From the NCBI GenBank assembly GCA_902762305.1, contig CACWNW010000001.1:248001-312000 (forward strand): a DNA stretch of 64,000 bases, in the 5' to 3' direction. The notes beneath the pieces were generated by a model. That model worked only from the letters and a program-made list of their open reading frames with translations, had not been told where the DNA came from and searched no databases. Position 1 is the stretch's first letter; every line of letters starts with the position of its first letter. The DNA comes from Fibrobacter succinogenes (GTDB lineage: Bacteria; Fibrobacterota; Fibrobacteria; Fibrobacterales; Fibrobacteraceae). A program made the translations under genes and the position numbers. Below are positions 1 through 64,000 of the stretch, in pieces.

Positions 1-1274
1 TCGGTCTCGTGCGCGGGGAACTTGAAATCTTCGTCGGGGAAGCGCCATTTAAGGCGTTCATTACAAAGGTGCGTAATATAAATGTCGGCATCGCCACCCG
101 GCTTGCACCAACGGCGAACATTCTTGTCCCAAGCCTTATTGTCGTCTTCGTCAAAGAATTCCGGCTGGGATAGGCGCTCTATTTCGGCTTTGTCTTCGTC
201 GGTAAGCGCATCAGGTTCAATCCCCTTTTCGGCGCAATACGATTCCGTAACCTTTTTCTTTTTGTCCTTGATGACGCCCTTGACTTCTCGCTCGCGGATT
301 ACCGGATATTCGGCATCGTATTCCGCCTTCATGATGTTCTTGATGTTCGTGTATTCGTCGGACTCCAAGAATTCCTTCGGGATTTTAAAACGCGGCCAGA
401 AATCGTCGCCAATACCCGTCTTTACGGTAAAGTTGCAGCGATCTGCAATTTTTACCGTATTCTCGATAGCGCCCGGGATATGCCCAAAAAGAGCGCGCAT
501 TTCTTCTTCGGTACGGAAATAGAACTTGTCTGTCGGGAAGCGCGCATCCGTAAAATCGTTCAGAGTACACTTGAGCGAGATGCAGCGGAGCACCTTGTGG
601 GCCATCGCATCTTCGGGCTTGATGTAGTGAACATCGGCCACAGCGACTACCTCGCGCCCCATTTCGCTTGCGAGTTTCACATTAAACTCATTCAAGCGCT
701 TTTGTTGTTGCACCCCGTTATCGCATACAGACAGGTATAGATGGTCCCGGTCAAAAATCTTGTCCAGGGAATCCATGTACTCGCGGGCCAGGGAATCACG
801 ACCCGAAGACACGTTCTGCCCATAACGGCTAAAGAAGTCACCCGCGATGGCAATCAAGCCTTCCTTGTGCTGGTTCACGACATCCAGCGGAACCGAGGGA
901 ATCTCGGCCCAGCGGTCGCTTTCTTCGTAGCGGTAACTGACTATGCGCAAGAGGTTGTAATAGCCTTTCTCGTTTTCCACGAGGAGCGTCAACCTCTCGA
1001 ATGTCGTCGGGTCCTTCTGGCTTGCACTCGGGGAATCAATATAGACATGGCAGCCGTAAATGGTCTTTACCGGCGGGAGCCCCTGCTCCTTGCGGGCCTT
1101 GTTCATATCCTTGCCACGGGTCTGGATTTCCAAGATGCCGAACATGGCTCCGTGGTCCGTAAGGGCGACTGCGGGAGCATTATCGTTAGCGGCGGCAGCG
1201 AGAATACCATCAAGACGCGCGGACGACTTTAAAACAGAAAATTCGGAGTGAACTTGCAGATGAACAAAAGCCAT
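1..1274 (-). CDS. dnaE: DNA polymerase III alpha subunit, N-terminal part (truncated by window edge)
   Basis: Catalytic subunit of the replicative DNA polymerase. About 424 codons are visible, covering the N-terminal PHP domain and the start of the polymerase core; the rest lies left of the window. The start at 1274 gives MAFVHLQVHSEFSVL, the family's first motif, followed by the PHP motif ALTDHG near residue 39. Two PHP metal-ligand positions look altered. The usual HLHVH motif reads HLQVH, and the GCE-type motif reads GCHVYI. The domain is therefore probably structural rather than a metal-dependent exonuclease, as in E. coli where these sites are also lost. A charged Lys/Asp-rich stretch lies at about residues 330-400. 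Identity is secure from the motifs; loss of PHP activity is inference. Confidence 0.93.
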   Translation of the reverse strand, partial: MAFVHLQVHSEFSVLKSSARLDGILAAAANDNAPAVALTDHGAMFGILEIQTRGKDMNKARKEQGLPPVKTIYGCHVYIDSPSASQKDPTTFERLTLLVENEKGYYNLLRIVSYRYEESDRWAEIPSVPLDVVNQHKEGLIAIAGDFFSRYGQNVSSGRDSLAREYMDSLDKIFDRDHLYLSVCDNGVQQQKRLNEFNVKLASEMGREVVAVADVHYIKPEDAMAHKVLRCISLKCTLNDFTDARFPTDKFYFRTEEEMRALFGHIPGAIENTVKIADRCNFTVKTGIGDDFWPRFKIPKEFLESDEYTNIKNIMKAEYDAEYPVIREREVKGVIKDKKKKVTESYCAEKGIEPDALTDEDKAEIERLSQPEFFDEDDNKAWDKNVRRWCKPGGDADIYITHLCNERLKWRFPDEDFKFPAHET

Positions 1275-1375
1275 ATCCGCAATTTAAAAAAAAACAATCA
1301 AGCCGAGAGTCGCAGGCAAGTTTACTTGCCTATGACCGAGGCGCCGAGTTTTGAATCTACGTAGTAGATACAAAA

Positions 1376-1397
1376 GACCCGGCTATTTAGCCGGGTC
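1376..1397. terminator. Perfect hairpin downstream of the duplicated lipoprotein
   Basis: GACCCGGCTA and TAGCCGGGTC pair perfectly around a TT loop (10-bp stem). It lies just 3' of the minus-strand gene ending at 1419 and upstream of dnaE. The T-tract is weak on both strands, so termination is likely but not certain. A smaller hairpin, GGCAAG-TTTA-CTTGCC, lies at about 1316-1331. Confidence 0.6.
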
Positions 1398-1418
1398 CAT
1401 CTGATTCAAAGCGGTAAA

Positions 1419-2315
1419 CTATTCGTCAGTTTCGCCCCGTACCTTAAAGGAATAGAACATATTCTTTCCTTCATAGGTGATGTACAGCCGATAGGTTCCC
1501 GGAGCAATACCCGTGCAATCGGAGACTTTAAATTTCGGGCTAGAGACATCGGTCAAATCAATGCAGCCGTAGTGAACAGAACCAACCGGAAGCGATTCTG
1601 CAACAACCTCGCCACTGCGCGTACGAATGCTATACGTAAGATCCCCGTAGATATCGGCAATAGGCTGCGCTTGATAATCTGGAGCGCAGGATTTTTCGCC
1701 AGAAATGTTCAAGATAACCGCACGGCTATCTTCCGGATCAACAACCGTTGTCATATCCAGGCCTACAGAACATTCGTCCGAATGCTCATCGAGTTCGTCA
1801 ATTTCGCCCCTTACCTTAAAGGCATAAAAAGTCTGCGTTCCTTCGTAAGTGATGTACAGCCGATAGGTTCCCGGAGCAATACCCGTGCAATCGGAGACTT
1901 TAAATTTCGGGCTAGAAGCATTGGTCAAATCAATGCAGCCGTAGTGAACAGAACCAACCGGAAGCAATTCTTCAACAACCTCGCCACTGCGCGTACGAAT
2001 GCTATACGTAAGATCCCCGTAGATATCGGCAATAGGCTGCGCTTCATAATCCGGGGCGCAGGATTTTTCGCCAGAAATGTTCAAGATAACCGCACGGCCA
2101 TCTTCCGGATCAACAACCGTTGTCATATCTAGGCCTACCGAGCATCCGTCCGAGCGCGAATCGAGTTCGTCTCCGACAGCCTCTGCATTTTGGGGATGTT
2201 CCAGCGGGGATTCGCCCGTCAAATCGCTCGACAGTGGATCCGAAGATTTATCAGAGCCGCAGCCCGCAAAAATTGCACTAAGTGCAACAAGAGAAAACAA
2301 AGTTTTCTTCATCAT
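1419..2315 (-). CDS. Lipoprotein made of two near-identical tandem domains
   Basis: A 298-residue predicted lipoprotein. The signal peptide starts MMKKTLFSLVALSAIF and is followed by a lipobox ending in AGC, so it should be exported and lipidated. After a Ser/Asp-rich linker (about residues 20-55) come two domains of about 124 residues. Each begins near CSVGLDMTTVV, contains four conserved Cys (CSVG, SCAPDY, YGCIDL, SDCTGI) and ends in a GTYRLYITYEG-type strand pattern. This suggests two disulfide-stabilised beta-sandwich domains. The copies are nearly identical at DNA level (372-bp period). A strong AGGAGGG site lies 7 bases before the start at 2315; the codon at 2312 is also possible. No known family was recognised. 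A surface or periplasmic binding role is a guess from architecture. Confidence 0.8.
   Translation of the reverse strand: MMKKTLFSLVALSAIFAGCGSDKSSDPLSSDLTGESPLEHPQNAEAVGDELDSRSDGCSVGLDMTTVVDPEDGRAVILNISGEKSCAPDYEAQPIADIYGDLTYSIRTRSGEVVEELLPVGSVHYGCIDLTNASSPKFKVSDCTGIAPGTYRLYITYEGTQTFYAFKVRGEIDELDEHSDECSVGLDMTTVVDPEDSRAVILNISGEKSCAPDYQAQPIADIYGDLTYSIRTRSGEVVAESLPVGSVHYGCIDLTDVSSPKFKVSDCTGIAPGTYRLYITYEGKNMFYSFKVRGETDE
1422..2155. repeat. 372-bp tandem duplication inside the lipoprotein gene
   Basis: Copy 1 spans 1422-1793 and copy 2 spans 1794 to about 2155. They share long runs without any mismatch. The unit is exactly 124 codons, so the reading frame is kept. The high DNA identity points to a recent internal duplication or ongoing gene conversion. 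Confidence 0.9.
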
Positions 2316-2404
2316 AATGTTACCCTCCTGACTTTGTGTTTATTAATATAAACAAAAATAAACAATCGAGACCATATTTTTTTACTACAAAGCGCAGTTT
2401 TTAA

Positions 2405-3525
<1,121 letters not shown>

Positions 3526-3526
<1 letters not shown>

Positions 3527-4416
3527 TGAAGGTCGTCATCGTCGGCGCTGCCGGATTCGTAGGCAAGTACCTTGTCCGCGAGCTTGAGGCCGCAGGGCAT
3601 TCCACCATAAAGGCGGACCTGCCCGAAGTGAACCTGCAGAACGCAGGCCAGGTGGAAGCACTTATCGAAGGCGCCAAGCCCGATGCCGTGGTGAACCTTG
3701 CCGCCATCAGTTCGGTGGGTGCCTCCTGGAAATGCCCCGCCGATACCATCAGCGTGAACGTGAACGGCACGCTCAACCTGCTGGAAGCCGTCCGCAAGCA
3801 CGCCCCGCAAGCAAAGACGCTTCTAATCGGGAGTGCCGAGGAATATGCCGTTCCCGAAGGGAACAAGGCGCTCAAGGAAACGGACCCGCTGGAAGCGAGC
3901 AACCCCTACGGAATCTCGAAGATTGCGCAGGAAAACTTCGCGCAGCTCTACCGCAAGAAATACGGGATGAAGATTGTGTGCACGCGCTCGTTCAACCATA
4001 CGGGCGTCGGGCAGACGACCACATTCGCGCTTCCGAGCTTCGTGAAGCAGGCCGCCGAAATCGACAAGTCGGGCAAGCCCGGCAAGATTTTCGTCGGGAA
4101 CCTGAGCGCCTGTCGCGATTTCTCTGACGTAGAAGACGTCGTGCACGTCTACCGCATGCTGCTCGAAAACGAGAACGAATTCGACACCTACAACGTGGGT
4201 TCGGGTATCGCGCACAGAATCGAAGACCTGCTGAAAGACGTGATTCTAAAATTCACGCCTGTGGATATCGATATCGTCGTGGATCCCGATAAAGTTCGCC
4301 CGGTAGAAACTCCATACCTCTGCGCCGATAACACCCGCGTGAAAAAGTACTGGAACGGAACCGACATCCGCGTAACGCTCAAGAAAATGTTCGACCACTT
4401 CAGGGCCGAAGCGTAA
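3526..4416 (+). CDS. rmd: GDP-4-dehydro-6-deoxy-D-mannose reductase-like NAD(P)-dependent epimerase
   Basis: A 296-residue extended SDR protein with GAAGFVGKYLVREL at the N-terminus and the YGISK catalytic Tyr/Lys motif near residue 129. The RSFNHTGVGQ stretch is typical of RMD/Tld reductases acting on the GMD product, and GSAEEYA corresponds to the active-site Ser region. It starts on the last base of gmd, so the two form one transcription unit. Together they would make GDP-D-rhamnose or a stereoisomer such as GDP-6-deoxy-D-talose for surface glycans. Sequence alone does not settle which C4 epimer is produced. The nearby glycosyltransferase at 4424-5401 is a plausible user of such a donor. 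Confidence 0.82.
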
Positions 4417-4423
4417 CCGACAA

Positions 4424-5401
4424 TCAGGCCCGCGTTATCGGGTACATTTCGAGAATGGCGCGCACTTTCGCACCGACATTCCCGAACTGTTTGCGGTATC
4501 TCGTGCGGGTACACAGTTCCCGCGGGAGCATTGCGAAAGCCTGCAGCCAGGCCTTCAGAAGCGCACCGCAAATGGCGACCTTCGAGAGTTTTTTCCCGTC
4601 ACCGGACTGCCCTGGCACACCGCCCTTCGCCATATTCAAGTAACGCACGAACCCGCGAAACGGCAGCTTCACGATATCCGCAAAAGGCAGCAGGCGTACC
4701 GCAGAACGCAGGCGGTTCCTTTCGGAATAGAACAGCTTGCGCGGGGAATAGCGCACCGTCGTCATCGAGCGCTCATGATAGACCTTTGCATCGGGGCAGA
4801 ATACCGTCTTGAATCCGGCGAGGTTGTGGCGGAAATACCATTCCGTCTCTTCGAAGAACAAGAAGAAACTCGCATCCATCCGGCCCGCAGCCTCGGCAGC
4901 CACCCTGCGGAAACTCATCACCGCGCCATAACAGCCGAAAACTTCCTTCTCTCGCACATCGGCATCGGCGATATTCAGCCCGCTCGCCTCGTTTTTCGCG
5001 AACAGGTCCGCACCGAACTGCACACCGACCGCATTTACCACCCCGCTCTTTTCCATCACGAGGCTTGCAACCGAGCCCGCTTCCGGGTGGCGTTCAAAAC
5101 ACGCAAGCAGGTTCTTCGCCCAAGCCGGGTCGAATTCCAAGTCCATATTGCAAAGCACCTGAATATCGGAATCCATATTGTCCAAGAGCCCGTTGCATGC
5201 GCCCGCATAGCCTAGATTCTTATCACTCTCAATAATCGTGCAATCAAGCCCCTGTTCTCTCAAGAGCAGGATTGACTTATCGGCAGAGGCGTTGTCAAAA
5301 ACGAAAACGCGCACAGGTTCTGTTTGCGCCAACAGACTCCTGACGCAGGCGATCAGTTCATCACCGCCATTATAGTTGATTATACCGACATCAATGCTCA
5401 T
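4424..5401 (-). CDS. Family 2 glycosyltransferase (rhamnosyltransferase-like)
   Basis: A 325-residue GT-A glycosyltransferase. The N-terminus reads MSIDVGIINYNGGDELIACV, typical of GT2 rhamnosyltransferases of the WbbL group. Nucleotide-binding parts include VFDNASAD (about residue 37) and NLGYAGACN. The metal-binding DXD-like site appears as NMDLEF. FFLFFEETEWYFR carries the ED/EE acceptor-region motif. No membrane anchor is evident; a basic C-terminal third may bind the membrane surface. ATG at 5401 is preferred to TTG at 5410. It converges on rmd, with only 7 bases between the two stop codons. A deoxyhexose donor made by gmd/rmd is inferred from context. Confidence 0.85.
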   Translation of the reverse strand: MSIDVGIINYNGGDELIACVRSLLAQTEPVRVFVFDNASADKSILLLREQGLDCTIIESDKNLGYAGACNGLLDNMDSDIQVLCNMDLEFDPAWAKNLLACFERHPEAGSVASLVMEKSGVVNAVGVQFGADLFAKNEASGLNIADADVREKEVFGCYGAVMSFRRVAAEAAGRMDASFFLFFEETEWYFRHNLAGFKTVFCPDAKVYHERSMTTVRYSPRKLFYSERNRLRSAVRLLPFADIVKLPFRGFVRYLNMAKGGVPGQSGDGKKLSKVAICGALLKAWLQAFAMLPRELCTRTRYRKQFGNVGAKVRAILEMYPITRA

Positions 5402-5410
5402 AATTACCAA

Positions 5411-5436
5411 AAAAGAAAGGGACCCGAAGGTCCCTT
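5411..5436 (-). terminator. Rho-independent terminator of the LamG lipoprotein gene
   Basis: On the minus strand AAGGGACC and GGTCCCTT pair around a TTCG tetraloop, followed by TCTTTTTT. It sits between the stop at 5465 and the glycosyltransferase start at 5401, so the two genes are separate transcripts unless there is read-through. Confidence 0.9.
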
Positions 5437-5464
5437 AAATATAGATTAAACACCTAACAAAGTA

Positions 5465-7414
5465 TTACAGCCCGTAGTAGCGGATGTAGTCGATTTCGCC
5501 CACAAAGAAGCGATCGTGCTTGGCCTGCATCATGGCATCGTAACCGATACCGATGTCGTAACTGAGCTGCGAGACGTCACCCTTCGTAGGAACATTGACA
5601 GTCAATTCTCCGTTCTGGTACACCTTGATAGCATCGGCGGCGCGTTCCACTCGGATTTCGGTCCATTCATCGAGAGACAGCATAGCACCTTCATAGACAT
5701 TCCAAATTGTGCCATCGGTATCTTCATCGCGGAAATGCACCGTCAGCACACCATAGTCAAGGCGGACAATCCAGCCATCGCCATAACGTCCAGGAGGCTC
5801 GGCAACAATGATATTCTGCATTTCGCTGAACTTGGTCGGCTTCACTCGGGTTTCAATCGCAAAGGTATTGCGCTGGAACACCTTCGAGAGGTATGCCTGC
5901 AAGCCAGACTTGCCATCAAGGATAACTGTCGAATCGACAATGTGCGGGTTGCCCTCCAGGTCATGCGTGGAGTTGTTCGCCATGCGGTCGAGACCCACGA
6001 ATGACGGTTCGTTGAATTCCCAAGCGACAAGCGGCTTCTTTTCCTTCGCCGACAAAGTGCCGGCGGAGAAGCCATTAAATGCGCCAAAGCGGACATAGTC
6101 CATTTCGCCAACAAAGTAGCGATCGTGGAAAGCCTGCTGCATGCCATCGTAACCGATGCTCCAGTCATAGCGCATCTGGGTCAGGTCGCCCGAATAGGCG
6201 GCGGCAACGGTAAGTTCACCATTCTGGAACAACCTAACGCTGTCAGCGCTGCGTTCCACACGGATTTCGCACCATTCGTCAAGAGTCATTCTCTTGCCCG
6301 GGAAGACATTCCAATCATCTCCATCTGCACCGGCATCACGCAGATGAACAGTCAGCACGCCCTCGTCAATACGGAGCATCCAGCCATCCACACCGCGTCC
6401 AGGAGGCTCAGCCACGAGGATGTTCTGCATGGTGCCGAAACGGGTCGGCTTCACACGGGCTTCGACAACAAACTCATTAATATTGAGGTCGTTAGCCAAG
6501 GCAACCTCGAATCCGGATCTTCCGTCAAAAGTCGCAATGCCGCCAACAGAAGACACCGAACCTTCACCGATGGTCGCATCGTGTCCATTGCCAGTCACAT
6601 CAAGACCCACATTCGCGGAATCATTGAAGTTCCATTCAGCAATCCAATTCGTCGCAACGACGGCAGAATCGTTTACATCAACGGAATCACCAAAGGGTTC
6701 AACCGGTTCTTCAATGGGTACTTCGACCTCGAGCGAATCAATAGGCGTATCGATGATTTCTTCGATAGTTTCCACGCCGACCTGTTCAACATGGCCGTTG
6801 TGGCAATGGCACTTGCCCGGATCCTTCTTATCGAAACCAAACGTAATCTTGCCTTCAATCTTGAAAGCAGCGGTCGTTTCGTTGCGGAAGGCTCCCTCAA
6901 TCTTGCCGTTCACGAATACGACCACCACCTTGCCAGCACGCTCGACACGAACGTTGCTGAGTTCATTCTTTTCAACGATCTTTCCGGTCGTGAACTTCTG
7001 CCATTCGGCATCGGCACTTTCGCGCCAGGAATAGACCACGGCTCCGTTTTCAACCTGGACCATCCAGGCAAAGCCGCTTCCATCGACACCTGCAGAGGCT
7101 ATCGTATAGATCGAATCATCTTCGACCGCCACATCTGCATCGACCGCAAAATTTTCGTTCTGGAGTGTAGAATCGATTTCGACAGAGGCACTGTCGTTTT
7201 CCGTAGATTCAAACTGCCTGGATTCAACAACGGAATGCCTAAACATAGCCAAGTGGGCTTTCGCATCCGATGCACTTACACGAGCAACCTCGCCGGATTT
7301 AACCGGAGCCTCGTAATTTCCCATCTCTACGGATGTTGTCGATTCGGACGAACATCCAAACAATCCTGCAATAACAATAGATGCTACAGCAGGAAGTGCA
7401 AATAATTTTTTCAT
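5465..7414 (-). CDS. LamG/concanavalin-A-like multidomain lipoprotein
   Basis: A 649-residue predicted lipoprotein. The signal peptide MKKLFALPAVASIVIAGLF is followed by lipobox FGC. A degenerate lectin-like domain lies at about residues 80-200 and ends near a KCHCHNGH cysteine/histidine cluster. A Pro/Glu/Asp-rich linker comes next. Two clear LamG/laminin-type jellyroll repeats follow at about 255-450 and 460-649. Each has a start like WEFN/WNFND, a centre VKPT+F..MQNI+VAEPPGR and an end like HDR+FVGE+DY+R. Such domains usually bind or cleave carbohydrates, but no catalytic signature was seen. Start 7414 is chosen because AAAGGAGG lies 5 bases upstream and a signal peptide follows. Binding of plant polysaccharide at the cell surface is a reasonable inference for Fibrobacter. 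Confidence 0.82.
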   Translation of the reverse strand: MKKLFALPAVASIVIAGLFGCSSESTTSVEMGNYEAPVKSGEVARVSASDAKAHLAMFRHSVVESRQFESTENDSASVEIDSTLQNENFAVDADVAVEDDSIYTIASAGVDGSGFAWMVQVENGAVVYSWRESADAEWQKFTTGKIVEKNELSNVRVERAGKVVVVFVNGKIEGAFRNETTAAFKIEGKITFGFDKKDPGKCHCHNGHVEQVGVETIEEIIDTPIDSLEVEVPIEEPVEPFGDSVDVNDSAVVATNWIAEWNFNDSANVGLDVTGNGHDATIGEGSVSSVGGIATFDGRSGFEVALANDLNINEFVVEARVKPTRFGTMQNILVAEPPGRGVDGWMLRIDEGVLTVHLRDAGADGDDWNVFPGKRMTLDEWCEIRVERSADSVRLFQNGELTVAAAYSGDLTQMRYDWSIGYDGMQQAFHDRYFVGEMDYVRFGAFNGFSAGTLSAKEKKPLVAWEFNEPSFVGLDRMANNSTHDLEGNPHIVDSTVILDGKSGLQAYLSKVFQRNTFAIETRVKPTKFSEMQNIIVAEPPGRYGDGWIVRLDYGVLTVHFRDEDTDGTIWNVYEGAMLSLDEWTEIRVERAADAIKVYQNGELTVNVPTKGDVSQLSYDIGIGYDAMMQAKHDRFFVGEIDYIRYYGL

Positions 7415-7477
7415 TATTTCCTCCTTTACCGATAAGGTAAACATCTGTTAGAGAATATAATATTTTATATTAGGACT

Positions 7478-8431
7478 ATGCAACCCCAAAAACAGAAAAA
7501 AAAGACTAAATGGCTTTTTTCGGTGATTAAAATCATCGTAACTGGAGGGGGTATTGCCTACATCCTGAAAAAAATACCCTTTTTCGATGCCATCTCCAAC
7601 TGGAACGAGTCAACCCTCCCCTGGTTGCTCCTTATTTTATTCCTAACCGTAATCCTGATGGCCATCCAGGCCAACCGCTGGCGGGGTCTACTGTTAGACG
7701 AGGGCAAAAAGGTCAAATTTCGCACATTTTACGCCTATATCGCCCTCGGCTACTTCTTCAACAACCTGCTCCCTAGCGGATTCGGGGGCGACGCAGTCAA
7801 GACCATAGCCTTCGGACGTAAATTCGGGAACACCGCCAACTCCGTCGCCGCCATCGCCATATCGCGTGTCATGGGACTTCTGGCCATGTTCCTCAGTTTC
7901 TTCGTCGCCCTTCCCTTCGTGGCAACGCAATACCAGATTCCCAAACCCTATACAATCACAGTAAGCGTAGTCGCGATTATCGCCATTGCCATCATATTCG
8001 GGGGCATGTTCTCGGACAAAATAAAGATTCCCGAAAAAATAACGAACAAAGTACCCTTCTTGCTCAAATTGCAGCAGGCTTTCGCTATTTACAGGAAACA
8101 CCCCAAGGCATTTCTCCTGTCGGGACTAGACTCCATCTGGCTACAGATTGTCACCATCATTATTCATTATGCCTACTTCAGGGCCGTGGGAGTCGACATA
8201 AATATAGCCGTCATCACGGTTTTCACCACCATCATGGTCACCTTCACCATGCTCCCGATATCCATAAATGGAATCGGCATCCGCGAAAACGTGCAGGTAA
8301 GCCTGTATTCGGGGCTTCTCGGGGTCCCTCCCGACATTGTTCTTGCATCGACATTGCTCAGTTACCTGCCCCTGCTCTTCCAGGCTATGCAGGGAGCCGT
8401 CGTCTTTGTGGCCCTCGGCAAGCGGAAATAG
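7478..8431 (+). CDS. Integral membrane protein of the lysylphosphatidylglycerol synthase TM / flippase-like (UPF0104) family
   Basis: A 317-residue polytopic membrane protein with about seven to eight hydrophobic segments. Family signatures include IQANRWRGLL (about residue 65), LGYFFNNLLPSGFGGDAVKT and the C-terminal LPISINGIGIRENVQVSLYSGLLG. The family covers the flippase half of MprF and AglD-like proteins, which move lipid-linked compounds across membranes. No synthase domain is fused. It is divergent from the LamG lipoprotein gene, with a 63-base promoter region between them. The substrate is unknown. Confidence 0.8.
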   Translation: MQPQKQKKKTKWLFSVIKIIVTGGGIAYILKKIPFFDAISNWNESTLPWLLLILFLTVILMAIQANRWRGLLLDEGKKVKFRTFYAYIALGYFFNNLLPSGFGGDAVKTIAFGRKFGNTANSVAAIAISRVMGLLAMFLSFFVALPFVATQYQIPKPYTITVSVVAIIAIAIIFGGMFSDKIKIPEKITNKVPFLLKLQQAFAIYRKHPKAFLLSGLDSIWLQIVTIIIHYAYFRAVGVDINIAVITVFTTIMVTFTMLPISINGIGIRENVQVSLYSGLLGVPPDIVLASTLLSYLPLLFQAMQGAVVFVALGKRK

Positions 8432-8558
8432 GCTTTTTCGCCCATTTTCCGCATTTCATGTCTAGAAAATTGACGGAACGCACATATTTCCGATAAAAAA
8501 CACCTTTTCCACCTTTTTTTTCTTATTTTTATTTTACAAACAAAAAAAGAAGGGTCCT

Positions 8559-10460
8559 ATGAAAATACTCTCTAAAGCCTCCATTTTCACGTTCTGCACC
8601 CTGGCATACTTGACAGGATGTTCCACCGATGACGGGGAATCGGTATTCAGATCAGGCGACGAAGCCGACATCGACAAGCCCATAGAAACCCAAGTGGATG
8701 TCGCCTCCGGCTGCGAAGAGATTACCGACGAAGCCGACAAGGCAACCATCGAAGAAATTAAGACAAAACTTACGGATGTATACTCCACCTTGGGCAAAGG
8801 CGACCTGAACAAGGCCCAGCAATTGAGTTCCGACACCAAGGCCTCCATCCAGACCATCCTCAAAAAATATCCCAAAAGCTGCGAAGCTCAGCTTTCCTAC
8901 GTCGCAGCAATCATTTCGGATATCGTCAACAACAAGAAAATAAACAATTTCCTTGACACGCTGGCCGCACGCAACGGCAAGGCCAAGGCAGACCTATTCA
9001 CGGACGACGTCGGCGAAGCAGCCAAACTTTCATTCAACTACACCATCAATTCGTCCGACGAAATCCGTGGCATCCTGGTGAGCGATGTGCAATCCGCCAT
9101 CAGCAGCGCCATCCCGTCCCTGGATTCCGCCATCAGCTACATGACCAACATCGCAAACGACGATGAATTCACATGTACATTCCCCATCGACAAACGCGAC
9201 GTCGAACTAGACCGCGGTGATTTCGCCCCGGTCCTTGCAGCCATGTACGTAGCAAAGGCATCCCTTACCGCGCTCGTCAGCATAAACCTCGATATCGACG
9301 AAAACGGGAAATACGACTGGGTCGATTCCCTGATGGAACTCGGACCCAAAGTCAACTACTATGACAACCATGGTTTCGAGCACCTGTTCAAGCTCATCGG
9401 GAAAGACAGCAAATTTACAAGCATCCATGATTCCTGGAAAAAGCAATACAAGAACATCCCGAACCTGCTGGACAGTGCCATTACCTACGTGCAGTTCGGC
9501 TTGCAGTACGGCCTGGAAGAAGCGAAAAACGGGCTCGAGACACAGGAAAACGACCTGTACGTCGTGGGTGACGACGAAGAAGCCGACCTGAGCACCAGCG
9601 ACGCCCAGAAGATTATCGACTCCCTGACAACCATCAGGAAGCAGCTCCGCGAAGGGTTCGAAATCCCGTACGCCGAAGGCAAGACCCTCAAGGTCAATGT
9701 TTCCAAGCTGTTCGAAAATACCGACGGTATCCAGAAGTTCCTGCCGTACCATGTTGTCAACGACAGGTCCGAATGGGTGAACCCGGATGGCGGATTCTAC
9801 TGGTCCGAAGCCATAGAAAGACAAGCTTATGCCCAGAGATACATGCAGGGGTATGTGGCCCAGGAATACTACAAGTTCAATCCCAGCATAAAGTCCAACG
9901 AAATTTACGGATGGGAAGATGACGATACGAGCGGAACAATCCACATGGACATTTACAGGCCCGATCGCATCCATGCCGAAATCGGCTACTTTGCAGACGG
10001 CTGCAAAATCAAGTTCATCGTCAGGGAATACGAAGTGGGCGGTTCCATGAACATGACCGTCGGTGGCGACGAGCCGACAACGAAAACCGAATGGAAGGTT
10101 CCCGACGTGACGCTCCCCGCAGGAATGTGCAAGGAAGACAAGGGCACCACCAAGTACGCCGTAGCCTTCCGCGAAAACGAGGTTCCCAACTACGGATACT
10201 TCACCGACAAGAGTGGCAAAAAGACCATAACCATCCAGGAGCTTATCAACGGGAAAATGGTCGGTTCCGAAGTCGAATCTTACAAGTACGAAGACCTCCG
10301 CAAGCTCATCATCTTCCCGGATATTACCTTCGGTGGCGTATTCCCCGGCATGACCGAGGATATCTTCTGGGACGAAATCCTGCCCGCAGTCTTCGAAGAC
10401 GATGACGAAGATGACTGGGATGATGAAGATTGGGATGAAGACTGGGACGACGAATACTAA
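8559..10460 (+). CDS. Large lipoprotein with a very acidic C-terminus
   Basis: A 633-residue predicted lipoprotein with signal peptide MKILSKASIFTFCTLAYL and lipobox TGC. The body is mostly soluble and looks alpha-helical in its first half. It includes an imperfect TPR-like stretch (about residues 70-130) similar to the TRAP-T/TatT-type lipoproteins common in Fibrobacter. The last 20 or so residues are almost only Asp, Glu and Trp (repeating DDWDDED). Upstream DNA has an A-rich leader and an AAGAAGGGTCC ribosome site. It is followed after 15 bases by the GTG-started barrel-like gene at 10476, so the two are probably one operon. No enzyme motif was recognised. Confidence 0.75.
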   Translation: MKILSKASIFTFCTLAYLTGCSTDDGESVFRSGDEADIDKPIETQVDVASGCEEITDEADKATIEEIKTKLTDVYSTLGKGDLNKAQQLSSDTKASIQTILKKYPKSCEAQLSYVAAIISDIVNNKKINNFLDTLAARNGKAKADLFTDDVGEAAKLSFNYTINSSDEIRGILVSDVQSAISSAIPSLDSAISYMTNIANDDEFTCTFPIDKRDVELDRGDFAPVLAAMYVAKASLTALVSINLDIDENGKYDWVDSLMELGPKVNYYDNHGFEHLFKLIGKDSKFTSIHDSWKKQYKNIPNLLDSAITYVQFGLQYGLEEAKNGLETQENDLYVVGDDEEADLSTSDAQKIIDSLTTIRKQLREGFEIPYAEGKTLKVNVSKLFENTDGIQKFLPYHVVNDRSEWVNPDGGFYWSEAIERQAYAQRYMQGYVAQEYYKFNPSIKSNEIYGWEDDDTSGTIHMDIYRPDRIHAEIGYFADGCKIKFIVREYEVGGSMNMTVGGDEPTTKTEWKVPDVTLPAGMCKEDKGTTKYAVAFRENEVPNYGYFTDKSGKKTITIQELINGKMVGSEVESYKYEDLRKLIIFPDITFGGVFPGMTEDIFWDEILPAVFEDDDEDDWDDEDWDEDWDDEY

Positions 10461-10475
10461 TATTAATAACATAAC

Positions 10476-11882
10476 GTGAATTTTTTTTCCAAATCGCTGT
10501 ACACCATAGGATTAACAAGTTTTCTTGTGACATCCTTGGCGTATGGCGAAGCAAAAGGCCTCGCCCAATGCGGCGGGCTTTTTTTATTGGATTCCGATTC
10601 GCAGGAACTGAACAGCTCATCTTGCCGCATTGCCGATTCCATCAGCGCCGGGAAATACACCGTTTTTGCGGGCCTCGCAAATTACCGCATCGGCGGATTA
10701 TGGGAAGACGACTGGACGCTTTCGTTCAAAAGCAACCGCACGCTCGGTTCCGCGGGCATCCGGAGCGACTTCCGGCACATCTCGCTCTCCGTGCAGGCTA
10801 GCAGTTTCACCTCCCTTGCGTCAAGCATTTCGGCGCATACGGCGGATTCCTCATTTTACGCGACGGCGCTCATCGAACGCGGTAACCCTGAACTGGGCAC
10901 CGTCCGCTGGGAATCCGCAAACGACAGCGACGAGGTCCACCTTATCGAGGCCCGCTGGGAAACAGAATACCTGCGAAAGGGATTCTCAGCAGGGGCAAGA
11001 ATTGCAGGCAACGACTTCGCCGCCAGCCTGGAACAGATCAGCACGGCTCCACAGAACATCCAGCGCGAATACTTCATCAAGGATTCCTCGCGCATCTGGT
11101 TCTGGGATTCCCGATTCACGCACAAGTTCGAGATGAGCCAGCTAGAGCTCTATTATGCAGGGCTTTACGCAAACGCGAACATATTCGGGAACACCTACCG
11201 CGACAACAGCACCAAGCGGTTCATGTATATCCCGCTAGAGGCGACCCTCCACTACGGCGACATCCGCTGGGACCATCAGGCATTCGGCCTGCAGGCTCGC
11301 GGCCTCAAAGCCAATATCCGGATGGAGAAAAACAAGAAACGATTCTTCGAGACGCTCGCCCCGAACCGCCTGCTGCCCCCCTCCCTCACGCAGACGCTCT
11401 CGTTCTCTTTTATGCAGAAGAACTACCGGGTCGATTCCGACCTGGACCTTTCCGCCTTCACGCTCGGAGGGCATTTCAGCCCGCAATTCGGCATAGCCCG
11501 GCATATAAGCATCACCCCCCGAATCGAGCTTCACGGATACTACACCTACAACGAGGTAGATATCCAGAAGACCTCGGAAACGACATCCTTCATAGGCTTC
11601 AACGCAGAAGATGAGTCCTGGTCATGGATGCTCGAAAGCTACGGCCTTGTCGCAAGCCTCGGCCTTTCCGCAGAAAGAGCGACGCAGGGCTTGCTCCGCA
11701 ACGTCTCGCTTTTCGCTTCGGCCACGCAGCTCATCCCGTTAAAGACCGATTTTATCGAGCGCGGAGCCAAGAAGACTCCGGAGGGAACCTCCCCCGCCAA
11801 AAACAAAAATGCCGGACTGGAATCCGGCAAGATTTTCCGAAACGGGTTTGCCGCCCATCTCGGAATTTCAATTCAGCTTTAA
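10476..11882 (+). CDS. Exported protein, probable outer-membrane beta-barrel
   Basis: A 468-residue protein with a signal peptide (MNFFSKSLYTIGLTSFLVTSLAYG). The mature part is rich in alternating polar/aromatic strands such as WTLSFKSNRTL, FEMSQLELYYAGLY and ISITPRIELHGYYTYNE. It ends in FAAHLGISIQL, which resembles a beta-barrel C-terminal strand. The start is GTG at 10476, directly after the acidic lipoprotein gene. An outer-membrane location and a partnership with that lipoprotein are inferred from architecture and coupling. No family was recognised. It ends 6 bases from the convergent gpsA stop, with a short GGGG-ATTA-GCCCC-like hairpin across the junction. Confidence 0.7.
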   Translation: MNFFSKSLYTIGLTSFLVTSLAYGEAKGLAQCGGLFLLDSDSQELNSSSCRIADSISAGKYTVFAGLANYRIGGLWEDDWTLSFKSNRTLGSAGIRSDFRHISLSVQASSFTSLASSISAHTADSSFYATALIERGNPELGTVRWESANDSDEVHLIEARWETEYLRKGFSAGARIAGNDFAASLEQISTAPQNIQREYFIKDSSRIWFWDSRFTHKFEMSQLELYYAGLYANANIFGNTYRDNSTKRFMYIPLEATLHYGDIRWDHQAFGLQARGLKANIRMEKNKKRFFETLAPNRLLPPSLTQTLSFSFMQKNYRVDSDLDLSAFTLGGHFSPQFGIARHISITPRIELHGYYTYNEVDIQKTSETTSFIGFNAEDESWSWMLESYGLVASLGLSAERATQGLLRNVSLFASATQLIPLKTDFIERGAKKTPEGTSPAKNKNAGLESGKIFRNGFAAHLGISIQL

Positions 11883-11888
11883 AGGGGA

Positions 11889-12920
11889 TTAGCCCCAGAC
11901 TTCTTCCTTGAGCTCGCGGCCCCACATGTCCTTGATGACATCGTCGACCTTCTTGCCTTCGAAGAGGAGCGCATGCACGGAGTTCACGATGGGCATCTCG
12001 ACACCGAGCTTGTCGGCGAGCGCCTTGGTGCTCTTGCAGGTAGGCACGCCTTCGGCCACCATCTTCATGCCGGCAAGAACCTGCTCGATGGTTTCGCCAC
12101 GCCCGATGTGTTCACCCACGTAGCGGTTGCGGCTATGCTGCGAAAGGCAGGTCACGATGAGGTCGCCCATGCCGGCAAGGCCAGCGAACGTTTCGGACTT
12201 TGCACCGAGAGCCTTGCCCAGGCGGCACATTTCGGCCTGGCCGCGGGTAAGGAGGGCTGCACGCGTGTTGTCGCCAATCTTGTACTTGCCGCTAGCCTCG
12301 AGCCCGTAGAGCACGCCAGAAGCAATGGCAATCACGTTCTTCACGGAACCGCAGAGTTCCACGCCCACGATGTCGGTAGAACTGTAAACGCGCAGGTAGG
12401 AGCAGCTCATGACCTTCTGCACGAGCTTCGCGGATTCCTCGTTCACGCAGGCGGCCACAATCGCGGTAAGGATATGGCGGCTCACTTCTTCGGCATGCGA
12501 AGGCCCGCTGAAGGCGACCATCTTGTCGTCAGTAAGCCACGGCACGTTCGAGAGCAGCACTTCGCTCATCAGCTGATTCGTGCCTTCAAGGATACCCTTT
12601 GTGGCACACACGACTACGGGTTCCTTACCCTTCGCCGGAGTCCACTTGCCGAGATTCTTGGCAACGCCACCCATGAACTGGGACGGCACCACGATAAGCA
12701 CCATGTCGCAGCCTTCGAGAGCGGCATTCATGTCGGTCGTGTACTTGAAATCCGCCGGGAAGATTACGCCGGGGAGCTTGTCCTTGTACTGATGCTCCGT
12801 CGAAAGCAAATCGACTTCGGCCTGCGAGTTTGTCCAAAAGGAGACTTCGCACTTATTTTCATAGACCACCTGACCGAGAGTCAGGCCCCAACCACCAGTA
12901 CCTAAAACTGTAACCTTCAT
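11889..12920 (-). CDS. gpsA: Glycerol-3-phosphate dehydrogenase [NAD(P)+]
   Basis: Makes sn-glycerol 3-phosphate from dihydroxyacetone phosphate for phospholipid synthesis. The product has 343 residues, the usual family length. The N-terminal Rossmann motif is VLGTGGWGLTLG (about residues 4-15). SGPSHAEEV (about 139) and VELCGSVKNVIAIASG with the catalytic Lys (about 190) are present. GDLIVTCLSQHSRNR lies at about 250. It is the last gene of a minus-strand run that also has plsY 32 bases upstream. GpsA makes the substrate that PlsY acylates, so the pairing is functionally sensible. Cytoplasmic. Confidence 0.95.
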   Translation of the reverse strand: MKVTVLGTGGWGLTLGQVVYENKCEVSFWTNSQAEVDLLSTEHQYKDKLPGVIFPADFKYTTDMNAALEGCDMVLIVVPSQFMGGVAKNLGKWTPAKGKEPVVVCATKGILEGTNQLMSEVLLSNVPWLTDDKMVAFSGPSHAEEVSRHILTAIVAACVNEESAKLVQKVMSCSYLRVYSSTDIVGVELCGSVKNVIAIASGVLYGLEASGKYKIGDNTRAALLTRGQAEMCRLGKALGAKSETFAGLAGMGDLIVTCLSQHSRNRYVGEHIGRGETIEQVLAGMKMVAEGVPTCKSTKALADKLGVEMPIVNSVHALLFEGKKVDDVIKDMWGRELKEEVWG

Positions 12921-12952
12921 AATGATATTCCTTTACCAACAATCTACAATAT

Positions 12953-13630
12953 TTACGCTTTCGGAGTCTTGCGCTTGCTGCCAAAACCGTTCTCGGTGCC
13001 ATTCATAAGGCGCTTGATGTTCGATTTGTGCTTCACAATCACGAAAACGGCCACGACAAGGCAGGTAATCATGAGCCCGAGGTTGATATCGTCCGGCGGG
13101 AAGGGCAACTTGAAGTAGCCCATCACCCCCAGGGCACCGAGGGCGACACAGGCTCCGATACTCCCGACAGACACGTATTTAGTCGAGAACGTGAGCACCA
13201 CCCACACGCCGAGGCACGTAAGCGCCGTTATCGGGCAGAGCGCGAGGAACACGCCCAGAGCGGCAAGGACGCCCTTGCCCCCGCGGAAACCCGCGAAGCA
13301 GGTGAAACTATGCCCGAGAATCACGAGGATACCCGCGACAAGCGGAACCCAGCTGGAATAGTCGGCGCCACCGGCGGCCACCTGCATTTCGCACAACCTC
13401 ATGGCTATCCACGGGCCGAAGAACCCCTTGAGCAAATCCATGAAGACCACGGGGAGCGCAGGCTTCCAACCGAGCACGCGGAACGTGTTGGTGAGGCCCG
13501 CATTCTTGGAACCGTAGTCCCTAATGTCGAACGACTTTCCCTTTGCGAGCTTTGCTATCCAGATGGCGCTGGGAATCGACCCCAGCAAGTACGCTATTGG
13601 AAGACTCAGTAAACTGTTCAAGTTCTTCAT
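12953..13630 (-). CDS. plsY: Acyl-phosphate:glycerol-3-phosphate acyltransferase
   Basis: Integral membrane acyltransferase that makes lysophosphatidic acid from glycerol 3-phosphate and acyl phosphate. The product is about 225 residues with several hydrophobic segments. Family motifs AYLLGSIPSAIWIAK, GSKNAGLTNTFRVLG and GHSFTCFAGFRGGKG are present. The N-terminal coding region lies inside the 3' end of der in another frame. ATG at 13630 has AAAGG directly against it, too close for normal use. TTG at 13621 sits 8 bases from AAAGG, so that codon may be the true start. Followed by gpsA in the same direction. Confidence 0.92.
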   Translation of the reverse strand: MKNLNSLLSLPIAYLLGSIPSAIWIAKLAKGKSFDIRDYGSKNAGLTNTFRVLGWKPALPVVFMDLLKGFFGPWIAMRLCEMQVAAGGADYSSWVPLVAGILVILGHSFTCFAGFRGGKGVLAALGVFLALCPITALTCLGVWVVLTFSTKYVSVGSIGACVALGALGVMGYFKLPFPPDDINLGLMITCLVVAVFVIVKHKSNIKRLMNGTENGFGSKRKTPKA

Positions 13631-14963
13631 CCTTTCTGAGAGTTAACTTCTGGTCGAAATTCAGGCGGAGGGGGGCACCCTGCAGCTGGAATTCCTCATA
13701 AAACTTTTTGAGCAGATAGCGCTTGTACGACTCGTCCACCAGTTCGGGCGTGCGGGTCTCGATAGCGATGACCGGCGGCTCCACCAGAATCTGGCATGCG
13801 CGGGTAAGCGACACCACGCGGGCGTTATGGCTCGGAGGCGCCTTCTCTTGCAAGAAATTCGCGAAACTTTCGGCGACACGGTCACGGCCCAGCACGCGGC
13901 GGCAGTTGGCATACACCGTCTGGATGGCCTGTACCACGCGGTTGATGCGCTGGCCTTCCTTGGCACTGATCGAGATAATGGGCACATACTCGAGCATCGG
14001 TTCGCGTTCGAGCATTTCCTTGACCATGTGATCGAAACTCTTCTCGGTCTTGTTCGGGAGGATATCCCACTTGTTGAGGACCACCACAAGGCCCTTGCCC
14101 GCCTTGCGGATTTCAGTAATGATGCGGAAGTCCTGCACTTCGAGCCCGCGAGTGCAATCGACCATCAGCACCGACACGTCGGAACGGCGCACGCTTTCGA
14201 GGGTTCGCATGTTGCTGAAGATTTCGACTTCGTCTTCGACCTTCGCCTTCTTGCGGAGGCCCGCGGTATCGGTCACCACGAACTTCTGGCCATCAACTAC
14301 AAAATCACAGTCAATGGAATCGCGAGTCGTACCCGGGATGTCGGAAACCACCGCGCGGTCTTCGTTCAGCAGGCGGTTCAACAGCGTGCTCTTGCCCGCA
14401 TTCGGGCGGCCGAGGATGGCGAAACGGATGGGGCGTTCTTCCTTGCGTTCACCACGCACAGGAGTCGGGAGAACCGATATGACTTCGTCGAGCAAGCTCA
14501 AGCAGGCATAACCCGTAAGCGCACTGATGGTGCGGGGCAGGCCGAAACCAAGCTTCAGGAACTCGTAGCTTTCCTGGCGGTCGCCCTGCTGCTCGCTCTT
14601 GTTCGCCACGAGAATCACCTTCTTGTCTTCTTTATGGACAAGGCGCGCGAACTGCTGGTCGAGCTTGGTAATGCCTACGCGGACATCCACCATGAAGAGC
14701 ACCAGGTCGGATTCCTTCACGGCGTTGAAAATTTGCGCACGGACGCTATCGGCCAGCACATCGATGGTATCGTCGGGCAAGAATCCGCCCGTATCGACCA
14801 CCGTAAACTCGTGACCCTTGTAGTTGGCCGTCTGGTAATGCCTATCGCGGGTAACGCCGTCACGGTCAGAAACGACCGCGGCTCGCCGCCCCAGGATCCG
14901 GTTAAAAAGAGAGGACTTCCCAACATTCGGGCGTCCGATAATACATACGACAGGTAATTTCAT
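13521..14963 (-). CDS. der: GTPase Der (EngA), ribosome assembly factor
   Basis: Double-GTPase required for 50S subunit maturation, 480 residues. First G domain: GRPNVGKSSLFN (about 10-21), DTGGF and NKSEQ. Second G domain: GRPNAGKSTLLN (about 190), DTAGLRKK and NKWDILP (about 305). The KH-like C-terminal domain runs to about residue 442 (LRLNFDQKLTL). After that the ORF continues about 35 residues that look unlike Der (VDSQRHLDSKARKGKVVRH at the end), because the frame runs on into plsY. The overlap is 110 bases. Upstream neighbour nudC is 34 bases away in the same direction. Confidence 0.95.
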   Translation of the reverse strand: MKLPVVCIIGRPNVGKSSLFNRILGRRAAVVSDRDGVTRDRHYQTANYKGHEFTVVDTGGFLPDDTIDVLADSVRAQIFNAVKESDLVLFMVDVRVGITKLDQQFARLVHKEDKKVILVANKSEQQGDRQESYEFLKLGFGLPRTISALTGYACLSLLDEVISVLPTPVRGERKEERPIRFAILGRPNAGKSTLLNRLLNEDRAVVSDIPGTTRDSIDCDFVVDGQKFVVTDTAGLRKKAKVEDEVEIFSNMRTLESVRRSDVSVLMVDCTRGLEVQDFRIITEIRKAGKGLVVVLNKWDILPNKTEKSFDHMVKEMLEREPMLEYVPIISISAKEGQRINRVVQAIQTVYANCRRVLGRDRVAESFANFLQEKAPPSHNARVVSLTRACQILVEPPVIAIETRTPELVDESYKRYLLKKFYEEFQLQGAPLRLNFDQKLTLRKDEELEQFTESSNSVLAGVDSQRHLDSKARKGKVVRH

Positions 14964-14997
14964 CGTATGTAAATATAGAAAAACAAAGGGAGAAAAC

Positions 14998-15885
14998 CTA
15001 GAGCGTAAAGCCGCGGCGGAAGTCTTCGATAAGGCAGCAGCTGATGCTCACGTCGGTCTCGTATTCGGGGATGTCCTCGCGCTTGACCCACATAGCTTCG
15101 GAGAGTTCCTCCTTCTGCATGCGGATGGTATCGTCGCCATCGAGTTCGGCGGTAAAGCCCGCGATAAGCGAGTCGCTGAAGGCCCAGGGCTGCGAACTGA
15201 AGTAGCGGATGTTCTTCACGCGGAGGCCAGCTTCTTCCATGACTTCGCGATGCACCGCCTGTTCAAGGCTCTCGCCCACTTCCACAAAACCCGAAATGAG
15301 GAAGAGCCTCGGGTTCGGATTGTCGATGTTATGCGCCATCAGGAGCTTGTCGCCGTTGCGGACGGCCACAATCACGACCGGAGAGATGCGCGGGTAAACG
15401 ACATTCCCGCATTTAGGACAAACTATAGAACGTTCATGGTCACCGCGGATAGTCACGTTCCCGCACTTGCCGCAGAACTTGTTCAGCGATTCCCAATGCG
15501 CGATATGGACCGCGGTAGCGCCGCCCATGCGTTCCACGGGATTCATGGTGCGGAAAGTGCGGCTGCCCATAAATTCGTAGCCTTCAAGCGTCGCGACAGT
15601 ATCGGCCGGCTTCGCCTCGATGCTATCGTCCAGGAAAAACGCCGTATCGTCGATGCTGAAAAGGTAGTGGCCTTCGAAATCGGCAAGCGTCTTGCCTTCA
15701 AGCGCGAGCAGTTCGCCCACGCGGGGAATTGCGAAACCCGCGGCCGGTGCGCCATCCTGATTTGAAGTCGCAACCTTCTTCAAGAGGGTCTTCGCGCCAT
15801 CATAACGAATAACAAAGTCGGTGGCCTTCGGGTCAACGACCTTGAATTCGTTACAGAAAATATGCGGTGCAATCTCGTGAATCAT
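14998..15885 (-). CDS. nudC: NADH pyrophosphatase / NAD-decapping Nudix hydrolase
   Basis: Hydrolyses NADH and removes NAD caps from RNA in characterised homologues. The product has 295 residues. A four-Cys zinc ribbon, CGKC...CPKC, lies at about residues 133-155. The Nudix box GFVEVGESLEQAVHREVMEE follows at about 200. The NudC-defining SQPWAF motif lies shortly downstream (usual form SQPWPFP). The N-terminal domain is divergent, as in most of the family. First gene of the run nudC-der-plsY-gpsA; the region upstream contains the heptamer-repeat element at 15891-15986. Confidence 0.92.
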   Translation of the reverse strand: MIHEIAPHIFCNEFKVVDPKATDFVIRYDGAKTLLKKVATSNQDGAPAAGFAIPRVGELLALEGKTLADFEGHYLFSIDDTAFFLDDSIEAKPADTVATLEGYEFMGSRTFRTMNPVERMGGATAVHIAHWESLNKFCGKCGNVTIRGDHERSIVCPKCGNVVYPRISPVVIVAVRNGDKLLMAHNIDNPNPRLFLISGFVEVGESLEQAVHREVMEEAGLRVKNIRYFSSQPWAFSDSLIAGFTAELDGDDTIRMQKEELSEAMWVKREDIPEYETDVSISCCLIEDFRRGFTL

Positions 15886-15890
15886 GATCT

Positions 15891-15986
15891 AGTTATTAGT
15901 AGTTAGTCATTAGTCATTGGTTTAGATAATCGCGCCTACGGCGCCTGAATAAATTCTATTGACCATTGACTAATGACCAATGACCA
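15891..15986. repeat. Heptamer-arm palindromic element, copy 1 (3' of speA)
   Basis: Left arm (about 15891-15920) is built from TAGTCAT-type 7-base repeats. The centre is GCGCC-TAC-GGCGC (15932-15944). The right arm (15963-15986) holds the complementary ATGACCA/ATGACTA heptamers. The whole can fold back on itself. A second copy with the same plan lies at 17921-18018, on the other side of speA. Confidence 0.85.
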
Positions 15987-15990
15987 TTTC

Positions 15991-17889
15991 CTACTCCAGA
16001 TACGTGTACCCGTACAGGCCGCTGCGGTAGATGTTCAGGAATTCCTTGCCTTCTTGCAGGCTGATTTTTCCTTCCTTCACGGAGCGCGTCACCCAGTTTT
16101 CCATGGTACGCACCAGCGCCTTGTCGCTGAAGTTCACGTAATCGAGCACATCTTCCACCGATTCACCATCGATAATCTTGTCGATTTCGTAGGTGCCATT
16201 CTCGTTGCACACAATATGCACCGCATTCGTATCGCCGAAGAGGTTGTGCAAGTCACCGAGGATTTCCTGGTAAGCTCCCACAAGGTAGACCGCGATGTAG
16301 TACGGCTCATCCTTTTTGAGCTTGTGGAGCGGAAGCGTACGGGCCACGTCGCCACCACGCACGAACATCGTAATCTTGCCGTCGCTATCGCAGGTCACGT
16401 CCTGGATGGTAGTCTCAACGGTCGGTTCCTCGTTCAGCCGCTGGATAGGCATCACGGGGAACACCTGGTCGATTGCCCAGCTATCGGGCAGGCTCTGGAA
16501 CAAGCTGAAGTTTCCAAAGTATTTCTCGGCCAAGAGGCGCGGAAGTTCCGCCAGTTCATAAGGCGGATGGCGTAATTCGCTCGCAATCTGGTTCACTTCG
16601 CGAGCGATGCTCCAGAACAGGCGTTCACTCATGGCGCGAGTCGGCAGGTCGTAATCGCCAACCTTGAATCCGCTCAGCACGTCGTCGTTGATCTGCATGG
16701 CATCGTGCCAGCTTTCGAGCAAATTCTTGGGAGTCAGTCCCTTGTAAATGCTGTAGAGGTCCTTGAGCGCATCGGGAGCATCATTGCTGATTTCGTGTTC
16801 TTCGTCGTCGAAGAAAGCCTGGCCGGCAGTCTCGAGGATATTGAAAACCAAGATGGAATGATGAGCCGAAAGTGCACGGCCCGATTCCGCAATCACGTTC
16901 GGATGCGGAAGTTTTGCCTCTTCGCAAGCTTCGTAAAGCGCATAGACAACGTCGTTCGCATATTCCTGGATGGAGTAGTTCACCGAGCTCGCGTTGGAAC
17001 TGCGGGTGCCGTCGTAATCGACGCCAAGGCCGCCGCCCACATCCACGAATTCCAGGCCCATGCCCATCTTGCGGATTTGCACGTAGAACTGCGAAACCTC
17101 GCGAAGCCCGCTCTTGATATGGCGAATATTCGTAATCTGACTACCCAAGTGGAAGTGGATGAGCTTGAGGCAGTCTTCCATCTTCTCTTCCCTGATGTAG
17201 TCGAGCGCTTCCAGCAGTTCGGAACTGTTTAGGCCGAACTTGCTATGATATCCGCCGGATTCTTCCCACTTGCCGCTGCCGGAACTGGCGAGCTTGATGC
17301 GGACACCGATATTCGGGCGGACACCGATACGGCGGGACAGTTCCACCACCAGGTGGAGCTCGTTCATCTTCTCGACAACAATGAAAATCTTCTTGCCCAT
17401 CTTCTGCGCAAGAAGCGCGAGTTCGATAAAGTCCTCGTCCTTGTAACCGTTACAGATGATGAGGGCGTCGGCATTGTCCATATTGGCAAGTACGGCATGG
17501 AGTTCCGGCTTGGAACCGGCCTCGAGACCGATATTGAACTTCTTGCCATGGCGCACCACCTCTTCCAAGACCGCGCGCTGCTGGTTCACCTTGATGGGGA
17601 ACATGCCGAAGTACGTTCCCTTGAAGCCATACTCTTCGCGCGCCCTGTTGAAGCACTCGTTGATTTTCTCGATGCGGCTGTCCAGGATATCCGGGAAACG
17701 CAGCAGCATCGGGGTGGAGACGTCGCGAAGCGCGAGTTCCTGCACCAGATCGTAGAGGTCGATGTCCGGGCCGCCGTTCTTGAGCGGGTGAACTGTCGCG
17801 TGTCCCTTCTCGTTGATATCGAAGAAGTTCACGCCCCAACCCTTGACGTTGTACAAGTCACGGGAATCGTCAATGCGCCATTTTTTCAT
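15991..17889 (-). CDS. speA: Biosynthetic arginine decarboxylase
   Basis: PLP-dependent fold-III decarboxylase that converts arginine to agmatine, the first step of the agmatine route to putrescine. The product has 632 residues, typical of SpeA. Motifs include FPIKVNQQRAVLEEVV with the PLP-binding Lys (about residue 103), GLEAGSKPEL, HFHLGSQI, DVGGGLGVDYDG (about 290) and AESGRALSAHHS (about 340). It ends in a family-typical GLYGYTYLE. It lies next to a carboxynorspermidine/carboxyspermidine dehydrogenase gene, which fits polyamine synthesis. It is flanked on both sides by the same heptamer-repeat element. Confidence 0.95.
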   Translation of the reverse strand: MKKWRIDDSRDLYNVKGWGVNFFDINEKGHATVHPLKNGGPDIDLYDLVQELALRDVSTPMLLRFPDILDSRIEKINECFNRAREEYGFKGTYFGMFPIKVNQQRAVLEEVVRHGKKFNIGLEAGSKPELHAVLANMDNADALIICNGYKDEDFIELALLAQKMGKKIFIVVEKMNELHLVVELSRRIGVRPNIGVRIKLASSGSGKWEESGGYHSKFGLNSSELLEALDYIREEKMEDCLKLIHFHLGSQITNIRHIKSGLREVSQFYVQIRKMGMGLEFVDVGGGLGVDYDGTRSSNASSVNYSIQEYANDVVYALYEACEEAKLPHPNVIAESGRALSAHHSILVFNILETAGQAFFDDEEHEISNDAPDALKDLYSIYKGLTPKNLLESWHDAMQINDDVLSGFKVGDYDLPTRAMSERLFWSIAREVNQIASELRHPPYELAELPRLLAEKYFGNFSLFQSLPDSWAIDQVFPVMPIQRLNEEPTVETTIQDVTCDSDGKITMFVRGGDVARTLPLHKLKKDEPYYIAVYLVGAYQEILGDLHNLFGDTNAVHIVCNENGTYEIDKIIDGESVEDVLDYVNFSDKALVRTMENWVTRSVKEGKISLQEGKEFLNIYRSGLYGYTYLE

Positions 17890-17920
17890 TATTTGATCTC
17901 AAGAATCAGGTTTCAAGTTT

Positions 17921-18018
17921 TGGTCACTAGTCACTAGTCATTAGTCAATAGTTTATAATCAGGCGCCTATGGCGCGATAATTACAACCAACGACCAATGA
18001 CCAACAACCAATGACCAC
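17921..18018. repeat. Heptamer-arm palindromic element, copy 2 (5' of speA)
   Basis: Left arm about 17921-17950 contains TCACTAG/TCATTAG-type heptamers. The centre GCGCC-TAT-GGCGC is at 17963-17975. The right arm about 17981-18018 contains ATGACCA and related heptamers. Same plan as 15891-15986; the two differ in arm detail, so they are related rather than a fresh duplicate. Confidence 0.85.
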
Positions 18019-18028
18019 TCCATGATTT

Positions 18029-19253
18029 TTAATCCACCAGCACCGGGTTAAAGTTTTCCTTCCACGGGAGGCCGTACTTGGTGAGGGCTTCCATGAACGG
18101 ATCCGGATCAAATTCTTCGACGGTGTGCACGCCCGGCTTGTTCCACTTGCCGGTAAGCACCATCATGGCGCCGCACATGGCCGGCACGCCAGTCGTGTAG
18201 GCGATAGCCTGGCTGCCGAGTTCCTTGTAGCATTCCTGGTGGTCGCAGACGTTGTACAGGTAGTAGGTCTTCGGCTTGCCGTCCTTGGTACCCTTGAAGA
18301 TGCAACCAATGTTCGTCTTGCCCACAGTGCGGGGGCCGAGGCTTGCCGGGTCCGGAAGGAGCGCCTTGAGGAACTGGATAGGCACGATTTCCTGGCCCTG
18401 GAACTTGATGGGCTGGGTGCTGAGCATGCCCACGTCTTCGAGGCAGCGCATGTGGTCGAGGTAGCTCTGGCCGAACGTCATGAAGAAGCGGATGCAGCAG
18501 GTACATGTCCTTCTTGCCGACTTCGTCAAACACGTATTCGCGCTTAATGCTCATGGCCGGGATTTCGACCCAGTGGCCCTTGCCGTTTGCATCGGTGTCC
18601 CAGTAGCTGCCCGGTGCAGAAACTTCGCGCAGGTTGATTTCGGGGTTGAAGTTCGTCGCAAACTTGTAGCCGTGATCGCCGCCGTTACAGTCGAGAATAT
18701 CGATTTCTTCGATGGTGTCGAACTGGTGCTTGAGGGCGTAAGCGCAGTAGGCCTGCGAAACACCCGGGTCAAAGCCGGAACCGAGCAATGCCGTAAGGCC
18801 GGCCTTTTCAAACTTTTCCTTGTAAGCCCACTGCCAGCTGTAGTCGAAGTAGGCGCTGAAGCCCTGTTCCTTGCAGCGCTTGTCGTAGACCTTGCGCCAC
18901 TCGGGATCGTCGATGTTTTCGGGCTCGTAGTTCGCCGTGTCCATGTAGTTCACGCCACATTCGAGGCAGGCGTCCATGATGGCGAGGTCCTGGTACGGGA
19001 GCGCGATGTTCATCACCAGGTCGGGCTTGTATTCCTTGATGAGTTTCACGACATTTTCAGCCTTGTCGGCATCCACCGCGGCAGTCGTAATGACCGTCTT
19101 CGTGTTCGGGCGCAGTTCCTGTGCCAGTTTTTCGCAGTTTTCGCGGTGACGGCTAGCGATGCAGATTTCGCTGAACACTTCGCTTGCCGTGCAGCATTTC
19201 TTGATAGCAACCGTGGCGACAGCGCCACAACCGATAATCAAAGCTCTTGCCAT
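18029..19253 (-). pseudogene. Carboxynorspermidine/carboxyspermidine dehydrogenase, frameshifted
   Basis: Saccharopine-dehydrogenase-like enzyme of the carboxyspermidine route (putrescine plus aspartate semialdehyde). The frame from 19253 carries MARALIIGCGAVATVAIKKC, MDTANYEPEN, LGSGFDPGVSQAYCAYA and DCNGGDHGYKF, then loses homology after KKDMYLL near 18500. A second frame ending at 18029 continues with IRFFMTFGQSYLDHMRCLED, LPDPASLGPRTVGKT, YYLYNVCDHQECY and FDPDPFMEALTKYGLPW. The two halves together cover the whole family. From memory of homologues, about 17 residues (a HEELES...KR stretch) are missing at the junction, so a deletion that is not a multiple of three is likely. It could be a true mutation or an assembly error. 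Neighbour of speA. Confidence 0.85.
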
Positions 19254-19351
19254 TTTGTGTTTATCCTCATTATGGAATTGTTAGCCCCATAAATTTAGGA
19301 ACTTTTACGCATGGCGAGCGAAGTTCATCATGATTAAAACCACAAATGAGG

Positions 19352-20068
19352 CTAGTCCTGCCGCGTAATCCCCTTCTCGATAAAGCTACAATCATGAAGC
19401 ATATCCTTTATCGCATCCAGCGGGTTAAACATGATGACATCCAATATCGAAAGTCCCGGCACGAACTCGTTGTCGAACTGCTTATACGGTCGCAGATTGG
19501 GATGGATGAACTTCAGCGTAACTCCGTGTTTTTCGAAGTCATCAAAATGGTAAAGGTCCTGCCCACCCACAGCATTCAAGTAGGTATCGCCACCGAGCCG
19601 CCGGCAGAAATCGAAGATGCGATATTCCCGCTTGAAGCTGTCGTTGCCCGGTATTTCGGAACTCCTGATGAATTTCATGCCAATCCCGAGGAACTGGCAA
19701 ACATCCTTTATGGACTGGAAAAGGAAATCCGCGACATTGCGCTCCGGATTCCCTAGAATATTCTTCATGAGGGCATAACCTGCATCGAATTGCGGAGCCC
19801 TGCTGTAGGCACGGTAAACGGTGTTCAACTTTTGGTCGACATCGAAATCCACGAATTCCGTCTCGTTTATCTTCTTGAACGAAGTGATGTGCTTTACCTC
19901 CAGCCCCAAGAAATGAGGCTGACCGTTGACGAGAATTCTGTTCCTCTGAATCCACCCGCGCTTTATGAAGTTGTAGTTGTCCCCAATCAAGAACAGGTCG
20001 GCAGCATTCACAAGTTGCCAGAAGCCTAGATATGGGAGAAAGTAGGGCTGGTTTCCGGCGATAATCAA
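19352..20068 (-). CDS. WbqC-like family protein
   Basis: A 238-residue WbqC-family protein. The hallmark N-terminus is IIAGNQPYFLPYLGFWQLVNAAD, followed by FLIGDNYNFIKRGWIQRNRIL and the C-terminal IFDFCRRLGGDTYLNAVGGQDLY. Family members occur in glycan and modified-sugar clusters, and their reaction is not well established. I choose TTG at 20068. It has GGAG six bases upstream, gives the family N-terminus, and overlaps the stop of the preceding gene (TTGA), indicating coupling. An upstream ATG at 20155 would add an unrelated 29 residues read from the neighbour. Third gene of the operon with the ATP-grasp-like and radical-SAM proteins. Confidence 0.82.
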   Translation of the reverse strand: MIIAGNQPYFLPYLGFWQLVNAADLFLIGDNYNFIKRGWIQRNRILVNGQPHFLGLEVKHITSFKKINETEFVDFDVDQKLNTVYRAYSRAPQFDAGYALMKNILGNPERNVADFLFQSIKDVCQFLGIGMKFIRSSEIPGNDSFKREYRIFDFCRRLGGDTYLNAVGGQDLYHFDDFEKHGVTLKFIHPNLRPYKQFDNEFVPGLSILDVIMFNPLDAIKDMLHDCSFIEKGITRQD

Positions 20069-21285
20069 AGGATATCTCCGCAAGAAACAATACGCTCGTC
20101 GTCCGTCACCAAGGGGAACGCCTTCCTGTCGTCGACCATGTTCGTCACTGGGCAACTGGAAGTACGGAATAGTCCGGAGTCGAAATACTTGTCATCAATG
20201 CAGAGCATCATGCCGCATATGTAATCATTGAAGGGTGTCCCTTCCCATACGGTACGGTACGATTTCTGGTACAGGAACGGCTGGATAATCATGTCCCTGA
20301 TGGAACCGTCATCGAAAAGCTCTTTCCACTTGTTTCCGTCCGTCAATGGTCCGGCATAGACCTTTTCGCTCTTGCCCAGGCGGAAATGCTTGAGTATGTA
20401 GCCGTTCTTGTCCGCATACGCTTTCTTCAAGATGTCTTCCGAAGACTTGTCCTTGCATATCCACGTCTCGATGGCATGCGCCCGCAGGAATTCCGCTTCT
20501 TCGTCGGTAAGGAAGTTCCGCGTAAATTCGGGCATGAACCAGAGCCGCATGAACCGTTTGTCGTGAATCAGGAATACCGTGCGGAAATCGTTGTACATTC
20601 GCGAATCAATCATGGCCTTGATGGTATCCATCGAATAACTCAGGATATCCATCTGGTTCAACGCACTGATAACGAATTTTCCGTTCCAGTCGTTGATGCG
20701 GCTTTCAACTTCGTCAGCTTCCAGGATGGTGACCTTTTTCCCAAAGTACTTGTAGAACGGCTTGTAGAGCTTGATTTCGGAAGTCTTGTCCGAGCTCTTC
20801 AGCACGTAGATTTCCTCCTTGTCGCCGACAATATCCAGCGCGCTCTGCATCATCTGCTCGTAAAGCGATTCCCTTTTGCTTCCGGGATACTTCTCCATGA
20901 ACTTTTCTGCTGCTGCCTCGGCAAAGTACGACATAAAAATCCCGTGACCGAAAAAGCGGCTCGTGATTTCGCAGAGTTTCAGTTCACCTTCGTCCGAGAC
21001 AAGGTAGTCGGGGCGGAAAGTTCCCGCCAGGAAAGGATACTTTCCCTGGTATTCGAGGATTTCCATTTCCTTTTCGGAAAGCGGCATGTACTTGTCCGTA
21101 AAATCGGCGTAGTTTGCCGCCATGTATTCGATGCACTTGTAAAGGATGCTGTGCATGCGGCGCAGTTCCGCGTTCCTTTCGGGCGTAATGACCATCGGCT
21201 TTTCGTGATACCACCTGTGATAATAGCTTTCCTGGTCTCCGTACAGTTCTTTACAGACATTCCAAAAATTCGTCTTGGCAGTCAT
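20065..21285 (-). CDS. ATP-grasp-like protein of unknown substrate
   Basis: About 406 residues. Parts resemble a circularly permuted ATP-grasp or glutathionylspermidine-synthase-type fold. FRPDYLVSDEGELKLCEITSR (about residue 90) fits the strand pair with an acidic Mg/ATP ligand. GYILKHFRLGKSEKVYAG (about 315) fits the ATP-binding Lys region. MIIQPFLYQKSYR fits the closing Gln-containing strand. The start at 21285 has GAAGG four bases upstream. The ORF stays open to 21621, but that extension is only the out-of-frame shadow of the upstream gene. It is 20 bases from the radical-SAM gene and overlaps the WbqC-like gene. A ligase forming an amide or similar bond is the inferred role. Confidence 0.62.
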   Translation of the reverse strand: MTAKTNFWNVCKELYGDQESYYHRWYHEKPMVITPERNAELRRMHSILYKCIEYMAANYADFTDKYMPLSEKEMEILEYQGKYPFLAGTFRPDYLVSDEGELKLCEITSRFFGHGIFMSYFAEAAAEKFMEKYPGSKRESLYEQMMQSALDIVGDKEEIYVLKSSDKTSEIKLYKPFYKYFGKKVTILEADEVESRINDWNGKFVISALNQMDILSYSMDTIKAMIDSRMYNDFRTVFLIHDKRFMRLWFMPEFTRNFLTDEEAEFLRAHAIETWICKDKSSEDILKKAYADKNGYILKHFRLGKSEKVYAGPLTDGNKWKELFDDGSIRDMIIQPFLYQKSYRTVWEGTPFNDYICGMMLCIDDKYFDSGLFRTSSCPVTNMVDDRKAFPLVTDDERIVSCGDIL

Positions 21286-21305
21286 AAAACCTTCACCGCA
21301 GGGGG

Positions 21306-22661
21306 TTACTTCTGGAACAGCTTGGACTGGTATCCAAGACACTGGAAGCCGTTCTGGTTGATGATGGGGATAAGCGTATTCGGAATCTGCAGCTGCTTGC
21401 GGACCCAATAGCATATGCTGGTCGACATGCCGAGCGTCTGCGTGTAGTCCATCATCCGCTTGATGGCCGCGATACAGAGTTCCCTTTCGGGGGCGGTGCG
21501 CCCGCGCTGTTTGCGGTGATCCGCATTGCTGGGCTTCAGGTAGACTTCGTAGAGTTCGCGTTCCAGATTCTTGTCGAAATGCCCGAGCCACTGTCCGAGC
21601 ATGGCCAGGTTCTCCATGCATGCGGTCAGGAATTCCGGCTTGTAGTTGATAATGCCCGCATTATGCAGCTTGTCAAAGAATTCCTTGATGTGTTCGTCGG
21701 TAAGGTAAGGCATGACGATAGGCTGGATAAGCGCTGAATTCGCCTGAATCCCGCGTTCGCGGCAGAGCTTTACAGATTGCAGGCGTTCGTCGATGGGGGC
21801 CGCATACGGCTCCAGCAGGTTCCTGAATTCGGTCGGCATGATGGACACGCTGGTATTGAACTGCATCCTACCCTTGAGCTGTTCGAAAAGGTCGAGGATG
21901 GTTTCGCCCTCGTATTCGTATTGCAAGTGCTTGGGGCCGGATTTCGAGGCGATAAAGAGCCTCGCGTTGGAATCGGGATGCTTCTTGAAGTGCTCGATGA
22001 ATTCCTTCAAAATCCTATGCGCGATACCGGTCTGTACCGTCGGTTCCTGGAACGCTTCCGTCTTCGGGGAGAAGTAGTAATAGTGGTTCCAGTTCTTGCC
22101 ACGGCTCAGTTCCACGATTTTCGCTTCGATTTCCTGCTTGCGTTCCGGAGCCTCCTCGATGGCGGTTGCAAGGTCCTGCAAAAGCACGTTCTTTTTGCGG
22201 ATGTCCTCTTCGGTCACCGGCCCCCAGGGGTCGCCGTTCATCTCTTCGAGCAGTTTGCGCACGTAAAGGTGGTAGTTCTCGTAGGCGACCAGCTTCTGTT
22301 CATGTACGCCATCGGTCACCAGGCAGTACTGGCAGCCGACATTGCAGCCCTTGATGGGATTGATTTCAAACGTGAGCGTCGGGCAGCGGCCCGTGTAGTT
22401 ATGAATTTCAGTCTTGACCTTTTCAGGATTGATTTCTTCGAGGTAAAGTTTCGATACGGGAATAACCGTCTTGTTCTTGACGCGCTCCATGAAGACTTTC
22501 GAACCGCGGTTCAACCCCTCGAGCGTACTTTCAGAAGGAACGACCTTGACTCCTAGTTTGTCTAAATAAGCCTTGTCTACGACAGCAGGAGTAAATCCAT
22601 TGAGACTGTAAACATCCGTCTCATGCGAATAGAACGGTTTGAAGCCGATAAATTCTTCCAT
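21306..22661 (-). CDS. Radical SAM protein of the spore-photoproduct-lyase-like (SPL) family
   Basis: About 451 residues. The cluster motif GCNVGCQYC (C-x3-C-x2-C) lies near residue 110, directly after FEINPIKG, as in SplB-like proteins. YYYFSPKTEAFQEPT and NTSVSIMPTEFRNLLEP fit the SAM-binding barrel strands. The family includes true DNA-repair lyases, but this protein is much longer than SplB in the insert at about 125-200. It sits in an operon with ATP-grasp-like and WbqC-like genes, so a substrate other than DNA is likely. The ATG at 22661 is used; a GTG two codons earlier is possible. Rubrerythrin lies upstream beyond a terminator. Confidence 0.8.
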   Translation of the reverse strand: MEEFIGFKPFYSHETDVYSLNGFTPAVVDKAYLDKLGVKVVPSESTLEGLNRGSKVFMERVKNKTVIPVSKLYLEEINPEKVKTEIHNYTGRCPTLTFEINPIKGCNVGCQYCLVTDGVHEQKLVAYENYHLYVRKLLEEMNGDPWGPVTEEDIRKKNVLLQDLATAIEEAPERKQEIEAKIVELSRGKNWNHYYYFSPKTEAFQEPTVQTGIAHRILKEFIEHFKKHPDSNARLFIASKSGPKHLQYEYEGETILDLFEQLKGRMQFNTSVSIMPTEFRNLLEPYAAPIDERLQSVKLCRERGIQANSALIQPIVMPYLTDEHIKEFFDKLHNAGIINYKPEFLTACMENLAMLGQWLGHFDKNLERELYEVYLKPSNADHRKQRGRTAPERELCIAAIKRMMDYTQTLGMSTSICYWVRKQLQIPNTLIPIINQNGFQCLGYQSKLFQK

Positions 22662-22721
22662 TTTCACTTTCTCTTTCTTGTCCCTTTTTTTTATGTTGTT
22701 TTGCTTTTGTAATAAATTTAT

Positions 22722-22752
22722 AAAAAAAAATCGCCGGGATTTCTCCCGACGA
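22722..22752 (-). terminator. Terminator of the rubrerythrin gene
   Basis: On the minus strand a 9-bp stem with one mismatch (TCGTCGGGA/TCCCGGCGA around GAAA) is followed by TTTTTTTTT. It lies 25 bases after the rubrerythrin stop and separates it from the radical-SAM operon. Confidence 0.88.
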
Positions 22753-22777
22753 AAAAACGTCCAAATTTGCTTGTTTC

Positions 22778-23317
22778 TTAGAAATTTTCTTCGTGAACTT
22801 CAAAGAAGGACTGCGGGTGAGCGCACACAGGGCACACAGCCGGAGCCTTGGTGCCCACGACGATGTGGCCGCAATTACGGCATTCCCACACCTTGACTTC
22901 GCTCTTTTCGAACACGGCGGCAGTTTCCACGTTCTGGAGGAGCTTGCGGTAACGTTCTTCGTGAGCCTTCTCGATGGCGGCAACCATGCGGAACTTCTTG
23001 GCGAGGACAGTAAAGCCTTCTTCTTCGGCGGTCTTCGCAAAGCCTTCGTACATGTCGGTCCATTCGTAGTTCTCACCGTCGGCAGCAGCCTTCAAGTTCT
23101 CGGCGGTATCTCCGATGCCATCGAGTTCCTTGAACCACATCTTGGCGTGTTCCTTCTCGTTGTCGGCGGTCTTCAAGAAGAGTGCGGCAATCTGTTCGAA
23201 ACCGTCCTTCTTGGCGCGGCTGGCGAAGTAGGTGTACTTGTTGCGGGCCTGGGATTCACCTGCGAAGGCGGCCTGGAGGTTCTTTTCGGTCTGGGTTCCG
23301 GCGTATTTGTTTGCCAT
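22778..23317 (-). CDS. rbr: Rubrerythrin
   Basis: Non-haem di-iron peroxidase that detoxifies H2O2 in anaerobes. The product has 179 residues. The N-terminal four-helix ferritin-like domain carries the di-iron ligands: E in [12 protein letters not shown], ExxH in [11 protein letters not shown] in AEEEGF and ExxH in EKAHEERY. The C-terminal rubredoxin-like domain has CRNCG (about 146) and CPVCAHP (about 161). Start at 23317 has AAAGG seven bases upstream; a longer ORF to 23386 lacks family homology. The upstream region contains a perfect 8-bp-arm palindrome (23396-23416), a candidate operator. Confidence 0.95.
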
Positions 23318-23395
23318 ATTGCATCCTTTTGTTTCTTGTGTCTTTGTCACATCAATATAGATTTTTTGATTGGGCTGCGATGGCAAAAACAGCCA

Positions 23396-23416
23396 AATGA
23401 TACACTAAGTATCATT
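23396..23416. promoter_or_regulatory. Candidate operator between rubrerythrin and the TIGR02147 gene
   Basis: AATGATAC and GTATCATT form perfect 8-base inverted arms around ACTAA. A second half-site, GTATCATTCCG, recurs at 23480-23490, matching 11 bases of the right arm and its flank. The position, 80 bases upstream of the rubrerythrin start and in a divergent intergenic region, fits a repressor or activator site. The factor is unknown; it does not match the PerR box well. Confidence 0.6.
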
Positions 23417-23529
23417 CCGACAAAAATATTGAAAATTTATTTGATTTTTTGTTGATTTTCTTTAAAAAACTTAATTCTCGTATCATTCCGCCTATTGGAC
23501 AGCATGTTTTTTAAAGGTATATTATAGAC

Positions 23530-24363
23530 ATGAAACCGATAACCGAATACAAAGACTACCGCAAGTTTATGCAGGACTTCTACGACGAGCGCAAACGCAC
23601 GGGCGCATTCTCGTGGAGGGAATTCTCGAAACTTGCCGGATTCGCCTCCCCCACTTACCTCAAGCTGGTATGCGAAGGCAAGAGCGGCCTGAGCAAGGTC
23701 AAGATGAAGCAGGTATCCAAGGCGATGGGACTCAGCGGACACGAAGAGGAATACTTTTCTCTCCTCGTGATTCTAGCCAAGGCAACCAAGGATGCCGACA
23801 AAAAAGCGGTTCTGCTCAAGCTGGAAAAAATCGCCCTCGAGCACAAGGTACGCGTTGTCGACAGCGACGCCTTCCAGTACTATGAATCCTGGAAGTATCC
23901 CGTAATCCGCGAACTCGCCCCGATGATGCCCGGAGCACAGCCCCGCAAAGTCGCCGACGAATGCAAGGAATATGTTTCTGCCGAAGAAGTCCGCGACATC
24001 CTCGCCTTTTTGGTAAAAGCCGGGTTCCTCAAGAAGGATGGCGAAAAAGTCTACACCCAGACCGAAAAGGCCGTCATCGGGTCGCCGGAGGCCCTCCCCA
24101 TCGCCATCCGCGCCATGCACAAGGAAATGGGCAACATGGCCGTACGTGCGGTAGACCGCTACAGCGCAAGCGAACGCTACTTCACCGGAATGACCATCGG
24201 CGTGAACGATGCCACCTATTCGCGCATCGTGAACGAAATCGACATCTGCAGCAAGAAAATTGCCGCCATCGCAAACGAAAGCGACAACCAAGACCAGGTC
24301 TACGGCCTGAACTTCCAACTTTTCCCGTTTACAAACAAGATAGAAGGAGCGAACCATGCTTAA
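23530..24363 (+). CDS. TIGR02147-family protein (Fibrobacter paralogous family, predicted HTH regulator)
   Basis: A 277-residue member of the Fibrobacter-rich TIGR02147/DUF4423 family. The N-terminal half looks like a helix-turn-helix region (FSWREFSKLAGFASPTYLKLVCEGK; GLSKVKMKQVSKAMGL; up to about residue 85). A winged-helix-like middle part reads EEVRDILAFLVKAGFLKKDGEKVY, followed by a C-terminal helical region. No signal peptide. Its last 8 bases overlap the start of the lipoprotein gene at 24356. In this family such a gene is often followed by a lipoprotein gene, so a regulator or partner relation is plausible but not shown. Confidence 0.85.
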   Translation: MKPITEYKDYRKFMQDFYDERKRTGAFSWREFSKLAGFASPTYLKLVCEGKSGLSKVKMKQVSKAMGLSGHEEEYFSLLVILAKATKDADKKAVLLKLEKIALEHKVRVVDSDAFQYYESWKYPVIRELAPMMPGAQPRKVADECKEYVSAEEVRDILAFLVKAGFLKKDGEKVYTQTEKAVIGSPEALPIAIRAMHKEMGNMAVRAVDRYSASERYFTGMTIGVNDATYSRIVNEIDICSKKIAAIANESDNQDQVYGLNFQLFPFTNKIEGANHA

Positions 24364-25675
24364 CCTCAAGAAGAATATCTATATCGCAGGTGCGCTCGCC
24401 CTTTGCGCACTTTACGCCTGTTCCTCGGACGATTCCTCCATAGCGGGCTCCACGACCATCCCGAACGCAACCGCCGAAGACGATTCCATTATCGTTAAAG
24501 GCGACAAGCCGATCATTCCCGAACTCAACGAACTCCGCGGAGGCGAAGATTCCACCCTCTACAAAAAAGCAATCACCTTCAAGACAGAACCGGTCTCATT
24601 AAACAGCGACGTGGACAACCTCGATGTCAACGCCTATAGCGACGAAAAGGGAGCATCGGCAACTTGTACCGCTGGCGACCAATCCTTCGATGCAAAGTTC
24701 AAGATTACATCAAGCTACATCCTAAAAACATTGACAATGCATAATGTCGGAGCGGCTTGCGACAGCATCCTCCAAGAATTCCGAGAATCATGCAACACCA
24801 ACCCGAAAATCATCGTGCATGGCAATCACATGGGTTTCTGCACTTCGAAGGGGGATTTGTACGCCGTCTGCGGTGATTTCAGCCACGTTACAATGGAATG
24901 CTCTGAATCCGAGGCAGACGGGACAAAGAAATGCCATATAAGACGGGATTCCACGGTAGCTTTCGACACGAGCCGCTATATCCAGGACTTCGTAAAGAAA
25001 TCTGAAAGTGTCTGCTCCGACATTACCGCCGGCAAGCTTGACGTTTCGGACTTTGACCCCATCGAAGATTATTGGACTCCCGGGCACAACCCCATTGACC
25101 ACCTCGACACAGGCAACAAGGGTGAACCAATCGATACGGCATCGTTCACTCTGGAAAAATATGCAGAGCAATTCGCGGATATTTCCGAAGAAATTACGTT
25201 TGACAGCCTCGTACTCGCCTACCGCATCCTGCCAACAAGCGAAATTGCTCTTGATTCGGATTCATTTAACGGTCTCACCATCAAGGAAGCCTCACCTGGG
25301 AAAGTCGCCAAATACTTTCCGATGACGTCCGCCATCATCGGCGAAAATTTCAATTCCGAGCACTGCGACATCTACACAATCGCTATGCCCGGGTTTCTAT
25401 CGACGGCCCCAATATTGACTGATATCAAAGAAAGCGGTTTGCATTCTACAAGTGTAAAATTCGCCTATATTTTCGCGAAAGGCAATTGCCAAAAGGATGA
25501 TGACATCTCTCAAGTTTTCCTTATAAAAGACTGCACAGGACTCCTCAGTCTAGAACTAGAACTAGACGTCGATTTCATCGTAGATTCGTCATGGACTTGC
25601 GACGAAAACGGGCTACCGCCAAACAGAGAAAAAGACCTCTACGGCGAATGGTACCGCGCAGATCTGCGCCATTAA
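24356..25675 (+). CDS. Lipoprotein translated in overlap with the TIGR02147 gene
   Basis: A 439-residue predicted lipoprotein. Signal peptide MLNLKKNIYIAGALALCAL is followed by a Cys at about residue 22 (YACSS). A Ser/Asp/Thr-rich linker runs to about residue 50. The mature part has many Cys (about eight), suggesting disulfides. No known domain was recognised. The start lies inside the upstream gene, preceded by AGAAGGAGCG, a good ribosome site. A rho-independent terminator follows at 25697-25728, so the pair forms a two-gene unit. Confidence 0.8.
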   Translation: MLNLKKNIYIAGALALCALYACSSDDSSIAGSTTIPNATAEDDSIIVKGDKPIIPELNELRGGEDSTLYKKAITFKTEPVSLNSDVDNLDVNAYSDEKGASATCTAGDQSFDAKFKITSSYILKTLTMHNVGAACDSILQEFRESCNTNPKIIVHGNHMGFCTSKGDLYAVCGDFSHVTMECSESEADGTKKCHIRRDSTVAFDTSRYIQDFVKKSESVCSDITAGKLDVSDFDPIEDYWTPGHNPIDHLDTGNKGEPIDTASFTLEKYAEQFADISEEITFDSLVLAYRILPTSEIALDSDSFNGLTIKEASPGKVAKYFPMTSAIIGENFNSEHCDIYTIAMPGFLSTAPILTDIKESGLHSTSVKFAYIFAKGNCQKDDDISQVFLIKDCTGLLSLELELDVDFIVDSSWTCDENGLPPNREKDLYGEWYRADLRH

Positions 25676-25696
25676 GAAACCACTTAAAAAGCGAAT

Positions 25697-25728
25697 GCCG
25701 CAGCGAAATCTATTCGTTGCGGCTTTTT
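25697..25728 (+). terminator. Terminator after the TIGR02147/lipoprotein pair
   Basis: GCCGCAGCGAA pairs with TTCGTTGCGGC (one G-T wobble) around ATCTA, followed by TTTTT. It lies 22 bases after the stop at 25675. Confidence 0.88.
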
Positions 25729-25784
25729 CATATTTTGGTCAGCGAGAGTCCGAGAACGTAGCCATGCGAAGCTTATAGTGAAAA

Positions 25785-26993
25785 TTACTTCGCAGCCATT
25801 GCTAGGGCAACATCCAACTTAGCCAGAGCCTCGTTGCACTCCGCTTCGCTCACATTCAGCGGCGGGAGCATACGCAGCACGTTACCCTTGGCACTCAAGA
25901 CCATGAGCTTTTCAGCCCGGGCGGCGGCGACGACGTTGCCTACCGGCATGGATTCATCGAGAGCAATGCCCAGGATAAGACCATCGCCACGCACTTCCTT
26001 GGCAAAGCTGTACTTCGCCACGAGAGCCTTGAGGCCGGCCTTGAGTTGTTCGGAACGAGCCTTCACGTTATCGAGGAAACCAGTTGCACAGACCTGCTTG
26101 ACAACGGAAAGTCCTGCAGCGCAGGCAAGCGGGTTACCACCGAATGTGGTGCCGTGGTCACCGGCCTTGAGCTGGTCGGCAATCGCCTGACGCATGAGAA
26201 CCACGCCGAGCGGGAGGCCACCGCCGATTCCCTTCGCCATACTCACGAGGTCCGGATTCAGTCCGTACTTTTCGAACCCGAGGAATGTCCCGAGCCTTCC
26301 GGTTCCAGCCTGCACTTCGTCGACAATCACGAGGCAGCCGAATTCCTTCTGCAGGCTATTGATAGCCTCGACCATTTCCTTCGAGAGCGTCATCACGCCA
26401 CCTTCGGCAGCGAGACTTTCGAACATGATGGCGCAGGTATCTGCGTTCACTTCGGCCTTCAATGCGGCAACATCGTTCCAGGCGACATGCACAAAGTCAC
26501 CCGGCATATTGCCGAAGCCTTCCCTGAGCGCGGGCTGGCCCGTGGCCGAAAGCGCGGCGTAGGTTCGGCCGTGGAAACTGTTCACGAACGTAATGATCTT
26601 CTGCCGGTTGGTTTCGCCCTTCCGGTTGAAGTACTTACGCGCCATCTTGATGCAGCCTTCGTTCGCTTCGGTGCCCGAATTGCAGAAGAACACCTTGTCG
26701 AACCCGGTCACTTCGCGCAGGGCCTTCGCAAGCTCGATCTGCGGGTAGTTCGGGTAAAGGTTGCTGATATGGTTGAAATGATTGAGCTGTTCGATTACCG
26801 CCTGCTTGATGCCCGCATTCTGGTAACCGAGAGCGTTCACGGCGATACCCGCCACAAAGTCAAGGAACTTGTTGCCCTTGGAATCGAACAGGTAAGAGCC
26901 TTCGCCCTTCACGAATTCCACATCGGCCTTACCGTAAAGCGGCGCAATGTTTTCCTTGTCCTGCTCGAGGAAATTATCCAAGAATTGTGCCAT
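25785..26993 (-). CDS. argD: Acetylornithine aminotransferase
   Basis: PLP-dependent class III aminotransferase that makes N-acetylornithine in arginine synthesis; in some bacteria it also serves lysine synthesis. 402 residues. Motifs include the N-terminal FVAGIAVNALGYQN, FCNSGTEANEGCIK (about 105), FHGRTYAAL, VIVDEVQAGTGRLGTF (about 220) and the PLP-Lys site SMAKGIGGGLPLG (about 255). Its ATG lies 20 bases inside the end of argB, with GGAG nine bases upstream, so the two are coupled. No other arg genes are in the window. Confidence 0.94.
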   Translation of the reverse strand: MAQFLDNFLEQDKENIAPLYGKADVEFVKGEGSYLFDSKGNKFLDFVAGIAVNALGYQNAGIKQAVIEQLNHFNHISNLYPNYPQIELAKALREVTGFDKVFFCNSGTEANEGCIKMARKYFNRKGETNRQKIITFVNSFHGRTYAALSATGQPALREGFGNMPGDFVHVAWNDVAALKAEVNADTCAIMFESLAAEGGVMTLSKEMVEAINSLQKEFGCLVIVDEVQAGTGRLGTFLGFEKYGLNPDLVSMAKGIGGGLPLGVVLMRQAIADQLKAGDHGTTFGGNPLACAAGLSVVKQVCATGFLDNVKARSEQLKAGLKALVAKYSFAKEVRGDGLILGIALDESMPVGNVVAAARAEKLMVLSAKGNVLRMLPPLNVSEAECNEALAKLDVALAMAAK

Positions 26994-27765
26994 AGTTCAA
27001 TTCTCCATTAATCTGTTTTACAAAGTGTTCGGCATCCTTCCAGCCAACGATGTGGATGCTCTTGAGTCCGCGGCCAATGCTCTTGAAGCTTTCGCGCACC
27101 TTCGGAATCATGCCTCCATTGATGACGCCCGTTTCAATCAGCTTTTCGGCAGCTTCTTCGCTCAGTTCAGGAATGACCGTCTTGGTATCGTCCATCACGC
27201 CCGGAACATCGCTCACCAGCACAAACTGGTCGGCTTCGAGGGCCACGGCAAGTTCGCTCGCCGCGGTATCTGCGTTCACGTTCCAGCTCACGAGTACGCC
27301 GTCGGCATCGGGACCGATAGAAATCGGGCTTACCACGGGCACAAAACCGGACGACCACAGGGCGTTCACTATCGCAGGGTTCACCTTCTTGACCTCGCCT
27401 ACAAGACCGAGGTCAACCTTGCCCTGCTTCTTGACGACTTCGAAAAGTCCGCCATCGACACCCGACAGTCCGACCGCATTGCAATTGTTCGCAAGGAGCA
27501 TTCGCACGAGTTTCTTGTTCACGTGTCCCGAAAGCGTCATCTCCACCATCTTCATAATGGAAGGTGTCGTAACTCGGAGACCGTCGATAAAGGTTGGTTG
27601 TTCTCGCAGCAAGGCGATATTCTCGTTGATATCCTTGCCACCGCCGTGTACAACGGCCACCTGGCAGCCCATAGCCGGAAGCTTGCTGACTGCCGCCACA
27701 AAATCGGCCAACTTGGCTTCGTCGATTGCCAAGCTGCCACCAATTTTTACAACCACTTTTTTCAT
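26974..27765 (-). CDS. argB: Acetylglutamate kinase
   Basis: Phosphorylates N-acetylglutamate, the second step of arginine synthesis. About 263 residues, typical of the short arginine-insensitive type without the N-terminal helix. Motifs include VVVKIGGSLA (start), AVVHGGGKDIN (about 40), GLSGVDGG, NVNADTAASELA (about 165) and VSDVPGV. The start at 27765 (MKKVVVKIGG) is chosen over the longer frame to 27822, which lacks homology. The gene overlaps argD by 20 bases. Confidence 0.94.
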   Translation of the reverse strand: MKKVVVKIGGSLAIDEAKLADFVAAVSKLPAMGCQVAVVHGGGKDINENIALLREQPTFIDGLRVTTPSIMKMVEMTLSGHVNKKLVRMLLANNCNAVGLSGVDGGLFEVVKKQGKVDLGLVGEVKKVNPAIVNALWSSGFVPVVSPISIGPDADGVLVSWNVNADTAASELAVALEADQFVLVSDVPGVMDDTKTVIPELSEEAAEKLIETGVINGGMIPKVRESFKSIGRGLKSIHIVGWKDAEHFVKQINGELNYGTILG

Positions 27766-27920
27766 CGTTTGCGATGTCCTCTTCGACTTCGGCAAAAAAC
27801 CGGAGCACCATTGCTCCGTCATTTGCTGAAATTTGGAGGTAAATTTAGAAAAACAACCCTCGCCTGCAATGTTTTTATTATATTATAGCCATAATTCAAC
27901 CATACAAAAGAGGTAAATAT

Positions 27921-28118
27921 ATGGCTATCACGAAAGTTTGGCTCGACGAATCCAGCGACGAATGCGTCTCTTGCGGCGCTTGCGAAGCTACCTGCGATGC
28001 AGTGTTCTGCGTTCCCGAAAAGATGCAGGTCAAGGAAGGCGTCGATTTCTCCGCTTACGAAAACGAAATCAAGGACGCTGCCGACAGCTGCCCGGCCGGC
28101 GTGATCAAGTACGAGTAA
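27921..28118 (+). CDS. Small single-cluster [4Fe-4S] ferredoxin
   Basis: A 65-residue acidic electron carrier. The cysteine pattern CVSCGACEATC plus a distant SCPAGVIKY fits one [4Fe-4S] cluster, bound by the first three cysteines and the CP cysteine near residue 56. An extra Cys lies in VFCVP. GAGG seven bases before the ATG is a good ribosome site. Monocistronic, with its own terminator at 28145-28175. The redox partner cannot be told from the neighbours. Confidence 0.9.
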   Translation: MAITKVWLDESSDECVSCGACEATCDAVFCVPEKMQVKEGVDFSAYENEIKDAADSCPAGVIKYE

Positions 28119-28144
28119 TCTCCAACTTTACTCAAAGCTTTTTA

Positions 28145-28175
28145 ACCCCGTCAATTTGACGGGGTAATTTTTTTT
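28145..28175 (+). terminator. Terminator of the ferredoxin gene
   Basis: ACCCCGTCA and TGACGGGGT form a 9-bp perfect stem around ATT, followed by AA and a run of eight T. Confidence 0.92.
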
Positions 28176-28214
28176 ACATTGTTATCAGTAACAACCTAAA
28201 GAGGGAACTTCTCT

Positions 28215-28742
28215 ATGAAAAAAATCATTTCAGCATTAATTTTCCTTACAGCAACCTTCCTAATGAGCGGCTGTACCGCCTCTTACCAGAGCGAGTTCAT
28301 GGCACCCCAATCGTACATGCAAGACCGTACGAGTTTCTTGATTGTCACGCCGGAATTCGGAAGATACGAAACCATCGACTACCCCACATCCGGCATTGAC
28401 GTCGCTTCCGCGCTGGAAAAAGAACTGAAGCAGTACAGCCCGCAGATTGCGACAATCCCGACTCCCGTTACAATTGAAAACATTAGCGACGAAGACCTGC
28501 AAAAATTCGACTACATTTTCATTCCGCAAATCCTGCATTGGGAAGACCGCGCTACCGGCTGGTCGATGCGACCGGACCGCATCAAGGTTCGTTTCGACAT
28601 TTTCAACAACCAGAGGAAGCTTGTCAATTCTTACCTCATTACAGGCCGCAGCGCATATATCGTCTGGATAAGCAAGGCCCCCAATTCGCTGCTGAGGAAG
28701 CCCATCCGCGACATGCTGAAGAAGCTCTTCAACAAAGACTAG
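28215..28742 (+). CDS. Small lipoprotein of unknown function
   Basis: A 175-residue predicted lipoprotein. Signal peptide MKKIISALIFLTATFLM is followed by lipobox SGC. The mature part alternates strands and helices (SFLIVTPEFGRYE, IENISDEDLQKFDYIFIPQIL, IKVRFDIFNNQRKLVNSYLI), similar to small alpha/beta lipoproteins such as DUF4136/DUF799-like proteins. I cannot assign it to one. It ends before a bidirectional terminator shared with the aminotransferase gene. Confidence 0.75.
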   Translation: MKKIISALIFLTATFLMSGCTASYQSEFMAPQSYMQDRTSFLIVTPEFGRYETIDYPTSGIDVASALEKELKQYSPQIATIPTPVTIENISDEDLQKFDYIFIPQILHWEDRATGWSMRPDRIKVRFDIFNNQRKLVNSYLITGRSAYIVWISKAPNSLLRKPIRDMLKKLFNKD

Positions 28743-28769
28743 CCCTCCGCTAAACCAGAAAACTTGAAA

Positions 28770-28800
28770 GGCCTATCCACACGGGTAGGCCCTTTTCTTT
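28770..28800. terminator. Bidirectional terminator between convergent genes
   Basis: GGCCTATCC and GGGTAGGCC pair (one wobble) around ACAC. CTTTTCTTTTT follows on the plus strand, and an A-rich flank on the left gives a T-rich run on the minus strand. It lies between the stops at 28742 and 28809. Confidence 0.82.
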
Positions 28801-28808
28801 TTCCGCAA

Positions 28809-30023
28809 TCAGCGTTTCAGTTTCTTGAGACCTTCGAGGCGGTTCAGCGCCTCGTAAAGAGTCTCGTCCTTCTTGGCAAAATGGAGGCGCACCAGGTGGT
28901 CCACAGGCTCCCTGAAGAAACTGGAACCCGGCACCGCGGCAACACCCACTTTCTGCGCCATGTCGATGCAGAACTGCTCGTCGGGCAACTTCCCGCCGTC
29001 AAGAACAGCGCTCGACCCAGCACAAGAACTGCGCGAGCCGTATCCGAATTCAGAAATATCAATCAATACAAAGTAAGCACCCTGCGGTTCCGAGAAACGC
29101 AGACCCAGATTTCGCAAGCCTTCCGTGAACAAATTCCGCATGTGCGTGTAGTGCGCCTGCAAACCTGCATAGTAAGAATCATCAAAGCGGAGCGCCGTCA
29201 CGGCAGCCTCCATGAGCGGAGCGGCAGCGCCGACCGTCAAAAAGTCGTGGACTTTCTTGACGCGGTCCATCACGGGAGCCGCGGCAAGCACGTATCCGAG
29301 ACGCCAGCCGGTAATCGAGTACGTCTTGCTCAGGCTGCTGCATTCGATGGTGCGTTCGAACATCCCCGAGAGCGTCGAGATATACGTGTGACGGTGAGGT
29401 GCGTAAACGATATGCTCGTAGACCTCGTCCGTAATCACATACAGGTCGTACTTCACCGCAAGGGAGGCAATCACCGAAAGTTCCTCGCGGGTAAAGACCT
29501 TCCCGCTCGGGTTCGCCGGATTGCACAGCACGAGCGCCTTCACGCCAGGCTGCTTCATGGCGCTTTCCAGAACATCGGCATCGAAACTCAAGTCCACCGG
29601 AGAAAGCGGCACGTAAACGGGAGTCGCACCGCAGAGAATCGTATCGGCAGAATAGTTCTCGTAGAAAGGCGAAAATAGCACGACCTTGTCACCCGGATTG
29701 CAAACCGACATCATCGAAGCCATCATCGCCTCGGTGCTGCCGCAGGTAATGACGATTTCCGTTTGCGGATCGTAACGAAGCCCGCTAAAATGGAACTGTT
29801 TGTCGCTCAGCGCCTCGCGGAAATTCTGCGCACCGAACGTAATCGCATACTGGTGCGGGCCCGTAAGCGCCACCTCAGACAACCGCTTCGTCAGCGTCTC
29901 CGGAGGGTCGAAATCCGGGAACCCCTGCGAAAGGTTTATCGCCCCGCAGGCATTCGCGATGCGGGTCATTCTGCGGATAACAGAATCGGTAAAGGTCTCG
30001 GTACGTTCACTTAAAGGCTTCAT
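28809..30023 (-). CDS. PLP-dependent class I/II aminotransferase (methionine/kynurenine aminotransferase-like)
   Basis: About 404 residues. Fold-type I motifs include INLSQGFPDFDPPE (about residue 29), an early GSTEAM, CNPANPSGKVFTREEL (about 170), VITDEVYEHIVY (about 200) and the PLP-Lys site SSLSKTYSITGWRLGY (about 235). GSSFFREPVDHLVRLHFA is near the C-terminus. The pattern fits the YbdL/kynurenine-aminotransferase branch, which uses methionine, glutamine or aromatic substrates. The exact substrate is not decided. Start at 30023 (MKPLSERTETF) matches the family; the ORF to 30080 adds an unconserved lysine-rich leader. An unusual insert GYGSRSSCAGSSAVLDG lies at about 340. Confidence 0.88.
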   Translation of the reverse strand: MKPLSERTETFTDSVIRRMTRIANACGAINLSQGFPDFDPPETLTKRLSEVALTGPHQYAITFGAQNFREALSDKQFHFSGLRYDPQTEIVITCGSTEAMMASMMSVCNPGDKVVLFSPFYENYSADTILCGATPVYVPLSPVDLSFDADVLESAMKQPGVKALVLCNPANPSGKVFTREELSVIASLAVKYDLYVITDEVYEHIVYAPHRHTYISTLSGMFERTIECSSLSKTYSITGWRLGYVLAAAPVMDRVKKVHDFLTVGAAAPLMEAAVTALRFDDSYYAGLQAHYTHMRNLFTEGLRNLGLRFSEPQGAYFVLIDISEFGYGSRSSCAGSSAVLDGGKLPDEQFCIDMAQKVGVAAVPGSSFFREPVDHLVRLHFAKKDETLYEALNRLEGLKKLKR

Positions 30024-30216
30024 GGCAGGCAAATTTAAAAAAATATAGGTTTTACGCTTTATCGTATGCCTTTGATGCAAGCCGCATTAAATATTCTAAT
30101 AGAATTTCTAAAAAAAAACATTTACGCCTGTTTTTTTTACTCTTCCCACTTTTTTTATTACAAAATAAGTCTATATTTTTATCTCCCAGAAAAACATAAC
30201 TAAGATAGGAGCTAAT

Positions 30217-31197
30217 ATGCAGCATTATTGTACCAAAGTCATGCTTGCCGCAACGCTGATTTTCACAGCATCCTCGTTTGCCCAGACGGACGATTATTAT
30301 GCAGAACAGCCCAGCGACACACAGTCTTACAGCGACGGACAATCCAACGACTACAGTTCGGACGCAGCCCAAAGCTATGCAGCTCCGGCTCCCCAACAAA
30401 CCTACATTATTCAACAACCGCAACAGCAGTATAACCAAGGCAACGCCGTTCCACAGCAAAGGACCTACATTGTTCAGCAGCCGCAACAGCAGTACAATCA
30501 AGGCAACGCCGTTCCGCAGCAAACAACCTACATTGTCCAGCAACCGCAACAGCAGTACTACAGCCGTCCCTATGTCCAGCCCCAGCCCGCAAAGCCGAAG
30601 AAAAGTGGTCGCTCATTGCAGTCCCTCAACTTCGTATTCCCGATTGAAAACGAGACGTGGAAAATAGACGATGGCGAACTTGAATGGAATTCGTTCGGCT
30701 TCGGATTCAACTGGACCCGTTACTGGGTCAGCGACAACGGCTACTCTTCCCTCTTTGGACTTTCCACCGGCTACATTACCGGCGAAACTCAGAGCAAAAT
30801 CGGACGTAGAGGCCCCGACTTGGATGGCATGAATTTCAACATGAAGTTTGGCTGGGGTATGGCTCCCGTTTCAGACCCGCTGATTTTCGCATTTCACTTC
30901 CTCATGGGCATTGACATCAAGGCGCTTGAAGGAGAATATCCAAATTACCATGATGTCGATTATTCTGTAGCCAACATCGACTTAGTACTTGGCGGCGACC
31001 TTATCCTCGCCTTCCAAGTTTCCAACAACATCGCCCTTATAGGCGGTGTCGACATTACGACAAACTTCCTTGGCATTGGCGTACTCACCTATGATATACG
31101 CTACACCGATGACGAAGACAACGAAAATGAAGCAATCCGCTATATGTTCTCCGGCCTCAACATAGTGCCGCACATCGGCATTGCCTTCGTTTTCTAG
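30217..31197 (+). CDS. Exported protein with Gln-rich 21-residue repeats and a C-terminal barrel-like domain
   Basis: A 326-residue protein. Signal peptide MQHYCTKVMLAATLIFTASSFAQ is followed by an Asp/Ser/Tyr-rich stretch. Three Gln-rich repeats of 21 residues (TYIVQQPQQQYNQGNAVPQ type) lie at about 60-120. The C-terminal two-thirds (SLNFVFPIENE to GIAFVF) shows amphipathic strands and a terminal Phe, typical of small outer-membrane beta-barrels. The low-complexity part may span the periplasm or bind peptidoglycan. A strong AGGAG lies six bases before the start. It ends at a terminator at 31226-31268. No family recognised. Confidence 0.75.
   Translation: MQHYCTKVMLAATLIFTASSFAQTDDYYAEQPSDTQSYSDGQSNDYSSDAAQSYAAPAPQQTYIIQQPQQQYNQGNAVPQQRTYIVQQPQQQYNQGNAVPQQTTYIVQQPQQQYYSRPYVQPQPAKPKKSGRSLQSLNFVFPIENETWKIDDGELEWNSFGFGFNWTRYWVSDNGYSSLFGLSTGYITGETQSKIGRRGPDLDGMNFNMKFGWGMAPVSDPLIFAFHFLMGIDIKALEGEYPNYHDVDYSVANIDLVLGGDLILAFQVSNNIALIGGVDITTNFLGIGVLTYDIRYTDDEDNENEAIRYMFSGLNIVPHIGIAFVF
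30396..30585. repeat. 63-bp tandem repeat encoding Gln-rich repeats
   Basis: About three in-frame copies of a 63-base unit (21 codons), well conserved at DNA level: two nearly full and one diverged at its 3' end. It belongs to the gene at 30217-31197. Copy number may vary between strains. Confidence 0.85.
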
Positions 31198-31225
31198 CAT
31201 AACAAACCACGTATAATACTATTCT

Positions 31226-31268
31226 GCCACAGATAAGCGAAAACAGCTTTCCTGTGGCTTTTGTTTTT
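31226..31268 (+). terminator. Terminator after the Gln-rich outer-membrane protein
   Basis: GCCACAG and CTGTGGC form a 7-bp stem with a 19-base loop, followed by TTTTGTTTTTT. It lies between the stop at 31197 and ffh. Confidence 0.8.
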
Positions 31269-31285
31269 TCTATCTTTAGCGCACT

Positions 31286-32653
31286 ATGTTTTCACAGCTG
31301 ACCGACTCTCTAGAATCTACACTCAAGAACCTGCGTGGGCAGGGCAAACTCACCGAAGAAAACGTCGCCGAATCGCTGCGTGAAGTGCGCCGAGCCTTCC
31401 TCGAAGCCGACGTAAACTTCAACGTGACCCGCGACTTCGTGAAGGCCGTCAAGGAAAAGGCTCTCGGGTCTGAAGTCCTGAACTCGGTGACCCCCGGTCA
31501 GCAGATTGTCAAGATTATCCACGACGAACTCGTTGCCGTCATGGGCGGCGAGACCAAGGAAATCAACCTCTCCGGTCCCGCTCCGGTAGGCATCATGATG
31601 GCGGGCCTCCAAGGTTCCGGTAAGACAACCTTCGCGGGCAAGATAGCCCTCTGGATGCGCAGCAAGAAGAAAAGGAAGCCGCTCCTCGTGGCTGCAGACG
31701 TATACCGCCCCGCTGCCATCAAACAGCTGCAGGTGCTCGGCAAGTCCATCGGCATCCCCGTGTACGACGAAGGCCAGGGCGACCCGGTGGAAATCATCAA
31801 GCACGGCTACCAGTACGCGAAGGACAACGGCTTCGACCTCGTGATTTACGATACCGCGGGCCGCCTGCAGATTGACGAAGAACTCATGCAGGAACTCGAG
31901 AAGGCGAAGGAAGCCGTCCACCCCGACGAAATCCTGTTCGTCGCCGACGCGATGATAGGCCAGGAAGCGGTGAACGTCGCCGAGACCTTCTGGCAGCGAC
32001 TCAACTTCACGGGCGTTTGCCTCTCGAAGATGGACGGCGACACCCGCGGCGGTGCGGCCCTCAGCATCAAGAAGATGACGGGCGTTCCCATCTGCTTTAT
32101 CGGCGTGGGCGAAAAACTCCCCGATATCGACCTGTTCCACCCCGACCGCATGGCAAGCCGCATTCTCGGCATGGGCGACGTGGTCAGCCTCGTGGAAAAG
32201 GCCCAGCAGGTCATCGACGAGAAGGACGCGAAGGACCTCAAGAAAAAGATTCTCAACAACACGTTCGACCTGAACGACTTCTTGAACCAGCTCCGCACCA
32301 TCAAGAAACTCGGACGCATCAAGGACATCCTCGGGCTCATCCCGGGCTTAAACAAGCTCCCGCTCGACCAGATCGACGAGAAGCAGCTGGTTTATGTGGA
32401 AGCCATCCTCAGTTCCATGACCCCGAAGGAAAGGAAGAAGCCGCAGATTCTCGATGGCAGCCGCAAGAACCGCATTGCAAAGGGTTCCGGCACCGAAATC
32501 GGGCGCGTGAACACCGTACTCAAGCAGTACGAAGACATGAAGCTCATGTTCAAGAAGGTGGGCGACATGGCCAAGAAGCAGAACAACGGTGGCCAAATCG
32601 GCAGCAACTACACGCCTCCTAAAGACAAGAACAAGAGGAAGAAGAAGAGGTAA
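31286..32653 (+). CDS. ffh: Signal recognition particle protein
   Basis: SRP54-family GTPase that targets nascent inner-membrane and exported proteins. 455 residues. N domain about 1-90. G domain motifs: GLQGSGKTTFAGK (about 108), DVYRPAAIKQL, DTAGRLQIDEELM (about 190), a TKxD-like SKMDGDTRGG (about 250) and GVGEKLPDIDLFHPDR. The Met-rich M domain runs from about 320 (FDLNDFLNQLRTIKKLG, RIAKGSGTEIGRVN). The tail is Lys-rich (KDKNKRKKKR). Codon use is strongly AAG-biased, as expected for a well-expressed gene here. No SRP RNA gene was recognised nearby. Ends with a terminator at 32684. Confidence 0.96.
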   Translation: MFSQLTDSLESTLKNLRGQGKLTEENVAESLREVRRAFLEADVNFNVTRDFVKAVKEKALGSEVLNSVTPGQQIVKIIHDELVAVMGGETKEINLSGPAPVGIMMAGLQGSGKTTFAGKIALWMRSKKKRKPLLVAADVYRPAAIKQLQVLGKSIGIPVYDEGQGDPVEIIKHGYQYAKDNGFDLVIYDTAGRLQIDEELMQELEKAKEAVHPDEILFVADAMIGQEAVNVAETFWQRLNFTGVCLSKMDGDTRGGAALSIKKMTGVPICFIGVGEKLPDIDLFHPDRMASRILGMGDVVSLVEKAQQVIDEKDAKDLKKKILNNTFDLNDFLNQLRTIKKLGRIKDILGLIPGLNKLPLDQIDEKQLVYVEAILSSMTPKERKKPQILDGSRKNRIAKGSGTEIGRVNTVLKQYEDMKLMFKKVGDMAKKQNNGGQIGSNYTPPKDKNKRKKKR

Positions 32654-32683
32654 GGGCTGAGCCCCACCTACTGCACATTTTAG

Positions 32684-32713
32684 AGCCCGTTTGCAAATGC
32701 AACCGGGCTTTTA
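32684..32713 (+). terminator. Terminator of ffh
   Basis: AGCCCGTTTGC pairs with GCAACCGGGCT (one mismatch) around AAAT, followed by TTTTA. It lies 30 bases after the stop. Confidence 0.85.
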
Positions 32714-32760
32714 TTGCCCGCTCGCGCTAAATTTTCGGTTTTAAATTACTCCGGTTTGCG

Positions 32761-32808
32761 CTCGCTCTCACAACCACGCCTCGTTGATACGAGGCGCTTG
32801 TTGCTCAC
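32761..32808 (+). repeat. Covarying hairpin element, member A (downstream of ffh)
   Basis: 48 bases: conserved left flank CTCGCTCTCACAACCACG, an IR GCCTCG-TTGATA-CGAGGC, and right flank TTGTTGCTCAC. The same 48-base layout occurs on the minus strand at 58130-58177 with different but still pairing stem bases. A shorter relative is at 39518-39540. Confidence 0.85.
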
Positions 32809-32978
32809 AGATGACCGCACGCGCTAAGTACCCAGATTAAATCACTCCAGCTTGTGCAAGATTAAATAAATTTACAATTTGCCTATTTTTTTCTGTCAAG
32901 TTAAACGTATATTTCGAATAACGTTTGTATTCACAAATAAAATATTGAAGACAGAACAAGCTAACAAGGGAAATAAAA

Positions 32979-34181
32979 ATGGCAAAAGAACATTTTAGAA
33001 GGCGAAAGCCGAACTGCAACCTCGGTGTTATCGGACATGTAGATCATGGAAAAACCACGTTGATTGCGGCAATCGGGAAAACCCTCTCCAACAAAAGCAT
33101 TTACTCCAAAGACTTCGAAAAAATTTCTCCAGAAAAAAGCCGCGGTGTCACCATAAATACTTCCCATATCACAATAAACACCTCCACAGTCGAATTCGAA
33201 ACCCAAAATTATCACTACTCAATCGTATCTAACGCCGGTCACTCCGACTATGTGAAAAACATGATAACCGGAGCCACCTCAATGGACATGGCAATTCTCG
33301 TCATTTCCGCAAAAGACGGGCCGATGCCGCAAACTCGCGAACACGTTTTGGTCGCACACCAAGTTGGCGTAAAAGATATTATCGTATTCTTGAACAAGTG
33401 CGACCTTGTCGAAGATACTGAGTTGCAAGATCTCACAGAAATGGAGGCCCGCGAATTATTGAGCAAGTACGGTTTTGACGGAGACAACGCCCCTGTCATC
33501 CGCGGTTCCGCAGATAGGGCTCTTGAAGGCGACAATTACTACCAGGATAAAATCATGGAACTTCTGGATGCCTGTGACGAGTACTTTGCACGCCACCAGC
33601 GCATTGACGAGAAGCCATTCTTGATGGCAATCGAGGATATTTTCACCATCACCGGGCGCGGCACCGTTGTCACGGGGCGTGTTGAACGCGGCAGGATCCG
33701 CATGGGCGACACCGTCGAACGAGTCGGCCTTGGCCCCACAGCCAGATTCACGCTCACCGGCACGGAAATGTTCCGTAAAATGGTTGACGAAGTTCAAGCA
33801 GGCGACAATGCCGGCCTTCTTCTTCGCGGAACCGACAAAAAAGACCTCGTCCGCGGTCAGGTTCTTGCCGCCCCCGGCTCCATAACGGCGCACACCGATT
33901 TCAAGGCAGAAATCTACGTATGCACAAGAGAAGAAGGTGGCCGCCATTCTCCTATTTTAAACGCCTATCGCCCTCAATTCTACTTTCGCACAACCGATAT
34001 TACCGGAACAATAACGCTACCGAGAGGTACCGAAATGATCACTCCCGGTGAAACGACAACGATATACGTAAAACTGATTACAGCGGTAGCCATGGAAGTT
34101 GGCCAGCGTTTTACCATCCGCGAAGGCGGGCGCACTATCGGATCGGGAATCGTTACCGAATTGGATCCAGCCTTCCCGTAA
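32979..34181 (+). CDS. Divergent elongation factor Tu paralogue with an altered GTPase site
   Basis: A 400-residue EF-Tu-family protein with all three domains. The P-loop GHVDHGKT (residues 19-26), NKCD (139-142) and GSA are kept. Domains 2 and 3 look normal ([50 protein letters not shown]). Two features are abnormal. The switch I heptapeptide VTINTSH (57-63) is followed by a second copy, ITINTST (64-70). The G3 motif DCPGH reads SNAGH (84-88), so the Mg/GTP-coordinating Asp is missing. The His that follows is present. Codon use favours AAA for Lys, unlike ffh next door. It stands alone, not in a str operon. A specialised or regulatory EF-Tu is inferred; it may still bind nucleotide. Confidence 0.9.
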
Positions 34182-34212
34182 AAACAACCAAAATTTCCTT
34201 TCAAATCAAACA

Positions 34213-34242
34213 AGTCCGTTTGCATGAGCAAGCGGGCTTTTT
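34213..34242 (+). terminator. Terminator of the EF-Tu paralogue
   Basis: AGTCCGTTTGC pairs with GCAAGCGGGCT (two wobbles) around ATGA, followed by TTTTT. The rest of 34182-34398 holds no recognisable gene. Confidence 0.82.
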
Positions 34243-34398
34243 GCATTCCCTCTTCTTTTTTTTGCAGCATTCCAAATTGGCAATTTTCATTCGTCTACGA
34301 AAACCTAAACTGGAAGCTGTTCGCCACCAAGGCCATCGAACCTTGCAGAATCCATCCCCAGATCGAGCCTGTCACCGACAAATAGAAGGACTATCGCG

Positions 34399-36456
34399 CT
34401 ATTCTATTTCCACCTTGATTTCGACACCCGGAATCAAGGGTTTTGCGCTATTCACGACAGGCGAAAGGATGCGGCGCACAGTCGAAAGGTCGTTCGTCTT
34501 CAGGTAGAGTTTTGCCCAGCGAACATTCTGCACCACGGGAATAAAAGCATCAACCGGTCCCATCACCATAAGCGTCTTTTCGGCCCGGCAGAGCGCATCG
34601 ACGCGGTCAACCGCATCGCGCAGAGCCCCCTCGTCCTTGCTCCCGAAGGATACCTCAACGAGTTTGCAGAATGGCGGGTAACAGGCATCGCGCCGGTCGC
34701 CCAGTTCCTTCCCGGCGAAACCTTCGAAATCATGCCGAAGCGCATACTGCATCACGGGTTCATCGGGCCGCAGCGTCTGCAGCAGTACCTTGCCGCCACC
34801 CTGCGCGCGACCGGCGCGACCCGCAGTCTGGCTCAACAGCTGGAAGAGCCTTTCTGTACTGCGGAAGTCCGGAAGCCCAAGACCGCTGTCCGCACCGACA
34901 ACCCCCACGAGCCTGACACCCGGGAAGTCGTGGCCCTTCGCAACCATCTGGGTCCCGAGCAAGATGTTGTATTCGCGGTTGCGGAACGATTCCAGAATTT
35001 TTTCGACGGAACCGACGTTCTGCGTCGTATCGCGGTCCATGCGGACCACCTTCGCGTTCGGCACCCACTCGCCAATTTCTTCTTCGAGCTTTTCGATGGC
35101 TCCGCCCACATACTCGTATGTTGCAGCCCCGCAGGCCGCGCATGGAGTGTCGACCGGGTATAGCAGTCCGCAGTAATGGCACACAAGCGAGCGGTACTGT
35201 TTATGATAAACTAATGGCACATGGCAATGTTTGCAGTAAAGCGTCTCGCCACATTCGCTACACACGCGCACCTTGGAATAGCCCCTGCGGTTCATAAGCA
35301 CTATGGCCTGGTCACCATCGGCAAGGCACTTGACAAGCGAATCGCGCAGGTCGGGCGACATCAGGATTCCCTTCTGCTGGCGGATCTTGCCCATGTCGAC
35401 GATTTGCACATCCGGAAGTGCCGCCGCAGTTGCGCGCTTCTGCAGTTTCAGGTACTTTAATTTGTGCGTACTTGCATTGTGGTAAGTCTCGAGGCTCGGG
35501 GTCGCACTCCCGAGCACGACTAGCGCCCCGTACTTGTACGCCAAATGGAACGCAAGTTCGCGGGTATGGTAACGCGGGGCCGGATCCTGCTGTTTAAACG
35601 AAGTATCGTGTTCCTCGTCGAGAATCACGACATCGAAATCGAACGGTGAGAGTATCGCACTGCGGGTCCCGAGAACCACGCGCGCCTCGCCCTTCAATAT
35701 GGAAACATATGACGCCCTGCGTTTGGGGGCCGAAAGCGCAGAATGCAGCACCTGAACGGGGACATGCAGAAAATCCTCGAACCGTCCCGCAGTCTGCGGG
35801 GTGAGGCCAATTTCCGGAACGAGGATGAGCACGCGCATCCCGCGTTTCAGGGCCTCGTAGGCCAGTTCCTGGTATACGCGCGTCTTGCCCGAACCGGTAA
35901 CGCCATGCAGCAGGGTGCTTCGGAATCCCGTAGCCGACAAGTCGCCAACCAGCGAATCGAGAGCAACGCGCTGCTCATCCGTCAACGCAGGGACATCCGG
36001 ATGCGGGGGCATTTCAAAATCAGCCCAATTCCCCGCCGGCTCCTCAGCAGCAAGCGCATCGAGGTAATTTTCGAACTGCGCCGGCAAAAACACATCGAGA
36101 ACCTTCATGGGCGTACTTATATAGTAACGCGCCACCCATTCGAGCGCCTCCATGAACCTTTCGCCGAAAACGTATCCCGAAGCATGCGGATACGCGCAAC
36201 GCACACTGAACTGCGGCCGCTCGCTTAAGACCTTCGAAACCACGGCAAGCAGGGGCTTCTTGCGGTTCGCAAACTGCACCCAGACGACGCTCCCCCGCCG
36301 GATTTCCGTTCCTTCGGGTAAATTAGCGGGCACGCCGTAGGTAAAGACGGACGGGGCCTGGGGTATGTAGACCTCGCAAAAGCGTTCCAGCGCCGATGCG
36401 CTGAATTTTGCCCCAATTTGCTCGGAGGGAGCCGTCTTTTTGATGCGTTTTGCCAT
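34399..36456 (-). CDS. priA: Primosomal protein N' (replication restart helicase PriA)
   Basis: Superfamily 2 DNA helicase that reloads the replisome at stalled forks. 685 residues. The 3'-end-binding domain is N-terminal. Walker A is GVTGSGKTRVYQ (about 190) and the DEEH box is VILDEEHDTSF (about 280). LGSATPSLETY and GTQMVAKGHDFPGV are helicase motifs. Paired CxxC zinc-binding motifs lie at about 400-445 (CSECG, CKHC, CHYC, CAAC). QTAGRAGR is motif VI. The stop is separated from the EF-Tu paralogue by a terminator. Adjacent to the divergent DUF349 gene. Confidence 0.95.
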   Translation of the reverse strand: MAKRIKKTAPSEQIGAKFSASALERFCEVYIPQAPSVFTYGVPANLPEGTEIRRGSVVWVQFANRKKPLLAVVSKVLSERPQFSVRCAYPHASGYVFGERFMEALEWVARYYISTPMKVLDVFLPAQFENYLDALAAEEPAGNWADFEMPPHPDVPALTDEQRVALDSLVGDLSATGFRSTLLHGVTGSGKTRVYQELAYEALKRGMRVLILVPEIGLTPQTAGRFEDFLHVPVQVLHSALSAPKRRASYVSILKGEARVVLGTRSAILSPFDFDVVILDEEHDTSFKQQDPAPRYHTRELAFHLAYKYGALVVLGSATPSLETYHNASTHKLKYLKLQKRATAAALPDVQIVDMGKIRQQKGILMSPDLRDSLVKCLADGDQAIVLMNRRGYSKVRVCSECGETLYCKHCHVPLVYHKQYRSLVCHYCGLLYPVDTPCAACGAATYEYVGGAIEKLEEEIGEWVPNAKVVRMDRDTTQNVGSVEKILESFRNREYNILLGTQMVAKGHDFPGVRLVGVVGADSGLGLPDFRSTERLFQLLSQTAGRAGRAQGGGKVLLQTLRPDEPVMQYALRHDFEGFAGKELGDRRDACYPPFCKLVEVSFGSKDEGALRDAVDRVDALCRAEKTLMVMGPVDAFIPVVQNVRWAKLYLKTNDLSTVRRILSPVVNSAKPLIPGVEIKVEIE

Positions 36457-36602
36457 TTCAGGGTTAAAGATAGGTAATCACGACCTTATTCCAGCCCTTT
36501 AATTTGCCAAAAAATCACCTATTTCTTAAACGGTCTCTTATCTTTTTATTTAGATTATGATATACGAACCTTAACGGGTCCGTCTACCCATTGGAGATAT
36601 AT

Positions 36603-39518
36603 ATGAATTTGAGCTTATTGGACGCATTTAGACCGAAATGGCAGAATTCCAACCCCGAAAAGCGCCTTGAGGCGGTTGAGGAGATGGATGTCCAGGAGCA
36701 AAGCACCCTGGAACGCATTGCCCTTTCGGATGAAGATAGTAGCGTAAGAAGCGCAGCTGTAAAGAAGCTGACCTTGATTCCGTCCCTTTCGGCTATTTCG
36801 AAGAAGGACAACGAGGCCGGGATCCGCAGGCTCGCCGAAACGCGTTATTTCGAAGAAGTCACCAAGATGCTCAAGGTTTTCCGCGAACCCGCGAACGAAG
36901 AAGTTTTGTCATTTGTGAACGAACTGAAGGACACGCGCTACGCCGAAGAACTCGCACGCTCGATGCCCAGTTCGGAACTCCGCATGGAACTCATCAAGAA
37001 CACCGGCAAGTTAAACGTTCTGGTTCTGGCCGCCACCAAGGATGCGAAGGAAGATATCGCGAAGGTGGCTGTCGAACGCATCGAATCCGAACCATCGCTG
37101 GCGGAAGTCTCCAAAAAGTCCAAACACAACTCCGTACAAAAGATTGCGAATGAAAAGCTCCGTGCAAGGCGTGAAGCCGAAGACAACGGCAAGAAGGCCG
37201 CCGCGCTCCTCGCCGGAAAGAGGCATGCCCTTATCCAGCAGGCGCACCACCTCGCCGCCGAAAAAGACCCGTTCTCGGTAAAGGCAAAGTTCGATTCCCT
37301 GATGGAAGAAGCGAAGGCCCTGGGCATGGGCTCCGAGCAGACGACCCTCGACGAAATTTTCGCCAGCTACACGAAGTTCCTCAAAGAAGCGGACACCGAA
37401 CGTATCGCTGCAGAAAAGGCGGCTGCCGAAAAGGCCGAACAGCAGCTCCACCTCGGTGAACTGCTGGCCGAGCTCGAAGCCATTCTCAATGCAGGCGAAG
37501 TCGCCGACAAGTCGGACCGCGTGGACGAAATCATCGCCGAATGGAACGAAAAGAAATCCATCATGGACGCCGACAGCGTGAAGCGGTTCAACCTCGCGCT
37601 CGTCCGCACCCAAGAAGTGAAGAAGCCCGAACCGGAAGCGGCGACCGAAGAAATTGCAAGCGAAGAAGCCAAGGCTCGTCCGCAGCTGCTCGAGATGTTC
37701 CAGGCTCTCGCCGATTCCGACATTACCGAATCGACATCCAAGCACCTGCACGCCCTCGTTCGCGAATGGGAAAAGTTCCCCGCACTCGAAGGCGACGACC
37801 CGCTGCTCCAGAGCTACAACGCGCTCCGCAACAAGCTCAAGGAAAAGATCAACGCATTCGAAGAAGCCTCCCAGAAGGTTTTCGAAGAGAACTCCGCAAA
37901 GCTCCGCGCCCTTATCGAGCGCGTCAAGAGTTTCGACGAGAACGAAGACTTCAAGAACCTCAGCCAGAAACTGAGGGACGCTTTCACCGAATGGAAGACA
38001 ATCGTCGGCGAACAGAAGTTCAAGTACCACGACCTCTGGCTCGAGTACAAGAGCGCCACAGAACGCTTCCAGGAAATGCGCCAGTGGGAATCCTGGCACA
38101 ACGAGAACGACCGTGCGAACATTCTCGAAGAAATGGAAATGCTCGCCAAGGAACCCGGCAGCCAGGACGTGCTCAACAAGTTGCGCGAATACAGCAACAA
38201 GTGGAAGAGCATCGGACCGGTCTCCCCCGCGAAGTTCGTCGAATTCCGCGACAAGTTCCAGGCCCTCTACACCCAGATTCGCACGAACTGCGCCCAGTTC
38301 ATCGAAGAACGCGAAGCTGAACGCCAGAAGAACCTCGAAAGCAAGGAAGCCCTCTGCCAGAAGATCGAGGAACTCGTAGCGAACACCTCCATGTTCTGGA
38401 AAGACAAGTACAAGGCCATGCAGGAAATCCAAGAATCCTGGAAGGCCATCGGCATGGTGCCCAAGGAAAGCCTGAACGCGCTCATCGACCGCTTCAAGGC
38501 CGCTTCGAACGCATTCTTTGCGCAGTACAAGGAAAGCATCAAGCAAGAAGACCACAACCGCGAAGCGAACCTCGAGAAGAAGTTAAAGCTCTGCGAAGAG
38601 GCCGAAGCCCTGAAGGAATCCACCGACTGGAACGCGACGTCCAACAAACTCAAGCAGCTTCAGGACGCATGGAAGGCGACCGGTCCTGTCCCCAAGAGTA
38701 AGTCCGAAGAAATCTGGACGCGCTTCCGCAGCGCATGCGACGCCTTCTTCGACAAGAAGCGCACGCACTTCGAAGAAATGGATTCTGCAAAGCAGGAAAA
38801 CCTCGTCAAGAAGGTGAACCTCTGCGACAAGCTCGATGCGATGGACTCTGCCAACATCACGCCCGAAACTGCAGAAGCAATCAAGGCCATCCGCGAAGAA
38901 TGGAAGGCCATCGGCATGGTGCCCAAGGAAGCCATCGAATCCATCAACGAACGTTTCAACTCCAAGATGAACCAGTTCATCTCTGCGATGGCGGAAACTG
39001 ACGACGCACTCCGCAAGCAACTGGAAGGCATCAAGAAGAAGAAGCTCGAAATGGTGGACAAGGTGAAGCAGTTCGCCGAAAGCGCAGGTTCTAACCAGCT
39101 TGCCGACGCCGTGCGCGACCTGCAGAAGGAATGGCGCGAACTCGGATCCTGTGGCATCGAAGACACCGAAATCCACAAGGCGTTCCGCGAAGCATGCGAT
39201 GACTTCTTCACGCGCCGCCGCGACCAGTTGGACATCCAGGAACAGGCCCGCCAGAACAACCTGCAGAAGAAGGTGCTGCTCTGCGAACAGGCCGAAGACC
39301 TGCTTGGCGACCTGAGCGATACGAACGTCGGTGCAGCGATGAACAAGGTCAAGCACCTGCGCAGGCTCTGGAAAGAAGTCGGCGCCGTGCCGCGCGACCA
39401 GTCCGACAAAATCTGGAAGCGTTTCAACGGAGCATGCGACAAGGTGTTCGCGTTCGGCCGCAAGGATGAACCGAAGCCGCAGGCAGCAAAGCCCGAAGAA
39501 GCCGCAAAGCCGGAATAG
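36603..39518 (+). CDS. Giant coiled-coil protein with six or more DUF349 repeats
   Basis: About 971 residues. The N-terminus (residues 1-150) is HEAT-like (LERIALSDEDSSVRSAAVKKL). Long Glu/Lys/Ala-rich coiled coils follow. DUF349 repeats start near residue 530, each with a WKxxGxVPK core: WKSIGPVSP, WKAIGMVPKES, WKATGPVPKSK, WKAIGMVPKEA, WRELGSCGI and WKEVGAVPRD. The last residues are Lys/Pro/Ala-rich. DUF349 proteins occur in Bacteroidetes and Actinobacteria with unknown role. ATG at 36603 has GGAG six bases upstream; TTG at 36591 is less likely. Cytoplasmic, with no signal peptide. It ends at the hairpin element of 39518-39540 and a strong terminator. Confidence 0.88.
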   Translation: MNLSLLDAFRPKWQNSNPEKRLEAVEEMDVQEQSTLERIALSDEDSSVRSAAVKKLTLIPSLSAISKKDNEAGIRRLAETRYFEEVTKMLKVFREPANEEVLSFVNELKDTRYAEELARSMPSSELRMELIKNTGKLNVLVLAATKDAKEDIAKVAVERIESEPSLAEVSKKSKHNSVQKIANEKLRARREAEDNGKKAAALLAGKRHALIQQAHHLAAEKDPFSVKAKFDSLMEEAKALGMGSEQTTLDEIFASYTKFLKEADTERIAAEKAAAEKAEQQLHLGELLAELEAILNAGEVADKSDRVDEIIAEWNEKKSIMDADSVKRFNLALVRTQEVKKPEPEAATEEIASEEAKARPQLLEMFQALADSDITESTSKHLHALVREWEKFPALEGDDPLLQSYNALRNKLKEKINAFEEASQKVFEENSAKLRALIERVKSFDENEDFKNLSQKLRDAFTEWKTIVGEQKFKYHDLWLEYKSATERFQEMRQWESWHNENDRANILEEMEMLAKEPGSQDVLNKLREYSNKWKSIGPVSPAKFVEFRDKFQALYTQIRTNCAQFIEEREAERQKNLESKEALCQKIEELVANTSMFWKDKYKAMQEIQESWKAIGMVPKESLNALIDRFKAASNAFFAQYKESIKQEDHNREANLEKKLKLCEEAEALKESTDWNATSNKLKQLQDAWKATGPVPKSKSEEIWTRFRSACDAFFDKKRTHFEEMDSAKQENLVKKVNLCDKLDAMDSANITPETAEAIKAIREEWKAIGMVPKEAIESINERFNSKMNQFISAMAETDDALRKQLEGIKKKKLEMVDKVKQFAESAGSNQLADAVRDLQKEWRELGSCGIEDTEIHKAFREACDDFFTRRRDQLDIQEQARQNNLQKKVLLCEQAEDLLGDLSDTNVGAAMNKVKHLRRLWKEVGAVPRDQSDKIWKRFNGACDKVFAFGRKDEPKPQAAKPEEAAKPE

Positions 39519-39540
39519 CTCGGTTACGAGCGGTTGCTCC
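39518..39540 (+). repeat. Covarying hairpin element, short member C (3' of DUF349 gene)
   Basis: GCTCG-GTTA-CGAGC followed by GGTTGCTCC. Its first base is the last base of the TAG stop codon. It resembles the stem and right flank of the elements at 32761-32808 and 58130-58177, in the same orientation relative to the gene upstream. Confidence 0.6.
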
Positions 39541-39551
39541 AAGTAAGCATC

Positions 39552-39588
39552 ATAGCCCTCGGGTGTTAACCGAGGGCTATTTTTTTTA
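39552..39588 (+). terminator. Terminator of the DUF349 gene
   Basis: TAGCCCTCGG pairs with CCGAGGGCTA around a 7-base loop, followed by TTTTTTTT. Strong rho-independent form. The Sua5 gene starts 14 bases later. Confidence 0.92.
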
Positions 39589-39601
39589 TTTTTGTGCCAT
39601 A

Positions 39602-40576
39602 ATGAAGTTCCCTCCATGGACAAGTGTTTCCGAAGCAGCGCGCCTGCTCAAGGCTGGCGAAGTCGTCGCCATCCCTACAGAAACTGTCTACGGGCTTGCG
39701 GGCAACGCATACGACCCTAAATCGCTCGCAAAGATTTTTGCAGCGAAGGAACGCCCCACATTCGACCCGCTCATCGTGCATATCGCGGACATTTCTGAAC
39801 TGGAAAATATCGCGAAGGACATCCCCGATGCCGCCTACAAGCTCGCCGAAGCCTACTGGCCCGGGCCCATGACAATGATACTCCCGAAAAAGGACTGCAT
39901 TCCCGACCTGTGCACGAGCGGGTTACCTTCGGTCGCAGTAAGGTTCCCGAGCCACCCCGTGGCGCAGGCCATCATCAAGGAATCCGGCCTACCGCTTGCC
40001 GCCCCGAGCGCGAACCTGTTCAAGCACGTGAGCCCCACTACCGCAGAACACGTAGCCGCCCAGCTCGCTGACCGCATCTCGGGCATCGTCGATGGCGGCC
40101 CCTGCTCCGTCGGGGTCGAAAGCTCCATCATATCGCTCGCAGGCGATAAACCGACAGTACTCCGCCCGGGAGCAATCACTCCCGAGATGTTCGCGAAAGT
40201 CCTCGGCGATGTTTCTATCAAGGAATCTACAAGCAAGCCTGGGCAGGCGATGCAAGCGCCGGGCCAGTGCGACACGCATTACCGCCCGCAGGTGCCTTTG
40301 TATTTCGGAGAACTGCCCGCAGGCTTCAAGCTGCCGGCCCATACCGTGCGCATCGCTTTCGGGAACCAGGCAGGTCCGATTCCTGCAACGGTGAACCTGT
40401 CCGAATCTGGCGATATGATCGAGGCCACCTCAAAGCTATACGCCTACATGCACGACCTCGACAATCCCGAATACGACTTGATTCTCGTGGACCCGATCCC
40501 GAATACCGGAGTCGGCATGGCGTTGAACGACCGCCTGAAACGCGCCAGCATCAAAGTGCTGCCCCTTACTGATTAA
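39602..40576 (+). CDS. L-threonylcarbamoyladenylate synthase (Sua5-type)
   Basis: Makes threonylcarbamoyl-AMP for the t6A37 modification of ANN-decoding tRNAs. About 324 residues, the long Sua5 form with a C-terminal Sua5 domain. Motifs include EVVAIPTETVYGLAG (about 20), KERPTFDPLIVHI, LPSVAVRFPSHP (about 110), PLAAPSANLF (about 135) and VDGGPCSVGVESSII (about 165). The linker contains SKPGQAMQAPGQCDTHYRPQ with the typical GmxxxHYxP site. The start at 39602 follows the DUF349 terminator. A structured, terminator-like but U-poor repeat lies after the stop (40577-40616). Confidence 0.93.
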   Translation: MKFPPWTSVSEAARLLKAGEVVAIPTETVYGLAGNAYDPKSLAKIFAAKERPTFDPLIVHIADISELENIAKDIPDAAYKLAEAYWPGPMTMILPKKDCIPDLCTSGLPSVAVRFPSHPVAQAIIKESGLPLAAPSANLFKHVSPTTAEHVAAQLADRISGIVDGGPCSVGVESSIISLAGDKPTVLRPGAITPEMFAKVLGDVSIKESTSKPGQAMQAPGQCDTHYRPQVPLYFGELPAGFKLPAHTVRIAFGNQAGPIPATVNLSESGDMIEATSKLYAYMHDLDNPEYDLILVDPIPNTGVGMALNDRLKRASIKVLPLTD

Positions 40577-40663
40577 AGCCGATAAATCAGTGATTTAAGC
40601 GATTAATCATCGGGCTCCGCTTCACGCACCTGCTGTTTTCACACAATTTCGCCGTTTTCAAAT

Positions 40664-40680
40664 TGGCATGTTTCTTGCAA
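40664..40680 (+). promoter_or_regulatory. Sigma-54-type promoter upstream of the GIY-YIG gene
   Basis: TTGGCATGTTTCTTGCA matches the -24/-12 consensus TGGCAC-N5-TTGC. GG (40665-40666) and GC (40677-40678) are exactly ten bases apart. The start point would be about 40690, just before the palindrome at 40702-40730 and 55 bases before the ORF at 40745. Confidence 0.65.
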
Positions 40681-40701
40681 TAATCGAAACATGGGAAACC
40701 T

Positions 40702-40730
40702 GTCATGCCCGGCTTGACCGGGCACCTCCC
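40702..40730 (+). repeat. Palindromic element, left copy flanking the GIY-YIG gene
   Basis: 29 bases: GTCA, stem TGCCCGG, loop CTTGA, stem CCGGGCA, tail CCTCCC. It is in inverted orientation to the element at 41060-41088. The two share loop and tail but have different, still complementary stems. Confidence 0.88.
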
Positions 40731-40744
40731 TTTATTACAAGAAA

Positions 40745-41095
40745 ATGAACAACAATTATTACGTGTACATTCTCACAAACAAATATCACACCGTATTCTA
40801 TACCGGCGTAACTGGCGATTTATTTCGCCGAATAATTGAACATAAAATCAAGAGGAATCAAGGCTTCACAAATGACTACAACGTAAATCGTCTTGTACAT
40901 TACGAACTATTCTTCAACATTGATGATGCTATAAAGAGAGAAAAAAGGTTAAAACGATGGAACCGTCCATGGAAGATAAATCTGATAGAAAAAGACAATG
41001 CTGAATGGAAAGACCTTGCCGAATCAATAGGAATTACACCAGAAATTCTAGAACGAGCAGGGAGGTCCCCGACCAAGTCGGGGAAGACAACATAG
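40745..41095 (+). CDS. GIY-YIG domain nuclease (UPF0213-like), bracketed by inverted palindromes
   Basis: A 116-residue single-domain protein. GIY-YIG motif: YYVYILTN (residues 5-12) and FYTGVTGDLFRRIIEH (18-33), with the conserved Arg/His pair. EKRLKRWNRPWKINLIEK matches the family's C-terminal basic strand and helix. Such solo-domain proteins are common as multicopy families. The last residues, RSPTKSGKTT, are read from the right palindrome, so the natural protein end may be near residue 105. A sigma-54-type promoter lies upstream. The gene is A/T-richer and has more AAA codons than its neighbours, consistent with transfer. Catalysis is not proven, and DNA cleavage at the palindrome is an inference. 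Confidence 0.85.
   Translation: MNNNYYVYILTNKYHTVFYTGVTGDLFRRIIEHKIKRNQGFTNDYNVNRLVHYELFFNIDDAIKREKRLKRWNRPWKINLIEKDNAEWKDLAESIGITPEILERAGRSPTKSGKTT
41060..41088 (-). repeat. Palindromic element, right copy, overlapping the GIY-YIG 3' end
   Basis: Read on the minus strand: GTCT, stem TCCCCGA, loop CTTGG, stem TCGGGGA, tail CCTCCC. Same 29-base layout as 40702-40730 but inverted. Several stem pairs differ yet still pair (GC to CG, GC to AT). Confidence 0.88.
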
Positions 41096-41139
41096 GGATA
41101 AGCACGGACAAATGTTTTGCACGTCCGCTCAGTCAAATA

Positions 41140-41826
41140 TTACATCGGGAACAGCGAATAGTTTTCCTTGGTATAGGCGCGCGTATAAGCGTTGAAGTGC
41201 CACCATTCACTGCTGAGCGAGACCCACCCCGCACGTTTCATGATGCCGCGGAGCCGGTTACGGTTGTCGACCTGCTGTTGCGTAAGGCGCCCGGAATTCA
41301 ATGCGTCCGCCTCACCCACCAACCCGGCACAACGTTCAAACGAATCGAAGTCCGTACCCATATCGAGCAAGGCCCCCGTACTGTCGGCGAGCGAAAGGTC
41401 GAGTGCCAGGCCGTAATTGTGAAGCCCGCCCGTCTTGCCCGACGAAACGTAGTTCGAGTAAGGCGTCCCCGCAACGCTGCTCTTGAGGGCCGCCTGCGCA
41501 TACATCGGGCGCGCAGCATCAAAAATCACAAGCGTGTATCCGGGCAGTTCTTTCGCAATCAGGGCAAGCGCACGCTTCAGCTTGGGTAGAGCGTCCCTGT
41601 GCACGAACGCCCGCTGGATTCCGCAATAGAGGTCGTGCCCCGTCACGTTATTGAACGTTCCGTAACGCAGGTCCATGCGGATCCCCTTCATGTTCGTTAT
41701 CTCGACAAGGTTCGAATCCGCACTCGCATAAGACACCCACTGCTTAGCCGCAGTGCAGAACCGCAGAGGTTTTTCGGGCTTCTTGGGTTCGAAGGGAATA
41801 TCCGTTTCGTGAGCAAACGCCGTCAC
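41140..41826 (-). CDS. D-alanyl-D-alanine dipeptidase (VanX/DdpX-like)
   Basis: Zinc peptidase family M15D that cleaves D-Ala-D-Ala, in the periplasm or cytoplasm. About 228 residues. Motifs include GGLHNYGLALDLSL (SxHxxGxAxD-type, zinc ligands His and Asp, near residue 137) and SSEWWHFN (ExxWH site, near 210). DAARPMYAQ supplies the catalytic Arg. The annotated start, GTG at 41826, falls in the middle of what reads as a signal peptide. The frame upstream encodes GLFLVLFCCLVTAFA, but no ATG, GTG or TTG precedes it. The region just upstream is a palindrome (CCCCGCT/AGCGGGG). The true start may have been lost or changed by the repeat. Confidence 0.85.
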   Translation of the reverse strand: MTAFAHETDIPFEPKKPEKPLRFCTAAKQWVSYASADSNLVEITNMKGIRMDLRYGTFNNVTGHDLYCGIQRAFVHRDALPKLKRALALIAKELPGYTLVIFDAARPMYAQAALKSSVAGTPYSNYVSSGKTGGLHNYGLALDLSLADSTGALLDMGTDFDSFERCAGLVGEADALNSGRLTQQQVDNRNRLRGIMKRAGWVSLSSEWWHFNAYTRAYTKENYSLFPM

Positions 41827-41849
41827 AAGGCAGCAAAATAAAACAAGAA

Positions 41850-41922
41850 AGAGCCCCGCTCGACAGCGGGGATGATAGAAGTGCGTTTTCCTTTCGTCTT
41901 TCGTCTTTCGTCTCTCGTCTAA
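41850..41922. repeat. Palindrome plus CTTTCGT heptamer repeats between VanX-like and TonB-type genes
   Basis: Contains the palindrome CCCCGCT-CGAC-AGCGGGG (about 41856-41874) and then four TTTCGTC-type heptamers (about 41892-41919). The short 7-base periodicity matches the speA-flanking elements in style though not in sequence. Confidence 0.75.
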
Positions 41923-44271
41923 TTAAAGTCCCAGCTGCACCTCGATACCGAACTGGAAGTAGAGTCCCATGCCCTTCGCCATGAACGGCTTCAGATCAAA
42001 CCCGTTCGCCGTATTCTTGTCGGAATCCTCGGTAACCCACGAGCGTTCGCGCGCGTTCTCGGAGCCCAAGAAACGAAGCGCCCCGACATCGAGATTCGCG
42101 AACAGGTTGTCGAGTTCCAGGTAGAATCTGGATTTGCGGAACCATCCCTTGTCGCGGATAATATCGAGATTCACGCGCAGGTCAGTACGGAACATGTCGG
42201 TAAATTCGTTGAGGTCGCGCAGCCTGCGGGTTCCGTTCTCCTTGGTCGCGGGGTCAGACGGCACGATGTTGTAGTAGTAAAGCGGCCTGTGCAATGCGGC
42301 ATGGTGCGTAAGGATAATCGAGAACAGGGAATCCTTGCGCGGGTAGTAACGGAAATGCGAGACGATGTCGAGCCTCGAATTCGCTTCCCACGGGAGCGAA
42401 CCCTCGTCCAGTTCGTACTCACCGTACACGGAACTGATGTTCGTCGACATCGAGAAGTGGTGAGACGTCTTCCATTCCATCTTCGCGTTGGCGCCGAGCA
42501 CCCAGGCATAATCCACCGGAGTGATGTCCTTGTACTGCGCATACGCCTTCGGCATCGGCAGCAGCGGGTCGAAGTAGTAGCGGCCAAAGCCGCTAGCCTG
42601 CGCCACCAGGTACTTGGAAGTGTAGCCCAAGCCTAGTTTGGCCGACGCTCCGGTTTCCAGGCGCCCCGTCAGGTCGCCATCATCATAGAAATACTTCCAG
42701 TCGCTGCGGTAAGCGACGTTTCCGAAGGCACGCCAGAATGCGGTATCCTTCTTGGTCAGGTTTTTCTCGAAATCGATGGATGCGGTCGGCTGCGCGTTAT
42801 GGTCGACGGCATCGGCAATAGCGCCGACCGAGAAAATCGTCTGCGAATAATCGCTCTTCCAGTTGAAACGGCTCGTTCCCGAAATCACGCCCGTCTGATA
42901 GTCATCCGACTGCTTCCCGCCAAAATCGGGATAATTGCGATCCAAGAGGTGGTGCTCGTAAAGCAAGGCGCCGCTCACTTCCGAACCGAGGAACTTCATC
43001 TTGAAATTCTTATCGGCTCCTGCACTAATCGTGGAATGGATTTCCTCGTAGGCATCGATGAACGCGGCGTTTTCCCTCGACATCGCATTGCTGCGGAATC
43101 CCGTCGTATCCTGGAGCGTATCGCTCAGGTACTGGCGTACAAAACCCGCATGGAAACTCGTCCCGAACTTCGACGCATATTCCGCACCGATAACCAGATA
43201 GCTCTGGCTACCCCTGATGATATCGACAGAATTCACCGCATCGTAGGCAGTGGAAGTATCCTGGCTTATGGAATAGTCGTCAATGCTGTAGAGGGTGCGC
43301 AAGGCCCAGGTGTTGCCCATGGAATCCGAGCCGTTCAACTGCGCATAGAAATCCATCGCCGAGAGGTCAAACGGGTCCGAAGACTTCACGCGGCAATCGC
43401 TCTCGCAGTCACCGTCGCGCTTGCGGAATTCCGTAAAGAACTTTTCGCCCAGGTTCTTGAGCATTTCACCGTCGAGCCTGCGGAACGCAAAGCGGAAGCT
43501 GTCCCAGAACAGGAACGGAGAATCAAACTGGATTTCCTGAACAGTCAGGCCGGCGGCTCCCTTGAGGCCCCATTCGCCCTTCGTCTGTTCCGGAATATAC
43601 TGCACCGAAGTAGCGAGACCCTGGCCGATGGGGCCGCTCCCGTAGTGGTCGTGAATTTCAATCCCGCTCAGAACGTGCGGATTCACGATGGAAAGGTTTC
43701 CGGGGAATCCCACGTCCAAATGACGCATGTTCGGAATGCGCAGGCGCCCGAGATGGTAAGCCACGTCGCCCGCACGCGAGCCTTCGTAATAAAGCGCATT
43801 GCTGAAATCCTTCTGGCCCGAAATGCCGGGCATCTGGCTCAAGTGTTCCGTCAAGTCAAAACGCATGCCCGCCGCATCTTCGAGCTTGTCCACCGATACC
43901 TTGCGTTCGGGTTCCCACTTCACGGGTTCTCCCCCGCCGATAATCGTACTCGAACCGAGGTCACGCAAATCAGAAGAAAGGGTCACGACCATATCGAGCA
44001 AGTCGGCAAAATCCTGCAGCTCCACAAAGACGCTGTCGTAGCCTTCTTTCTGGAACACAAGAGAAGCATTCCTGCTACTAACCGTAAACTCGAAACGACC
44101 ATCCGAAGAAGTCTTGCCCAGCTTCTTGCCGGAGCGGTACGTAATCTGCACCCCGTCAAGCGGCAAGTCCGATTCCGCTTCTAGGACAACGCCCACGATC
44201 GGCGTCGGGGTGGCAGAATAGGCAAAAGCAGCTAAGAATAGAGACAATACAATCAGGATGCGAAGTTTCAT
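41923..44271 (-). CDS. TonB-dependent receptor-like outer-membrane protein with a carboxypeptidase-regulatory-like N-terminus
   Basis: A 782-residue outer-membrane protein. The signal peptide is MKLRILIVLSLFLAAFAYSA. An Ig-like CarboxypepD_reg domain follows at about 25-95 (GVVLEAESDLPLDGVQITY, GKTSSDGRFEF). A plug-like region (EHLSQMPGISG, PNMRHLDVGFPGNLSIVNPHVL) comes next, then a long beta-strand-rich barrel to the C-terminus (YFQFGIEVQLGL). No clear TonB box. The ligand is unknown. Related SusC-like or BamA-associated proteins of this layout import glycans or assemble pili. Adjacent to the VanX-like gene, separated by repeats. Confidence 0.8.
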   Translation of the reverse strand: MKLRILIVLSLFLAAFAYSATPTPIVGVVLEAESDLPLDGVQITYRSGKKLGKTSSDGRFEFTVSSRNASLVFQKEGYDSVFVELQDFADLLDMVVTLSSDLRDLGSSTIIGGGEPVKWEPERKVSVDKLEDAAGMRFDLTEHLSQMPGISGQKDFSNALYYEGSRAGDVAYHLGRLRIPNMRHLDVGFPGNLSIVNPHVLSGIEIHDHYGSGPIGQGLATSVQYIPEQTKGEWGLKGAAGLTVQEIQFDSPFLFWDSFRFAFRRLDGEMLKNLGEKFFTEFRKRDGDCESDCRVKSSDPFDLSAMDFYAQLNGSDSMGNTWALRTLYSIDDYSISQDTSTAYDAVNSVDIIRGSQSYLVIGAEYASKFGTSFHAGFVRQYLSDTLQDTTGFRSNAMSRENAAFIDAYEEIHSTISAGADKNFKMKFLGSEVSGALLYEHHLLDRNYPDFGGKQSDDYQTGVISGTSRFNWKSDYSQTIFSVGAIADAVDHNAQPTASIDFEKNLTKKDTAFWRAFGNVAYRSDWKYFYDDGDLTGRLETGASAKLGLGYTSKYLVAQASGFGRYYFDPLLPMPKAYAQYKDITPVDYAWVLGANAKMEWKTSHHFSMSTNISSVYGEYELDEGSLPWEANSRLDIVSHFRYYPRKDSLFSIILTHHAALHRPLYYYNIVPSDPATKENGTRRLRDLNEFTDMFRTDLRVNLDIIRDKGWFRKSRFYLELDNLFANLDVGALRFLGSENARERSWVTEDSDKNTANGFDLKPFMAKGMGLYFQFGIEVQLGL

Positions 44272-44372
44272 ATTCCATAAATTAGAATTTTCACGGGCGC
44301 AGGCGTATTTTCAACGGGGCTTCGGATGCAGATTTTGCAACAAGGGCCGCCAAAATTTATATTTCTTGCATT

Positions 44373-45152
44373 ATGCTAGACATCTTTCTGGTCCAAATGG
44401 AAGTCGCCGCAAACGACAAGGCTAAGAACTTCGCGAAAGTCGAGGCGCTCACGCGCGATATCCGGAAAGATGCCGACGACCCGGTAAAGGGCCTGATCGT
44501 TCTCTCCGAAATGTTCGCCACGGGCTACTTGCCGCTTCATCCCGAAAAAGCGGCGGAAGACTTTTCCTCTGCAAGTACCGGCGAAACCGCACAGTTTTTA
44601 CACCGGCTCGCGCAGCAGACAGGATGCATCGTAATGGGATCCGGGATAGCCGGTTGCCCGAATAAACTAACAAACCACACCAGCGTGTACACCGCAGATA
44701 GCGCAAGCGAATTCGCCTGTTACGACAAGCGGAAACCCTTCTTTATGGAGCAAGGGAAATTCATCGGTGGCAATGATATTAGTTTATTCAAAATGAAGGA
44801 ATGGCAGATCGCGCCGACCGTATGCTTCGACCTGCGCTTTCCAGAAATCTACAGGGACGCCGTCAAGAAAGGTGCGAATCTTTTCACCGTACAAGCGGCA
44901 TGGCCGAGCAAACGCGTACAGCACTGGAACACGCTCCTCAAGGCGCGCGCCATAGAGAACCAGGCATTCGTCGCCGGAGTCAACTGCGTTTCTAGCGACA
45001 GAAACTACACAGGTAATTCACAAATAATCAACCCGTTCGGAGAAATCGTCGCAGAGGCTTGCGAAAACGAAGAATGCGTCATTTTCGCACGAATCGGCAA
45101 GGAATCCCTGGACGACTACCGAAAAGAATTCCCTGTTCTTGAAAATATTTGA
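44373..45152 (+). CDS. Carbon-nitrogen hydrolase (omega-amidase-like)
   Basis: A 259-residue nitrilase-superfamily amidase. The Glu-Lys-Cys triad is visible: E in VLSEMFATGY (about 47), K in YDKRKPFFMEQ (about 117) and C in APTVCFDLRFPEIYR (about 149). Length and the LRFPE site fit omega-amidases and YafV/Nit2-like enzymes that hydrolyse 2-oxoglutaramate or 2-oxosuccinamate. Cytoplasmic, no signal peptide. Transcribed alone; substrate uncertain. Confidence 0.87.
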   Translation: MLDIFLVQMEVAANDKAKNFAKVEALTRDIRKDADDPVKGLIVLSEMFATGYLPLHPEKAAEDFSSASTGETAQFLHRLAQQTGCIVMGSGIAGCPNKLTNHTSVYTADSASEFACYDKRKPFFMEQGKFIGGNDISLFKMKEWQIAPTVCFDLRFPEIYRDAVKKGANLFTVQAAWPSKRVQHWNTLLKARAIENQAFVAGVNCVSSDRNYTGNSQIINPFGEIVAEACENEECVIFARIGKESLDDYRKEFPVLENI

Positions 45153-45385
45153 TGTTCTTTGCGTGACGTGCATCACGTCAAAAATCCAGCCCGTAATATT
45201 CCGTTCTGGAATACAATTTGTGTAACTCCTTACTAATCAATGCCATAGTGTATACAAAGCTTTTATGCGCATGTGAGCAACAATACAAACTCGCAAAAAG
45301 GCCCCAAAAATACCCTCCCATTTTCATAAAAAAATACTATGTTTTTAATATCAAAATGATGTTAAACACCCTCCAAGAGGTTCCC
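45153..45385. other. Intergenic region with two inverted repeats
   Basis: TGACGTG-CAT-CACGTCA (45164-45180) lies just after the amidase stop. TATTCC-GTTCT-GGAATA lies a little further on, at about 45198. Both could be operators. The rest is A/T-rich and leads to the small ORF at 45386. Confidence 0.55.
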
Positions 45386-45526
45386 ATGACAACACCCGAC
45401 ATGAATAAGATGAACTATGTTAGGGCCCTCATAAAGGCAGGGCTCACACGCGACCTGGTACTGAGAATCACTTCCATTTCAAGTTACCAGTACACGCAGA
45501 TCCAGCGCGAAGTTCTTGCCGCATAG
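45386..45526 (+). CDS. Small unknown protein, 46 residues
   Basis: A short ORF, MTTPDMNKMNYVRALIKAGL to IQREVLAA. The core LIKAGLTRDLVLRITSISSYQYTQIQ reads as a compact helix-turn-helix-like or bihelical segment. The ribosome site AAGAGG lies six bases upstream. It is followed after ten bases by the gene at 45537, suggesting an operon. A longer frame to 45218 has no ribosome site. Confidence 0.55.
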   Translation: MTTPDMNKMNYVRALIKAGLTRDLVLRITSISSYQYTQIQREVLAA

Positions 45527-45536
45527 CCCGAGCACG

Positions 45537-45896
45537 ATGTCGCTTATTCTTACCATTCCGGCGCAGCCCGCAACCCAGATGATGGAGAGGCAGGCTGCGC
45601 TTTTTGCATGCTATAAAGACGGCTCGCTGCTCCTCGATTCGCTCGACTACAAGAAGCCGGCGCGATTCACATTGACCCAAAGCGACGTGTTTCCCTGGGA
45701 CGAATTTATCGGGAAGATGCTCTACGCATGGCAACTGGGCGACTACCGCGATTTGCCGCAACAGTTCAGGCCGCAAAAGCGCATTCCGCAGTTCGTGCTC
45801 GACGGCTTACCGCAAGAACCGACAGCAATCAAGCTGAAAATCCTCGCGACCTTGCGCCAGCAGGGATATTTCCCCGCGCTGACCTCACACAAATAA
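45537..45896 (+). CDS. Unknown protein, 119 residues
   Basis: MSLILTIPAQPATQMMERQA start; acidic and hydrophobic segments alternate (LFACYKDGSLLLDSLDYKKP, RFTLTQSDVFPWDEFIGKML). It ends in an amphipathic helix (AIKLKILATLRQQGYFPAL). No signal peptide, no known motif. Probably cotranscribed with the 46-residue gene ten bases upstream. ATG at 45537 is chosen over TTG at 45516. Confidence 0.6.
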   Translation: MSLILTIPAQPATQMMERQAALFACYKDGSLLLDSLDYKKPARFTLTQSDVFPWDEFIGKMLYAWQLGDYRDLPQQFRPQKRIPQFVLDGLPQEPTAIKLKILATLRQQGYFPALTSHK

Positions 45897-45913
45897 AAAA
45901 AGCACGACCGTCC

Positions 45914-45960
45914 TCATTTATACGCCCCCGCCCCTAAAAAACAGCCCTAAAGAGCCCCCA
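45914..45960 (+). repeat. Solo copy of the TTTATACGCCCC repeat
   Basis: TTTATACGCCCCCGCCCCT followed by AAAAAACAGCCC and TAAAGAG, upstream of the maltokinase gene. It matches the end of unit 3 of the array at 57794-58014 (TTTATACGCCCCAGCACCC, AAAAAGCC, TTTAGAGAG) closely over about 40 bases. The partner half (GGGGCGTATAAA) is absent here. Confidence 0.7.
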
Positions 45961-45989
45961 TTTACGCACTTATTGCTATAATTCCGCAC

Positions 45990-47249
45990 ATGGACGACAT
46001 GCAAGGCATTTCCAGCAAGCGCTGGTTCATGGGCAAGGGCGCGAAGATCGATTCTGTCACGGAGGAATCCCGCACAGGCATCGCCGGGAATGATATCGCC
46101 ATCGTCCGCGTGACATTCGATGCCGGCGAGAACCGCGCACCCGATTTTTACGCCCTCATAAAAGACGAAGGCCGCATCGGGAGCGCCCTTGCGGAAGCCT
46201 TCGCCGGCATATCCAGGAGCTACGGGACAGCCGCCGGACATCTCGTTTTCGAAAGGTCCCACGATTTTTCAGAACAAATCCCGCAAGAAGAACTCCTCGC
46301 CATACGCCCGCTCGATGCGGAGCAGAGCAATTCCGCATTTGCAAGCGACCGCCTGTTCTTCAAGCTCTACCGCAGGCTGCAAGCGGGCGTGCATCCCGAA
46401 GTCGAAATCCTCGCGCATCTCGAGTCAAAAGGTTTCGACGCGATACCGCATTTCTATGGTTCGTGCAAGTACATCAACGCCTCCGGCAACGAATATGCAC
46501 TCGGCATCCTCGAAGAGCGCCTCTCCTGCATGCACGACGCATGGACGTTCTTTACGCAGGGCACACAAGCTTCGGAATCGCTTGCACAGGTCGCGCGCGG
46601 GCTAGGCGAAGCAACCGCAAGGATGCACATGGCATTGAAAGACATGCCCGGAAAAGAATGCGGGCCCGTAGAAATACCGTTCGACAAGCTGGAACACCTC
46701 CTTTGCAAAGCGACAGACGCGGGAACCCCTGCGGGCAACGAGACGCGCGATGCAGGTAAAGAAACGCGCGAATTCGCCGTCAAGCTGGCCGCAAAAATTG
46801 CAGACCTCCGCGAAATTGCGGCAAGGTCGTTCGGCAGCGCGAAATCCACACTGTTCGCCCCGCAACGCATCCACGGGGATTACCACCTGGGGCAGGTGCT
46901 GGTTTCGGCGGCCAAAACAGCGCCGACATTCAAGATTCTCGATTTCGAGGGCGAACCGTCCCGCAGCCTCGAATACCGCAGGGCACTGCGCTCCCCCGCC
47001 GTCGACATCGCGGGCATGTTGCGCAGTTTCCAGTATGCAGGCGCAGTCAGCGGGCACGATTCCGGCCCCTGCGAACGCGCCTTCCTCGAAGGGTACGCCC
47101 GCGTCGCGCACGTCGACATCGGCGACCTCGAGCGCGCTACCGCCCCGTATATTCTCGCGAAGGCCGTTTACGAGGCCTGCTACGAACTCGAATTCAGGCC
47201 CGGATGGTTCCGCATCCCGGCCCGCGCGCTTCTTGAACTCGCCGACTAG
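45990..47249 (+). CDS. Maltokinase
   Basis: Phosphotransferase of the APH-like kinase fold that makes maltose 1-phosphate, the donor for GlgE. 419 residues. The Mak signature RWFMGKGAK opens the N-terminal cap domain (residues 11-19). The kinase Brenner motif is [13 protein letters not shown] (about 297) and the DFG-like motif is [16 protein letters not shown] (about 319). No GlgE or trehalose synthase gene is in view. It is 38 bases upstream of cysE and in the same orientation. Glycogen metabolism is an inference from the family. Confidence 0.85.
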
Positions 47250-47287
47250 ACTGCAAGCCGCCACAAATTTCTATATTTGCTCTCGCT

Positions 47288-48076
47288 ATGACAGTCGAAG
47301 AAATGGAAAAGCGCCTCCATGACGAGGCCAGCACGCTTTCAGAATCCGAGCCGCTCTCGAAGCTCATGCTCGAAGAGCAGGTTTTGAACCGCAAGAACTT
47401 TGCCGACATGCTTTCCGTAACGCTCGCCTGTCAACTCGCGGGCGAAGTTATCGACCGTGCGGAACTCGAGAAGATGTTCAGCGCCCTCTACGTCAAATAC
47501 CCAGAACTGCTCGTTTCTGCCTGCAAGGACTTGAACGCGACCGTCTTGCGCGACCCCGCCTGCACCAGCTACCTCGAGCCGCTCCTGTTGTTCAAGGGCT
47601 TCCAGGGCCTGCAGGCCTACCGCGTGGCGCACGCCCTCTGGACGGAAAACCGCCCATTCCCGGCCAAGATGCTCCAGAACATCGTGAGCCGCAAGTTCGG
47701 CATGGATATCCACCCTGCCGCAAAAATCGGGCACGGCCTCCTGATTGACCATGCGACGAACATCGTCATCGGCGAGACAGCAATTGTCGGGAACAACGTG
47801 AGCTTCCTGCATGGCGTGACGCTCGGCGGTACCGGCAACGAAGTCGGCGACCGTCACCCGAAAATCGGCAACGGCGTGATGCTCGGTGCACACGCCCAGC
47901 TGCTCGGCAATATCCACATCGGTGACTGCGCGAAGATTGGCGCCGGCGCCGTGGTGCTCTGCGACGTTCCGCCACATACGACCTATGCAGGCGTCCCCGC
48001 TGTCGAAGTCGGCCACCCGACCGACGACATGCCCAGTTTCAACATGCAGCAGGACTTCACGCGGGACTGCGACTAA
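47288..48076 (+). CDS. cysE: Serine O-acetyltransferase
   Basis: Makes O-acetylserine for cysteine synthesis. 262 residues. The N-terminal helical domain (about 1-140) contains DPACTSYLEPLLLFKGFQ. The left-handed beta-helix of hexapeptide repeats follows: GMDIHPAAKIGHGLLIDHAT, VVIGE-type turns, VSFLHGVTLGGTG and HPKIGNGVMLGAHAQLLG. The C-terminal VVLCDVPPHTTYAGVPA motif matches CysE. Cytoplasmic. Followed by nth 50 bases later. Confidence 0.95.
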   Translation: MTVEEMEKRLHDEASTLSESEPLSKLMLEEQVLNRKNFADMLSVTLACQLAGEVIDRAELEKMFSALYVKYPELLVSACKDLNATVLRDPACTSYLEPLLLFKGFQGLQAYRVAHALWTENRPFPAKMLQNIVSRKFGMDIHPAAKIGHGLLIDHATNIVIGETAIVGNNVSFLHGVTLGGTGNEVGDRHPKIGNGVMLGAHAQLLGNIHIGDCAKIGAGAVVLCDVPPHTTYAGVPAVEVGHPTDDMPSFNMQQDFTRDCD

Positions 48077-48126
48077 GCCTGAAGAACGCAGCGTCGCTAC
48101 GGACGAAACACGAAAGTGACCAACAT

Positions 48127-48741
48127 ATGAAGCGTTCAGACAAAATCAAGTTCATCAGCGACACCCTCGACGAGCTGTTCCCAGACCCGCCAATTCCGCT
48201 CGACTACACAAGCCCCTTCACGCTTCTCGTAGCCGTCGTGCTTAGCGCGCAATGCACCGACATCCGCGTGAACCAGGTGACCAAGGTTTTGTTCAAGGCA
48301 GCCGACACCCCGAAAAAGATGGTCAAGATCGGAGTCGAGCGCATAGCCGAAATCATCAAGCCCTGCGGGTTCTTCAACACCAAAAGCAAGAACATTTACA
48401 ATCTGTCCAAAACGCTTGTCGAGAAATACGACGGCGAAGTTCCCCGTACCTTCGAGGAACTGGAAGCACTCCCCGGCGTAGGCCACAAAACGGCGAGCGT
48501 CATGATGATTCACGCCTTCAAGGTGCCCGCCTTCCCCGTCGACACGCACATCCACAGGCTAGCAAAGCGCTGGGGGCTTTCGGACGGCAGTTCCGTCGAG
48601 CAGACCGAAGCTGACCTCAAGAAGATATTCCCGAAGGAAGAATGGGAAAAACGCCACCTGCAGATTATCTACTTCGGGCGCACGTACTGCAAGGCAATGG
48701 GTCACAAACCCGAGAACTGCCCGATTTGCAGCAAGCTGTAA
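48127..48741 (+). CDS. nth: Endonuclease III, probably without a complete [4Fe-4S] site
   Basis: DNA glycosylase/AP lyase for oxidised pyrimidines. 204 residues. HhH motif LEALPGVGHKTASVMM with the catalytic Lys (about 120), and VDTHIHRLAKRWG with the catalytic Asp (about 138). LSAQCTDIRVNQVT is the N-terminal signature. The usual C-x6-C-x2-C-x5-C cluster site is altered: the C-terminus has YCKAMGHKPENCPICSKL with only three Cys and spacing C-x9-C-x2-C. The iron-sulfur cluster may be lost, as in some Bacteroidetes-type Nth. Ends three bases from the convergent membrane protein gene. Confidence 0.92.
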   Translation: MKRSDKIKFISDTLDELFPDPPIPLDYTSPFTLLVAVVLSAQCTDIRVNQVTKVLFKAADTPKKMVKIGVERIAEIIKPCGFFNTKSKNIYNLSKTLVEKYDGEVPRTFEELEALPGVGHKTASVMMIHAFKVPAFPVDTHIHRLAKRWGLSDGSSVEQTEADLKKIFPKEEWEKRHLQIIYFGRTYCKAMGHKPENCPICSKL

Positions 48742-48744
48742 TCT

Positions 48745-49464
48745 TCACGAATTGCGTTGGTAGAACCAATAGTAGAATAAGCTCCAACCGCCCCAAAGCA
48801 CGCAGAGCCACATTCCAACATAACCAATAGCATAAGTGGCATTGGCAATAACGTCGTACTTGAGCAAAAGTCCCATTTCCGACAAGATAAAATTCCAGTC
48901 ATGAAATCCATAAGGCGCTTCGGCACCCGTTCCTCCGCTTATCAGCGTCAATTTCATGTGCAAGGCATCTTCAATATAGATGGCGACATCGATAAAGTTT
49001 TCAAAAGCCCACCAAAGAGCAACCGAGGCTCCCAAGATATCCCGGGGTTTTATCCACAACGCGAAGCAAAAGACTAGCGGCATTATAATCTGGAAAAGAG
49101 AACCTCCCAGCGAATGCAGGACCCTGTTCCCAAAAATCTTGAACACGATATGGCCCGTTTCATGAACCGGCAAATTCAGGCAATGCAAATACTGGGCCAC
49201 CCAGGCATCGTATCCATCGCGCATCATTTGCACCGAGAAAAAAATCATCGCCAAAAGCAATACAACACGGAGAACAAAAAACTGTCCGTTTCCCAGTGGT
49301 CTCGGATACAACAAAAATTGCAAAGCAACAGGCCAGGAATCAGGCTCTGACAATGTCAAAACCTTTCTGCGAGGAACATTCACTATATGCAGAGGGACCT
49401 TGTCCGTCGGCTTTTGTTCTGGCGCTTTTTTTTGCGTGGTTATTTGCGGGTCCTCGAGCTTCAT
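48745..49464 (-). CDS. Polytopic membrane protein with HExxH motif
   Basis: A 239-residue protein with about five or six hydrophobic segments. HETGHIVFKIFG (about 101) carries an HExxH zinc-protease-type motif next to a membrane segment, similar in layout to M50 site-2-protease-type and related integral membrane metalloproteins. A second-ligand LDG-type motif was not seen. The N-terminus is polar (about 50 residues). It lies 45 bases downstream of the uxs gene on the same strand, at the end of the thiL-pilB-uxs run. Function unknown. Confidence 0.72.
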   Translation of the reverse strand: MKLEDPQITTQKKAPEQKPTDKVPLHIVNVPRRKVLTLSEPDSWPVALQFLLYPRPLGNGQFFVLRVVLLLAMIFFSVQMMRDGYDAWVAQYLHCLNLPVHETGHIVFKIFGNRVLHSLGGSLFQIIMPLVFCFALWIKPRDILGASVALWWAFENFIDVAIYIEDALHMKLTLISGGTGAEAPYGFHDWNFILSEMGLLLKYDVIANATYAIGYVGMWLCVLWGGWSLFYYWFYQRNS

Positions 49465-49509
49465 ATGCAGAAATATATATCCGCCCAGGCAAAAAGATTC
49501 CAGAAAGAA

Positions 49510-50448
49510 CTAGCCTTCACCCTTGAGCAGCTCGTCGAAATAGACAATCGTCTTCTCGAGACCCTGGCGCAGCGGGATTGTCGGTTCCCAACCAAGCGCG
49601 GACTTCGCCAAGTCAATATTCGGGCGACGCATCTTCGGGTCGTCACCCGGAAGCGGCCTGTACACGATCTTGCTCTTGGAACCCGTCAGGTCGAGCACTT
49701 CCTTCGCAAGCTCGAGCATCGTGAACTCGCCGGGATTGCCGATGTTCACGGGTCCGATAATCTTGTCCTGGTTCATCATGCGCACGAAACCTTCGATGAG
49801 GTCGTCCACATAGCAGAAACTGCGCGTCTGGCCGCCATCACCGTAAATCGTGATGTCGTCGCCCTTGAGTGCCTGCACGATGAAGTTCGATACCACGCGG
49901 CCGTCGTTCATGAGCATGCGCGGGCCATACGTATTGAATATGCGCACGATGCGGATGTCCACGTTGTTCTGCCTGTGGTAATCCATGAACAAGGTTTCGG
50001 CAACGCGTTTCCCTTCGTCGTAGCAACTGCGGATGCCGATGGGGTTCACATTTCCCCAGTAGTCTTCCGTCTGCGGGTGCACCGCCGGGTCACCGTAAAC
50101 TTCGCTGGTAGACGCCTGCAGGATGCGAGCCTTCACGCGTTTCGCCATGCCGAGCATGTTGATGGCGCCCATCACGCTCGTCTTGATAGTCTTTACCGGA
50201 TTGAACTGGTAATGGATGGGGCTTGCGGGGCACGCGAGATTGAAGATGCGGTCCACTTCAAGGAGAATCGGTTCCGTCACGTCGTGGCGGATGAGTTCAA
50301 AGTTCCTGTTGTCGCGCAGGTGGGCAACATTCGCCATGCGGCCCGTAAAATAGTTATCAAGGCAAATCACCTCGTGCCCGTCGTTCAAAAGCCGTTCACA
50401 CAGGTGACTCCCTAAAAAGCCCGCACCACCAGTAACTAAGCAACGCAT
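49510..50448 (-). CDS. uxs: UDP-glucuronate decarboxylase (UDP-xylose synthase)
   Basis: Extended SDR enzyme that converts UDP-glucuronate to UDP-xylose. 312 residues. Motifs: [15 protein letters not shown] (N-terminal Rossmann), LDNYFTG, and the UXS signature [19 protein letters not shown] (about 82-100). The catalytic site is SYDEGKR-like ([11 protein letters not shown], about 146), followed by FNTYGPRM and [16 protein letters not shown]. It sits 59 bases downstream of pilB. UDP-xylose would feed surface polysaccharide. GAGG five bases before the start. Confidence 0.93.
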
Positions 50449-50507
50449 CGCATCCTCTTTTGTCTATAGCCAATCATTTTTTTCGATTATCGTTTATTGC
50501 AAATTCA

Positions 50508-52442
50508 TCAATCATCCGGTGCAGAAGCGCCCACCGCCTGTTCGAGCGTGGTAAGGCCCTGCAACGCCTTGTTGATGCCGTCCATACGCAGCGTAATCAT
50601 GTCGCATTCCTTCATGGCGCAGCGCTTGATTTCGTCACCGGAAGCACGCTTGATGACCAGGTTACGCACGGATTCGTTCGGAACGAGGAACTCGTAAATA
50701 CCGCAACGTCCCTTGTAGCCCGAGCCGTCGCACTTGTCGCAGCCCTTGCCGTGGTAGAACTGCATATCCGGAGAAAGGTGCAGCTCTTCGCGCAGGGAAT
50801 CGGAAATTTCCACCGGCTCCTTGCAGTACTTGCAAATGCGGCGCACAAGACGCTGGGCGAGAATGCCCTTGATAGCGGTAGAAACAAGGAACGGTTCCAG
50901 GCCCATTTCCAGCAAGCGCGGGAACGAACCGGCAGCATCGTTCGTATGCAACGTACTGAAGACCAAGTGACCCGTCAAGGCTGCTTCGATAGCCATGGAC
51001 GATGTCTCCTGGTCACGCATTTCACCGATCATGATGACATCCGGGTCCTGACGGAGCAGGGCGCGAATGCCCGCCGCGAAAGTAAAGCCCGCGGCATTGT
51101 TAATTTGTCCCTGGTTCACGCCATCGATATTCAATTCCACCGGGTCTTCCATGGTAGAAATGTTAATCGTGGAATCAAGAATCTCGCGAATGGAAGCATA
51201 AAGCGTAGTAGACTTACCGGAACCCGTCGGGCCGGTCACAAGCACAATGCCGTTCGGGGCATTAATCGCATCGATAAACTGCTTGAACACGCGCGGGTCG
51301 AAGCCCATGTCCTTCAGCGGGAACTGACCCGAGTTCGGGTCCAAGATACGCATAACGATTTTTTCGCAAACACCGCGCTTGCGCAGAGAAATCGGGAACG
51401 AGCTCACACGAAGGTCGACTTCGGAGCCCTTGTAGCGCACAGTAAAGCGGCCGTCCAAAGGTTTACGCTTTTCGGCGATGTCCATCTTGGAAAGGAGCTT
51501 GATACGCGAAAGGATCTGCGGCATGAGGCGCGCAGGGATAGGCGCCATCACCTGCAAGTCACCATCGATACGGTAACGAAGCTTCAGGAAGGTTTCCTGC
51601 GGCTCCAGGTGAATATCGGAAGCGTGGCGGGCAATGGCTTCGTGAATAAGGGTCGTCACGATCTTCACCACCGCACGGCCTTCTTCGTCGCTCAGTTCGG
51701 GTTCATCGTTACCGCCCTGGCCGCGTTCCACGGTTTCAAGTTCTTCGCCATCCTTCGATTCGCTGATAAGTTCGGCAAGGGATTCTTCTTGCGGGCCGTG
51801 GCCTGCGTACACGCGCTCGATGGCCTTCACGACATCCGCTTCGGACGCCATCACGACGTCCACGTCCATCTTGACCTTGAACTTCACTATCTGGATAACG
51901 CGCATGTTGGTCGGGTCGGTCATCGCGAGCGTAAGCGCTTCGCGCATCGTCCGGCGGTCGTCATCGGACTTCGAGATGAACAGCGGCACCACCTTGTACT
52001 GCTTGCACATTTCTTCGGGCAGGTAGGTGTAGGCGTCGTTGTCTATCGAGAAATTCTCGAGCTTCACGTAGGGGACTTCGAACTGGCGCGACAGGATTTC
52101 GACCAGGCGCTCTTCGGGCATGAACCCGAGATCCACGAGGGTGCGGCCCAGGCGCTTGCCCGTCGTCTTCTGGGTCTCGAGAGCCTTGTTGAGCTGGTCC
52201 TGCGTAATGTAGCCCTGCGCAAGGAGCATTTCACCGATACGCATCTTGGTGGCGGACTGCATCTGCACACCGAGGATGCTGGTGAGGGTATCCTCAGATA
52301 CCATCTGCAGGCGGACAAGCACCTTCGCAAGCGAAAGGCCCGTGCGCTTGTGTTCCGATATGGCGTGCGCCAACCGGTCTTCATCGAGCACATGCTGACG
52401 AAGCAGTAGCTCGCCCAAGTTCAATTTCACGTTATTTATCAT
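50508..52442 (-). CDS. pilB: GspE/PilB-type secretion or pilus assembly ATPase
   Basis: Hexameric ATPase that powers pilus or type II secretion assembly, on the inner-membrane face. About 644 residues. Two N-terminal MshEN/T2SSE_N modules (about 1-140) contain LNLGELLLRQHVLDEDRLA and IGEMLLAQGYITQDQLN. Walker A is GPTGSGKSTTLYAS (about 395). The Asp box is STMEDPVE, Walker B is QDPDVIMIGEMRD and the His box is TGHLVFSTLHTNDA. CKYC and CDKCDGSGYKGRCGIYE supply the zinc tetracysteine site (about 555-600). ATG at 52442 overlaps the thiL stop (ATGA). Confidence 0.93.
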   Translation of the reverse strand: MINNVKLNLGELLLRQHVLDEDRLAHAISEHKRTGLSLAKVLVRLQMVSEDTLTSILGVQMQSATKMRIGEMLLAQGYITQDQLNKALETQKTTGKRLGRTLVDLGFMPEERLVEILSRQFEVPYVKLENFSIDNDAYTYLPEEMCKQYKVVPLFISKSDDDRRTMREALTLAMTDPTNMRVIQIVKFKVKMDVDVVMASEADVVKAIERVYAGHGPQEESLAELISESKDGEELETVERGQGGNDEPELSDEEGRAVVKIVTTLIHEAIARHASDIHLEPQETFLKLRYRIDGDLQVMAPIPARLMPQILSRIKLLSKMDIAEKRKPLDGRFTVRYKGSEVDLRVSSFPISLRKRGVCEKIVMRILDPNSGQFPLKDMGFDPRVFKQFIDAINAPNGIVLVTGPTGSGKSTTLYASIREILDSTINISTMEDPVELNIDGVNQGQINNAAGFTFAAGIRALLRQDPDVIMIGEMRDQETSSMAIEAALTGHLVFSTLHTNDAAGSFPRLLEMGLEPFLVSTAIKGILAQRLVRRICKYCKEPVEISDSLREELHLSPDMQFYHGKGCDKCDGSGYKGRCGIYEFLVPNESVRNLVIKRASGDEIKRCAMKECDMITLRMDGINKALQGLTTLEQAVGASAPDD

Positions 52443-53422
52443 AAATGAGACCAAGCCTGTGCTTTAACATACCTTTCCTCCCCGTCACGGCAGCGCATGC
52501 GGACCCCCGAACCGTCGACTACGGTCCCGATCCTGAACACGCCGCCCGGCAGGGCATCGTTTCTTTGAAATATATCATTTTTGGCAGAAACTGAGAAAAG
52601 CAATTCGTATTCTTCCCCACCATTTAACGCAAAATCAAGAGGGTCAATGTGATAGCGCACACACAACCGCAAAACCTCAGGGTCAATCGGGATATTTTGT
52701 TCCTCTATTTCGATACATACCCCCGAGGAGAGCGCGAGATGGTTCAGTTCCGAGGAAAGGCCGTCGCTGATGTCCATGCAGGCCCCGCGCACGCCCATTT
52801 CGAGCAGTTTCGCGCCGAAACGCTCGTCTATCGAGGGAGCGAGGTGGTAATCGACCAGCGTGGGGAATTCGGACCGGGCTTCCGGGTGGTTCATCAATAT
52901 CCAGAGCCCCGCGGCAGATTTCCCGAGCGTTCCCGCGACAAACACGCCGTCGCCGACACGTGCGCCCGAGCGCACGAGGGGGGACTGCGCACCGAGCGTG
53001 CCCAGCAAGGTCGTAGAAAGCATCCCGCAACCGGCAGCGACAGTATCGCCCCCGACAAGCGCAATCCCCCGCTTCGCGAAGCCCTCGGCGACGGCATCGC
53101 CGATGCGCCTGCGAGTTTGTTCGTCCCACGATTTGTTGACGCAGATGCCCGAGACGGCAAGCTTCGCGACGCCACCCATCGCAGAGATGTCCGACACGTT
53201 CGAGACAATATGTTTCTCTACCGCCTGCTCCGGCGTAGACCAGTCCATGCGGAAATGCGTCCCCTCGACCGAGAGGTCCTTCGTCACGAGCCACCCGTCG
53301 AACATGGCGCAATCGTCGCCCACGGGGAGCCACCCCCTATGCGCGGGAGGGACTTCCCCCATCGGGAGGGACTTCTTCAACAGGGAATCGATAAAACTGA
53401 ACTCGCCTAAATCTGGGAACAT
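52439..53422 (-). CDS. thiL: Thiamine-monophosphate kinase
   Basis: ATP-dependent kinase that makes thiamine diphosphate from thiamine monophosphate. 327 residues. AIRS/PurM-like fold motifs: LGEFSFIDSLLKK at the N-terminus, VGDDCAMFDGWLVTKDLSVEGTHF (about 34), SDISAMGGVAKLAV, GGDTVAAG (about 130) and MDISDGLSSELNHLA (about 215). NGGEEYELLFSV follows. First gene of the minus-strand chain thiL-pilB-uxs-HExxH; its stop overlaps the pilB start. No other thiamine genes are nearby. Confidence 0.93.
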   Translation of the reverse strand: MFPDLGEFSFIDSLLKKSLPMGEVPPAHRGWLPVGDDCAMFDGWLVTKDLSVEGTHFRMDWSTPEQAVEKHIVSNVSDISAMGGVAKLAVSGICVNKSWDEQTRRRIGDAVAEGFAKRGIALVGGDTVAAGCGMLSTTLLGTLGAQSPLVRSGARVGDGVFVAGTLGKSAAGLWILMNHPEARSEFPTLVDYHLAPSIDERFGAKLLEMGVRGACMDISDGLSSELNHLALSSGVCIEIEEQNIPIDPEVLRLCVRYHIDPLDFALNGGEEYELLFSVSAKNDIFQRNDALPGGVFRIGTVVDGSGVRMRCRDGEERYVKAQAWSHL

Positions 53423-53619
53423 GATTCAAATTTAAATATCTCCGTCCCGGTCAAGAGGAACCCCCGGCATCGTGAAAGACGCTTAAGGCGCGGGCTTCAA
53501 AAAACAACATGGCGACAAGTAGTGGATAAGTTGGCGATATTTGTGGGGTTGAAAATAAATTCTGAAAATAAGGTAAAAAATCTATTCACACCCTCCAATA
53601 AATACCTATCTTTTAGGCC

Positions 53620-54042
53620 ATGGGACACATTTTCTTCATTTCGCCGTCTTCCCCGGGAAGCCTTGACAGGATGAGCCAGTGGACTCTCCGTTGGTTGCTC
53701 GAGAACGACATGGCGGAAGACTGCACGATGTACACCTGCAATTCCGTCGAAGAAGCGACCGGAATTCTCGAAACGGCGCTCATCGTGGGCGAAACCCCGT
53801 CCCTCATCATCTTCGACCATGCAGAACGCCCCACCGACGTGAACATCGCGTTCAGCAAGCGGCTCCACAGCAGCATCCCCGAATCGTGGATTGTCGAAAT
53901 CGTCCCGGATTCCATGCCCATCCAGATGGATAGCGACAACAGCCTCTACTGGATACGTCGCCCGCTCGACGAAGACGAATGGCGCGAGACTCTCGAACAG
54001 GTGCTCCGCAAGACTCCCACGCCGCAGTGGGCGAATGATTAA
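53620..54042 (+). CDS. Degenerate receiver-domain-like protein
   Basis: A 140-residue alpha/beta protein. It can be read as a CheY-like fold: beta-1 IFFISPSSP, helix near MSQWTLRWLLE, LIIFDH with a possible phospho-acceptor Asp at about 67, and WIVEIVP as beta-4. The C-terminal WIRRPLDEDEWRETLEQVLRK matches the KPL...E.L pattern of beta-5/alpha-5, with Arg at the conserved Lys. The N-terminal acidic cluster is not evident. A pseudo-receiver role is inferred; homology has not been tested. No histidine kinase nearby. Confidence 0.55.
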   Translation: MGHIFFISPSSPGSLDRMSQWTLRWLLENDMAEDCTMYTCNSVEEATGILETALIVGETPSLIIFDHAERPTDVNIAFSKRLHSSIPESWIVEIVPDSMPIQMDSDNSLYWIRRPLDEDEWRETLEQVLRKTPTPQWAND

Positions 54043-54108
54043 TTGATAATGGATAATTGATGATGGATAATGAGAGATAATCAATCATCAATCATTATTC
54101 TTTCCACA
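54043..54108. repeat. Heptamer-type inverted repeat after the pseudo-receiver gene
   Basis: GATAATGGATAATTGATGAT-type units on the left arm and ATCATCAATCATTAT on the right arm form an A/T-rich palindrome with near-heptamer periodicity. It resembles in style the speA-flanking elements and the CTTTCGT repeats at 41892, though the sequence is different. Confidence 0.7.
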
Positions 54109-54137
54109 TTTTAAGTTCCAAATACTAAATTCTACGC

Positions 54138-55112
54138 ATGATTAAAGGTGTAAGCTACTTTGGCGTGCGCTCGCTTAGGCACGTACTTACCGACATGCAA
54201 GATATCAAGGCGGCGGGCTACAACGCCGTACTCCACACATGGAGCGAAGAGGACCAGCAGTACTACTACGGCACGATGAAGGAAATCGTGGACGCCTCTG
54301 CGGATATGGGTTTCAAGGTCTACGTGAACCCGTGGGGGGTCGGCCGCGTGTTTGGCGGCGAGGCGTACTCGGAACTCACCGCCAGGAATCACGACCTGTG
54401 CCAGGTAGCATTGGACGGCAAGCCCAAGGTGGCCGCCTGCCCGAACCATCCGGAATTCCGCGCCTACATGCACAAGTGGATTGAATCCGTCTGCGCGACG
54501 AAAGTCGACACCATCTTCTGGGACGAACCCCACTTTTATTTCGAGAAGGGCGGGCTACAGAACTGGAGCTGCCGGTGCCCGCATTGTCGCGAGATGTTCC
54601 GCGCACGCTTCGGGTACGACATGCCTGCCGAACTCACCGAAGACGTACTGAAGTTCCGCGAAGATTCGCTCATCGACTTCTTGAAGGAAATGACCGAGGA
54701 CGTTCACGCCCGCGGCAAGCGCAACTGCGTGTGCATGCTCCCGCCGTGGTTCCCCGGGGGGCTCGACGACTGGGGCCGCGTTGCAGGCCTTGCAAGCGTC
54801 GACGAAGTCGCATCCGACCCGTACTGGGAACGCGGGGCGACCGAGGAATGGGTCCGCGAGAAGTACGCGGAAACCGCCCGCAAACTGACTGATGTCGCCG
54901 GCAAGTACGGCAAGGCCGTGCAGATGTGGGTAAAGGCCTACCAGATAGAAGCGGGCCGCGAGAACGACCTCGCCATTGCAGTCCAGGAAAGCCGCGCCGC
55001 AGGGATAGACAACATCTTCGCGTGGAGCTACCGCGGCACCGAGACGCTCACCTGGCTAAGAAGCGATGAGCCCGACGAAGTCGCAAGAGTATTTAGGGAA
55101 GCAATAAAATAA
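54138..55112 (+). CDS. TIM-barrel protein, probable glycoside-hydrolase-like
   Basis: A 324-residue soluble protein with a TIM-barrel pattern: strands VSYFGV, AVLHTW, KVYVNPWGVGRV, TIFWDEPHF (about 131) and NCVCMLPPW. The strand-4 region carries WDEP, compatible with an acid residue at an active site. SCRCPHCREMFRARFG is a CxCxxC motif seen in several putative polysaccharide hydrolases of this fold. No signal peptide, so cytoplasmic. It precedes the barrel pair at 55128 by 15 bases. Substrate unknown. Confidence 0.7.
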   Translation: MIKGVSYFGVRSLRHVLTDMQDIKAAGYNAVLHTWSEEDQQYYYGTMKEIVDASADMGFKVYVNPWGVGRVFGGEAYSELTARNHDLCQVALDGKPKVAACPNHPEFRAYMHKWIESVCATKVDTIFWDEPHFYFEKGGLQNWSCRCPHCREMFRARFGYDMPAELTEDVLKFREDSLIDFLKEMTEDVHARGKRNCVCMLPPWFPGGLDDWGRVAGLASVDEVASDPYWERGATEEWVREKYAETARKLTDVAGKYGKAVQMWVKAYQIEAGRENDLAIAVQESRAAGIDNIFAWSYRGTETLTWLRSDEPDEVARVFREAIK

Positions 55113-55127
55113 AAAGGGGAAATACTG

Positions 55128-55859
55128 ATGAAGAAACTCATTTCGGCAATGCTGTTAATCGCATCTTGTGTTTTTGCGCAATCCAACGCATATTCAAGCG
55201 ACTCGGATGTGTATTACCACGCCCACAGGGGATTTTACTTTTCCGTAGGTACAGGGTTCGCCTATACTAGTCTGAGCAAGACCATAAATTCGAAGTCTAG
55301 CAACGACCCCGTAGAAGAAACGGACCGTTTTTCCAGCCTCCTATCGTACGACGAATTCCGCCTCGGAGCATCCATCGCCAATGTAGCCTCCATTTACGCG
55401 GCGTTCGGATTCGGATTCGGTTACGGCTCCTACGAAGACGAAATCAAACGCACCGGCGACGATCCCAAAGAAGGTTCCTTCGAAGAAGACGGCAACCAGG
55501 ACATCAGGCTGCTTTTCGGCGTTGGCGGAGAATTCTACCCCATCCAGAACAAGGAAAGTTCCATCTATGGTCTTTTCTTTGGAATCAGTGCGGGCCTAAC
55601 ATTGGATTTTGTCACCTACACGGACCACTATTACGACGACGTTTACGACGAAACCATATCAACCGCATTCGCCAACCTCTATTGCCGATTCGAAATTGGC
55701 AAGGAGTTTTGGATTAGCAGGCGCTGGAGTTTCGGTGTCGCTTTGAGCTACACCATCGGCAGCCAGGAAGAAGAATCCGGATCCAATTACATCGACGAAC
55801 AGGAACGCGAGTCCCACACAGGCCACACCTTCGGACTGATGATAAGGCTTACGCACTAG
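55128..55859 (+). CDS. Outer-membrane beta-barrel protein, paralogue 1
   Basis: A 243-residue exported protein. Signal peptide MKKLISAMLLIASCVFAQ. The first strand contains YYHAHRGFYFSVGTGFAYTSL, followed by alternating strands (VASIYAAFGFGFGYGSYEDE, LLFGVGGEFYPIQNKESSIYGLFF) and a C-terminal TFGLMIRLTH. It shares the strand order HRGFYFS...SIYGLFFG with the next gene. Likely a small outer-membrane barrel of 8-10 strands. Near the glycosidase-like gene but separately started. Function unknown. Confidence 0.72.
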   Translation: MKKLISAMLLIASCVFAQSNAYSSDSDVYYHAHRGFYFSVGTGFAYTSLSKTINSKSSNDPVEETDRFSSLLSYDEFRLGASIANVASIYAAFGFGFGYGSYEDEIKRTGDDPKEGSFEEDGNQDIRLLFGVGGEFYPIQNKESSIYGLFFGISAGLTLDFVTYTDHYYDDVYDETISTAFANLYCRFEIGKEFWISRRWSFGVALSYTIGSQEEESGSNYIDEQERESHTGHTFGLMIRLTH

Positions 55860-55938
55860 TCCCTTCTGCTATAACCTTTTAAGCGACTGCCCCACTGTTT
55901 CAGGACGCGGCAATACGTTCCTACCAAAGGGAAAATTC

Positions 55939-56772
55939 ATGGTAAAGAAGTTTTTTGCCCTCTCGTTTTTAGCACTTATTTTTGCAGCTCATGCATATGC
56001 CTGGGATATGGGCGCGTATGTCGAAAATGATCGAGCCGCCAAAGGGATCAAGGATTCAACTTTCGTTTGGAAGGACGAACAGAAGCAACCTGAAGCCGGC
56101 GCCGACAGCAGCATGACATTAACCTCAGAACTTCTCCAACAGATAAATAACGACGTCAACTATCACGCCCACCGAGGGTTCTATTTTTCAACAGGATTCT
56201 CGTTCGGCCACACATCATTAAGCAATACCGAAAACGATCGGCATAACGAAAAAACAATTCGTACATTTGACGGGCGGTCTCTTCCTTATATCGAAACCCG
56301 AGCCGGCCATTACTTCGCCAACACAATCTCTGTTTACGGAGCTTTAGGAATCGGCATCGGATATGGATCCTTCGGAAGCACCTCCAATGGTAAGGAAGAA
56401 ACGAATATTGAAGCAGTAAGCATGAGAGGCCTAATAGGGCTCGGTACAGAAATTTATCCATTCCAAGACAAAGGAAGTAATCTTTACGGCCTATATTTTG
56501 GACTTTGCGTTGGTGGCTCCGTCCAAAAGGTACAAGAACGCGAGAACAATGATCACACCATTGGTTACACCTACTACTTTAAAAAAACTGATATAGATAG
56601 TTTCGACAATACCTTTGCCCGTATTGAAGTAGGTTACGACTACTGGTTCAGCGAACGCTGGAAAACTGGCATTGCATTCAGTTACACCTTCGGCAAATAT
56701 GATTCTGATGATGATGACAACCTCATCACCACAAGTCACAACTTCGATTTTACCATCAGGATAGCTCGTTAA
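55939..56772 (+). CDS. Outer-membrane beta-barrel protein, paralogue 2
   Basis: A 277-residue exported protein with signal peptide MVKKFFALSFLALIFAAHAYA. About 50 residues of charged linker follow, then a barrel homologous to the preceding gene (NYHAHRGFYFSTGFSFGHTSL, ISVYGALGIGIGYGSF, GTEIYPFQDKGSNLYGLYFGLC). C-terminal strand SHNFDFTIRIAR. The A/T-rich, AAA-using sequence differs slightly from its neighbour. Ends before a strong terminator. Confidence 0.72.
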   Translation: MVKKFFALSFLALIFAAHAYAWDMGAYVENDRAAKGIKDSTFVWKDEQKQPEAGADSSMTLTSELLQQINNDVNYHAHRGFYFSTGFSFGHTSLSNTENDRHNEKTIRTFDGRSLPYIETRAGHYFANTISVYGALGIGIGYGSFGSTSNGKEETNIEAVSMRGLIGLGTEIYPFQDKGSNLYGLYFGLCVGGSVQKVQERENNDHTIGYTYYFKKTDIDSFDNTFARIEVGYDYWFSERWKTGIAFSYTFGKYDSDDDDNLITTSHNFDFTIRIAR

Positions 56773-56826
56773 AAAAACTTCGGCAGGAGCGAGCGCGGCA
56801 CAGAAATTCTCCGCTAACTAAAACAT

Positions 56827-56849
56827 GGGCGCCCGAAGCGCCCTTTTTC
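56827..56849. terminator. Terminator between the barrel gene and the FISUC-domain lipoprotein
   Basis: GGGCGC pairs with GCGCCC around CCGAA, followed by TTTTT on the plus strand. On the minus strand the run is short, so it may serve mainly the plus gene. Confidence 0.82.
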
Positions 56850-56887
56850 CATAGACAGATTGTCAATGCGTGGACTTTTTGAAGGGG

Positions 56888-57730
56888 TCAAGGATCGTCT
56901 TTGAGACAACGGACTGAAAATCCGTGGTCCTTGTAGTCGTCGCCCAGGTACGCATTGTTGTAGTCGCTGAACAAGTACATGTCGTATGCGTAGTTGCTAC
57001 CGCCCTCTGTAGAACTCCAGAAGTAGGCGTAGTCGCCCTGGTAGTAATACCTAACATCATGCATGAGGCCAGCAGGGAGCGCCGAAAACCCGAAATCATC
57101 CGTGCCGTCGCCATTGTCGTTCCAACCGGACGTGGACTTGAGTTCTGTTCCGGCGAACGATGCGTGCACCGCCAAGAAAAGGATGTACCATTCCGTATGC
57201 GAAGGCAAATGCCAACCTTCAGGACAAACTCCACGCACCAAGGTCGCTGAGTCCGTCGAATCGACATTACATTTCTTGCCATAGCCGCAGCCCTTGCCGT
57301 TCGTACTCCATGTGCCCGCACTGTCCATCGCCGCGGCCCATGTGTAAAGGCGCCCGTACTTTTCGCAATACTCGGCAGAATCGTTGTAGCAGAAACTATT
57401 ATCCGTTTCAAAGATCAGGTTCTCCGCCATCCATACTTGATCGCCGATCTTTACGGTCTTGTAGGTCTGGCCGTCGCGAGTGTCTTCAAAGCAGTTCTCA
57501 TCAGTTTCGACATCACACGACAGCCTTGCATATTCCGAACTGTTGCTGGACTTGTCATTGCGAGAACTCGAAGAGTTCGTGGCAATCTCTTTCCCGCTGG
57601 ACGAAGACTCGTCATCGCACACGCTGGACGACGAATCGTCCGAAGGACGAGTCGCGAAATCGCCGTCGTCGTCACCGCAAGCGACAAACATCGCGGCACA
57701 AACAAGAACTCCTAGCCAAAGGGAACGCAT
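56888..57730 (-). CDS. Lipoprotein with Fibrobacter succinogenes major paralogous domain
   Basis: A 280-residue predicted lipoprotein. Signal peptide MRSLWLGVLVCAAMFV, lipobox ACG, and a Ser/Asp/Glu-rich linker (about 20-70). The FISUC major domain (TIGR02145) runs from about residue 80 to the end: DGQTYKTVKIGDQVWMAENL, YGRLYTWAAAM, CPEGWHLPSHTEW, TSGWNDNGDGTDDFGFSALP and a final FSVRCLKD. Six or more Cys suggest disulfides. The domain is very abundant in Fibrobacter cell-surface proteins; its function is not known. Divergent from the repeat-rich region at 57731-58221. Confidence 0.9.
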   Translation of the reverse strand: MRSLWLGVLVCAAMFVACGDDDGDFATRPSDDSSSSVCDDESSSSGKEIATNSSSSRNDKSSNSSEYARLSCDVETDENCFEDTRDGQTYKTVKIGDQVWMAENLIFETDNSFCYNDSAEYCEKYGRLYTWAAAMDSAGTWSTNGKGCGYGKKCNVDSTDSATLVRGVCPEGWHLPSHTEWYILFLAVHASFAGTELKSTSGWNDNGDGTDDFGFSALPAGLMHDVRYYYQGDYAYFWSSTEGGSNYAYDMYLFSDYNNAYLGDDYKDHGFSVRCLKDDP

Positions 57731-57793
57731 ATATCCTCCTTAAAACACCTATTCAAGGCAAAACATAACAAAAAGAAGCCTGTTTTTAGCCTC

Positions 57794-58014
57794 AGGGCAT
57801 ATAAAACCGGCAAAACAACGCGATTTATACGCCCCTTTATACGCGAAACAGCTCAAAGGCTCACATCAAAACACCAAAGGGGCATATAAAACAGAACAAT
57901 GAGCTTGATTTATACGCCCGAAAATTGCAAAATAGTCACAAATGCTACACACAACATAACAAAGGGGCGTATAAAAACCATTTTTCTTTCAATTTATACG
58001 CCCCAGCACCCCAA
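57794..58014. repeat. 85-bp-period array of three inverted-repeat units
   Basis: Units start at 57794/57795, 57879 and 57964, exactly 85 bases apart. Each is about 41 bases: GGGGC(G/A)TATAAA, 17-18 variable bases, then TTTATACGCCC(C). Between units lie about 43 bases with only weak mutual similarity. An extra half-site TTTATACGCG is at 57836-57845. After unit 3 the flank runs AGCACCCC-AAAAAGCC-TATTTAGAGAG. A solo relative is at 45914-45960. Confidence 0.9.
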
Positions 58015-58045
58015 AAAGCCTATTTAGAGAGGCGGTTTAGCAAAC

Positions 58046-58072
58046 AAAAAAGCCCCGTCGCTTGGACGAGGC
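58046..58072 (-). terminator. Terminator of efp
   Basis: On the minus strand GCCTCGTC pairs with GACGGGGC (one mismatch) around CAAGC, followed by TTTTTTG. It lies about 150 bases after the efp stop, so the efp transcript includes the repeats at 58084-58177. Confidence 0.85.
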
Positions 58073-58083
58073 GAAATTTGTAT

Positions 58084-58115
58084 GGATCCTATCGCGCTAC
58101 GCGCTCCAGGATGAC
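58084..58115 (-). repeat. GTCATCCTG-type palindromic element, copy 1
   Basis: Read on the minus strand: GTCATCCTGGAGCGC-GTA-GCGCGATAGGATCC. It matches the plan of the element at 61927-61960 (GTCATCCTGAGCGACC-TTT-GGTCGCGAAGAATCC) with different but pairing stem bases. Confidence 0.75.
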
Positions 58116-58129
58116 ACGCTAAAATTACC

Positions 58130-58177
58130 GTGAGCAACAAACGCTCGGTATTAACCGAGCGTGGTTGCGAGAGCGAG
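58130..58177 (-). repeat. Covarying hairpin element, member B (3' UTR of efp)
   Basis: On the minus strand: left flank CTCGCTCTCGCAACCACG, stem GCTCGG-TTAATA-CCGAGC, right flank TTTGTTGCTCAC. Same 48-base length as 32761-32808. The stem differs at several positions on both sides, keeping base pairing. It lies 44 bases after the efp stop. Confidence 0.85.
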
Positions 58178-58221
58178 TGAGGAACCGGAGGTTCCGCACC
58201 CGAAACGACGAACGAGCGGTC

Positions 58222-58806
58222 TTATTTCGCGCGTTCGAGGTAAGAACCGTCGCGGGTGTCCACGCGGATCTTGGTGTTGTTCTCGATGAACAGCGGGATC
58301 ATCACCTTGGCGCCGGTTTCGAGGATGGCTTCGCGCATCACGTTACCGCTGGTGTTGCCCTGCACTGCCGGAGGAGCTTCAACGATCATCAGGTCGACGA
58401 AGGTCGGCGGGATGACTTCGATGGGGAGCGTAGAACCCGTCTTCGGGTCCTTCCACCAGGTCACTTCGACGGTAGCGCCGTCAAGCAGCCACACTTCGCA
58501 GCCATTGAGGGCTTCCTTGGCAATTTCCATGGTTTCCTGAGTGGTGTTGTCCAGGAAGTACCAGGTAGAACCATCGTTGTAGAGGTAGGTCATTTCGGTG
58601 TAGGTCACGTCGGCTTCTTCGACAGTGTCACCGCTCTTCCAGGTACGTTCGAGAGTACGGCCAGTCACCAGGTTCTTGATGCGAACGCGGTTGAAGGCCT
58701 GGCCCTTGCCCGGCTTCACGAACTGGTTCTCGATGATTTCGTACGGCTGACCATCAACCATGATTTTTAACTTCTTGCGGAATTCGTTGGTGCTTACAGT
58801 ACCCAT
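58222..58806 (-). CDS. efp: Elongation factor P
   Basis: Ribosome factor that rescues polyproline stalls. About 194 residues. N-terminal KOW-like domain: TVSTNEFRKKLKIMVDGQPYEI, with the modification loop FVKPGKGQAFNRVRIKN; the Lys of PGKGQ (about residue 34) is the expected lysylation site. OB domain II contains YLYNDGSTWYFLD and VEVTWWKDPKTG. Domain III ends in GAKVMIPLFIENNTKIRVDTRDGSYLERAK. Start at 58806 has GAGG five bases upstream. Divergent from epmB, 42 bases away. The lysylating enzyme EpmA is not in the window. Confidence 0.95.
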   Translation of the reverse strand: MGTVSTNEFRKKLKIMVDGQPYEIIENQFVKPGKGQAFNRVRIKNLVTGRTLERTWKSGDTVEEADVTYTEMTYLYNDGSTWYFLDNTTQETMEIAKEALNGCEVWLLDGATVEVTWWKDPKTGSTLPIEVIPPTFVDLMIVEAPPAVQGNTSGNVMREAILETGAKVMIPLFIENNTKIRVDTRDGSYLERAK

Positions 58807-58848
58807 ATTATCCTCTTGTTGATTTTGATAGCTAAATTTAGCAATATA

Positions 58849-59826
58849 ATGGACGAAGTCACAAAAGTTTTCACGCAAATTCCCGAATTTTTGGAATATC
58901 TGGGCCCGGAATGCGCGGCAGCCATCGCAAATGCCGCCCCGAACGACGAACTAGACCTGAGCCCCAAGTTTCCCTTCCTGTGCTCCAGGCGATACGCCGA
59001 CCTCATCAAGAAGGCGGCGGAACCCGAGGCGCTTTTGCGCGAAATCTTGCCCACCCGCGACGAACTCGCAAGCGTTCCCGGATTCGTAGACGACCCGGTG
59101 GGCGACCTGCCCGCGGGCAAGGCGGATTGCGTCATCCAGAAATACGACCGGCGGGCATTGATTGTCTCGACCGCCACCTGCGGTGCGCGTTGCCGCTTCT
59201 GTTTCCGCAAGAACTACCCCTTCCAGAACATACCCGATGTGGCACGGCAGGTGAGCGACTGGCTCGACACGCACAGCGACATCTGGGAAGTCATCCTTTC
59301 GGGAGGCGACCCGCTCATGCTAGGCCCGGGCGAATTCCGCGACCTCGTGGAGGCAATCGCCATGCATTCCTCGGTCACCACATTGCGCATCCACACGAGG
59401 CTCCCCGTAATGCGGCCCGATGTGGTGATGCAGCACTTCGAGCTCTTGCGCGAACTGCCCGCCCGCTTCGAATGCGTTCTCGTATCGCACGTGGACCACC
59501 CGGACGAACTCGATGAACAGTCCCAGATGGTATTCGGCCAGTTGAGGTTTTCCGGCTGGACGCTTTTAAACCAGAGCGTGCTCCTGAAGGGCGTGAACAA
59601 CAACGCGGGAACGCTCGAAAAACTGAGCCGCAGGCTGTTCGAGCAGGGAGTCCTCCCCTACTACCTGCACCAGCTGGATCATGCGAACGGGGTCGCGCAC
59701 TTCGAAGTGAGCGACGAAACCGCAAAAGAACTCATCAAGGAAATCCGGACCAGACTTCCCGGTTACCTTGTTCCAAAACTCGTGCGCGAAATCGCCGGCG
59801 AAAAAAGCAAGACCCCGATACTCTAG
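58849..59826 (+). CDS. epmB: EF-P beta-lysylation protein EpmB (lysine 2,3-aminomutase-like)
   Basis: Radical SAM aminomutase that converts (S)-alpha-lysine to (R)-beta-lysine for EF-P modification. About 325 residues. The N-terminal LxxF...PDELDLSPKFPFLCSRRY lies before the cluster motif CGARCRFCFRKNYPF (C-x3-C-x2-C, near residue 108). ILSGGDPLML (about 146) and HTRLPVMRPD fit the SAM and PLP regions, and LLNQSVLLKGVNN contains the PLP-region Lys. The ATG at 58849 is chosen over a TTG at 58816 that falls inside the efp promoter region. Divergent from efp, whose product it should help modify. Confidence 0.93.
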   Translation: MDEVTKVFTQIPEFLEYLGPECAAAIANAAPNDELDLSPKFPFLCSRRYADLIKKAAEPEALLREILPTRDELASVPGFVDDPVGDLPAGKADCVIQKYDRRALIVSTATCGARCRFCFRKNYPFQNIPDVARQVSDWLDTHSDIWEVILSGGDPLMLGPGEFRDLVEAIAMHSSVTTLRIHTRLPVMRPDVVMQHFELLRELPARFECVLVSHVDHPDELDEQSQMVFGQLRFSGWTLLNQSVLLKGVNNNAGTLEKLSRRLFEQGVLPYYLHQLDHANGVAHFEVSDETAKELIKEIRTRLPGYLVPKLVREIAGEKSKTPIL

Positions 59827-59849
59827 TCATTCCCGACAACCGGCCAGCA

Positions 59850-59866
59850 TTGGCACGGTTATTGCT
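59850..59866 (+). promoter_or_regulatory. Sigma-54-type promoter upstream of htpG
   Basis: TTGGCACGGTTATTGCT matches the -24/-12 consensus very well. GG (59852-59853) and GC (59864-59865) are ten bases apart. The start point would be near 59877, giving a leader of about 150 bases before htpG at 60030. Confidence 0.72.
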
Positions 59867-59901
59867 CCTACTACAGCGAAAACGAAGCGGGGCCTTCATT
59901 T

Positions 59902-59918
59902 TGTTTCATTTTGAAACA
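59902..59918. promoter_or_regulatory. Operator-like palindrome in the htpG leader
   Basis: TGTTTCA-TTT-TGAAACA, a perfect 7-base inverted repeat with a 3-base spacer, lying about 25 bases after the predicted start point. It fits a repressor site or a small-RNA or heat-regulated element. The factor is unknown. Confidence 0.6.
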
Positions 59919-59958
59919 TTTTGTCGACACAACCGCTTAAAAATTTAACATAACGGAG

Positions 59959-60008
59959 ATTCCCAATAAATCTTGCCGTCACGACGTGGCTCCAAGATGG
60001 CAGGGAAT
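59959..60008. repeat. Nested palindromic element before the htpG ribosome site
   Basis: Three nested inverted arm pairs: ATTCCC/GGGAAT outside, ATCTTG/CAAGAT in the middle, CGTC-AC-GACG at the tip. It resembles widespread GTCATTCCC-type intergenic palindromes. It lies between the operator-like site and the ribosome site of htpG, and may structure the leader. Confidence 0.75.
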
Positions 60009-60029
60009 GACAAAGAAAAAGGACGAAAT

Positions 60030-61916
60030 ATGGCAACAGAAAAGATGGAGTTCCAGACCGAAGTTCGCGACATGCTGAACTTGATGATCAATTCCCTTTA
60101 CAGCAACAAGGAAATCTTCCTGCGCGAGCTCGTCTCGAACGCGGCGGACGCACTCGACAAGCGCCGTTTTCTCTCGCTCTCGAACGCCGACTTGCTCCCG
60201 GTGGGCACGCAGCTCCGCATCGATATCTCGGTGAACAAGGAAGGCAAGCGCATCGTTGTCGAAGACAACGGTATCGGCATGAACAAGGAAGACCTGATCA
60301 ACTGCCTCGGTACCATCGCCCGTAGCGGCACCAAGAACTTCATCAAGAACCTCAAGGAAGGCGACAAGGGCAGCGTCGATCTGATCGGCCAGTTCGGTGT
60401 GGGTTTCTACTCCGTGTTCATGGTCGCAAAGAAGGTCGAAGTGTTGACGCTCAAGGCCGGCGAAAAACAGGGTTACCTGTGGGCCTCCGAAGGCACCGGC
60501 GACTTCGAAATTTCTGAAGCCCCGCTCGACAAGGTCGGCACCAAGATTACTTTGTACCTAAAGGACGACGAAGACGCCGAAGATTTCGCCAGCGAATGGA
60601 AGATCAAGGACATCGTCCAAAAGTACAGCGGCTTCGTGAGCTACGGCATCTACTTCCACCCCGAAGCCACCAAGAACGACAAGGGCGAAATCGAAGAAAA
60701 GCCCGAAGAACGCCTGAACGAAAAGCAGGCCTTGTGGCGCCAGAGCGAAAAGGAAGTCACCGAAGAACAGTACAAGGATTTCTACAACGTCATCAGCCAC
60801 GAAGCCGACGAACCGGCCGCCTGGAGCCACAGCCACGCCGAAGGTTCCCAGGAATTCTGGAGCCTCGTCTACATTCCGTCGAAGGCCCCGTTCAACATCT
60901 GGCACAACGACGCTCTGCATGGCCTCAAGCTCTACGTGAAGAAGGTCTTTATCATGGACGACTGCAAGGACTTGCTGCCGCCGTGGCTGCGCTTTGTGCG
61001 CGGCGTGGTCGATAGCGAAGACTTGCCGTTGAACGTATCCCGTGAAATCTTGCAGAACAACAAGATTATCACGAATATCCGCAAGCACGTGATCAAGAAG
61101 GTGCTCGACTCCCTGCAGAACATGGCCGACAAGGATGCCGCCAAGTACAACGCCTGGTGGCGCGAACTCGGCATGGTCCTCAAGGAAGGCTTCTACATGA
61201 ACTGGGAACATCTTGACGAACTCAAGAAGTTGCTCCGCTTCGAAAGCACCAAGACCGAAGGCGACGCTCTCGTGGGCCTCGATGAATACGTGAAACGCAT
61301 GCCGGAAGGCCAGAAGGAAATCTACTACCTCATCGGCGACAAGAACGCCGTGAAGTCCAACCCGATGCTCGAAGCCTTCAAGGCCAAGGGCTACGAAGTG
61401 TTGCTCATGAGCGACGGCATCGACGAGTTCATGATGTCTAGCCTCCAGGAATTCGGCGACAAGAAGTTTCACGACATTGCCCGCGGCGATGTGGACTTCG
61501 AAAAGACCGAAGACGAAAAGAAGGCCGAAGAAGCCAACAAGGGTATCTTCAAGGGTCTCTGCGAAAACTTGCAGAAGGTCTTGGACGAAGACATCAAGGA
61601 AGTCCGCGTGTCTAGCCGCCTCAAAGACAGCCCCTGCTGCCTCGTGACCAGCGAAGACGCCATGAGCGCCCAGATGGAGCGCATGATGAAGGCGATGGGC
61701 CAGAAGAACTTGCCGAAGAGCAAGCGCATCCTGGAAATCAACCCGACGCACCCGATTTGCGAAATGCTCAAGAAGAAGGCCGAAGCCAAGGAAGATCTTG
61801 GCGATTGGCCGAAGGCCCTCTATGGTCAGGCTCTGCTTGCCGAAGGATCTCCGCTGCCGAACCCGGCTGAGTACGTCAGCGCGATTACTAAATTGCTGAC
61901 TGCCAGCGTGAAGTGA
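60030..61916 (+). CDS. htpG: Molecular chaperone HtpG (Hsp90)
   Basis: ATP-dependent Hsp90-family chaperone, cytoplasmic. About 628 residues. GHKL motifs: YSNKEIFLRELVSNAADALDK (about 25), EDNGIGMNKEDLINCLGTIARSG (about 78), LIGQFGVGFYSVFMVA (about 115) and GTKITLYL. Middle domain KVFIMDDCKDLLPPWLRFVRGVVDSEDLPLNVSRE (about 310). C-terminal dimerisation region with LEINPTHP. Start at 60030 (MATEKMEFQTEV) with AAAGGA six bases upstream is used. The extra 19 residues in the longer frame come from the palindromic element. A terminator follows. Confidence 0.96.
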   Translation: MATEKMEFQTEVRDMLNLMINSLYSNKEIFLRELVSNAADALDKRRFLSLSNADLLPVGTQLRIDISVNKEGKRIVVEDNGIGMNKEDLINCLGTIARSGTKNFIKNLKEGDKGSVDLIGQFGVGFYSVFMVAKKVEVLTLKAGEKQGYLWASEGTGDFEISEAPLDKVGTKITLYLKDDEDAEDFASEWKIKDIVQKYSGFVSYGIYFHPEATKNDKGEIEEKPEERLNEKQALWRQSEKEVTEEQYKDFYNVISHEADEPAAWSHSHAEGSQEFWSLVYIPSKAPFNIWHNDALHGLKLYVKKVFIMDDCKDLLPPWLRFVRGVVDSEDLPLNVSREILQNNKIITNIRKHVIKKVLDSLQNMADKDAAKYNAWWRELGMVLKEGFYMNWEHLDELKKLLRFESTKTEGDALVGLDEYVKRMPEGQKEIYYLIGDKNAVKSNPMLEAFKAKGYEVLLMSDGIDEFMMSSLQEFGDKKFHDIARGDVDFEKTEDEKKAEEANKGIFKGLCENLQKVLDEDIKEVRVSSRLKDSPCCLVTSEDAMSAQMERMMKAMGQKNLPKSKRILEINPTHPICEMLKKKAEAKEDLGDWPKALYGQALLAEGSPLPNPAEYVSAITKLLTASVK

Positions 61917-61926
61917 TGCCTTTGGC

Positions 61927-61960
61927 GTCATCCTGAGCGACCTTTGGTCGCGAAGAATCC
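61927..61960 (+). repeat. GTCATCCTG-type palindromic element, copy 2
   Basis: GTCATCCTGAGCGACC-TTT-GGTCGCGAAGAATCC, just after the htpG stop. Relative of the element at 58084-58115, with matching ends and a differently based stem. Confidence 0.75.
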
Positions 61961-61982
61961 AGTAACATCGTTCATAAAAGAA

Positions 61983-62010
61983 GGCCGCGACCCAAATCGC
62001 GGTCTTTTTT
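61983..62010 (+). terminator. Terminator of htpG
   Basis: GGCCGCGA pairs with TCGCGGTC (one wobble) around CCCAAA, followed by TTTTTT. It lies about 66 bases after the stop. Confidence 0.88.
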
Positions 62011-62040
62011 GCTATTTTCACCCATAGCCGGAGCCTCATA

Positions 62041-64000
62041 ATGACCGCACTTTTACTAATCCTATCGCTATTCCTTTTTTGCAGTTGTTCCAACTCCGTA
62101 TCGTACACCGATATCAGCAGCGAATATGATTCGCAAACAAACATGGTCCGGCTCCATTCGACAGGCAACGAAGGCTTCGTGGGTACAAACAGCGACAACG
62201 CCAAGCCCAACGAACGCCCGAAAATGAAGACGAAATTTGATTACGACTTTTCTATCGCCAAGCACGAAACTACCTGCTCCGAATTCAACAGCCTAATGGA
62301 TTTGCAGATAGACTGCAAAAACAAGAATTTTCCCGCGGCAAACGTCACCTACTACGACGCAGTCCTTTTCGCCAACGCCCGCAGCAATTCCGAAAAAAAA
62401 GATACCGCATACACGTACACGAAAGCCACATTCGACAAAGAAGGTCATTGCATCGACCTAGAGGGACTTGTTTTCGACCCGAATGCAGAAGCCTACCGCC
62501 TGCCCACCGAAGCGGAATGGATGCTGGTCGCCCAACAGGGATGGGCACCACAAAAAGGTTGGTCGGCCAATAATTCCGACTATACTGTCCATACCGTTTG
62601 CTCGACGGAAGCCAATAAAATTGGAGTCTGCGACATGGAAGGCAATGTAAAGGAATGGGTTAACGATTGGCTCGGCTCATTCCGAAATACCTCGATAACC
62701 AATTTTTTGGGAGCCCCCGATGGCGGAGGCATCGGCGAGCGCATCGTAAAGGGCGGCAGCTTCAGAAACGATTCTTCAACAATCACCTTTTATTCCAGAA
62801 GCGACATTTACCTGGTCACCTCGTCAAGCAAGGCCGACTACATCGGTTTTCGACTGGCCTATGGCGCCATTCCCAACCCATCGTGGATAAACAACAACGG
62901 TGAATTGAACGAAAGCCCCATCAACATTCTGCTTGGTTCGGCCACCATACGTTCCATCGTAAAGAGCCCCAAGTCGAAACTATTCTTCCGCAACGATGTA
63001 ACAAACAACCTGGTCAGCATCGACTACTCCAGTACGCCAGCCTTGATACGCGAATTCAAGGATACCATGAATGTATTCCACCCGGATGTCTCGCCCAACG
63101 GCAACTGGGTTGCATTCAGCACCAAGGCCGAAGGCCTGAGCGGAACATCTTCCGTCTATGTGCGCAACGCAAACGACCCGGCAGCACCGGCAATAAGGTT
63201 GGAAGTTTCAAGTGCGACCGTTCCCCGATGGCGCGTTCTCGAGAACGGCGATACGACAATAACCTACGTAACAGACGCCAGCAACAACAAGGAAGACAGC
63301 GAATTCTTTTCTCGCAGCACCTGGCAGGTACCATTTACAAACGGGACATTCGGTACACCACAAAAAATTTTCGACGGTGCATATCACGGCGGTATAAGCC
63401 AAAACGGAAATCTTTCCGTTACCGGAACCAAGCTTTTGCGCGCCCGAATCGCAAACGGCTCCTCTAACGCGCAAGCTCTCGACACCGTGTGGTACGGAGG
63501 CTACCAGGTTTGCAACGTATCGCTTTCCAAAGACGGCACAAACAGGATTGCTTTCCTGGACTTCGGCGGGAAAGAAGGTCAAGATTACGTTGGAGCATCT
63601 TACCAACCGCACGAAAGGCTCTTTATTGCCGACAGTACCGGAGCTCTAATCCAGAGCATCGCCGCCCCATCAGGATACACATTCGACCATACGGAATGGG
63701 CCGGGAACGGGATCGTCGCGGCACTCGAAAACAACTACGGCGCCCACACCCAAATAGTCTACATCGATGTCGAAACCGGCTCCATCACAGGTCTAACGAG
63801 CGGAGAAGAACTGTGGCACCCTTGCCTATGGATAAAAAACAGGGCTTTCCCCACAGACAAATCCATATTGGATTTTGATAGCGCAGGTTTCTACTACAAA
63901 GAGAACTCGAAATTCTGCGTTTACGAATTGCGAAAAAAACTCGAAAACTTCTGGACGCAGCTAGATTCGTTTACGGTCGCATCGTTTGGAAGTTCAAGGA
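62041..64000 (+). CDS. TIGR02171-type Fibrobacter paralogous lipoprotein, 5' part (open at window end)
   Basis: At least 653 codons in one open frame with no stop to the window end. The N-terminus MTALLLILSLFLF followed by CSCSNS fits a lipobox. A formylglycine-generating-enzyme/SUMF-type (C-type-lectin-like) region at about 75-285 contains TYYDAVLFANARS, YRLPTEAEWMLVAQQG, CDMEGNVKEWVNDW and VKGGSFRND. A TolB/WD40-like beta-propeller region follows (HPDVSPNGNWVAFST at about 345; VSLSKDGTNRIAFLD at about 490; WAGNGIVAALENN). This order is that of the TIGR02171 Fibrobacter family. Function is unknown; surface glycan recognition is a guess. It follows the htpG terminator by 30 bases. Confidence 0.85.
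   Translation, partial: MTALLLILSLFLFCSCSNSVSYTDISSEYDSQTNMVRLHSTGNEGFVGTNSDNAKPNERPKMKTKFDYDFSIAKHETTCSEFNSLMDLQIDCKNKNFPAANVTYYDAVLFANARSNSEKKDTAYTYTKATFDKEGHCIDLEGLVFDPNAEAYRLPTEAEWMLVAQQGWAPQKGWSANNSDYTVHTVCSTEANKIGVCDMEGNVKEWVNDWLGSFRNTSITNFLGAPDGGGIGERIVKGGSFRNDSSTITFYSRSDIYLVTSSSKADYIGFRLAYGAIPNPSWINNNGELNESPINILLGSATIRSIVKSPKSKLFFRNDVTNNLVSIDYSSTPALIREFKDTMNVFHPDVSPNGNWVAFSTKAEGLSGTSSVYVRNANDPAAPAIRLEVSSATVPRWRVLENGDTTITYVTDASNNKEDSEFFSRSTWQVPFTNGTFGTPQKIFDGAYHGGISQNGNLSVTGTKLLRARIANGSSNAQALDTVWYGGYQVCNVSLSKDGTNRIAFLDFGGKEGQDYVGASYQPHERLFIADSTGALIQSIAAPSGYTFDHTEWAGNGIVAALENNYGAHTQIVYIDVETGSITGLTSGEELWHPCLWIKNRAFPTDKSILDFDSAGFYYKENSKFCVYELRKKLENFWTQLDSFTVASFGSSR

Follow-up and report, generated by a model that had tools for sequence, protein, structure and literature searches.

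A run of three tightly coupled minus-strand genes in a Fibrobacter succinogenes window (the whole stretch of 64,000 nucleotides analysed here) raises the question of what a radical SAM enzyme, an ATP-grasp ligase and a WbqC family protein, encoded in that order, accomplish together. The original prediction assigned them to a shared small-molecule or modification pathway. The protein families involved, the distribution of the trio and the genes found around it in other genomes were examined.

Gene layout and protein families

The radical SAM and ATP-grasp genes are separated by 20 bases, and the TTG start of the WbqC gene shares the four bases TTGA with the TGA stop of the ATP-grasp gene. The three open reading frames, including the spacing of the GGAG motif, were all found as first described (Table 1). 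The upstream neighbor of the trio is a rubrerythrin gene, located beyond a terminator-like hairpin; matches to the terminator consensus, this hairpin included, are not more frequent than in shuffled sequence.

Table 1. Features of the trio locus in the window.
Feature	Position	Strand	Characteristics and basis
Radical SAM enzyme, trio gene 1	21306..22661	-	451 aa; Pfam Radical_SAM 3.6e-9
Glutathione-synthetase-type ATP-grasp ligase (Cp1B-like), middle gene	20065..21285	-	406 aa; profile, AlphaFold2, Foldseek
WbqC family protein, trio gene 3	19352..20068	-	238 aa; TTG start; Pfam WbqC 4.8e-58
GGAG ribosome-binding site, 7 nt 5' of WbqC TTG	20075..20078 (approximate to a base)	-	Sequence reading
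Terminator-like hairpin, rubrerythrin/trio gap	22731..22752	-	Consensus scan

The middle protein is matched by no Pfam family. Its best sequence, profile and structure match is Cp1B (PDB 9CJN), with E-values of 2e-6 in a single-sequence comparison and 2.4e-13 in a profile search. The AlphaFold2 model of the protein (pLDDT 85.5, pTM 0.86) was compared to known structures using Foldseek: Cp1B ranked first (6.7e-18, TM 0.76), followed by glutathione synthetases at about 1e-12, with YgiC/YjfC and glutathionylspermidine synthetase among the further relatives. The ATP-grasp-like character proposed initially is borne out by these searches, the fold being present in the structure prediction, and the assignment of the modeled protein is secure at the level of fold. 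Amide ligation would be its reaction. Cp1B is an amide ligase of E-64 biosynthesis which couples trans-epoxysuccinate to an amino acid, ADP being released, and depends on residues R139, D141, E163 and N165 (PMC12568646). These align with R91, D93, E106 and T108 of the trio ligase, so that three of the four catalytic residues are kept; a threonine occupies the N165 position in every ligase-family member covering that site. As read from this alignment, the chemistry of the trio ligase may therefore differ or its activity be altered. The two enzymes have fold, domain order and the catalytic R, D and E in common, but their identity is about 17% and their partners differ, Cp1B being associated with an oxygenase and an ANL ligase and the trio ligase with a radical SAM enzyme and WbqC. 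Eukaryotic glutathione synthetase, YgiC/YjfC and glutathionylspermidine synthetase share the ATP-grasp superfamily with the trio ligase according to Foldseek, whereas their identity to it is 11-14% and their Pfam families miss it. In Ruminococcaceae, distant relatives of the ligase adjoin GCS2 glutamate-cysteine ligase genes (L068:6569-9128; also L069 and L070), an arrangement which suggests a glutathione-like two-gene pathway whose second gene has no Pfam name.

The first gene belongs to the radical SAM superfamily, displaying both the Radical_SAM domain and the cluster motif C106-x3-C110-x2-C113, which is invariant in 11 relatives. The more precise 'SPL-like' label of the original prediction has only loose support. 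Among NCBIfam models, those of the SplB-like PA0069 and Rv2578c come nearest and have C-x3-C-x2-C in common with the trio enzyme, but the score of about 39 bits (39.3) lies far under the respective cut-offs of 360 and 430, so that by score the enzyme does not qualify for either family. The trio enzyme further differs by a long insertion after the cluster motif and by an N-terminal region of its own. No close solved structure was retrieved by sequence search.

The C-terminal half of this enzyme was weakly matched by gp53 of phage M6 (hhalign, E=6e-4, probability 29%) and by a phrog bearing the name DNA repair photolyase (E=0.007). For gp53, an SPL-like radical enzyme, rearrangement of a base-linked amino-acid adduct has reportedly been proposed, and both matches would be in line with a similar nucleic-acid modification by the trio. 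The amino-acid transferase of M6, gp51, is however an ADDT protein (PF18724) and not a WbqC, which also rules out kinship between the two, and the trio has no linked kinase or base-modifying partner; this reading is scarcely credible. The weak resemblance of the C-terminal half to gp53 does not define the substrate of the radical SAM enzyme.

The third gene was confirmed as WbqC-like by a full-length match to PF08889, scoring 197 bits against a curated cut-off of 21.3. Its AlphaFold2 model is confident (pLDDT 91.9), and no PDB structure significantly resembles it in Foldseek; a BFVD search with the same model returned a few unnamed viral proteins only. No function for WbqC is reported in the literature searched. 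Foldseek matches of the model to tyrosyl-tRNA synthetase and cytidylyltransferases recur below significance, a hint of a HUP-like fold; comparison to PanC with hhalign, as a test of a PanC-like reading of this fold, was negative.

Distribution, insertion sites and mobility

Among 37 genomes of the same genus (36 relatives and the window's own), the radical SAM gene was detected in 11 and the ATP-grasp and WbqC genes in 12 each, in a nested, all-or-none manner, the remaining 25 genomes being devoid of all three. In the twelfth genome (G017) the copy is decayed: it contains an internal TGA and lacks the radical SAM gene. The confinement of the radical SAM gene to genomes with the ATP-grasp gene corresponds to a hypergeometric P of 1.4e-8 over the 37 genomes, kinship between genomes being ignored. 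Phylum-wide, the radical SAM gene is present in 18 of 168 genomes, all of them Fibrobacter. The genes adjoin one another in other genomes as well, and the order radical SAM, ATP-grasp, WbqC is observed in 17 of the 18, at seven or more sites, the last one being truncated where its contig ends. A PBP-like gene separates the ATP-grasp and WbqC genes in G006. Two genomes have a PBP_like_2 (PstS-like) gene inserted within the trio or just behind it (L028:6090-6938, minus strand; L027:9244-10098, plus strand). A signal peptide is not obvious by eye in the product of this gene, a possible accessory component of the trio.

Outside the phylum, one Ruminococcus MAG contig (L018) carries the full trio, and a Treponema MAG contig, which begins inside the ATP-grasp gene so that any radical SAM gene would lie beyond its edge, displays the end of the ATP-grasp gene followed by WbqC. 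Among the contigs from outside Fibrobacter, two are short MAG contigs and may be misbinned. In 398 genomes sampled from the Ruminococcus phylum no trio was detected beyond the Ruminococcus genome itself, and 296 sampled from the Treponema phylum yielded none, which makes the module a rare one beyond Fibrobacter. The shared pathway originally proposed on the basis of tight coupling gains support from the conserved order, the all-or-none presence and the transfer of the genes as a unit. No description of the module was found in the literature searched, to which it appears to be new, each of its parts coming from a known superfamily.

The trio is a horizontally mobile unit exchanged among rumen bacteria. 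Judged by their flanks, the first 12 copies in Fibrobacter form seven groups without relation to one another. When WbqC sequences were placed in a tree together with outgroups, those of Ruminococcus and Treponema branched within the Fibrobacter ones. No convincing flanking repeats or insertion-element ends were detected around five trio copies. The ligase and the radical SAM enzyme have no copy in viral contigs, the ligase has none in plasmid or phage records and the whole stretch has none in plasmids; carriage by phages or plasmids is ruled out in the records searched.

In the window, the trio occupies the gap between the rubrerythrin and carboxynorspermidine synthase genes. The same gap is empty in G021, where these two genes are 196 bp apart. 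G008 has another gene at this place, and in G029 and G1086 the trio is accompanied there by an additional gene for a lipoprotein. The region (19254..22780 in the window; also L107:2968-4231 and L023:10501-12003) is in itself an insertion hot spot. The carboxynorspermidine synthase gene of the window (18029..19253, minus strand) lacks about 15 codons in its interior and is frameshifted, which reflects either an assembly error or a real lesion; the copies of most relatives are intact with 424 aa. On the other side, a TIGR02147-like gene is paired with a lipoprotein gene (23530..25675, plus strand), and related pairs are duplicated side by side in relatives (L024, L107).

The original prediction also pointed to the adjacent same-strand polyamine genes. 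Their relevance could lie in polyamine conjugation, the ligase joining a carboxylate to a polyamine supplied through the neighboring arginine decarboxylase and carboxynorspermidine synthase. The Foldseek relatives YgiC/YjfC and glutathionylspermidine synthetase, which themselves link carboxylates to polyamines, agree with such a role, as does the codirectional arrangement of the polyamine genes next to the trio in the clade of the window. The adjacency is nevertheless limited to that clade, other copies being located beside thrS, carB, recBCD and other genes, and the polyamine locus recurs in G021 with the site empty. The relevance of these genes is not supported: given this empty site and the presence of the trio at no fewer than six unrelated ones, their adjacency is considered incidental and polyamine conjugation improbable.

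Patchy presence and many insertion sites would suit a small mobile cassette devoted to anti-phage defense, and a WYL-type regulator gene adjoins the trio in G034. However, none of the three proteins is matched by PADLOC, and the surroundings in G034 consist of recBCD and other chromosomal genes rather than a defense or prophage island. A defense system in the proper sense is thus highly improbable.

Polysaccharide-cluster context and proposed function

Rhizobium, Tateyamaria and Bernardetia have WbqC directly 3' of a DegT/DnrJ/EryC1/StrS aminotransferase gene, and genes for glycosyltransferases, acetyltransferases and methyltransferases lie in the vicinity; in one gut contig, WbqC adjoins Wzx and a sugar epimerase-like gene. 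The trio WbqC matches, over its full length, a family of O-antigen and exopolysaccharide clusters whose usual partner is the DegT aminotransferase, whereas its own partners are the ligase and the radical SAM enzyme, DegT being present in G1100 only. WbqC is presumably linked to the N-acylglycyl amino sugar of the E. coli O121 antigen, which is not counted here as evidence.

Two independent placements of the trio inside polysaccharide clusters were observed; most other sites are not of this kind. On a 2.34-Mb contig of G1100, a DegT aminotransferase gene (1.8e-86) lies 24 bp 3' of the trio on the same strand and is followed by a sugar-transfer-associated ATP-grasp (4.8e-42), a PGA_cap/CapA-like protein (4.8e-52) and a Wzx-type flippase (4.7e-89). 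Further 3', glycosyltransferases, a polymerase-like membrane protein, an acyltransferase and a Wzz-like chain-length protein were recognized by eye. G006 and G019 share with G1100 the upstream genes and a downstream arginase-like gene, and contain between these flanks only the trio, plus the PBP-like gene in G006. In the Ruminococcus contig, the trio is located directly 3' of a GT56-like glycosyltransferase and Wzx. The remark that no transporter was seen nearby is answered by the flippase of both clusters, in these two other genomes.

Because of these two placements and of the general habit of WbqC, glycan decoration is the leading reading: the original 'small-molecule or modification pathway' stands as a shared pathway and is moved towards surface glycans. 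The trio is proposed, with slightly better than even confidence, to be a self-contained mobile module that makes and installs an unusual amide-linked substituent on a surface polysaccharide, most likely on an amino-sugar building block. Direct support exists for the coupling of the genes, the predicted fold, the fixed order, the all-or-none presence, the many sites, the empty site and the occurrence in clusters. The steps would be as follows. The ligase, going by its predicted fold, would phosphorylate a carboxylate with ATP and then join it to an amine. The radical SAM enzyme, as its family suggests, could remodel the acyl or amino-acid portion, either ahead of ligation or following it. WbqC, judged by its neighborhoods, would act on or with a nucleotide-linked amino sugar provided by the DegT/DnrJ/EryC1/StrS aminotransferase. 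A stand-alone module such as that of the window would serve, in trans, a polysaccharide whose genes lie elsewhere. A surface glycan modified in this way could also block phage adsorption, which would add a protective effect to the main hypothesis.

Most trio copies, that of the window included, stand alone without adjoining glycan genes, and a free small-molecule product therefore remains the main rival. In such a stand-alone pseudopeptide pathway, the ligase would make a short amide to be tailored by the radical SAM enzyme and WbqC, the outcome being a free metabolite and not a glycan. Besides the isolated copies, this reading draws on Cp1B, the closest solved ligase, whose product is a free pseudodipeptide (PMC12568646), and on the GCS2 genes beside distant bacterial relatives of the ligase. 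Set against it are the absence of exporter, resistance and regulatory genes travelling with the trio, the two copies in polysaccharide clusters and the otherwise glycan-cluster nature of the WbqC family; a free pseudopeptide is rather unlikely.

A more specific version of glycan decoration is advanced tentatively, namely a novel substituent consisting of a Cp1B-like amide formed at an altered metal site, a carbon modification by a new subfamily of radical SAM enzymes and attachment by WbqC, the whole being a rumen cassette found in three phyla. If true, it would reveal the biochemical role of WbqC, a family widespread in glycan clusters, and the trio offers a small expressible system for finding that role. 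The reach of E-64-type ATP-grasp ligases would likewise come to include bacterial surface glycans, and the exchange of such a cassette among rumen bacteria would be demonstrated.
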